Part shown: piece after piece, positions 1-33,283 of the stretch | How the letters are laid out: each line of letters opens with the position of its first letter | Position numbering within the stretch: position 1 is the first letter of the stretch | NCBI RefSeq assembly: GCF_025362505.1 | Contig: NZ_JANYGG010000063.1 | Location: forward strand, 1-33,283 | Source: Sphingomonas sp. | GTDB taxonomy: Bacteria > Pseudomonadota > Alphaproteobacteria > Sphingomonadales > Sphingomonadaceae | Direction of reading: 5' to 3' | Length of the DNA stretch: 33,283 bases | Program-made: the position numbers and the translations under genes | Notes under the pieces: model-generated | Database searches by the model: none | Told to the model about the DNA's origin: nothing | What the model saw: only the letters and a program-made list of their open reading frames with translations

Positions 1-2
1 AC

Positions 3-122
3 CGCGTCTTCAAATCCTACGACGATATCCTTGATCACTGCTGCTTCGCCTGGAACCGTCTCACCGACCAACCGTGGCGCATCATGTCCCTCGGGCTGCG
101 AACTTGGGCGCATCGGTTCTAA
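3..122 (+). mobile_element. IS630-family transposase, C-terminal fragment
   Basis: The window opens inside an open frame that ends at a TAA at 120-122. Its last 39 residues contain DDILDHCCFAWN, then QPWRIMSLGLR and the end WAHRF. This is the characteristic C-terminal end of IS630-family DDE transposases, which cut and paste at TA dinucleotides. The catalytic residues lie upstream of the window, so I cannot tell whether the element is intact. The right inverted repeat should lie within a few dozen bases after 122, but the left end is not visible for comparison, so I do not define it. Confidence 0.8.
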
Positions 123-255
123 TCAGAGAGTCTTGGTATGAGCCCATTTCCATGCTTCCTCGACAGCCGGCAGATTGCTGGTGACGTGAGGGCCGCAGGC
201 CGCCTTGTCGCCGTTGCTGGCCTTGGCCTGGTCGCGCGCTGCCGGGTCGGCTCGC
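123..255. other. IS-flanking spacer with a coding-like open frame
   Basis: This stretch lies between the transposase stop and the cyclophilin stop. On the minus strand one frame is open through the region and ends at a TGA at 123-125. It reads like ordinary protein (for example NLPAVEEAWKWAHTKTL at its end). I see no start codon for it, and its frame differs from that of the cyclophilin. It may be the tail of a gene damaged by the insertion sequence, or chance coding potential in GC-rich DNA. It should also contain the right end of the insertion sequence. Confidence 0.25.
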
Positions 256-1122
<867 letters not shown>

Positions 1123-1172
1123 GACCTCATTCTAGCGACATTGTCGACACAAAGGCGAGCGCGATGCGACCT

Positions 1173-1206
1173 TGCATGTTTATGCACTAATCTGCATATA
1201 CCAGCG
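1173..1206 (+). promoter_or_regulatory. Candidate ArgR operator (tandem ARG boxes) upstream of argC
   Basis: At 1173-1186 the sequence TGCATGTTTATGCA is a perfect 5-4-5 palindrome. It fits the ARG-box pattern TGNAT-N4-ATNCA bound by the E. coli arginine repressor. A second, degenerate half-box (TGCATATAC) begins at 1193. Taken as 18-bp boxes (1171-1188 and 1191-1208), they are 2 bp apart; known ArgR operators are usually pairs 2-3 bp apart. The operon's last gene encodes ArgR, which makes arginine-dependent autoregulation likely. The site also overlaps a possible -35 (TTGCAT, 1172-1177) and -10 (CATATA, 1195-1200) with 17-bp spacing, as a repressor site should. Confidence 0.6.
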
Positions 1207-2214
1207 ATGATCAAGACCGCGATTCTCGGCGCTTCCGGTTATGTCGGTGGCGAACTGCTTCGACTTCTCACCGCGCATGGCGGGATGGCGGCCACGCGCC
1301 TGTTCGCTTCGTCGAACGCTGGCCAGTCGGTCGCGACGGTTCACCCGCATCTTGGCCTCGCCTTTCCGAAGAGGTTATTCGAGGCGTGGGCTCCGGGGGC
1401 GCTTGCCGGTTGCGACCTGGTGTTCGCGGCCTTGCCGCACGGTGAGACCCAAAATCTGGCGGACGAGTTCGTCGCCAGCGGCGCGAAAATCGTCGACCTC
1501 GGCGCGGACTTCCGGCTCGAGACTATCGAGGATTATGCGCACTGGTATGGCGAGGCGCATTCGCGCCCCGAGCTCCTCGGGCGGTTCGTTTATGGCCTGC
1601 CGGAAGTAAACCGCGACGCGATCAAGTCTGCGCAGTTGGTCGCCGCGCCGGGCTGCTATCCGACCGCCGCGACACTGGCGTTGCGGCCGCTGGTCGAGGC
1701 GGGGATCGCGTCGCGGGACGGGCTGATCATTGACGCGGCCTCGGGCGTGTCGGGCGCGGGGCGCGGGGCCAGTGCCGGCACCCACTTCTGCGCGGTCGAC
1801 GGGTCGTTGCGGGCGTATGGCCTGCTCGACCATCGCCACACCGCCGAGATGCGGATGATGCTTGGCGGGGAGCCGCTGTTCACTCCGCACCTCGCGCCGA
1901 TGAGCCGCGGGATCCTCGCGACCTGCTATGCCCGAGCAAACCGCGCGTGCGATCCGCTGGCGGTGCTGCGCGAAGCTTATGCCGACGAGCCGTTCGTCCA
2001 TGTTGGCGAAGCGCCGCCCGAGACCAAGTGGGCGACCGGGTCGAACGCGGCGTTCCTTACCGCGCGCTATGACCAGCGGACCGGAATGATCGTCGCGATC
2101 GCCGCGATCGACAATCTCGGCAAGGGCGCAGCGGGACAGATGATCCAGTGCGCCAACTTGATGTTCGGGCTCGACGAGAGCGCCGGACTTACCACCTGCG
2201 GAGTGTGTCCATGA
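1207..2214 (+). CDS. argC: N-acetyl-gamma-glutamyl-phosphate reductase
   Basis: The 335-residue product is the NADPH-dependent enzyme of the third step of arginine synthesis, reducing N-acetylglutamyl phosphate to the semialdehyde. The N-terminus [21 protein letters not shown] carries the G-x-S-G-Y-x-G dinucleotide-binding loop. [14 protein letters not shown] contains the catalytic Cys, residue 150. The length and the GCYPT motif place it in the longer, type 1 ArgC group. The open frame extends about 1 kb upstream, but that part is antisense to the cyclophilin, so I start at ATG 1207 where homology begins. No Shine-Dalgarno is evident before it, and if the promoter suggested upstream is right the mRNA would be nearly leaderless. 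It is first in the argCJBR operon; argJ follows within about 10 bp. Confidence 0.95.
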
Positions 2215-2224
2215 GCTTTTGGCA

Positions 2225-3388
2225 ATGAGCGTTACCGCCCCCCGGGGGTTCGTCGCCGCCGGGCTTCATGCCGGGGTCAAAGCATCGCGACCTGACTTCG
2301 CGCTGCTCGTCACCGACGACGGCAAGCCGGTGCCGTGCGCCGCGGTGTTCACTCGGAACAAGTTCCGCGCGCCGCCGGTCGATGCCTGCGTCGAGCGGCT
2401 CGCCGCGAGCGGCGGGATGGCGGCCGGGGTCGTCGTCAATTCGGGCAACGCCAATGCCGGAACGGGTGCGGCGGGCCGTATCGACGCTGAGGCAATGGCG
2501 ACGGCGGCGGCCGACGCGGTCGGTTGCGCTTCGATCGAAATGCTCGTCTGCTCGACCGGGCTGATCGGGGTTGCGCTGCCGATCGACAGGCTGATCGCGG
2601 CGACCCCGGCGCTGGCCAAGGCGCGCGCTCCTGACGGCGGTCATGCCGCGGCCAATGCGATCCTGACCACCGACACGCGGCCCAAGGAAGCGCTCGTCGA
2701 AGGCCCCGGCTTCAAGGTCGGCGGGATGGCCAAGGGGTGCGGCATGCTCGCCCCGAACATGGCGACAATGCTCGCCTTCCTGACGACCGACGCCGAGGTC
2801 GAGCGCCCGGTGCTGCAGGACATCCTGGCGCGCGCCGCCAACGCCAGCTTCAACTGCCTCATCACCGATGGCGCGACTTCGACCAACGACACCGCGATGC
2901 TGTTCGCCAGCGGCCGCGCCGGGCCGCAGGCCGACATGGCGGCGTTCGAGGACGCGGTGTTCCAGGTTTGTGAATCGCTGATGCTGCAGATGGGCCGCGA
3001 CGCCGAAGGGATGACCAAGCTCGTCACGATCCACGTCACCGGCGCTGCGTCCGACGCCGAGGCGCGCCACGTCGCGCGGTCGATCGGCAACAACCAGCTG
3101 ATCAAGTGCAGCTGGTACGGCGCCGACGCTTACTGGGGACGATTGCTCGGCGAGGCGGGCGCGTGCGGCGCGGCGTTCGAGAGCGATCGCGCCGCTGTCT
3201 CCTATGGCGGGATCAGGGTCGCCGATGGCGGGATCGAGATCCCCCACGACAAGGGTGGCGTCGCGGCGCACATGCATGGCGACAGCATCGACATCGTCGT
3301 CGACCTTGGCCTCGGCTCGGGCAAGGGGCGCGCCATCAGCGTCGATTTGGGGCCGGGTTACATCAAAGAGAATAGCCTCACGTCATGA
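2225..3388 (+). CDS. argJ: Glutamate N-acetyltransferase / ornithine acetyltransferase
   Basis: ArgJ moves the acetyl group from N-acetylornithine to glutamate, which makes the acetyl cycle of arginine synthesis self-sustaining; some members also use acetyl-CoA. The 387-residue protein has the family's self-cleavage site in [16 protein letters not shown], where Thr181 becomes the N-terminal nucleophile of the beta chain. [12 protein letters not shown] near the start, [10 protein letters not shown] and DGATSTNDT are further family hallmarks. ATG 2225 is chosen; an in-frame TTG two codons earlier (2219) is the only close alternative. The last four bases (ATGA, 3385-3388) overlap the argB start, implying translational coupling. 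With ArgJ present, a separate acetylornithine deacetylase is not required by this pathway. Confidence 0.95.
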
Positions 3389-4251
3389 TGACCCCCAACG
3401 AAACCGCCGCGCTGCTGATCCAGGCGCTGCCCTATATCCGCCGCTTCACCGGCAAGGTGATCGTGGTCAAGGTCGGCGGACTGCCGATGACCGATCCGGC
3501 GCGGGCGCGCAGCTTGGCGAAGGACGTGCTGCTGCTCCATTCGGTCGGGATTCGCCCCGTGCTGGTCCACGGCGGTGGGCCGCAGATCGACGAGCAGATG
3601 AAGCGCGCCGGCCTGACGCCAGAGTTTCGCGAGGGGTTGCGTGTGACCGACAGCGAGACGCTCGACATCGTCCGCATGGTATTGGTCGGGAAGATCAACC
3701 GCGAGCTGGTCGGCGCGCTCAACGCTTTGGAGCCGGTCGCGGTCGGCGTCGCTGGAGAAGATGCTCGGCTGCTCGAGACCGAGCCGCTCGACCCGGCGCT
3801 GGGGTTCGTCGGGACGGTCACTCGGGTCAACGCTGGGCTGCTCCACGCGCTCCACGAGGACGGGCTGGTGCCGATCGTCTCGACCGTCGGCGCGGACAAG
3901 GACGGCCAGCCCTACAACGTCAACGCCGACGACGCCGCGCGGGCGATCGCGATCGCGATGGGCGCGGAGAAGATCATCTACCTGACCGGCGCGCCGGGGC
4001 TCCTTGCCGACCCGTCGGATCCGGCGAGCCTCGTCCAGCGATTGACCGCGGGCGAGGCGCGGCGACGGATCGCCGACGAGGCGGTCACCGGCGGGATGAT
4101 TCCCAAGCTGACTTCCTGTGCCGAGGCGGTCGAGGGCGGAGTCGGCAGCGCGCACATGATCGACGGGCGGGCGGAACATGCCATCCTCGTCGAACTGTTC
4201 ACCGACCAGGGGATCGGCACGATGGTGTGCGCCGAAGCCGGAGGCGACTAA
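3385..4251 (+). CDS. argB: Acetylglutamate kinase
   Basis: This 288-residue kinase phosphorylates N-acetylglutamate with ATP, the second and usually feedback-controlled step of arginine synthesis. The amino-acid-kinase fold is clear: VVKVGG near residue 30, [47 protein letters not shown] and [10 protein letters not shown]. The glycine loop reads K-V-G-G-L-P-M rather than the common K-Y-G-G-x-A-M, but the lysine and both glycines are kept. The N-terminal helix before the kinase core (about 20 residues) is of the kind found in arginine-inhibited, hexameric forms, so feedback inhibition is plausible. A second ATG lies directly after the first (3388). It overlaps argJ by 4 bp and is followed after 3 bp by argR. 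Confidence 0.95.
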
Positions 4252-4254
4252 CTC

Positions 4255-4716
4255 GTGAGCGCGAAGCTCCAGCGCCAGCGTTTGATCGCCGACTGGCTTC
4301 GCGACGACCAAGTGGCGAGCCAGGAGGAACTGGTTGCGCGGCTCGGGCTGGCAGGGATCGTTGCCACGCAGGCAACCGTGTCGCGCGACCTCGAACAGCT
4401 GGGCGCTGCGCGGGTGCGGCAGGACGGAGCAGCGCGCTACGCCTTGCCGGACGCCAATGACGCCAGCCTGGCGAGAGCGCGGCTTGGGCGGCTGCTGGGC
4501 GAGTGGGTGATCGACATTATCGCGGCGGGTACGCTGCTCGTGCTCAAGACCCCGCCCGGCTCGGCCAACCTCGTCGCCAATGCGATCGATGTGGCGCGTC
4601 TCGAAGAAGTCGCGGGAACCATTGCCGGGGATGATACGATATTCGTTGCACTGGCCGATGGCGTGACGCCGAGCGCGGCAGCGATGATGTTCCGTGCTCG
4701 CCGGGCCGAAGGGTAG
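4255..4716 (+). CDS. argR: Arginine repressor
   Basis: The 153-residue protein matches ArgR/AhrC, the arginine-sensing hexameric repressor. The N-terminal winged helix covers roughly residues 1-70 and includes SQEELVARLG and TQATVSRDLEQLGAARV, the recognition-helix region of the family. The C-terminal domain has PPGSANLVANAID and GTIAGDDTIFVAL; the paired aspartates of GTIAGDDT contact the arginine co-repressor. It starts at GTG 4255, 3 bp after the argB stop, and is the last gene of the operon. Together with the ARG-box palindrome at 1173-1186 this suggests a self-contained feedback loop. As far as I recall, ArgR is uncommon in Alphaproteobacteria, so its presence and its operon position deserve attention. 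Confidence 0.93.
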   Translation: MSAKLQRQRLIADWLRDDQVASQEELVARLGLAGIVATQATVSRDLEQLGAARVRQDGAARYALPDANDASLARARLGRLLGEWVIDIIAAGTLLVLKTPPGSANLVANAIDVARLEEVAGTIAGDDTIFVALADGVTPSAAAMMFRARRAEG

Positions 4717-4776
4717 CCAAAAAGCCTGTTAGCGCGCGCGCCGCGGCGCTATGGACGACGGCGAAGGAGGGACGCG

Positions 4777-5190
4777 ATGCGGCGGATGACAGCGATGATC
4801 GCGGGACTGGGCTTGCTTGGCGGATGCGGCCCTTCGGCGCCGGCGCCAGAGCCGGTGCGCAAGGAAATCAGGGTCCGCGGCGAGGCGCAGAACCAGCTTG
4901 CCGCCGCCAGCGAGATGGACCGCTCGATTGGGCTCAAGCGCGCGATCTACGATACGGGCAGCGTCTGCAAGCGGCTCATTGGGTCGAAGTTCGTCACCGA
5001 ATACAAGAATCTCTCAATGTGGCAGGCGCGCTGCGACGACGGCAAGGAATGGGCGATTTTCGTCGCGCCCGAAGGGAGCACGCAAGTCAGGCCGTGCGCC
5101 GACCTCAAGGAGCTGAAACTTCCCGAGTGCGGCGTGATCGAGAACAGCGCCCCCGACAAGAAAACGGCGGGCACGAAGCCCGCCGCCTAG
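4777..5190 (+). CDS. Small putative lipoprotein
   Basis: I do not recognise a characterised family. The 137-residue product begins MRRMTAMIAGLGLLGGCG, a lipoprotein signal with lipobox L-G-G-C, so it should be lipidated at Cys17. A Pro/Ala linker follows, then a compact domain with four cysteines (around CKRL, ARCDDGKEW, RPCADL and PECGV) that could form two disulfides in the periplasm. The pattern WQARCDDGKEWAIFVAPEG suggests a small beta-rich domain. A strong Shine-Dalgarno (GAAGGAGGG) precedes ATG 4777. It lies 60 bp after argR on the same strand and converges with the next gene. The C-terminus is Lys/Pro/Ala-rich, and its codons double as part of a terminator hairpin for the opposite strand. 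Confidence 0.75.
   Translation: MRRMTAMIAGLGLLGGCGPSAPAPEPVRKEIRVRGEAQNQLAAASEMDRSIGLKRAIYDTGSVCKRLIGSKFVTEYKNLSMWQARCDDGKEWAIFVAPEGSTQVRPCADLKELKLPECGVIENSAPDKKTAGTKPAA
5157..5185 (-). terminator. Intrinsic terminator for the minus-strand gene at 5209-5487
   Basis: Positions 5165-5172 (CGGCGGGC) and 5178-5185 (GCCCGCCG) form a perfect 8-bp GC stem with the 5-base loop ACGAA. Read leftward, the stem is followed by TTTTCTTG (complement of 5157-5164), the U-tract of a Rho-independent terminator. It ends transcription of the small secreted protein gene and lies inside the last codons of the convergent lipoprotein gene. Confidence 0.65.
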
Positions 5191-5208
5191 GTTCTCAGAT
5201 TACTTGGC

Positions 5209-5487
5209 TCAATCGCATTTGCGCGTTTCGCTATAGTCGCCGGCGGCGGTCTTTTCCTTGACCGTCAAGCACTGCCCGACACGAACTTCCTCGCGCCAGC
5301 TGCCGTCGGCGTTGGTCACGCGGTTGCCCTTGGGCACCCGCTTGCCGTCGCGAATTTCATATTTCCAGTCCTTGGGCGTCGCCGCCACCGGGGAATTGGA
5401 TTGGACAACCATCGCGCCGGCCGAACCGGAAACGAGCGCGGTCAAGACCGCTCCCATCACCAACTTCGTCTGCCACAGCCTCGTCAT
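5209..5487 (-). CDS. Small secreted protein of unknown function
   Basis: The 92-residue product has a signal peptide (MTRLWQTKLVMGAVLTALVSGSAGA, cut near residue 25). The mature part is basic and hydrophilic, with WKYEIRDGKRVPKGNRV and a C-terminal pair of cysteines (GQCLTV and the end RKCD) that may form one disulfide. I know of no function for it; similar short secreted proteins are common in sphingomonads. The frame is open further upstream, but ATG 5487 is chosen because a GAGGAG Shine-Dalgarno lies just before it and a signal peptide follows at once. It is transcribed towards the terminator at 5157-5185 and lies just downstream of the lasso B2 gene on the same strand, with its own likely promoter. 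Confidence 0.75.
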   Translation of the reverse strand: MTRLWQTKLVMGAVLTALVSGSAGAMVVQSNSPVAATPKDWKYEIRDGKRVPKGNRVTNADGSWREEVRVGQCLTVKEKTAAGDYSETRKCD

Positions 5488-5511
5488 CGCATTTCTCCTC
5501 GCTTCCCCCCG

Positions 5512-5540
5512 TATATAGCGAGCCGTGAACCGTTCATGAA
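5512..5540 (-). promoter_or_regulatory. Candidate promoter of the small secreted protein gene
   Basis: On the minus strand TTCATG (5535-5540) and TATATA (5512-5517) are separated by 17 bp and lie about 25 bp before the ATG at 5487. The -35 overlaps the stop of the lasso B2 gene. The match is modest; expression could also come by read-through from the B2 gene. Confidence 0.4.
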
Positions 5541-5956
5541 GATGAGTCGTTGGAAAACTGCGACAAGATGGCGAAATTGGACGCATTTTCGCAGCCGATG
5601 ACGTCAAGCTCGTCTGAGCGCACCCAGACATGGGCCTTCAATTCACCGTCAGTCATCGCCGCCCCGTAAAACAAAGTGACCGGGAAACCGCGGCGTGCGA
5701 GCATGATCGCGGCGGCGATGCCCTGTTCCATACAGAGCGCGCGCCACGGCATGCGGCGGGCCCACGCCTCGACCGCGCGGACCACCGACGCGATTGCTGC
5801 GGGGTCGGGTTCGGCTATCGCCCGGCGCACGATGGCGTATGTAGCGACGGTAGCGAAGGGGCGGAGGCGGATCGCAATCGAGGCGCGAAGAACGGCGAGT
5901 CCGGCTTCGGTGAGGAGCGTGGGGGCGGGGCGATCAAAGTGAGGCCGGCGGGTCAT
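5534..5956 (-). CDS. Lasso peptide biosynthesis B2 protein (transglutaminase-like leader peptidase)
   Basis: The 140-residue protein matches the B2 family, cysteine proteases of transglutaminase fold that cut the leader from the lasso precursor. The active-site block is ALCMEQGIAAAIMLARRGFP, with nucleophile Cys75, followed by KAHVWVRSDELDVIG, with His109 and a likely Asp118. The length is close to stand-alone B2 proteins, so the RRE is a separate gene, as seen at 10800-11087. The start ATG 5956 overlaps the stop of the cyclase gene by four bases (ATGA), so the two are translationally coupled. It is the last gene of the biosynthetic set. The reading frame is open further upstream, but that part is antisense-like and overlaps the cyclase. 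Confidence 0.85.
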   Translation of the reverse strand: MTRRPHFDRPAPTLLTEAGLAVLRASIAIRLRPFATVATYAIVRRAIAEPDPAAIASVVRAVEAWARRMPWRALCMEQGIAAAIMLARRGFPVTLFYGAAMTDGELKAHVWVRSDELDVIGCENASNFAILSQFSNDSSS

Positions 5957-7794
5957 GATGCGCCCTCGCGAACGAAGCGCATGAAGCGCAGCGCACCGAT
6001 TGCGCGGATGAGGTCGCGGCGGTAGCGTTGAACCTGGTCTTCGCGGTCCCAGCCTTCGGTCGGCCAGTTGATGAGGTGAGTGCGGATCGCGGCGAGGTCG
6101 AACAACGCGGCGGAATCGGGGTCGGCGCCGGCGCGGTCGATCTCCGCGATCAGCGAATCGCGTCCGAGCTCGATGCCGTGCCGCCAATTCTGGCCTTGGT
6201 AGCCACGGCGGCGCTCGTCGAGAACGCGCGGCGGAACCCGACCGCGAAGGAGCGAGCGGGCGAGCTGGCGCGGGCGGCCGTCATGGAAATAATGGTCGGC
6301 AGGAAGGCGAAGGCAAAGCTCGATCAGTCGCCGCGATCCGGTGGGGTCGACGGGGTCGAGGCCGAAGCGAGCGCGAACCCCGGCATTGGCGAGGCCGAGG
6401 TCGACGAAGCGAAGCTCGCGCAGGACGAGGGCGGCGTCATCGCCAGGACGGAAGCGTGGATCCTCGACCGTGTGCCGGGTGCGGTTAAGGGTTGCGCGGA
6501 CGAGCGGGTGGCCGCGACGCAGGAAGCCGAGAGGGACGGACTCGCGCGGGCCGTGACGAAGTCGGTCGAGCATCCGATGGATGGGCAGCGGTATGGCCCA
6601 GTTCAACGACATGTCGGCGATTCCGCTCCACCGCGCGCCACCGCTTGCGCGATGGGCTCGCGCCTCGTGCCACCAGCGGACGAATTGGCCGGCGGCGACG
6701 AGACCGGCGAGGCGCGAGCTTCCCTCGTGGCTGACGGTGAAATTACCCGACAGGCCGGTGAGCAGCGTGGTCGCGCCCACCGACCTCGCCGCGTCGTAGG
6801 TCGCTTCCATCCAGCCGAGATTGCAGACGTTGAGCAGGGGACGCTGAGTACTAGGGAAAAGCCGCTCGAGCGCGGCGATCGGCGGTTCGGCTGGACTGAT
6901 CGTGACGAGGTGCTCGACACCGGTAAAGCCGCGCGCAGTATCGGCGGCAACTGCGGCCTCGTCGACGAAGCGGTGTGTGTCGGCCGGGTCGCGGCGATCG
7001 GCGGTGGCGGTGATGGCGACGAGGCGCTGACCCGTTTGGCGTTGGCGCGCGGCGCTTTCCACGACCAGCGAGCTGTCGAGACCGCCGCTCAGCTGGGCTG
7101 CGATGACCGGCCCATCGAGCGCGTCGCGGACGGCACGGTCAAGTTCGGCGCGCACGGCTAACCGGGCATCGTCACGGGACCAAGCAAGTGGATCGAGCGA
7201 CGGGGTCCACCACGCGCGGGCACGGACCTCGCCGGGGCCAATTATGACGAACTGGCCGGGCTCTACCCTGCTGACCGAGGCGATGAAGCTGGCCGGGCCC
7301 GATTCATGCTCGATCGCGAGGTAGGAAACGATTCGCTCGAGATCGGCGCGGCGGTCGTCGAGGGGCGCGAGGGGCAGGGGGTGCGATGCGAACGCGACTC
7401 CGCGCGAGTCTGCGCGAAAATGAAGCGGGCGGTCGCCGAGGTGGTCGCGGGCAAGGACCAGCCGGCCTTCGGTGGGATCCCAAAGCGCGAAGGCGAAGCT
7501 GCCCTCGATGTGGTCGAACAGGCCGAGGCCCCAGCGCTGCCATGCGCCGAGAAGCAGCTGTGCGTCTCCGCGCCGCGAATCGACTCCGAGCGCGGGCCCG
7601 AGTTCGGAGTAGTTGGACAAGCGGGAATCGGTTACGATGGCCGCGCCCATCTCGTTGACCGCAAGTGCAATGTCGTAGTTTGCCGACAGAGAAGGCCGCC
7701 CCTCACCGCAGGAGAAAGTGACGGCCGATGCGTTGAAATCTTGATGCAGGTCATGCGGTCCGGACGCGGACCTGAACGACCACCTTCCTGAAAT
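5953..7794 (-). CDS. Asparagine-synthetase-like lasso cyclase (C protein); start codon abnormal
   Basis: This ATP-dependent macrolactam synthetase should adenylate the acidic side chain of the precursor and join it to the core N-terminus. The C-terminal synthetase domain has the pyrophosphate loop SGGLDSS (about 7069-7089). The N-terminal, glutaminase-like domain shows GDAQLLLGAWQRWG, GSFAFALWDP and LARDHLGDRPL. The first in-frame ATG (7650) would begin in the middle of that domain at MGAAIVTDSRLSNYSEL. Convincing coding sequence (GISGRWSF, then RPSLSANYDIALAVNE) continues upstream to about 7800 without ATG, GTG or TTG. An ATG at 7808 is out of frame by one base. Options are an ATT (7794) or ATA (7800) start, or a one-base deletion. 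I give the ATT as a working boundary. It lies about 30 bp after the precursor gene and overlaps B2 by 4 bp. Confidence 0.8.
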   Translation of the reverse strand: MSGRWSFRSASGPHDLHQDFNASAVTFSCGEGRPSLSANYDIALAVNEMGAAIVTDSRLSNYSELGPALGVDSRRGDAQLLLGAWQRWGLGLFDHIEGSFAFALWDPTEGRLVLARDHLGDRPLHFRADSRGVAFASHPLPLAPLDDRRADLERIVSYLAIEHESGPASFIASVSRVEPGQFVIIGPGEVRARAWWTPSLDPLAWSRDDARLAVRAELDRAVRDALDGPVIAAQLSGGLDSSLVVESAARQRQTGQRLVAITATADRRDPADTHRFVDEAAVAADTARGFTGVEHLVTISPAEPPIAALERLFPSTQRPLLNVCNLGWMEATYDAARSVGATTLLTGLSGNFTVSHEGSSRLAGLVAAGQFVRWWHEARAHRASGGARWSGIADMSLNWAIPLPIHRMLDRLRHGPRESVPLGFLRRGHPLVRATLNRTRHTVEDPRFRPGDDAALVLRELRFVDLGLANAGVRARFGLDPVDPTGSRRLIELCLRLPADHYFHDGRPRQLARSLLRGRVPPRVLDERRRGYQGQNWRHGIELGRDSLIAEIDRAGADPDSAALFDLAAIRTHLINWPTEGWDREDQVQRYRRDLIRAIGALRFMRFVREGAS

Positions 7795-7827
7795 GCCTAT
7801 CGAATCATTCCGTCAGATTGCCGCCGA

Positions 7828-7953
7828 TCAGGACTTGCCGCTAGTGCCCTCGCCGCTACCCGTAGCACCGGGCATCCCCGCAAGGCTCGCGGCGATCCGA
7901 TGGAGTTTCGGTACGGTCCAGCTGGCACGATGAGCAGTCTTTTTGTCGGCCAT
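7828..7953 (-). CDS. Lasso-type RiPP precursor peptide (41 residues)
   Basis: A short ORF between the nucleotidyltransferase and the cyclase. The leader carries SWTVPKLHRIAASLAG: W12-x2-P15-x-L17-x3-A21 matches the Y/W-x2-P-x-L-x3-G motif bound by lasso RREs. Known leaders have the -2 Thr about 12 residues after that Pro; here this is Met27, giving leader 1-28 and core GATGSGEGTSGKS (29-41). Glu35 is core position 7, so Gly1 and Glu7 would form a 7-residue ring with a 6-residue tail. The last residue is Ser, the site phosphorylated in kinase-containing lasso clusters. A GAGGAA Shine-Dalgarno precedes ATG 7953, and a TATAAT promoter lies just upstream. Cutting after Gly26 (Met1, Glu9 ring) is a less likely alternative. 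The precursor assignment is strong, the exact core less so. Confidence 0.8.
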   Translation of the reverse strand: MADKKTAHRASWTVPKLHRIAASLAGMPGATGSGEGTSGKS

Positions 7954-7963
7954 GCTAATTTCC

Positions 7964-7977
7964 TCGATACTCGATAC
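7964..7977 (-). repeat. Tandem 7-bp direct repeat in the precursor leader region
   Basis: Two head-to-tail copies of TCGATAC (plus strand 7964-7970 and 7971-7977) lie between the -10 box and the Shine-Dalgarno of the precursor gene, at the expected transcription start. It could be an operator half-site pair or simply a short duplication. Confidence 0.4.
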
Positions 7978-7979
7978 GT

Positions 7980-8008
7980 ATTATAATGTTTCGCGAATCT
8001 TTCATTAA
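7980..8008 (-). promoter_or_regulatory. Promoter of the precursor-cyclase-B2 genes
   Basis: On the minus strand a perfect TATAAT (7980-7985) is preceded at 17 bp by TTAATG (8003-8008). The region is strikingly AT-rich for this window and lies between the nucleotidyltransferase stop (8018) and the precursor start (7953). A separate promoter here would let the precursor be made in excess over the exporter and B1, as is usual for RiPPs. Confidence 0.65.
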
Positions 8009-8017
8009 CACCATAGA

Positions 8018-9139
8018 TTAATTGTGCAAACCCCCCGCTCGTCCCACCCGCCGGATGGCAAACAAGGGGATCCGCAGCAGGGGATAAAGGAACCGCCAAC
8101 GCCGCGGCAGAGGGAAATAGAGTCGGTCGTCGGACCCGCGCGCGCGGATCCGCAGCTCTGTCAGGCGATAGCCCCAGCCTCGCGCCAGCGACCAGCGACC
8201 GCGCCGTGCGATCGCTTCAACCCTTGCGGACCTCTGCTCCGCCAATGCCGCGAGCGAGATGGCGACAAGGCGCTGCGAGCGTCCGATCGCCAGCGCTCGC
8301 GGGCGAGTCCCGAACAGCTCGCCCGCCAGTGTTGCCGCGGCGGAGAGGGTATTCCCCACTCCGCAGGCTGAGGCCTGTTCGATCAGGCCATCCCCTTCGG
8401 TTGAGGTTTGGAGGAGCGCATTGAAATCGGCGATCCATTTCAGGCGCGACCAGGCGTGGGCGCTGCCATGGACCGCGAGATAAGCCAAATTGACAGGGTC
8501 GGCGAACGTCGAGACGGACCGCTCGCCGAGCAGCCGGACGTCGGTGGCGGGACTGGCCGCCGAGATCTCGCCGAGCAGCTGGTGGTGATCGCTGACGCGC
8601 CAATGGAGTTCGATCGTCGTGCCGCGCGGCGACTTATACTCGGCTTCTTTGGAGACGATCGACCAACGGTCGAACTCCTCCTCGTCAAGGGCGCGCGGGG
8701 GCACTCGCGGATCATAGCCGAGGAACCCCAACAGTGCGGCGGTGCGCACGGCATCAGCGGGGCCCACGAGCAGGTCGATGTCCCAGCTGCGTTTGAGGAG
8801 CGGATTGCCGTAGGCACGCGCGCCGAGCGGGGCGCCCTTGAGAAAGCGATGGACGATGCCCGCTTCGTCGAGCGCGGCGGCGACGCGCAGTGTCTCACCA
8901 ATGTCGCGCAGGCTCAAAGCGCGATGATGGCGGACGGCGGCATCGAGCGTGACGGGCACGCAGAGACTTGCAGCGGCAAGGCCGTGGGCGACCAGCGGTT
9001 CGACGCGGTGGCGGTCCGCAAGGCGTGTCACTTCGTCCCAATCGACGACCTCGCCCGCAGCGGCGCGGATCGCATCGCGGCGGGCATCATCGTCGGGCCA
9101 GCGGCAACAAGCGCACAGCAGGCGAAAGGCGGGAGTCAT
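8018..9139 (-). CDS. Nucleotidyltransferase family protein of the lasso cluster
   Basis: The 373-residue protein fits the uncharacterised nucleotidyltransferase family found beside lasso and related RiPP clusters (NTP_transf_5 type). The key block is FLKGAPLGARAYGNPLLKRSWDIDLLVG: K-G, Y-G, R and the D-I-D-L-L metal-binding pair of the polymerase-beta fold. A further acidic strand may be TIELHWRVSDH. The C-terminal half, after about residue 240, is helical and basic, ending in a hydrophobic stretch (FLYPLLRIPLFAIRR). The biochemical role is unknown to me; modification of the peptide (possibly of its phosphate) is an inference from context. Its ATG overlaps the ABC transporter stop (9136-9139), so B1, exporter and this gene are one translationally coupled unit. 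Confidence 0.8.
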   Translation of the reverse strand: MTPAFRLLCACCRWPDDDARRDAIRAAAGEVVDWDEVTRLADRHRVEPLVAHGLAAASLCVPVTLDAAVRHHRALSLRDIGETLRVAAALDEAGIVHRFLKGAPLGARAYGNPLLKRSWDIDLLVGPADAVRTAALLGFLGYDPRVPPRALDEEEFDRWSIVSKEAEYKSPRGTTIELHWRVSDHHQLLGEISAASPATDVRLLGERSVSTFADPVNLAYLAVHGSAHAWSRLKWIADFNALLQTSTEGDGLIEQASACGVGNTLSAAATLAGELFGTRPRALAIGRSQRLVAISLAALAEQRSARVEAIARRGRWSLARGWGYRLTELRIRARGSDDRLYFPLPRRWRFLYPLLRIPLFAIRRVGRAGGLHN

Positions 9140-10803
9140 GCCGCGTGGCCGCCGATCGCCAGTGCGCGGTCACACAGCGCGAGGCTCTCGGCACGATGGG
9201 CGACGAGCAGGACCGCCATCTTGGGGCGAGCGGCGCGAAGGCGTTCGACGAGCGCGCGTTCGCTGACGACGTCGAGCGCAGCGGTGGCTTCGTCGAGCAG
9301 GAGCAGCCGCGGCTGACGCATCAGGGCGCGCGCAATCAGCAGGCGTTGGCGCTCGCCGCCGGACAATCGATCGCCGCGCTCGGCGAGCCGCGTGTCGAGA
9401 CCGGACGGGCTGCCCCGAACCACGTCCGCAAGACCGACGAGACCAAGCGCGGCCCACAGCTCGGCATCGGAAGCCGAGCCGAGCGCACTGCGGATGGTTT
9501 CGTCGAACGGCGCTTCCTGCTGCCCGATATAGGAAAGTCCCGCCCGCCAGCCTGCCAAGCGTGTCGCGTCGAGCGGTGAGCCGTCGACGAGCAGTTGACC
9601 GGCGGTCGGCGCGATCAGGCCGGCGATGATATCGACCAGGCTGGTCTTGCCTGCCCCCGATGTCCCGGAGAGCGCCAGCCATTCGCCCCGCCGCAGCGTA
9701 AAGTCGACCGGAACAAGGCCTGCCCCGCCGCCGCGATCGAGCGCCAGCCCGAGGCCCTCGACGACGGTCCAGTCAAGCGGCGACGCCGTGGGCACGGGCG
9801 GCGCGACCAGCGATAATTCACCGAGCAAGGCCTCGATATTGGCAAAGGCCGGCGCGTGGGCAGCCAGGCTGGCCAGCGCCTGTTGCAGCGACTGCGCCGG
9901 ACCACTCATCCGCGCGAATAGAACGAGCAGCACGAGCAAGCGCGGCAGGTCGAGCGCCAATGCACTACCGACCGCGATGATCGTGGCGGCAGCAGCCGCG
10001 GCGGCGATCGCGTGCCGAGCGCGCGAATTCGCCAGAGCGGTCGCAAAATCGACCATCTGGTCGGCCAGCTTGACCAGGCTCCTGTCATAGGCATCGATGA
10101 ACCGACCCGCCGAGCCTTGGGCGAGCGCTGCCTTCAGGCCGGCGTACAAGCTGAAGGCAGCACGAACACTGACCTGTTGGCTGGCCGTTATCCCCAGCCC
10201 GCTCAGTTCGCTCCGGCGGGCAAGTTTAAGCATGGATGGCAGTCCAAGCGACAGCAGCACCAGCGCCCCGAGGGCCATCGGCCACGACAAGGTCGCAGCG
10301 ACAGCGAGCTGGATCAGCAGGAGAAACACGGCGGTCGCCGCCGACAGCCCAAAATGAACTGCCGTCGAGCTGCGCGGGACGTCGTTGTCGAGCAGCGCCT
10401 GCATTCCCGCCTGACCGACGCTGGCGGCGAACGGCCAGCCGCGGTCGGCGAGCGTGATCGCCGCGCGCAAGCGCAGGCTCCGCTCATAATCACTCTCGAG
10501 CCGCGCGCTGGCGCGATCGCGGACAAACAGGATCGCGGAACGGGCGATCATCAGCAGCAGAAAAACGCCGAGGACGAAGGGAAGCCGGTTCATTCCGGGA
10601 ATGACATCGGCGGCGAAGCGCGCGCCGCGCCCGCCCTCGCCCGACACCAGCGACAACATCGGCAACAAGATCAGCAGGCTGGCGCCCTCGGCGAGCGCCC
10701 CAGCCGCCATCAGCGCACCCGTGATCCAAAGCTTGCGGCCCGCCTCGCGGCGAACGTCGCGAAACAGGGCAGCGGCGGGAGTTTGATGCGGCGTCCCGCT
10801 CAT
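9136..10803 (-). CDS. ABC exporter of the lasso cluster (D protein)
   Basis: The 555-residue half-transporter has membrane and ATPase domains fused. Hydrophobic segments lie near residues 25-55, 74-95, 150-192 and 265-300. The ATPase has Walker A GTSGAGKTS (380-388), signature LSGGE (480-484), Walker B LLLLDE (500-505) and the switch His536 in VAHRAES. No C39 peptidase domain precedes the membrane part, so leader removal must be by the B2 protein. In lasso clusters this transporter exports the mature peptide and gives self-immunity. It begins inside the B1 stop (ATGA, 10800-10803) and ends inside the nucleotidyltransferase start. It presumably works as a homodimer in the inner membrane. Confidence 0.88.
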   Translation of the reverse strand: MSGTPHQTPAAALFRDVRREAGRKLWITGALMAAGALAEGASLLILLPMLSLVSGEGGRGARFAADVIPGMNRLPFVLGVFLLLMIARSAILFVRDRASARLESDYERSLRLRAAITLADRGWPFAASVGQAGMQALLDNDVPRSSTAVHFGLSAATAVFLLLIQLAVAATLSWPMALGALVLLSLGLPSMLKLARRSELSGLGITASQQVSVRAAFSLYAGLKAALAQGSAGRFIDAYDRSLVKLADQMVDFATALANSRARHAIAAAAAAATIIAVGSALALDLPRLLVLLVLFARMSGPAQSLQQALASLAAHAPAFANIEALLGELSLVAPPVPTASPLDWTVVEGLGLALDRGGGAGLVPVDFTLRRGEWLALSGTSGAGKTSLVDIIAGLIAPTAGQLLVDGSPLDATRLAGWRAGLSYIGQQEAPFDETIRSALGSASDAELWAALGLVGLADVVRGSPSGLDTRLAERGDRLSGGERQRLLIARALMRQPRLLLLDEATAALDVVSERALVERLRAARPKMAVLLVAHRAESLALCDRALAIGGHAA

Positions 10804-11087
10804 TCCTCCAGCACGCGAACCAGCCCGGCTTCGGCGAGCTCACCAAGGAACGGCAGCACGTCGTTCGCGCACGACTCGCGATCGACGTCGTACTCCTCGA
10901 CGAGGCGGTCGATGATCGTCGCGACCTGGATGGGCTCGCAGATCAGCGTCCAGATCACCGTGCCGACCTTGTCCATGCCGAAACAATCGCCCCGCGCAAG
11001 GTCGAGCGCAACCAGTTCCCCGTCGATCACCCCGGTCGGAATTTCGGCATTGCGGACCAGCCGGCTCATTTCGTCGATTGTGTTCAT
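10800..11087 (-). CDS. PqqD-like RiPP recognition element (lasso B1 protein)
   Basis: The 95-residue protein fits the PqqD/RRE fold, which binds the precursor leader and presents it to the B2 protease and cyclase. The N-terminal beta part contains GVIDGELVALDLARGDCFGMDKVGTVIW, the typical 'L-d-x-x-x-g-x-y-x-L-n-x-x-g-x-x-i-W' pattern. The helical part is IQVATIIDRLVEEYDVDRESCANDVLPFLGELAEAGLV. I choose ATG 11087 because an AAAGG Shine-Dalgarno sits just before it. An in-frame ATG at 11126 would add 13 residues but lacks such a site and would overlap the start codon of the divergent kinase. It is first of the B1-exporter-nucleotidyltransferase unit. Confidence 0.85.
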   Translation of the reverse strand: MNTIDEMSRLVRNAEIPTGVIDGELVALDLARGDCFGMDKVGTVIWTLICEPIQVATIIDRLVEEYDVDRESCANDVLPFLGELAEAGLVRVLEE

Positions 11088-11124
11088 GTAGCCTTTCAGA
11101 TCGGAGCGCTTTAGGGACTCTTGC

Positions 11125-12063
11125 ATGCATTATTATCACGCATTCGGGCTCAAGCTAGAGAGCGCGCTGCCGCTACCGGAACTTCAGCGCGGGAGTGGGC
11201 CGGCGGACGTCGTAATCGACTTCGCCGACGGCGAGCATCACGATCGAAACGAGCGCTGGCTGAGCGGTGCCGGCGAACACATCACCCTGCACCTCGACGA
11301 CATGGTGTTCACCGTCGAAGGGGGCCGCTCGGTGCGCATCGCGGCGCCGCCCGGAACCGGCGACAACGACATTCGCCTGTGGTTGCTTGGCACGGTCATG
11401 GCGACACTTCTTCACCAGCGCGGTTATTTTCCGCTCCATGCCAATTCGGTCCTGCTCGCCAGCGGCGGGGTGGCGGCGTTCAGCGGGCCGTCGGGCGCGG
11501 GCAAGTCGACCATGGCGGCGCTGCTCGACCGCCAGGGGTTTCGCGTGCTCGGCGACGACCTTTGTGCGATTCGCCTTGATGGTGAGCAGCGGCCGATGGT
11601 TTATGGCGGCATTCCGCGGCTCAAGCTGTGGCAGGCGACGCTCGACCTGTTCGGCCGCGCGCGCGACGGGCTCGAGCCGGTCGCCAGCGATTACGACAAG
11701 TTTCATGTGCCGCTCGATGCTGTGCAGGAAGTTGGCTCGCTTGACCCGCGCCCGCTCGAGCGGCTCTATCTTCTCGGCGCGAGGGACAGCGACGATGAGC
11801 CGCTGATCCAGCCGCTCCGCGGCATCCTGACGGCCGACGGCGTGCTCGACAATGCGTTTCGCTGGATGATCGGCCAATCGGTCGCGGGAGAGAACAGCCG
11901 GGTGCAGTTTGACCAGGCGATGGCGATCGCGCGCAAGATCGCGGTGTTCCGCGTCGCCCGGCGATGGGGCACGGATCAGCTGTTCGAGGAGGGCGCGCTG
12001 ATTGCCGCCCATTTGTCGTCTCCCTTGACGAACAAAGCGGCGGCGGGCGGCGTTGGGTCGTAG
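11125..12063 (+). CDS. HPrK-related serine kinase of the lasso cluster
   Basis: The 312-residue protein belongs to the HPr kinase/phosphorylase-like group found in lasso clusters. It begins MHYYHAFGLKLESALPLPEL, a typical N-terminus of this group. The P-loop GPSGAGKS spans residues 121-128, followed by LLDRQGFRVLGDDLCAIRL, whose Asp pair resembles the HPrK catalytic/metal region. PHYP-type residues precede the P-loop (FPLHANSVLLASGGVAAFSG). Relatives such as those acting on paeninodin-type peptides phosphorylate the C-terminal Ser of the precursor; the precursor here ends in Ser. It is divergent from B1, with 37 bp between the two chosen starts, so the promoters must overlap coding sequence. 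Its 3' end overlaps the convergent methyltransferase by 88 bp. Confidence 0.85.
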   Translation: MHYYHAFGLKLESALPLPELQRGSGPADVVIDFADGEHHDRNERWLSGAGEHITLHLDDMVFTVEGGRSVRIAAPPGTGDNDIRLWLLGTVMATLLHQRGYFPLHANSVLLASGGVAAFSGPSGAGKSTMAALLDRQGFRVLGDDLCAIRLDGEQRPMVYGGIPRLKLWQATLDLFGRARDGLEPVASDYDKFHVPLDAVQEVGSLDPRPLERLYLLGARDSDDEPLIQPLRGILTADGVLDNAFRWMIGQSVAGENSRVQFDQAMAIARKIAVFRVARRWGTDQLFEEGALIAAHLSSPLTNKAAAGGVGS

Positions 12064-12686
12064 CGCCGCGAGTCTCGGTCAAACAACGGTCCGTCGAGCA
12101 GGGGAAACCACCCGACCGGTCGAAGCACATCGGCAACGCTGCTGTCCTCGACCCGGTAATGGGCGTGGAACACGAGCAGGAATCCGCCGCAAGCAAGGCG
12201 ATCGACCAGCGCTACAACCCCGTCGTCGAACCGGGCAAACGGGTAGAGTCGGCCAAGGTCGGCGACCTGCTCGGCGATCATCCGCATGGGCTCGCGCTGG
12301 AGTACGGCGAGCGCCAGGACCGCGTCGAACGGTCCACTCGGGAGCCTGGACACGACGTCGATCAGCGGATCGGCGGCGGTAAGTCTGCGCGCGATGCGCC
12401 TCGCGCGCGGGTTGATTTCGACGCCGGTAAGCCGGGCCGTGGGCATCATCCGACGCAGCGAGAGCAATTCCTCCCCTGTCGAACAACCGAAGGAGAGAAT
12501 CGCGGCATTGGGGGATAATCGCGAAGCAAGTGCGGCGAACAGCTCGGGATAGCGATCGTCGAAGGTGGTCGTCGCGCTCTGGTGGAGCGAAGCGCGGTGG
12601 CGCAGCCGCGTCCAGACGACCGACCGGCCGGTCGCCGAGGTCAGCGACCGGATATGCCGGAACAGCGATTTCAGATAGCCGCTGAT
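11976..12686 (-). CDS. SAM-dependent methyltransferase, start uncertain
   Basis: The class I methyltransferase signature is clear: AILSFGCSTGEELLSLRRMMP (motif I), then LTGVEINPRARRIARRL and FDAVLALAVLQR, with a later GGFLLVFHAHYRVEDS. The preceding segment GYLKSLFRHIRSLTSATG looks like a natural N-terminus. Yet between the rpmJ stop and motif I there is no in-frame ATG, GTG or TTG. The boundary given is an ATC at 12686; a CTG at 12674 is another option. The open frame runs on through rpmJ in a different phase, which is not credible coding. Substrate unknown. It lies directly behind rpmJ on the same strand and overlaps the kinase gene tail to tail. It may be a housekeeping neighbour rather than part of the lasso cluster. 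Confidence 0.7.
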   Translation of the reverse strand: MSGYLKSLFRHIRSLTSATGRSVVWTRLRHRASLHQSATTTFDDRYPELFAALASRLSPNAAILSFGCSTGEELLSLRRMMPTARLTGVEINPRARRIARRLTAADPLIDVVSRLPSGPFDAVLALAVLQREPMRMIAEQVADLGRLYPFARFDDGVVALVDRLACGGFLLVFHAHYRVEDSSVADVLRPVGWFPLLDGPLFDRDSRRYDPTPPAAALFVKGDDKWAAISAPSSNS

Positions 12687-12703
12687 GGAAGCGGCCCCGG
12701 AGC

Positions 12704-12829
12704 TTAGCCCTGGCGAGCCTTGAACCGCCGATTCGTCTTGTTGATGACGTAGGTGCGGCCACGGCGGCGAATCACCCGGCAGTCGCGATGGCGCGACTTC
12801 AGCGACTTCAGGGAATTGCGAATCTTCAT
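12704..12829 (-). CDS. rpmJ: 50S ribosomal protein L36 (short gene)
   Basis: A 41-residue basic protein, [19 protein letters not shown] followed by [22 protein letters not shown]. This matches alphaproteobacterial L36 of the 41-residue type, in which only one of the usual zinc-ligand cysteines remains (Cys17). L36 binds 23S rRNA in the large subunit. Stop TAA at 12704-12706. It is a stand-alone rpmJ outside the spc operon. The methyltransferase begins about 20 bp downstream on the same strand. Confidence 0.92.
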
Positions 12830-12888
12830 GGCCGGGAACGCCTGCTTGCGGTTTGAATAACGATGGGTGCGGCCGAAACCGAAGCGGT

Positions 12889-12917
12889 CCCCTAGTCGGG
12901 AGGGGCGTGGGCGTCAA
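12889..12917 (-). promoter_or_regulatory. Candidate rpmJ promoter
   Basis: On the minus strand TTGACG (12912-12917) and TAGGGG (12889-12894) are 17 bp apart, about 60 bp before rpmJ. The -35 is strong for Alphaproteobacteria and the -10 weak. The rest of the 12830-13032 gap shows nothing else I can name. Confidence 0.4.
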
Positions 12918-13032
12918 GGTTTGGAAAGGGGGGAGAGTGGCGGAAACTGGAGGTCGCAAGCACAACAGGGAAATCGCCGGTGTCGGCTCGTCGATCGCGC
13001 GGAACGGACATCGCCGCTTTTCAGGCGGTGAA

Positions 13033-14298
13033 CTAGTGGACCGCGCGCCGCTGGGTGAGCGCCTTGGTGGCGAGCGAAAAGCGCGACTCGACGCTTTCGC
13101 GACCAAAGAGCAGCGCGGCTGCCTTGCGCCCGACCTCCGGGCCATGCTTGAAGCCGTGGCCCGAACCGCCGCCAACCAGCAACACGTCAGCGAGATGCGG
13201 ATGGTGATCGATCAGAAAGTCGCCATTGCCGCTGTTTTCATACTGGCACACCCGGCTTTCGACGAGCGGCGCACCACGCAGCAGTGGGAAGCGGCGGTCG
13301 CGAAAGGCGACGATCTCAGCCAGGGCGGCCTCGGTTGGTATGCGGCTTTGAGTGTCGGGATCGACCTCGACCCCGTGGGCGTCGTGCGCGAACTTGACCC
13401 CGCGCCCCTCCAGATCGGGGAAGCCGTAATAGATATCGCCGCCGTTGAAATCGGCCCAGCCGGGCATTGCCCCGGACAGGAAGCGGCGGTCCCCGGGTGG
13501 AGGAGCGAAGAAGAAGACTTCCTGGCGCGTCGCGACGATCCGCCGGCTGATCGCCTGCGGAAAGAGTTTGGGAAGCCACGGGCCGGCAGCGAAGACGAAG
13601 CGGTCGGCGGCGATCGTCTCGCCGCTTGACAGCCTGATCGACCCGAGGCTCGCGGCATCCTCCCGGGGTGGAGCCACGTCGCCGACGAGATACTGCCCCT
13701 GATCCGCGACGAACTTGTGGACCAGCGTCTGCACCGCGCGTCGCGCCATGAGTGCGCCGAAGCCCGGCTCGTAAAGCGCGGCATGGACCCCGCTGGGATC
13801 GATCATGGGAAAGCGCCGCGCCATGTCTGCGGGCGAGAACAGCTCGGTCGGCAGCTTCAACCGGCGATGCGCGGCAAGGCTGTCGGCGAGATAGGGATCG
13901 TCGGTGGGAAAGAAGAACAGGACACCGGCCGGGATGAAGATCGGCAGTCCCGAGCGAGCGCCGAGCTCCTTCCACTGCGCGAGGCTGTCGAGCGCCATGC
14001 GCGTGTAGATCGAATCCTTGCCATAGGCGGCGCGGGTCATGCGCGATTCGCCGCCCGAACTCGCGCGATTATTGGCTGGACCGCGCGCATCGACCAGCGT
14101 GACGTTGTGGCCGGCCAATTGAAGGTGGCGCGCGGTCCACGCCCCGAACACGCCTGCGCCGATCACCGCGATATGGAGCCTGGACCCGCGCGTCGCGACG
14201 CGCCCGATTGCGGGGGCAGTCACGGCGCCGGCGACCCCGCCGAGGACGGATCTGCGGGTCAGCGGGACCGGCATGTCTGAGCCGGTCCCGTTACGCAT
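13033..14298 (-). CDS. Tat-exported FAD-dependent amine oxidase (sarcosine oxidase / N-methyltryptophan oxidase-like)
   Basis: The 421-residue protein starts with a twin-arginine signal (LTRRSVLGGVAGAVTAPAIG), so it should be exported folded with its flavin. HIAVIGAGVFGAWTARHLQLAGHNVTLVDA is the GxGxxG nucleotide-binding motif of the DAO family. GGESRMTRAAYG and GGGSGHGFKHGPEVG are hallmarks of monomeric sarcosine/N-methyltryptophan oxidases. VCQYENSGNGDFLIDHHP aligns with their C-x-Y region, whose Cys carries the covalent FAD. The family oxidises secondary or N-methylated amines with O2, giving H2O2; the substrate here is unknown. Its ATG overlaps the stop of the TonB receptor by one base, so receptor and oxidase are coupled. 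An ATG eight codons in (MPVPLTRRS) is an alternative start. Confidence 0.82.
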   Translation of the reverse strand: MRNGTGSDMPVPLTRRSVLGGVAGAVTAPAIGRVATRGSRLHIAVIGAGVFGAWTARHLQLAGHNVTLVDARGPANNRASSGGESRMTRAAYGKDSIYTRMALDSLAQWKELGARSGLPIFIPAGVLFFFPTDDPYLADSLAAHRRLKLPTELFSPADMARRFPMIDPSGVHAALYEPGFGALMARRAVQTLVHKFVADQGQYLVGDVAPPREDAASLGSIRLSSGETIAADRFVFAAGPWLPKLFPQAISRRIVATRQEVFFFAPPPGDRRFLSGAMPGWADFNGGDIYYGFPDLEGRGVKFAHDAHGVEVDPDTQSRIPTEAALAEIVAFRDRRFPLLRGAPLVESRVCQYENSGNGDFLIDHHPHLADVLLVGGGSGHGFKHGPEVGRKAAALLFGRESVESRFSLATKALTQRRAVH

Positions 14299-16715
14299 CA
14301 GAAGGCCTGGCGGACGGTCAGGCCGATGTTGCGAGGCTGTCCGACGTTGAAGCCAAGCCGCGCCCGCCCGCCGCGCTCGCGGTCGAACGAGAGGAGCGGA
14401 GTCTCGTCGAACAAATTCTTGGCATAGAGCACGAACTCGGTGCCGCTGTTGAACTTGAGCCCGGCCGAGATGTCGACGAGATCATAGGACGGCAGCTTGA
14501 GGTTTAGCACTGTCGCACCAGTCCCGGTGGCGCCATTGAACGGTAGGCCAGAGATGAAGGTCCGCGGGTTATTTTCCTGATCAGACGGCTGAGTGAAGCG
14601 CGTGCCGACATGCTGGTACGACGCCGAGACATACCAGTCGGCGTTGCTCGAGAAACGCTGGCCGTAGGTTGCGGAGGCCGAAACCTGGAACTTGGGGACT
14701 GTCGGCAGGCGGTTACCGTCGCGGATTCCGGCGATGACTGTCCCGGACGTCGTCGTCACGCTCGAATCGAACTTCGAGTTGATGAAGCTCCCCGAGAGCG
14801 CGAGGTCGAGGCCCCGAATTGGCCTGGCCGACAATTCCGCCTCAATGCCCTGAGTGTGCGCCTTTGGCACGTTGAACACGACGCGCGACGAGCAGCTGCC
14901 CGCATCGGCCGTCACCTGCAGATTCTTGATCCGCGTGTAGAAAGCAGCTGCGTTGAACGTGAGGCCATGGCCCTGCGTTTTTATACCCCCCTCATAATTC
15001 CACAACGTCTCGTCATTGTAGCGCGGATGGTTGCCATAGGTCAGCGCGTCGACGCCGCCGGCCCCGCCCGAGCATAGCGGGATGTTGAGCGGATCATTGA
15101 CGCCGCCCAATCGAAACCCTTTCGATGCCTGGAGATTGACGCTGAGGTTGCGATCGGGCGCATACGTCGCAATCAGGCGCGGGCTAAAGCCGCTCGACTT
15201 GGTCCGGTCGATATTATTGTCACCGTTTGCAAATAGGCCGCCCGACTTGAACGTCCGCTTTTCCTTGAAGTCGTAATAGCGGCCACCGGCGGTCACCTTG
15301 AAGTCACCAGTCTTGTAGCTCGCCTCGCCGAATATCGCCGTCTGCTTGATCTTGTACGGCAGGTCGGCGTTGTACGGTGAGTTGAGCGGAAATCCGTTGG
15401 CTACAGCGACCGACGTCCCGGCACCAAACCGTGCATCCGTGAAGGCGTCGTACCCCGGGGTCGGCAGGCGCTGGGTATATTGGCGGTCGACGTGCGAATA
15501 GAAGCCCCCGATGACCCATTGGAACGGCCCCGGTCCGGTCGAGCCGACCCGCAATTCCTGAGAGAATTGCTTGACCTTGGTCGTATCAACTAGATTTGAC
15601 GGCAAGTTGACGCCTGCGGTGGGGAAGCCAAGATCGACGGACACCGACCCTGTCAGCGCCGATGCATCGCGGCTGACGAGAATGTTGCGGTGGATGTAGC
15701 TCGTCACCGAGGTGACCTCGACATTGGACGATAAGTCGGCCGAGGCGGTCAGGTCAGCAAGCGTCGTCTTATCGCGGAAAGACTCGCGTAGATTCAGATA
15801 TTGTTCGTTGGTCGCATAGGTGTGCGACGGCGTGGTGAACTGGTTAGAGTAAAGGTTGAACACCTCTTCGCGATTGAACCCGTTGGCCTTGATATCCTGA
15901 TAGACAATGCGCGGGGTCAGCTTAACGCCCGACGCTGGCTCCCACAGGATCGAGGCGCGGCCGCCGACGCGGCTGCCCGAATTGACGTTCTTCTTGGCCG
16001 CCGGCCCAATCGCATCGATGAAGCCGGCGTAGCGCGTGCCATAGCCGACGACGCGCAGCGCTGCGGTCGGCCCGAGCGGCAGGTTGACCGCGCCCTTTAG
16101 CCAGCCGCCGATGGCGTCTTCCTGCATCGTGTTGACGTTGGCTTCGATCAGCCCTTCCGTCTTGCCGAGCTTGGGCTGGTTGGTGATGTAGCGGATTGTG
16201 CCGCCGACGCTGCCCGATCCGAACAGCGTGCCTTGGGGACCGCGCAGCGTTTCGACGCGGTTCAAGTCGAATAGGTCGAAATCAGGCGTGAATAGTGACA
16301 GCGATACGACGCTTTCGTCGAGATAGACGCCCACCTGTTCCTTCACGCCCGGTTGGTCGCGGACGATCTGGCCGGCCGAGACGCCGCGGATGGAGACCTG
16401 GCTCTGCCCCGGCCCAAGGTTTTGGACGGCGAGGCCGGCGATATTGCGGCTGACGTCTTCCAGCGTCACCGCATTGGCGCGCTGGAGGTCGGCCTGGGTT
16501 TGGGCGTTGATCGAAAAAGGCACGTTCTGCAGCGTCGAAGCGCGCTTGGTCGCGGTGACGATGATTTCTTCTGGGGCGGAACCGTCGGTCGAGTTGCCGG
16601 TCGGTGCATTGGTTGCCTGCGCGCGATCCTCTGACGCGGTCTGGGCGAGCGCCGGCGTGGCGACGGCGAAGATAGCGACGCCGCCGAGCAGTCTGGTGAG
16701 CGAACGAGCGTTCAT
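14298..16715 (-). CDS. TonB-dependent outer-membrane receptor
   Basis: The 805-residue protein has a signal peptide (about residues 1-25, ending in TPALAQ). A TonB-box/plug region follows, beginning EEIIVTATKRASTLQNVPFSI, with VSIRGVSAG and VETLRGPQGTLFGSGSVGGTIRYITNQP. The 22-strand barrel ends with LTVRQAF; the terminal Phe is the usual barrel-assembly signal. The NTQP-type plug and VPFSI motif place it with the large sphingomonad receptors for complex or aromatic ligands; the ligand is not predictable. A strong AGGGGGGA Shine-Dalgarno precedes ATG 16715. It forms a coupled pair with the exported FAD oxidase, which may act on what the receptor imports. Its nearness to the lasso cluster allows, but does not prove, a link. 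Confidence 0.9.
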   Translation of the reverse strand: MNARSLTRLLGGVAIFAVATPALAQTASEDRAQATNAPTGNSTDGSAPEEIIVTATKRASTLQNVPFSINAQTQADLQRANAVTLEDVSRNIAGLAVQNLGPGQSQVSIRGVSAGQIVRDQPGVKEQVGVYLDESVVSLSLFTPDFDLFDLNRVETLRGPQGTLFGSGSVGGTIRYITNQPKLGKTEGLIEANVNTMQEDAIGGWLKGAVNLPLGPTAALRVVGYGTRYAGFIDAIGPAAKKNVNSGSRVGGRASILWEPASGVKLTPRIVYQDIKANGFNREEVFNLYSNQFTTPSHTYATNEQYLNLRESFRDKTTLADLTASADLSSNVEVTSVTSYIHRNILVSRDASALTGSVSVDLGFPTAGVNLPSNLVDTTKVKQFSQELRVGSTGPGPFQWVIGGFYSHVDRQYTQRLPTPGYDAFTDARFGAGTSVAVANGFPLNSPYNADLPYKIKQTAIFGEASYKTGDFKVTAGGRYYDFKEKRTFKSGGLFANGDNNIDRTKSSGFSPRLIATYAPDRNLSVNLQASKGFRLGGVNDPLNIPLCSGGAGGVDALTYGNHPRYNDETLWNYEGGIKTQGHGLTFNAAAFYTRIKNLQVTADAGSCSSRVVFNVPKAHTQGIEAELSARPIRGLDLALSGSFINSKFDSSVTTTSGTVIAGIRDGNRLPTVPKFQVSASATYGQRFSSNADWYVSASYQHVGTRFTQPSDQENNPRTFISGLPFNGATGTGATVLNLKLPSYDLVDISAGLKFNSGTEFVLYAKNLFDETPLLSFDRERGGRARLGFNVGQPRNIGLTVRQAF

Positions 16716-16808
16716 GGTAAATCCCCCCTAATGTTTATGTGAGGAAACTAACTGAACGCGAAGGACGCGGGAAGGCTCGGCGGGCCGTTCGCCTCGTATT
16801 CGCGACGA

Positions 16809-16828
16809 TTGTTGCATAGATGTAACAA
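16809..16828. promoter_or_regulatory. 20-bp palindrome upstream of the TonB receptor
   Basis: TTGTTGCATAGATGTAACAA is an inverted repeat with 9 of 10 pairs matching, about 95 bp before the receptor start. The length and spaced arms (TTGTT-x-CAT / ATG-x-AACAA) suit a dimeric regulator. No regulator gene is adjacent. The remainder of the 16716-16904 gap has no gene. Confidence 0.45.
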
Positions 16829-16904
16829 CCTCGCTGATTGAATGGGAGGAGCTTGAGCAACGGTCGAATGGCGGGAATACGCCACGCTCGCCAAGCTTCC
16901 AGCC

Positions 16905-18554
16905 CTACCCGCCACTCCCCCGCGGTGCCCGCACTTGCCCCGGGGCGAAGCGGTCGCCGAAATAGTCATGGTCGAACCAGTGGGGGCGGTCGGGGGCGTC
17001 GGCGAGGGCTCGGGCGATGTCGTAGTTGAGCATGCCGTAGCGGGCGAGAGCGCGCCACTGGATCGGCTGCGACAGGTCATCGGCGGGGCTGTGATAGACC
17101 TTCGACAGGAAGTTCTTCCACACTGCCTCGCCGCCATTGGCGTAGCCGGTCATCAGCAGGATCGCGGGCACCCCGCGGCGCACGAAGCTGTAGTGGTCCG
17201 AGCGGACAAAGATCGACTCCTGCGGCATCGGGTCGGGCGACACCTTGATCCCCATCGACGCGCCCGCTTCGGCAACGGTCCGGGCGACGGTAGAATGTTC
17301 GGCGCCGAATGCGATGACGTCGGTGAAGTCGTAGAGCGGCAGCGGCATGTCGAGGTCGACCACGCTGGCGATCGAAGCACCCGGGACGGTCGGGTGGGCG
17401 GCGAAATAGTCTGCCCCGAGCAGGCCCTTTTCCTCGCCGGTGTTGGCGATGAACAGGACGGAGCGCGCCGGGCGGCGGCCGCTGGCGACGAACTCGCGCG
17501 CGGCCTCGAGCATGGTCGCGACCCCAGCGGCATTGTCGAGCGCGCCATTGTAGATGCGGTCCTCGCCCGGCTTGGCGTCGGCCTTGACCCCGAGATGATC
17601 GAGGTGCGCCATCAACACAATATGGTCGGCGACGCGTGCCGGGTCGGCGCCCGGCAAGCGCCCGATCACGGCGGGACTCGCGAAATTCTCCCAGCTGGAG
17701 TCGGCGGCGACCGTCATTCGGCCCGGCAGCGCGAAGCCGACAGGACGGCGCTTGGCGAGCGCCTCGGCGCGAACCGCGGCAAGCGACTTCGGCGCACCGT
17801 CGAACAGTCGCGCCTGCCATGCCGGCGAAAGCGTAAGCGTAGCGCGCAGGTTCGCTGAATCGCCGGTCCTGCCCGACGTGTCGATCCAGCTCATCACCGA
17901 CTGGGTCGCTGTTCCGGCAACATCGCTGGCCCGGGCACCGCGCGGTCCATCGCCGGAGAGGTGGATAATCCCGATCGCGCCAAGCTGTGCGGCGGCCTCG
18001 GCCTTGGTCGATCCCAGATGCGCCGCGACTTCGGTTGGCACCCCGGCTGGGGCACCGTCGAGCACGACGACGATAGCTCCGGAGACCGAAAGGTCACGAT
18101 AGTCGTCGAGCCCAAGCAACGGCTCGTCCAGTCCGAAACCGGCGAATACAAGCGGTGCCGATATAGAGCGATGGCGTTCGGTCAAGCTGGGCCGAAGCGC
18201 AGCATCGACGCCCCAACGAAGTGATTTAGAACTGCCGCCGACGACCAGGCTGATCGCGGGCGTCGGCTGGGTGGTGATCGCCTTGCGCAGCGGCACCTGC
18301 TGGAACCAGCTGCCGTCCGGGCCGCCGGGTTCGAGACCGAGCATCCGGAACTGGGCCGCGACATAATCAGCGGCAATCTCGTGTCCGCGCGACCCAGTGT
18401 CACGCCCTTCCAGCCGGTCACCGGCAAGGAACTCGACATGGGCGCGGACGGTGTTGGCGGCGACTTGCTCCTCCGCCGTCAGCGGAGCGACAGGGCTGGC
18501 GGCGCCAAGCGAAGCCAGCGCCGCCGCGAACGGAAGCAAAATTCGAAGGATCAA
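16905..18554 (-). CDS. Secreted M28-family zinc peptidase
   Basis: The 549-residue exoprotease-like protein has a signal peptide (LRILLPFAAALASLGAAS). A PA-type lid domain follows at about residues 120-220 (APLVFAGFGLDEP, LSVSGAIVVVLDG). The M28 catalytic domain carries the zinc set: VLMAHLDHLG, NGALDNAAGVATMLEAA, NTGEEKGLLGADYF (catalytic Glu pair), VVDLDMPLP and RSDHYSFVRRGVPA. M28 enzymes with this layout are periplasmic or secreted aminopeptidases. The start is taken as TTG 18554, overlapping the galE stop by four bases (TTGA), because the signal peptide follows directly; another TTG lies five codons on. Despite its place near the lasso cluster it is not related to lasso isopeptidases, which are serine enzymes. 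Confidence 0.88.
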   Translation of the reverse strand: MILRILLPFAAALASLGAASPVAPLTAEEQVAANTVRAHVEFLAGDRLEGRDTGSRGHEIAADYVAAQFRMLGLEPGGPDGSWFQQVPLRKAITTQPTPAISLVVGGSSKSLRWGVDAALRPSLTERHRSISAPLVFAGFGLDEPLLGLDDYRDLSVSGAIVVVLDGAPAGVPTEVAAHLGSTKAEAAAQLGAIGIIHLSGDGPRGARASDVAGTATQSVMSWIDTSGRTGDSANLRATLTLSPAWQARLFDGAPKSLAAVRAEALAKRRPVGFALPGRMTVAADSSWENFASPAVIGRLPGADPARVADHIVLMAHLDHLGVKADAKPGEDRIYNGALDNAAGVATMLEAAREFVASGRRPARSVLFIANTGEEKGLLGADYFAAHPTVPGASIASVVDLDMPLPLYDFTDVIAFGAEHSTVARTVAEAGASMGIKVSPDPMPQESIFVRSDHYSFVRRGVPAILLMTGYANGGEAVWKNFLSKVYHSPADDLSQPIQWRALARYGMLNYDIARALADAPDRPHWFDHDYFGDRFAPGQVRAPRGSGG

Positions 18555-19561
18555 ACCGGTTTTCCGTTCTTGAGCTTGCGTTCCCACGCGAGCGCGTCGG
18601 AGATGATCTGGTGGATATCGGCGTGGGCCGGGATCCAGTCCAGCGTTTCGACCAGCGCGCGGTTGGAGGCGACGAGCTGCGGCGGATCGCCCGGGCGGCG
18701 CGGGCCGACGACGCGCGGGACCTTGCGCTGGCAAACCACGTCGAGTGCATCGAGCACTTCGATCACCGACAGGCCGGTGCCGTAGCCGCAGTTGAGCACC
18801 AGATTCTCGTCCGGGTCGGCGATCAGCTGCTCGAGCGCGGCGACATGCGCGGCGGCGAGGTCGGACACGTGGATATAATCGCGCACGCAACTCCCGTCGG
18901 GGGTCGGATAATCGGTCCCGAACACATCGACATGCGGGCGCTTGGCCAAAGCCGCTTCGGTCGCGATCTTGACGATGTGGGTCGATGTCTTGCCGATCTG
19001 GCCGGCGCGCAGGTCGGGGTCCGCGCCGGCGACGTTGAAATAGCGCAGCGCGGCATAGTTGAAGTCGTGAACGCGGGCCGCGTCGGCGAGCATCTGCTCG
19101 GTCATCCACTTCGACGCGCCATAGGGGTTGATCGGCAGTTTGGGATCGCCCTCCTCGATCGGCAGCCGCTCGGGCGCGCCATAGATTGCGGCGGTCGACG
19201 AGAAGACGATGTGCGGCACCCCGGCGGCGATCATCTCCTCGAGCAAGGCATGGCTCGCGAGGGTGTTGTTGCGATAATATTTGAGCGGGTCGGTAACCGA
19301 TTCGGCGACCAGCATCGATCCGGCGAAGTGCATGATCGCGCCGATCCCATGCTCGCGCAGCAGGCCGGCGACGAGTGGGCGGTCGGCGATCGAGCCCTTG
19401 ATGTACGGCACGCCTTGGGGGACCAGCACGCCAGTGCTGTTGCTCTCGTCGTCGAGGACCACGACCGACCAGCCGGCGTCGCGCAATGCCAGCACCGCGT
19501 GGCTGCCGATGTAGCCGCCACCGCCGGTGACAAGGACGGTTGGCTTGGGCGATCCGGTCAT
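18551..19561 (-). CDS. galE: UDP-glucose 4-epimerase
   Basis: The 336-residue short-chain dehydrogenase interconverts UDP-glucose and UDP-galactose using bound NAD. VLVTGGGGYIGSHAVLAL is the NAD-binding motif, FSSTAAIYG holds the catalytic Ser/Thr, and PINPYGASKWMTEQ the Y-x3-K pair. ALRYFNVAGAD and CVRDYIHVSDLAAAHVAAL are further GalE hallmarks. A GAGGAG Shine-Dalgarno lies before ATG 19561. It is upstream of, and overlaps, the M28 peptidase gene, a pairing with no obvious functional logic. It probably supplies UDP-galactose for polysaccharide or glycolipid synthesis. The 170-bp gap to the divergent carboxypeptidase must contain both promoters, but none stands out. Confidence 0.93.
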   Translation of the reverse strand: MTGSPKPTVLVTGGGGYIGSHAVLALRDAGWSVVVLDDESNSTGVLVPQGVPYIKGSIADRPLVAGLLREHGIGAIMHFAGSMLVAESVTDPLKYYRNNTLASHALLEEMIAAGVPHIVFSSTAAIYGAPERLPIEEGDPKLPINPYGASKWMTEQMLADAARVHDFNYAALRYFNVAGADPDLRAGQIGKTSTHIVKIATEAALAKRPHVDVFGTDYPTPDGSCVRDYIHVSDLAAAHVAALEQLIADPDENLVLNCGYGTGLSVIEVLDALDVVCQRKVPRVVGPRRPGDPPQLVASNRALVETLDWIPAHADIHQIISDALAWERKLKNGKPV

Positions 19562-19731
19562 GGGGCTCCTCTGGCACGAACGAGTTCAGGAGCGCGCCAA
19601 GTCCGCGCTAGCCGAAGCGCTGCGGTCGAGGCCACCCCCTTCCCCAAGACGCACGTGCCCGTTTTCGGGTTCCCACCGCCAGACGAGCGCACTATCACGC
19701 CCTCGATTTCAAGCTTCCAACAGGTAGATAT

Positions 19732-20865
19732 ATGGCCATCAGCATTTCCAGCGCGTTCGACGCCGGCAATATTCGCGTCAGCGGCATCGACGGCGACACC
19801 GCCATGCTGGAGATCGTCGCCGATCACATGAGCGATTTCTACCAATGGTTTTACTTCCGCGTCGCCGGGGCCGGTGGACGCGAGGTGACGCTGAACATCA
19901 CCAATTGCGGCGGTTCGGCCTATCCCAACGGCTGGCCCGACTATCGCGCCTGCCTGTCGATCGACCGCGAAGACTGGGTGCGGGTCGACGACACGAGCTA
20001 CGCCGACGGCACGCTGACAATCCGCTTCACGCCCGAGACCGACCTCGTGTGGGTCGCCTATTTCGCGCCTTACTCGATGGAGCGGCACCACGACCTCATC
20101 TCGACCGTCGCCGCACTGCCGGGAGTCGAGTATCGCTCGCTCGGGCAAAGCCTTGACGGACAGGACATCGATTGCCTGACCATCGGCGAGGGCGAGCTGA
20201 CCGTGTGGCTCTACGGCCGCCAGCACCCCGGCGAGACGATGGCCGAATGGTGGATGGAAGGCGCGCTCGAGAAATTGACCGATCCCGACGATCCCGTCGC
20301 CCGCATCCTGCGCCGCGACTGCACCTTCCACGTCGTGCCCAACATGAACCCTGACGGATCGCGCCGCGGGCACCTGCGGACCAACGCGGTCGGCGTCAAC
20401 CTCAACCGCGAATGGCACGCGCCGTCGGCCGAGAAGAGCCCCGAAGTGCTTTACGTCCGCAATGCGATGGACGACCAGCCGCCGGCGTTCGCGATCGACG
20501 TCCATGGCGACGAGGCGATCCCGGCCAACTTCCTCGCCGGCTTCGAGGGCATCCCGTCGCTGACCGAGCGGCAGTCGGCGCTGTTCTCGCTGTTCTCCAA
20601 TACGCTCGAGCGCATCTCTCCCGATTTCCAGACGCGCCAGGGCTATGAAGCCCCGCCGCCGGGCAAGGCCAATCTGTCGATGTCGACGACCCAGCTCGCC
20701 GAGCGCTTCGGCGGCGTGTCGATGACGCTTGAAATGCCGTTCAAGGATAATTTCGACCTGCCCGACGACGTCTACGGCTGGAGCCCCGAGCGCTCGAAAT
20801 ATCTCGCCGCCGCGTGCCTCGACGCGCTCCACGCGATGCTGCCAGACCTCAAGCAGGGCAAATAG
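19732..20865 (+). CDS. M14 cytosolic-type zinc carboxypeptidase
   Basis: The 377-residue protein lacks a signal peptide and has the two-part layout of the cytosolic carboxypeptidase (CCP) group. An N-terminal beta domain (about 1-120: [26 protein letters not shown]) is followed by the metallopeptidase. Zinc ligands are His165 and Glu168 in [13 protein letters not shown] and His258 in AIDVHGDEA; Arg residues in GVNLNREW bind substrate; Glu334 in [10 protein letters not shown] is the likely catalytic glutamate. Eukaryotic relatives remove glutamates from tubulin tails; the bacterial substrate is unknown. An AGG-containing Shine-Dalgarno precedes ATG 19732. gpmA begins 2 bp after its stop, so the two are co-transcribed. 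Confidence 0.9.
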
Positions 20866-20867
20866 CC

Positions 20868-21554
20868 ATGCCGACCCTCGTCCTGCTCCGTCACGGCCAG
20901 TCGGAGTGGAACCTCGAGAATCGGTTCACCGGCTGGTGGGACGTCGACCTGACCGAGCAGGGGGTCGAGGAGGCGCGCGCGGCGGGGCGGCTGCTCAAGG
21001 ACAAGGGGTATGATCTCGACCGTTGCTTCACCTCGCTGCAGACCCGCGCGATCCGCACGCTCAACCTCGTGCTCGAGGAAATGGGCCGGCTGTGGCTGCC
21101 GGTGACCAAGGCGTGGGAACTGAACGAGCGCCACTACGGCGGGCTGACCGGGCTCAACAAGGCCGAGACGATCGCCAGGGTCGGCGAGGAACAGGTCAAG
21201 GTCTGGCGCCGGTCATTCGATGTGCCCCCGCCCCTGCTCGAGGCCGGCAGCGACTATGATGTCGCCCTCGACCGCCGCTATGCCGGTATCGCGGTGCCGG
21301 GGACCGAGAGCCTCAAGGATACGATTGCGCGCGTCCTGCCCTATTTCGAGAACCACATCGCGCCAGCGCTCACCGCGGGCGATCGAGTGATCGTCGCGGC
21401 GCACGGCAATTCGCTGCGCGCGCTGGAAAAATATCTGTCGAAGATCGCCGACGAGGACATTGTCTCGCTCGAAATCCCGACCGGCGAGCCGATCGTCTAC
21501 GAACTTGGCGACGATTTCGCGGTGCGCGAGCGATACTATCTGAAAGACTGCTAA
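20868..21554 (+). CDS. gpmA: 2,3-bisphosphoglycerate-dependent phosphoglycerate mutase
   Basis: This 228-residue enzyme interconverts 3- and 2-phosphoglycerate in glycolysis and gluconeogenesis. LVLLRHGQSEWNLENRFTGW contains the phosphorylated His9. ELNERHYGGLTGLNKAE and VAAHGNSLRALEKYL (His179) complete the active site. WRRSFDVPPP and GTESLKDTIARVLPY are typical of the dPGM group and distinguish it from broad-specificity histidine phosphatases. It lies 2 bp after the carboxypeptidase gene and faces the GGDEF gene at its 3' end, with 29 bp between. Confidence 0.94.
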   Translation: MPTLVLLRHGQSEWNLENRFTGWWDVDLTEQGVEEARAAGRLLKDKGYDLDRCFTSLQTRAIRTLNLVLEEMGRLWLPVTKAWELNERHYGGLTGLNKAETIARVGEEQVKVWRRSFDVPPPLLEAGSDYDVALDRRYAGIAVPGTESLKDTIARVLPYFENHIAPALTAGDRVIVAAHGNSLRALEKYLSKIADEDIVSLEIPTGEPIVYELGDDFAVRERYYLKDC

Positions 21555-21583
21555 GCTCTTTGTCGAGCAGTGCTTCGAACAAA

Positions 21584-22177
21584 TTACGCCGCGACCTTGC
21601 CCTGGTACATCGCCTGGTCGGCGCGCGCGAGCACGGCCGCGGGCGTGTCGCCCCGCTCGATGACGGTAACCCCGATCGCGACCGACAGCGGGACCGGCAT
21701 GCCGTCGATGAAGAACTCGTCGCCCGCGATCGTGTCGACCAGCCGTTCGGCGGTTTCGGCCGCGCTTCGTTCGTCGGCGTGGTCGAGGAGGATGCAGAAT
21801 TCATCGCCACCGAGCCGGCCGACCGTGTCCGACTGCCGCACGCCGCCGACGAGCATCGCCGCGACATGGATCAGCGCCGAATCGCCCGCCGGATGGCCAA
21901 AGCTGTCGTTGAGCATCTTCAGACCATCGAGATCGACGAACAGCACCGCAGCGGGGTCGCCGTAACGCTCGTGGCGGGCAATGACGAGTTCGAGCTGGCG
22001 CAAGAAGCCGCGCCGGTTGAGCAGCGGCACCAGCGAATCATGGTGCGCCAGTCGATCGAGTTCGGCACAACGCGCCTCAAGCTGGGCGATCATTCCGCGC
22101 AGCCGGTCGATCTCCGCAGCGTCGTCGCGATCTTCCCTGACTTCGTACACCCGATGATCCCCAGTCCTCACGATCAT
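21584..22177 (-). CDS. GGDEF-domain diguanylate cyclase
   Basis: The 197-residue protein makes cyclic di-GMP from GTP. A short coiled-coil (about residues 15-42, [28 protein letters not shown]) leads into a complete GGDEF domain: [42 protein letters not shown] and the active motif [12 protein letters not shown]. An RQSD motif five residues before GGDEF is an intact inhibitory I-site, so product feedback is expected. There is no sensor or membrane domain; the coiled coil may drive dimerisation. The start is ATG 22177, with an AGGAA Shine-Dalgarno, rather than the longer open frame that runs back through the purE promoter and start. It is divergent from purE with about 118 bp between. Confidence 0.9.
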
Positions 22178-22234
22178 GTTTCCTATAACCGAGATTAAAA
22201 GCTTCGGAAATCCGCCTGATGTCGATGTCCCGCA

Positions 22235-22263
22235 TTGCGCCACCCGCAACGCCTCCCTAAACC
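22235..22263 (+). promoter_or_regulatory. Candidate purE promoter
   Basis: TTGCGC (22235-22240) and TAAACC (22258-22263) are 17 bp apart and about 33 bp before the purE ATG. I see no purine-riboswitch-like structure in the short leader. Confidence 0.35.
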
Positions 22264-22295
22264 CGCCGCTTCGTTGGGGGTTGCAGGCGACGGGC

Positions 22296-22784
22296 ATGGA
22301 CGCGGAACACGTCGACATCGGGATCATCATGGGCAGTCGATCCGATTGGGATACGATGAAACATGCCGCCGAGATGCTCGACCGCCTCGAAATCCCGCAC
22401 GAGCGACGCGTCGTGTCGGCTCATCGCACGCCCCAGCGGCTCTATGACTATGCCAGCGGCGCGGCGGGGCGCGGGCTGAAGATCATCATTGCCGGGGCTG
22501 GCGGTGCGGCTCACCTGCCGGGGATGGCGGCGGCGATGACGCGGCTGCCGGTGCTCGGTGTGCCGGTAGAATCGAAGGCGCTGAGCGGCATGGATAGTCT
22601 GTTGTCGATCGTCCAGATGCCCGCCGGCGTGCCGGTCGGGACGCTCGCGATCGGGCGCGCCGGAGCGGTCAATGCGGCGCTGCTGGCGGCTTCGATCCTG
22701 GCGCTGAACGACGCCGAGCTCGCCAGCCGGCTCGATGCATGGCGGTCGGCCCAGACCGACGCGGTCGACGAAACCCCCGAATGA
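22296..22784 (+). CDS. purE: N5-carboxyaminoimidazole ribonucleotide mutase
   Basis: The 162-residue class I PurE converts N5-CAIR to CAIR in purine synthesis. [17 protein letters not shown] and [15 protein letters not shown] (active-site His) are diagnostic, as are [15 protein letters not shown] and [36 protein letters not shown] 22296 gives the standard N-terminus; the frame is open further upstream but without family similarity. The last four bases (ATGA) overlap purK, the ATPase that makes its substrate, so the two enzymes are translationally coupled. Confidence 0.95.
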
Positions 22785-23842
22785 CGATCGCGCCGGGCGG
22801 GACGATCGGGATCATCGGCGGCGGCCAGCTTGGCCGGATGCTCGCGCTCGCCGCGGCGCCGCTCGGCTACAAGGTGCATGTCTTCGATCCGGGCGAGGCG
22901 CCGTGCGCGGGCGACGTGGCGGCGGCGGTCACGCGCGCGCAGTTCGATGACGGCGACGCGCTGGCGCGGTTCGCCGCTGCAGTCGACGTCGTCACCTACG
23001 AATTCGAAAATCTGCCGGTCGCGCCGCTGGAGGCGCTTGGCGACAAACTTCGACCGGGCACCCTGTCTCTGGCGATTGCGCAGGATCGGGCGGTCGAGAA
23101 GCGCTTCATCGAAGGCACCGGGGCCAGGGTCTCGCCGTGGCATGCGGTCAATTGCGTCGAGGATGCGGTCGCGGCGGTCGGCGCGCTCGGGCTGCCGATC
23201 GTGCTCAAAAGCCGTCGGCTGGGTTACGATGGCAAGGGCCAGGCGTGGATCCGCTCGGCGGACGAAGCGGCGGCGGCGTGGGACGCGATCGGCCGCCAGC
23301 CCGCGGTCGCCGAAATGGCGGTCGACTATCTCGCCGAATTCTCCGTGCTGGTGGCGCGGACGGTCGAGGGCGAGACGCGCTGCTGGGAAGTGCCGCGCAA
23401 CATTCACGAGGGCGGAATCCTGCGCCGGTCCGAAGTGCCCGCCGCCCTGCCCGCCTCGGCACGCGTGGCGGAGGCAGTCGAAACGGCGTGCGGACTGGCC
23501 AAGGCGCTGTGCCATATCGGGGTAATGGCGGTCGAGTTTTTCGCCACGGCCGACGGACCGGTTGTCAACGAGATCGCGCCACGGGTTCACAACAGCGGCC
23601 ATTGGACGATCGAGGGCGCCGAGACTTCGCAATTCGAGCAGCACATCCGCGCGGTCGTCGGGCTGCCGCTCGGCGCTACGAGACTTACCGGAGCCAGCGC
23701 GGCGATGGACAATCTGATCGGTGACGAGGTCGATCAGTGGGCTTCGCTAGTCGCCGAGTCCGGCGCGCATCTCCACCTTTACGGCAAGGGCGCGGCGCGG
23801 CCCGGGCGCAAGATGGGCCATGTCACGCGAGTGAAGCGCTAA
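22781..23842 (+). CDS. purK: N5-carboxyaminoimidazole ribonucleotide synthase
   Basis: The 353-residue ATP-grasp enzyme carboxylates AIR with bicarbonate and ATP, giving N5-CAIR for Pur[32 protein letters not shown] is the typical N-terminus. [17 protein letters not shown] is the ATP-binding loop. [31 protein letters not shown] carries the metal-binding and substrate-binding residues. The start at 22781 overlaps purE by 4 bp. It converges with the M16 protease, with 19 bp between the stops. Confidence 0.95.
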
Positions 23843-23861
23843 TCGCTTCCGTCGGCGAAAT

Positions 23862-26651
23862 TCACTTCGCCTCGACCACTTCGATCGGAAGCCCCGTCTT
23901 CTCCAGCTGCGGGCGGACCTTCGCGGCGTCGCCGACGACCACCCAGGTAAAGCCATTGGGGGCAATCGCGCCGCGGATCGCGCGGTCGAGCCCGGCCGCC
24001 GTCTGCGCCCGGTAGCGCGCGGCAAGTCCGACGTAGAAATCGTCGGGCCGGCCAAGCAAATCGGTGCGCATCATCGCCGCGAGCAGCGCCGCGCTCGTTT
24101 CGAACTGGCCTGGAAGCTGGTTGACGCTGTTGGCGATCGTAAGGCTCAATTCCTCCTCGCTGACCCCCTTGGTGCCGAGGAAATCGCCGATATCGCCGGT
24201 CAGCGCGATCAGCGAGTCACCGGTGCGATCGGCCTGGACCGGCGCCGAGACAGTGTAGGCAACGCCATTGGCGAGCAACTGGGCCGAGCTGCCAACGCCA
24301 TATGACCAGCCCTTGCTTTCGCGCAGGTCCATGTTGAGCCGCGACAGGAAGCTGCCGCCGAGCACGTCGTTGGCGGCCTGCAGCGGAACCGTGTCGCCGC
24401 GCGGATCGACCGGCAGGAGCTGCCCACCGGCGATCGTCGATTGCGGCGCGCCGGGCCGGTCGACCAGCAAGATCCGCGACGCCGCCGGCCGCGCAGGAGG
24501 GGCGGTGAACGCCTTGACCCCGCGCGCCGCCGATGGTGCTGCCCATCCGCCGAAGCGCGCCTCCAGAAGCGGCTTGATGTCAGCCAGCGGGCGGTCCGAA
24601 ACGACGAAGATCTTGGCCGTATCGGGCCGCAGCCAGCGCTGCTTGAAGCCGGCGAGATCGTCACGCGTGAATTTGGCGATCGCGGCGGGGTCGCCACCGG
24701 CTGGCCCGCCGTAGGGATGGCTCGGTCCATAAAGCGCGACCGGCAGCACGCGCTGGGCGACGCGGGTCGGATCCTTGAGTGTCTGGGCGATGCCGGTGAG
24801 CGCCTGGACGCGGACCCGGTCGATCTCAGCCGGGGCAAATGCCGGGTGCTGGACGATGTCGGTCAAAAGATCGATCGACGGCGCGAGATTGGGCGACAGC
24901 GCCGAAAGGGTGACAGTCGAGCGATCGGCGGTATTACCGGTGCCAATATTGGCGCCGAGCCGTTCCTCCGCCTCCGCCAGTTGCTGCGACGAGCGGCTGG
25001 TGGTGCCTTCCTCGAGCAGACCGACGGTCATCGCCGCAAGCCCGCGCTGGTCCGGCGCGTCGGCGGCATTGCCCGCGTCGAACGACAGCGCCAGCTGGGT
25101 CAACGGCACCGCGCTTCGCTGGGCGTAGACAATCGGGATGCCGTTCGCGAGGCTGGTGTGGACGATCGCGGGCCACTGCAGCGCGGTCAGTCGCCCAAGC
25201 GGCGGCAACGCGCGCGTCGGCTTGGGCGGCGCCTGCTCGGCCTTGGGCGCGGCGGGCTTGGTAACCTTCGTTTCGGCATAGGCTTCGCGCTGGCCGGGCG
25301 AGATCGAAATCGTCAGTGCCGGCCTGTTCAGCCATTGTTGCATCGCCGCGCGAACGCTGGCCGGGGTGACCGCGGCATAGGCTGCGAGCGTACGCTGGTA
25401 GAAGTTGCTGGTGCCGGCGAAAGTCTGCCCTTCCGCCAGGCTCACCGCCTTGCCGCCGAACCCGCCGACCTGCTCGAGCCCGCGGATGCGCCCGGCGACT
25501 TCGCTCGTCACGGCGCGCTGGACCTCGTCTGCGGTCGGGCCCCGGGCGATGAGATCGGCCATGATCGCGTTGGCCCGCGCGGCGACCTTGGCGGGGTCGG
25601 TCCCGGGCTTGGCGACGATCTGGGTCGTAAAGACACCCGCGCGCTGGAGCGGACTATAATTCGCGCTGACCTGGATCGCGATCTTCTCCTCGCGCACGAG
25701 CGCCTTGTCGAGCCGCGAGCTGGCGAGACCGCCCAGGATCGAACCACCGACATCGAGCGCCGCCATCTGCGGTGACAGCAGCCCGGGCACCGCCCAGTTG
25801 CGCGAGATGATCGTAAAGGCGAGCGCGTCCTTGAGCACCACGGTCTTGGGCGCGGCAAGCGTCGGCACCGTCGCCATCGCCGGGCGATTGACCGGGCCGC
25901 GCGCGATGGCGCCGAAATAGCGCTCGACCAGCGGGCGGGCCTTGGCCGCAGTGGTGTCGCCGGCGATAACCAGCACAGCGTTGTTGGGGCCGTACTTGTC
26001 GCGGAACCACTGCTTCACATCGGCCAGACTGGCCGCGTCGAGGTCGGCCATCGATCCGATCACCGTGTGGTGATAGGGGTGACCGGCGGGGAACAAATTC
26101 TCGTACAGCGCATATTGCGCGAGCCCGCCGGGCCGGCTGTCGCCTTGACGCTTCTCGTTTTGGACGACGCTGCGCTGGTTATCGAGCACGCCTTGCGACA
26201 CCGCTCCCAGAAGGTGCCCCATGCGGTCGCTTTCCATGAACAGCGTCCGTTCGAGCGCGCCGGTCGGGACGGTCTCGAAATAGTTCGTGCGGTCGTTCGA
26301 CGTGGTGCCGTTCTCGTCGGTCGCGCCGATTTGCTGGAGGAACTTGAAGTAATCGCCGGGCAGATTCTCCGAGCCGTTGAACATGAGGTGCTCGAACAGG
26401 TGCGCGAAACCGGTCTTGCCGGCGGGTTCGTCCTTCGACCCGACGTTGTACCAAGTGCTGACCGCGACCACCGGCGCCTTGTGATCCTCGTGGATGATGA
26501 CTGTCAGCCCGTTGGCGAGGCGGAACATCGTGTGAGGAATGGCGACCTGGCGGACGAGACTCGATACCGGCGCGGCGGGTGCGACTGTCGCGGCGATCGA
26601 CGGCGCCGAAAGCGCGGTGGCGCAGAGCAAGGCAAAAGTTTGGAAACGCAT
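23862..26651 (-). CDS. Secreted M16-family zinc protease (tandem pitrilysin-like domains)
   Basis: The 929-residue protein has a signal peptide (MRFQTFALLCATALSAPSIA) and two M16 modules. The first is active: HxxEH in FAHLFEHLMFNGSE (zinc His84 and His88, catalytic Glu87) with a downstream Glu around NEKRQGDS. The second, after about residue 480 (HTSLANGIPIVYAQR), lacks HxxEH and should be the structural partner, as in other M16 proteins. A Pro/Lys/Ala linker near residue 470 joins them. Such proteins are periplasmic and degrade peptides enclosed in their chamber. ATG 26651 follows a weak purine-rich site. It lies downstream of the unknown secreted protein gene on the same strand, about 130 bp away. 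Confidence 0.92.
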   Translation of the reverse strand: MRFQTFALLCATALSAPSIAATVAPAAPVSSLVRQVAIPHTMFRLANGLTVIIHEDHKAPVVAVSTWYNVGSKDEPAGKTGFAHLFEHLMFNGSENLPGDYFKFLQQIGATDENGTTSNDRTNYFETVPTGALERTLFMESDRMGHLLGAVSQGVLDNQRSVVQNEKRQGDSRPGGLAQYALYENLFPAGHPYHHTVIGSMADLDAASLADVKQWFRDKYGPNNAVLVIAGDTTAAKARPLVERYFGAIARGPVNRPAMATVPTLAAPKTVVLKDALAFTIISRNWAVPGLLSPQMAALDVGGSILGGLASSRLDKALVREEKIAIQVSANYSPLQRAGVFTTQIVAKPGTDPAKVAARANAIMADLIARGPTADEVQRAVTSEVAGRIRGLEQVGGFGGKAVSLAEGQTFAGTSNFYQRTLAAYAAVTPASVRAAMQQWLNRPALTISISPGQREAYAETKVTKPAAPKAEQAPPKPTRALPPLGRLTALQWPAIVHTSLANGIPIVYAQRSAVPLTQLALSFDAGNAADAPDQRGLAAMTVGLLEEGTTSRSSQQLAEAEERLGANIGTGNTADRSTVTLSALSPNLAPSIDLLTDIVQHPAFAPAEIDRVRVQALTGIAQTLKDPTRVAQRVLPVALYGPSHPYGGPAGGDPAAIAKFTRDDLAGFKQRWLRPDTAKIFVVSDRPLADIKPLLEARFGGWAAPSAARGVKAFTAPPARPAASRILLVDRPGAPQSTIAGGQLLPVDPRGDTVPLQAANDVLGGSFLSRLNMDLRESKGWSYGVGSSAQLLANGVAYTVSAPVQADRTGDSLIALTGDIGDFLGTKGVSEEELSLTIANSVNQLPGQFETSAALLAAMMRTDLLGRPDDFYVGLAARYRAQTAAGLDRAIRGAIAPNGFTWVVVGDAAKVRPQLEKTGLPIEVVEAK

Positions 26652-26778
26652 GGCGGAGCCCCTGAAACTTGTTCGTTGCCTGTCCCTAATGCCTTGCGCT
26701 CAGGGTGCAATTCGCTTTGTCAGGGACTGCCCGGCTTTTCGACCAAACGCAGATACCGTCGGTCAATCGCGGTCAGGT

Positions 26779-27951
26779 TCACGGAACCGGGATCGCCCCG
26801 CGCAGCATGTCGCCGATACCGAAGCGTTTCTTCTTGCGTGGCGGCTCGCCGGACCGTGGAGGCTCGCCGGACCGAGACGCATCGCCTTCCATATCGAGGC
26901 CGCGGATCATCGTGGCGGTGCTCTTGTAGCGCAACTTAGCGACCCACTTGGGTGCTTTCGGCGCCTCGGCAAAGCCGGCTTCGGGGCCATAGCCGATCAT
27001 CGTCACCACCCCGTTGGGCGCGGCGCGGGCAACTTCAGCGGGGAGAAGGCACTCGCTGACGGACGATCCCAGCACCGCACCGGTGGCAAGCTGGCGGCGA
27101 ACCTCGGCTGGCGAGAGATAATCCATGTCGGGGAAGCGGTTGGCCATGGTGGCGGATGACCAGATAATCATGTCGCCGCCCGCTTCGCTGCCAGCGCCTG
27201 CTCCGAACAGGCCGAGCGCATAGCCGGTCGCTTGCGACGCGAGCGTCCAGCCGAGCCGCCCCGCGCCCGACGGCAGCGCGCCATTCTCGCGCAAGCCGAG
27301 CGCCGGCATGAAGTCCTGGTTCGCGCCCAGTATGAAGCCGATCGGCGGGGCATAACTTGCCTCTACCCGGTGCGCGCCGACCAGCGAGCCGTTGCCGGGA
27401 ACCGGTCGGTCGTCGCGGCGATTGGGCCACCGCGCGGCCTTCGGATCGAGCGTCGTGTGAGCGACCACTCGACGCGCGCCAGTGGCCATCGCCATCATCG
27501 CCGGCGAGACCTGGCCGGGTATCATCTTGGCCAAGTCGATGACCTGCGGCTGGTTCGGGCCAACATGCTCGCCGCAACCCCAATAGATCAGCAGCCGTCC
27601 CTTGGGCCGTTCGAAGCCGGTCGGCGTGTCGCGCGACGCCGCGACCGGCTCGGGCGGGAGCAGCGGCAACTGGGGCCCAAGGCCGAGGGTGGTCGGCGGC
27701 AGATGGTTCGCGGTCCCGGCCACCCCGTTGCGCGCCGACAGGCGAAGCTCGAGCGTTCGTACCGCCCCGCCGCCGCCGCCACTCATCATGTTCATCATCT
27801 GGCCAAGGCTCGGCCGGCCGGCGCCCATCCCCGCGCCGAGCCCGCTCATCGTCGCGACATCGACCGTGTAGGAGGCCAGCGGAGCCGGGGCCGGCGCGGC
27901 CCCGATTGTCGTCGTCGCGGCCAGCGCCGCCAACCAGGTCCCACGTGCCAT
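26779..27951 (-). CDS. Secreted protein of unknown function
   Basis: I do not recognise a characterised family for this 390-residue protein. It has a short signal peptide (MARGTWLAALAATTTIGAAPAP) and a Gly/Met-rich segment (MSGLGAGMGAGRPSLGQMMNMMSGGGGG). A beta-rich body follows, including RLLIYWGCGEHVGPNQPQVID. The C-terminus is very basic, and a hexapeptide RSGEPP occurs twice in tandem just before KKKRFGIGDM. The 18-bp period is visible at 26843-26874. Similar proteins occur in sphingomonads, to my recollection, without known function. A periplasmic or surface location is likely. It is divergent from lepA. Confidence 0.75.
   Translation of the reverse strand: MARGTWLAALAATTTIGAAPAPAPLASYTVDVATMSGLGAGMGAGRPSLGQMMNMMSGGGGGAVRTLELRLSARNGVAGTANHLPPTTLGLGPQLPLLPPEPVAASRDTPTGFERPKGRLLIYWGCGEHVGPNQPQVIDLAKMIPGQVSPAMMAMATGARRVVAHTTLDPKAARWPNRRDDRPVPGNGSLVGAHRVEASYAPPIGFILGANQDFMPALGLRENGALPSGAGRLGWTLASQATGYALGLFGAGAGSEAGGDMIIWSSATMANRFPDMDYLSPAEVRRQLATGAVLGSSVSECLLPAEVARAAPNGVVTMIGYGPEAGFAEAPKAPKWVAKLRYKSTATMIRGLDMEGDASRSGEPPRSGEPPRKKKRFGIGDMLRGAIPVP
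26843..26874 (-). repeat. Tandem 18-bp coding repeat (RSGEPP x2)
   Basis: GGCTCGCCGGACCG occurs at 26843-26856 and again at 26861-26874, an in-frame 18-bp duplication near the 3' end of the unknown secreted protein gene. Confidence 0.7.
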
Positions 27952-28069
27952 CGATCGCTCCCCCGTACTGACCGGCTGATGTTAGCTCAAAGCCCCAACC
28001 GCGCCAACCGCGATCGGCACCTCGCCGGACTGGCCGCGCCCCCGCGCCTCTGCTAGCGGCGGCGGCAAC

Positions 28070-29902
28070 ATGACCGATCTCAAACATATCCGAAACTTCT
28101 CGATCATCGCGCATATCGACCATGGCAAGTCGACCCTGGCCGCTCGGCTGATCCAGGCCACAGGCGGCCTGTCAGCGCGCGAGATGACCGCGCAAGTCCT
28201 TGACAACATGGAGATCGAGAAGGAGCGCGGGATCACCATCAAGGCCCAGTCGGTGCGCCTTGAATGGGTCGCGAAGGACGGCGAGAACTACACGCTCAAC
28301 CTCATGGACACGCCCGGGCACGTCGACTTCGCCTATGAAGTGAGCCGCAGCCTCGCCGCGTGTGAAGGCGCGCTCCTCGTCGTCGACGCCGCGCAAGGGG
28401 TCGAGGCGCAGACACTGGCCAACGTCTACCAGTCGATCGAGCACGACCATGAGATCGTCCCGGTCATCAACAAGGTCGACCTCCCCGCCGCCGAACCCGA
28501 GCGAGTGCGCGAGGAAATCGAGGAGATCATCGGGCTCGACGCGTCGGGCGCGGTGTTCGCCAGCGCCAAGACCGGGCTCGGTATCCCCGAAATCCTGCAG
28601 GCGATCGTCGACGTCATCCCCCCGCCCAAGGGCGACCGCGACGCGCCGCTGAAGGCGATGCTGGTCGATTCCTGGTACGACCCCTACCTCGGCGTCGTGA
28701 TCCTGGTCCGGGTGATCGACGGGGTGGTCAAGAAGGGCCAGATGGTCCAGTTCATGGCCACCGGCAGCCAGCATCTGATCGACCGCGTCGGCTGCTTCCG
28801 CCCCAAGATCGACCAGCTCCCGGAGTTAGGCCCCGGCGAAATCGGCTTCATCACCGCGCAGATCAAGGAAGTCGCCCAGACCGCGGTCGGCGACACGATC
28901 ACCGACGCCAAACGCCCCACCGCAAAGGCGCTGCCGGGGTTCAAGCTGGTCCAGCCGGTGGTGTTCTGCGGGCTGTTCCCGGTCGACGCCGCCGAGTTCG
29001 AGAAATTGCGCGACAGCCTGTACAAGCTGCGGCTCAACGACGCGTCGTTCAGCTTCGAGACCGAGAGCAGTGCCGCATTGGGATTTGGCTTTCGCTGCGG
29101 GTTCCTCGGGCTGCTCCACCTCGAGATCATCCAGGAGCGGCTGACCCGCGAATATGACCTCGACCTGATCACCACCGCTCCGTCGGTGGTCTACAAGATC
29201 GAGCTAAGCCATTCGAAGACGGAAGCCGCGCAGTCGATCGAACTGCACAACCCGGCCGACATGCCCGACATCAACCGCATCGTCAGCATCGACGAGCCGT
29301 GGATCGAGGCGACGATCTATGTCCCCGACGAATATCTCGGCGCGATTTTGAAGCTGTGCCAGGACCGGCGCGGGATCCAGAAGGATCTGACTTATGTGGG
29401 CCACGGCAAGTCGACCCGCGCGCAGATCAAGTATGAGCTGCCCTTGAACGAGGTGGTGTTCGACTTTTACGACCGGTTGAAGTCGATCAGCCGCGGCTAT
29501 GCGAGCTTCGACTATCACGCCATCGGCAATCGCGAGGGCGACCTCGTCAAGATGAGCATCCTGGTCAACGCCGAGCCGGTCGACGCGCTGAGCATGATCG
29601 TCCACCGCGGCACCGCCGAAGCGCGCGGGCGGCAGATGTGCGAGCGATTGAAGGACCTCATCCCGCGCCATCTGTTCAAGATCCCGATCCAGGCGGCGAT
29701 CGGCGGCAAGGTCATCGCCCGCGAGACGATCGCCGCGATGCGCAAGGACGTCACCGCGAAATGCTATGGCGGCGACGCCAGCCGCAAGCGCAAGCTGCTC
29801 GACAAGCAGAAGGAGGGCAAGAAGCGCATGCGCGAGTACGGCAGTGTCAGCATCCCGCAGGAGGCGTTTATTGCGGCGCTCAGGATGGGGGATGAAGGGT
29901 GA
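28070..29902 (+). CDS. lepA: Elongation factor 4 (LepA) GTPase
   Basis: The 610-residue ribosomal GTPase acts on stalled or wrongly translocated ribosomes. G1 is AHIDHGKST (about residues 14-22), the switch region has GITIKAQ, G3 is DTPGH and G4 NKVD. Domains II and III follow, with [25 protein letters not shown]. The LepA-specific C-terminal domain ends [43 protein letters not shown] and [15 protein letters not shown]. The length is about usual. ATG 28070 is the canonical start. It is transcribed alone, with a hairpin at 30013-30040 downstream. Confidence 0.97.
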
Positions 29903-30012
29903 AGCCCCGAGCGTAAGGGAGGCTTCGCGCCAGCAAAGGCGAGCTTAGGCGGCGAGCGGCGGAAGCCCGGCCGGCGTGCGCCCGGGAAGCGAACCCGAAG
30001 GGCGACGCGGTC

Positions 30013-30040
30013 GACGTCACGGATTTGCCTCCGTGACGTC
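30013..30040. terminator. Bidirectional terminator-like hairpin between lepA and vapC
   Basis: GACGTCACGGA (30013-30023) and TCCGTGACGTC (30030-30040) form a perfect 11-bp stem with a 6-base loop. T-rich sequence (TTCTACTCCTT) follows on the plus strand. It sits between the convergent lepA and vapC genes and can serve both, though the T-tract is imperfect. The 29903-30012 stretch before it is GC-rich and has a GAAGCC/GGCTTC inverted pair but no gene I can support. Confidence 0.6.
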
Positions 30041-30042
30041 TT

Positions 30043-30447
30043 CTACTCCTTCCCTACCCCTTCCCAAGCTTCGATCTGCAGACCCGGGACGTCGCGAAAA
30101 TCGCGTCCGTTGAACGTGATGAGCGTTAGCCCGTGGACCAGCGCCGTGGCGGCGATCATTCGATCGGTCGTCTTGCGCCGCGAATAGCCGATCGCCGCAA
30201 CGATCTCGCGATAGGTGGCAATTTCGGGGGTACCGAAATCTAGCGTCTCGATCTGCTCGAGCATGCGGTCGAGGGCGCCGCGGCGAAGCATAGTTTCGTC
30301 GGGCTCGGCATAGGCGCCATTTTCAAGCTCTACCCGGCTGACGATCGACAAATGATGGTCTGGGCCGAGTTCGATCAACCGTTCACCGACTCTTATGTCA
30401 CCATCGCGAAGGTGGATGGCAACGTTGGTGTCGATCAGAAAGCGCAA
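30043..30447 (-). CDS. vapC: VapC-type PIN-domain ribonuclease toxin
   Basis: The 134-residue toxin is a metal-dependent RNase that cuts RNA, in known cases tRNA or rRNA, when its antitoxin is lost. PIN acidic residues are in RFLIDTNVAIHLRDGD (Asp), VSRVELENGAYAE (Glu), KTTDRMIAATALVHG (Asp) and FNGRDFRDVPGL (Asn/Asp). The set looks intact, so the toxin should be active. The start is TTG 30447, since LRFLIDTNV is the canonical N-terminus and it lies 4 bp after the vapB stop; the longer open frame would overlap vapB. The weak start codon may keep toxin below antitoxin. Confidence 0.88.
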   Translation of the reverse strand: MRFLIDTNVAIHLRDGDIRVGERLIELGPDHHLSIVSRVELENGAYAEPDETMLRRGALDRMLEQIETLDFGTPEIATYREIVAAIGYSRRKTTDRMIAATALVHGLTLITFNGRDFRDVPGLQIEAWEGVGKE

Positions 30448-30451
30448 GCGT

Positions 30452-30724
30452 TTAGGAGCCGCGCCGCTCGGGCCACTCGATCGGCTGGCGCTTCTGCACC
30501 GATCCCGGCTTAGACATCGCGCCAAGGTCCTCGATCATTTCCCGAAACTTGCGCTGCTTCTCGTCGGGATCGTCTGCGAGTCGGGCAGTCAGCACATTGC
30601 CATGGCGGCTGACCATCATAAGTTCGTCGGGCCCGACATCGAGCGCTTTGGGCAAACGAAGTGCAATGCTGTTGCCGCTCCTGAACGTCTTGGTCTGGTG
30701 CTCGCCCACGGGTGAGGACTCCAT
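30452..30724 (-). CDS. vapB: VapB-type antitoxin
   Basis: The 90-residue antitoxin has an AbrB/SpoVT-type swapped-hairpin DNA-binding domain: TKTFRSGNSIALRLPKAL then LDVGPDELMMVSRHGN. The C-terminal half (DEKQRKFREMIEDLGAM, then PIEWPERRGS) should wrap the toxin and block its active site. Start ATG 30724 is chosen over an in-frame ATG at 30793, because domain homology starts soon after it and the putative promoter lies between them. With VapC it should repress its own promoter. It is divergent from the HNH endonuclease gene. Confidence 0.88.
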   Translation of the reverse strand: MESSPVGEHQTKTFRSGNSIALRLPKALDVGPDELMMVSRHGNVLTARLADDPDEKQRKFREMIEDLGAMSKPGSVQKRQPIEWPERRGS

Positions 30725-30735
30725 ATGATTGACGC

Positions 30736-30743
30736 GTATATAC
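30736..30743 (-). promoter_or_regulatory. vapBC promoter/operator candidate
   Basis: GTATATAC, a perfect 8-bp palindrome, contains TATATA (30737-30742), a good -10 about 13 bp before the vapB ATG. Weak -35-like sequences (GTGGAC/TGGACT) lie 17-18 bp upstream on the minus strand. The overlap of palindrome and -10 fits autorepression by VapBC. Confidence 0.45.
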
Positions 30744-30807
30744 ATTGAGAGCGAGTGCAAGTCCACATGCGCTTTGACCTGGTGCAAACGCACGATATCG
30801 AGCTGTA

Positions 30808-31710
30808 ATGGCTAAAGGTGTTCTCCTCTATCGGAAGGATTCGAAATATAAGGACGAGCCATGGTCCTTTTATCGATTTCCCAAGAAGGACTATCAATCG
30901 CGAGCCCTACAGATGGTTGGCGATTGGGTTATCTTCCTTGAGCCAGTCAAGGCTGGACCGAGCGGGTATCATGCTGTCGGTCGGATAGAATCTATCGTTC
31001 CCGATCTCGCTGATCCAAAAATGAATCTCGCGATGATCGATCCAACCTCTTATCTCAAGTTCGAACAGCAAGTGCCGTTCAGCCGCAACAAGATTTATCC
31101 GGAACGCAGCGTGTTGAACGAAGCCGGCGCCGTTTCAGGGAGAGCGCAGTCGGCGGTTAGAGTCATACCTGCTGCGGACTTCAACAGAATCTTCGACCTT
31201 GGATTTGAGGCGGATCTCCAGTTACCTCGAACAGATAGCCGCGACTCGCTAGCATCGTTTGCCGAAGAGCAAATACCGTACGCATTCGAACAGGACCGAG
31301 TGCAAGTGCTCACGCTTCGCACGGTGAGAGATCGCGTTTTTCGTCATCATGTGCTGAAGGCGTATGACCGGCGCTGCGCCTTCACCGGATTCCAGTTCAT
31401 CAATGGTGGCGGGCGGGCCGAGGTCGAGGCGGCGCATATCAAGTCGGTCGAGGCGAAGGGGCCTGACGTGGTGCAGAACGGGCTGGCGCTGTCAGGAACG
31501 GTACACTGGATGTTCGACCGGGGGTTGCTGTCGGTGGCGGACGACTCGGCGATCCTGCTGTCGAACCATATCAACGATGTCGACGGGGTGCGGAAGATAC
31601 TGAACGCGGATGGCTATGCGCGGTTGCCCGGGGATGCGGCGAGCAGGCCGGATCCGGGGTTTGTGCGGTGGCATCGCGAGACGGTGTTCAAGGGCGCGGC
31701 GCTGGGGTGA
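30808..31710 (+). CDS. HNH endonuclease, probable restriction-type
   Basis: The 300-residue protein has a C-terminal HNH_2-type nuclease domain (about residues 180-265). CAFTGFQF leads into VEAAHIKSVEAKGPDVVQNGLALSGTVHWMFDRGLLSV, with the H, N and H residues in place. The N-terminal half (KDEPWSFYRFPKKD, GDWVIFLEPVKAGPSGYHAVGRIESI) resembles a PUA/EVE-like beta fold, which in other systems reads modified bases. A modification-dependent endonuclease is therefore possible, but this is inference. The 5' half is clearly AT-richer: one 60-base line (30841-30900) counts 42% G+C against 67% in 31441-31500. ATG 30808 has only a weak GAG site. It is divergent from vapBC, and no methyltransferase partner is adjacent. 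Confidence 0.82.
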   Translation: MAKGVLLYRKDSKYKDEPWSFYRFPKKDYQSRALQMVGDWVIFLEPVKAGPSGYHAVGRIESIVPDLADPKMNLAMIDPTSYLKFEQQVPFSRNKIYPERSVLNEAGAVSGRAQSAVRVIPAADFNRIFDLGFEADLQLPRTDSRDSLASFAEEQIPYAFEQDRVQVLTLRTVRDRVFRHHVLKAYDRRCAFTGFQFINGGGRAEVEAAHIKSVEAKGPDVVQNGLALSGTVHWMFDRGLLSVADDSAILLSNHINDVDGVRKILNADGYARLPGDAASRPDPGFVRWHRETVFKGAALG

Positions 31711-31758
31711 GGATGGGGGACGCGGCCAGACGTGGTGCTCCCCTCGAATGGACATCGG

Positions 31759-32856
31759 TCAGACACCGGAAAAGTTGAAGTCGAGCCGCGTCGAATAGCC
31801 CTCGTTGCCGTGCGTCGCAGTCATCGTCCCGCCGAGCTGCCGCACCGACGCCCTTAGAATCTTGAGTCCCAGCCCGACGCGTCCGCCTGGGCCGATTGCT
31901 TCGACCTCGCCTTGCTCGGCGTCATCGCTGCACTCTAGCCGATAGCCCGCGTCCGCCACCCGCTTGCCACTCAAGTCGATCGTTCCCGACGACCGCTTGA
32001 ACGAATGCTTTAACGCATTCGCCGCAAGCTCGTTGACGATCGTTGCCACGATCGATGCTTCCCGCGACACGACCGGCACATTTTCGAAACTGCCTACGAC
32101 AGTGACTTCGGCTGGAAGCGTCGAGTTGATCAGTCCCACCACCTTGTCGAGGTACGGCCCAAGCTCGATCAGTTCGTTGGTAGCGTCCATCGCCAGATGC
32201 TCGTGGAGCGCGGCGACGATGTTGATCTGGCGCGCTACCCGTTCGAGCGAGTCGCGTGCTTCGTCGTTGCCCAACGCCGATCGCTCAAGCGAGACGAACC
32301 CGCCGATCAGCTGCAACGAGTTTTTGACCCGATGGTCGATCTCGCTGCGAAGCACCGCCTCGTTGGCGATGACGGCCCGCAAGTCGAGCTGGGTCATGAC
32401 CTGATCGGCAAGAACCCGCAGGGCATCGCGCTGTAACGGGCTGAGCGTCCGCGGCTGATTGTCGAGCACGCATAACGTGCCGATCGGATAGCCGCCCTTC
32501 GACTTGAGCAACGCGCCAGCGTAGAAGCGCAGTCCCGGGTCGGCGAGGCACAAGGGATTATCCGCCATCCTCGCATCGGCCAGCGTATCGGGGATTTCGA
32601 CGAAATCGTCTTCCAGAATCACATGAGCGCACAACGACGAGGCGAGCGGCGTTTCGCGCACCCCAAGGCCGGTTTCCGCCTTGAACCATTGCCGCGTCTC
32701 GTCGATCAAGTTGATGACGGATATCGGGGCGTCGCAAATCCGCGAGGCAAGCATCACGATATCGTCGAAATCCGATTCCCGTGGCGTATCGAGGATATCA
32801 TATGCGCGCAGCGCTGCCAGGCGGGCAGCTTCGAACGGATGAGGCTGGGCTTTCAT
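31759..32856 (-). CDS. GAF-domain sensor histidine kinase (HisKA_2/HWE type)
   Basis: The 365-residue cytoplasmic kinase has an N-terminal GAF domain (about 10-160), beginning ARLAALRAYDILDTPRESDFDDIVMLAS and containing INLIDETRQWFKAETGL and GYPIGTLCVLDNQPR. The phosphoacceptor is His175 in EIDHRVKNSLQLIGGFVSLERS. The ATPase domain has the N-box NELAANALKHSFKR (Asn275) and glycine box GPGGRVGLGLKILR. In Alphaproteobacteria, HisKA_2 kinases of this kind often feed the PhyR/EcfG general stress response; no PhyR, NepR or EcfG gene is in the window. ATG 32856 is preferred to an upstream TTG (32874), as homology begins right after it. No membrane segment is visible. Confidence 0.9.
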   Translation of the reverse strand: MKAQPHPFEAARLAALRAYDILDTPRESDFDDIVMLASRICDAPISVINLIDETRQWFKAETGLGVRETPLASSLCAHVILEDDFVEIPDTLADARMADNPLCLADPGLRFYAGALLKSKGGYPIGTLCVLDNQPRTLSPLQRDALRVLADQVMTQLDLRAVIANEAVLRSEIDHRVKNSLQLIGGFVSLERSALGNDEARDSLERVARQINIVAALHEHLAMDATNELIELGPYLDKVVGLINSTLPAEVTVVGSFENVPVVSREASIVATIVNELAANALKHSFKRSSGTIDLSGKRVADAGYRLECSDDAEQGEVEAIGPGGRVGLGLKILRASVRQLGGTMTATHGNEGYSTRLDFNFSGV

Positions 32857-33155
32857 GCGAGGTACCGAGCGCAAGCTAACCCAAAACGCAAGGGCTTAGG
32901 GGAAGCGTTATTCAAATCGATCTCCGCTTTGGGTAGGCCGCAGTCGTGGCACGCGTGCGTGGCTCGCAGCTGCCCTGCCAAACATCGAGCAAGCTTCGGA
33001 ATTTTCAGCGTTTTCGCCCCGGACCGTTCGGGCCGGTTTCAGCCAACTCCGGAAACGTCACTCACCGACAGGCGGCACGCTGGCGCACCTGCCACGAAAA
33101 GGCGGCCCGGCAGTGTGCCGAAGCCACCTTCGATAGCCTCGCCAAGTCGGACCGT
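32857..33155. other. Intergenic region, no gene supported
   Basis: About 300 bp between the kinase start and the stop of the last gene. It must hold the kinase promoter and the 3' untranslated region of the Gly/Tyr-rich gene. I see no clear -35/-10 pair or RNA gene. A short imperfect inverted repeat (CCGGACC / GGGCCGG, around 33016-33033) is present without a T-tract. Open frames across it do not look like proteins. Confidence 0.5.
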
Positions 33156-33283
33156 TTAATAGCCACGGTAGCGGTGGTGGCGAACGCGGATGGTGCGATA
33201 GCCGTAGGTACGGTTGTAGCCGTAGCCGTTGTTATAGCCGTTGTAGCCCTGCGGCTGGGCGTAACCATAATAGCCGTTGTTGT
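33156..33283 (-). CDS. Gly/Tyr/Asn-rich protein, 3' fragment
   Basis: The frame enters from beyond the window and ends at TAA 33156-33158. The visible 42 residues are low in complexity: NNGYYGYAQPQGYNGYNN, then GYGYNRTYGYRTIRV and the basic end RHHRYRGY. This type of Tyr/Gly/Asn repeat tail occurs in short secreted proteins of sphingomonads. The N-terminus, and hence any signal peptide, is outside the window. Function unknown. Confidence 0.65.
   Translation of the reverse strand, partial: NNGYYGYAQPQGYNGYNNGYGYNRTYGYRTIRVRHHRYRGY

Follow-up and report, generated by a model that had tools for sequence, protein, structure and literature searches.

A probable lasso-peptide precursor with a likely Ala(-2) leader in a kinase-type lasso cluster of Sphingomonas sp.

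The open reading frame (ORF) at 7828-7953 on the minus strand of a Sphingomonas sp. contig is very probably a lasso-peptide precursor gene; the ORF is real and lies in a complete lasso cluster of the window, the whole 33,283-nucleotide stretch of DNA analyzed here. Comparison with the precursors of relatives inclines us to view the encoded peptide as giving rise to a lasso product of the paeninodin kind that is tailored by a kinase, and on balance favours MPGATGSGEGTSGKS as the core, with a nine-residue Met27-Glu35 lactam and Ala25 as the -2 residue.

Four things were directly observed: the genes themselves, a leader register common to the relatives, conservation of the C-terminal Ser, and the motif of the kinase. 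From them a route of predicted cleavage, ring closure, threading, phosphorylation, sugar addition and export can be drawn. The PqqD-type protein B1 would bind the Trp12-Pro15-Leu17 leader motif, B2 would cleave after Gly26 and the cyclase would close a lactam between the amino group of Met27 and the side chain of Glu35, leaving the six-residue tail GTSGKS. Phosphorylation would follow the scheme discussed below, the PF14907 protein may put a sugar on the phosphate, and the ABC protein would export the product. All core predictions in the group depend on the cut rule: under the usual Tyr(-17) rule, most group precursors would seem to form 6- or 7-residue rings or would be discarded, and counting from Ala(-2) yields ordinary 8- and 9-residue rings.

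Loci and precursor sets

The cyclase was found in 33 of the 197 genomes searched, including that of the window (E up to 1e-30), and 48 of the 71 genomes from the genus had a lasso B2. Of 45 stretches, made up of 44 loci plus the window, 41 had a cyclase match; 41 ORFs with the Trp motif lay upstream of these 41 matches, and six of the 41 loci (L065, L066, L096, L103, L104 and L106) lacked such an ORF. A set of 37 precursors, all from one genus and including the window, comprised 14 type-A precursors, that of the window among them, with the pattern W..P.L.......A.M followed by Glu-Gly, and 23 type-B precursors with the pattern W..P.V....AG.AE, usually followed by Asp-Gly. The ORFs dropped from the 41 were L071-9727 and L084-7381, whose loci each contain another ORF that fits, and L102-7750, which has a different leader type and is acid-free; none of these three has Ala at +13 (counted from the leader Trp), and L105 was set apart. 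For a wider set, 40 ORFs were listed from the 44 loci and 30 of them, from 25 loci, were picked by hand.

In profile searches of the fetched stretches, B2 was found in 10/10 type-A and 8/23 type-B loci, the kinase in 9/10 and 16/23, and PF14907 in 1/10 (the window) and 12/23, respectively; some type-B stretches are short contigs in which absences are weak, and the one type-A locus in which no kinase was found is L097, which is truncated by the end of its contig, also before the PF14907 region. L102:7750-8010 (minus strand) belongs to another kinase-type cluster, in which the precursor end is NVAGPNNTGGQGGKS, the core has neither Asp nor Glu and hence no obvious ring acid, and two relatives of the methyltransferase of the window lie nearby.

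The precursor gene and its cluster

The features of the cluster are as follows.

5534..5956, minus strand: B2 leader peptidase (NF033537, 66.7 bits, cut-off 33; the open frame extends further upstream)
5953..7650, minus strand: lasso cyclase (Asn synthase, GATase_7; PF00733, PF13537; frame open up to 7818)
7828..7953, minus strand: lasso precursor gene (ORF list; homologues equally placed beside cyclases)
7876..7953, minus strand: predicted leader, residues 1-26 (with the Trp12-x2-Pro15-x-Leu17 motif that B1 would bind; -2 residue Ala25)
7831..7875, minus strand: predicted core MPGATGSGEGTSGKS, residues 27-41 (register set by comparison with relatives and with precursors of the paeninodin type)
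8018..9139, minus strand: PF14907 nucleotidyltransferase-like protein (NTP_transf_5; 144.6 bits)
9136..10803, minus strand: ABC transporter, D gene (PF00005, 108.2 bits)
10800..11126, minus strand: B1, PqqD-type leader-binding protein (PF05402, 61.2 bits, over the gathering score)
11125..12063, plus strand: HPr-type kinase, divergent from B1 (conserved motif residues; profile match to 3tqf)
11976..12680, minus strand: methyltransferase-like gene, convergent with the kinase (weak methyltransferase matches)

The precursor ORF, located between the cyclase and PF14907 genes, consists of 41 codons and a stop and encodes MADKKTAHRASWTVPKLHRIAASLAGMPGATGSGEGTSGKS, which contains a Y/W-x2-P-x-L leader motif and an acid at core position 7-9. 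A preliminary description, made from the letters of the DNA, had named Trp12, Pro15, Leu17, Gly29, Glu35 and Ser41 in this product, all of which are in place, and its view of the ORF as a lasso precursor with a Gly-rich core is supported. Searches against NCBIfam and Pfam matched the precursor to no family at E up to 1. The ORF goes beyond chance because a relative with an 85%-identical cyclase, in another Sphingomonas metagenome-assembled genome (L097), carries a matching ORF beside it, with a core, MSGATGSGEGASGKS, identical to that of the window at 13/15 residues. From Trp12 to residue 26 (Trp to +14), the two sequences are identical at 7/15 positions; the core of this pair is thus more conserved than the leader, with the step at Met27.

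The preliminary description had also considered that a second, better precursor in the cluster would count against this ORF; none emerged in the window when loose Trp/Tyr/Phe-x2-Pro ORFs were sought up to 3.5 kb from the cyclase on its own strand. Apart from the precursor, this gave two Phe-motif ORFs, inside the PF14907 gene and the B2 region, both of which were rejected. Elsewhere, four type-A loci (L072, L083, L087 and L088) have two precursor ORFs each upstream of the cyclase. Between precursor and cyclase, folding detected no structured RNA (z -0.13) and a consensus scan no promoter or terminator.

Among the enzymes, B2 retains Cys75 in 24/24 aligned rows and His109 in 23/24. The cyclase exceeds the gathering scores of PF00733 and PF13537 and scores 155 bits against the lasso-specific NF033535, below the cut-off of 525; B1 likewise reaches 63.3 bits against NF033536, below the cut-off of 80. 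The cyclase frame is open from 7650 to 7818 (minus strand), beginning shortly past the precursor stop and in the precursor's own frame, and this segment aligns gaplessly with L097, where the two share no ATG, GTG or TTG and have one ATA codon in common. A cyclase start at 7650 is not conserved, the ATG of the window being ACG in L097. Changes between the two upstream of 7650 number 16, 8 and 12 at the three codon positions, a weakly coding pattern, and the cyclase start codon may be noncanonical.

The methyltransferase-like gene at 11976-12680 may tailor the peptide, its membership in the cluster being uncertain; besides the two in L102, relatives of this gene occur in the L105, L177 and L187 stretches. 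Beyond it, at 13033-16715 (minus strand), are genes for a FAD oxidoreductase and a TonB-dependent receptor that were searched for by tblastn across the 44 loci without a match at E 1e-3 and therefore probably lie outside the lasso cluster.

Cut site and ring size

When the core is started at Trp+15, an acid falls at position 8 or 9 in 37/37 precursors, compared with a mean of 5.4 and a maximum of 14/37 for shuffled cores (2000 trials). The same start gives Ala as the -2 residue in 37/37, a count partly owing to the filter, which required Ala or Thr at +13 plus an acid, so that the fair figure is the 38/41 unfiltered rows with Ala at Trp+13. Within type A, the Ala25 column is Ala in 14/14 rows and the Met27 column is Met in 13/14. 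The -2 residue of the favoured reading is accordingly Ala25 rather than Thr, and not the Met that the preliminary description had placed there instead of Thr.

In the wider set, with Thr/Ala(+13), Thr(+14) or Ile/Val(+15) taken as the -2 residue, the acid lies 8-9 residues into the core in 28/30 rows, a figure that is descriptive and not a test because the three registers were chosen after looking and some rows fit two; L189 and L190 fit none of them. The distance from Trp to the cut seems, from these alignments, to differ between subgroups, so that the Tyr(-17) rule would not be simply transferable.

The canonical Thr occupies +13 in the precursors of Priestia, L181, L182, L183 (two) and L186, with the acid at 8 or 9 from +15. 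In the Priestia precursor, which is plasmid-encoded and annotated as 'paeninodin family lasso peptide', the motif residue is Trp5, followed by Thr, Met and Asp at +13, +14 and +23, respectively. The leader of the paeninodin precursor has spacing equal to that of the Priestia precursor, and the paeninodin core is AGPGTSTPD... The calculated [M+2H]2+ of this core is 1209.504. For B2-cut PadeA, the accessible text of PMC5067487 gives 1209.5, and the core as written here is therefore supported, the leader not. Paeninodin-type precursors of equal spacing are cut after +14; Glu35 of the window stands at +23, as does the Priestia Asp, and therefore Met27 aligns with paeninodin Ala1 and Glu35 with Asp9.

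Departures from the canonical leader and core have precedents. Ile/Val(-2) leaders have been described, also from Sphingomonadales, and the combination of Tyr(-17) with Ile(-2) was demonstrated experimentally in the Bsf system, according to the sections available of PMC10368454; residue 1 can also be noncanonical, as metanodin, with Asn at this position, illustrates in the available text of PMC12670498. No report of Met as residue 1 or of Ala(-2) was found in the literature searched, which did not include the SyanA sequence, and this counts against the Met27 reading as far as Met1 is concerned.

A cut after Met27 would give the core PGATGSGEGTSGKS, with an eight-residue Pro28-Glu35 ring and Met at -1, and is a possible reading that we hold to be less probable than not. 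This register (Trp+16 start) also places an acid at 7-9 in 37/37 precursors, and at 8-9 in 25 of them, and type A carries only small residues at +16 (Pro 8, Gly 3, Ser 2, Ala 1; n = 14). The type-A precursors L074 and L085 can be read as Thr(-2)-Met(-1) followed by GGSTRNGE, yielding a Gly1-Glu8 ring, in the manner of the Thr(+14) relatives L168 and L170, where the Met at +15 would be the -1 residue; L169 is equally ambiguous. However, the resulting -2 residues, Arg 9, Thr 2, Gln 1, Leu 1 and Gly 1 in type A and Glu in 23/23 type-B rows, are unlike the Thr, Ala, Ile or Val of other groups, no report of a Pro1 lactam was found in the literature searched, and in both trees described below the nearest rows outside type A have Ala(+13).

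The cut before Gly29 that the preliminary description regarded as fixed by the leader motif, with a Gly1-Glu7 ring and Met at -2, is the least likely of the three and, in our judgement, very improbable: the Tyr(-17) spacing on which it relied is correct for the Ile(-2) kinase cluster Bsf (PMC10368454, as far as the accessible text goes) and Gly occupies +17, the Gly29 column, in 10/14 type-A rows, but a Trp+17 start puts an acid at 7-9 in 27/37 precursors, leaving 10/37 with none there, and the -2 column becomes mixed (Met 13, Ala 9, Asn 6, Ser 6, others 3). The objection that the description had itself foreseen, a differently placed acid in orthologous precursors, thus applies in part, to those ten rows. 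Of the residues for which it proposed invariance, Gly29 holds to the extent just given, Glu35 corresponds to an acid in 12/14 type-A rows, with the acid one residue earlier in L072-9680 and L087-8345, and Ser41 to a C-terminal Ser in 12/14. The seven-residue ring is probably wrong, the relatives favouring nine or eight residues, and the cut is better counted from the group's -2 residue at Trp+13, Ala25.

Cyclase and B2 trees

Type A forms one group (SH-aLRT 83) in the cyclase tree, which came from a quick search; this group joins L089 and L092 (SH-aLRT 98), whose cores, AGPNPVSPE and AGPNPNAPE, follow the AGP....P(acid)9 pattern of paeninodin; beyond the genus, the nearest rows are L162 and L161, each with Ala(+13). 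The B2 tree places the window and seven other type-A rows with L161, L162, L175 and L105 (84/90, not starred), all of which have Ala(+13). Its other large group, of 13 rows (97/95), takes in the Thr(+14) and Val/Ile(+15) rows and also 5/9 of the +13 rows (L103, L177, L181, L183 and L186), and the type-A B2s of L074 and L085 (2/10) are placed elsewhere, so the B2 tree sorts the leader classes uncleanly. The two trees favour a predicted cut after Trp+14 for the window without settling it.

Kinase and phosphorylation

Against the HPr-kinase family models the kinase scores far below the cut-offs. Nevertheless, the His-Lys-Asp-Asp motif is present: in 31 aligned rows including the window, His105, Gly124, Gly126, Lys127, Ser128 and Asp145 are found in 31/31 and Asp144 in 30/31. 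A profile of 22 kinase rows searched against solved structures gave HPr(Ser) kinase 3tqf as the best match (E 1.7e-8), which spans a 51-residue P-loop stretch, with ABC ATPases and PEP carboxykinase close behind. In the available portions of PMC9266682 and PMC8498205, this motif is ascribed to lasso kinases acting on the C-terminal Ser, which they phosphorylate in the linear precursor and not in the threaded peptide, and the nucleotidyltransferase PsmN attaches a hexose to the phosphate in pseudomycoidin.

A C-terminal Ser ends 35/37 genus cores, Ser41 of the window among them, and 27/30 rows of the wider hand-picked set. By analogy, the neighbouring kinase may phosphorylate the last residue, Ser41, as the preliminary description had suggested; the cluster encodes both this Ser and a kinase with the motif. 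Two observations weigh against the favoured explanation as a whole: in the fetched type-B stretches 7/23 are without the kinase and 15/23 without B2, and yet all 23 cores end in Ser, and L087 has a kinase, yet neither of its cores ends in Ser.

That the kinase marks another core residue, the C-terminal Ser not being the site, has a precedent in BsfK, which phosphorylates core Ser3 according to the accessible text of PMC10368454. This alternative is improbable in view of the retention of the C-terminal Ser in nearly all cores, the lack of any fixed place for Ser/Thr in the listed rings (37 rows) and the behaviour of PadeK, ThcoK and SyanK, whose substrate is in each case the C-terminal Ser in what is available of PMC9266682.

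Tail, plug and threading

The tail after Glu35, GTSGKS, is without a bulky residue, as the preliminary description had remarked, yet this is usual among the relatives examined: the tails of the 37 rows consist mostly of Gly, Ser, Lys and Asn, and because 30/37 are without Phe, Trp, Tyr or His, the plug-less tail, as predicted from these sequences, is a trait of the group and not a peculiarity of the window ORF.

Whichever ring is formed, and separately from the question of the cut, the product might be a branched macrolactam that does not stay threaded, which we consider unlikely. The aromatic-free tails just described speak for it; against it stand the full lasso gene set in the cluster and the presence of a kinase and a PF14907 protein that may install a stopper. 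Moreover, modest residues suffice to keep the tail in place in some lasso peptides. Should the tail be threaded, a phosphate or phosphate-sugar at Ser41 is the sole candidate stopper seen, because nothing in the encoded sequence is bulky enough to hold the tail. A sugar as the general plug was considered and rejected, since among type-A loci PF14907 was found in the window locus only, though other type-A tails are also aromatic-free. The broader proposal that sphingomonads harbour a large lasso group with an Ala(-2) leader, a noncanonical residue 1 (here Met) and bulk-free tails, with a phosphate or phosphate-sugar at the C-terminal Ser acting as the installed plug, is speculative and would have to be called quite unlikely in its entirety. 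Threaded tails would allow the idea that a modified C-terminus can stand in for a bulky plug to be tested directly, and unthreaded ones would mean that lasso enzymes make branched peptides in considerable number.

Comparison with known systems

The precursors of paeninodin (Paenibacillus dendritiformis) and Priestia resemble that of the window in having Trp/Tyr at position 0, the -2 residue at +13, the acid at +23 and a C-terminal Ser, and in their HPr-type kinase and separate B1 and B2; the window differs, in the favoured reading, in having Ala for Thr at -2, Met for Ala/Leu at residue 1, Glu as the ring acid, an aromatic-free six-residue tail and no NCBIfam precursor match. Sphingomonad kinase-type lasso clusters are already known from SyanA/SyanK of Sphingobium yanoikuyae, in which, by the account available in reviews, the C-terminal Ser is polyphosphorylated. 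What is unusual in the window is Ala(-2) for Thr, a possible Met1 and the aromatic-free tails, and the system is a variant of the paeninodin type.

As described in the text available, the pseudomycoidin cluster (Bacillus pseudomycoides) also has a kinase and a nucleotidyltransferase beside the lasso genes, and its C-terminal Ser receives a phosphate and then a hexose; it differs in being a Bacillus cluster. The Bradymonadales Bsf cluster shares with the window a kinase, nucleotidyltransferase, B1, B2, cyclase and a non-Thr -2 residue and differs, in the parts of its report available, in the Tyr(-17) spacing of its Ile(-2) leader and the phosphate on ring Ser3. Huascopeptin, the first Gly1-Asp7 ring according to the title of its description, has a small core such as the preliminary description proposed for the window, for which, however, a seven-residue ring is unsupported.

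Additional observations

In Priestia, the kinase of the paeninodin-type cluster (L103:6377-7312, plus strand) carries the public annotation 'aldolase'. The cyclases of L027/L086 and L015/L074 showed, in the genome search, one in-frame TGA in each of two genes, and these clusters are perhaps decaying. Finally, two overlapping small ORFs at 30043-30793 (minus strand) of the window resemble, by eye, a VapBC-type toxin-antitoxin pair.
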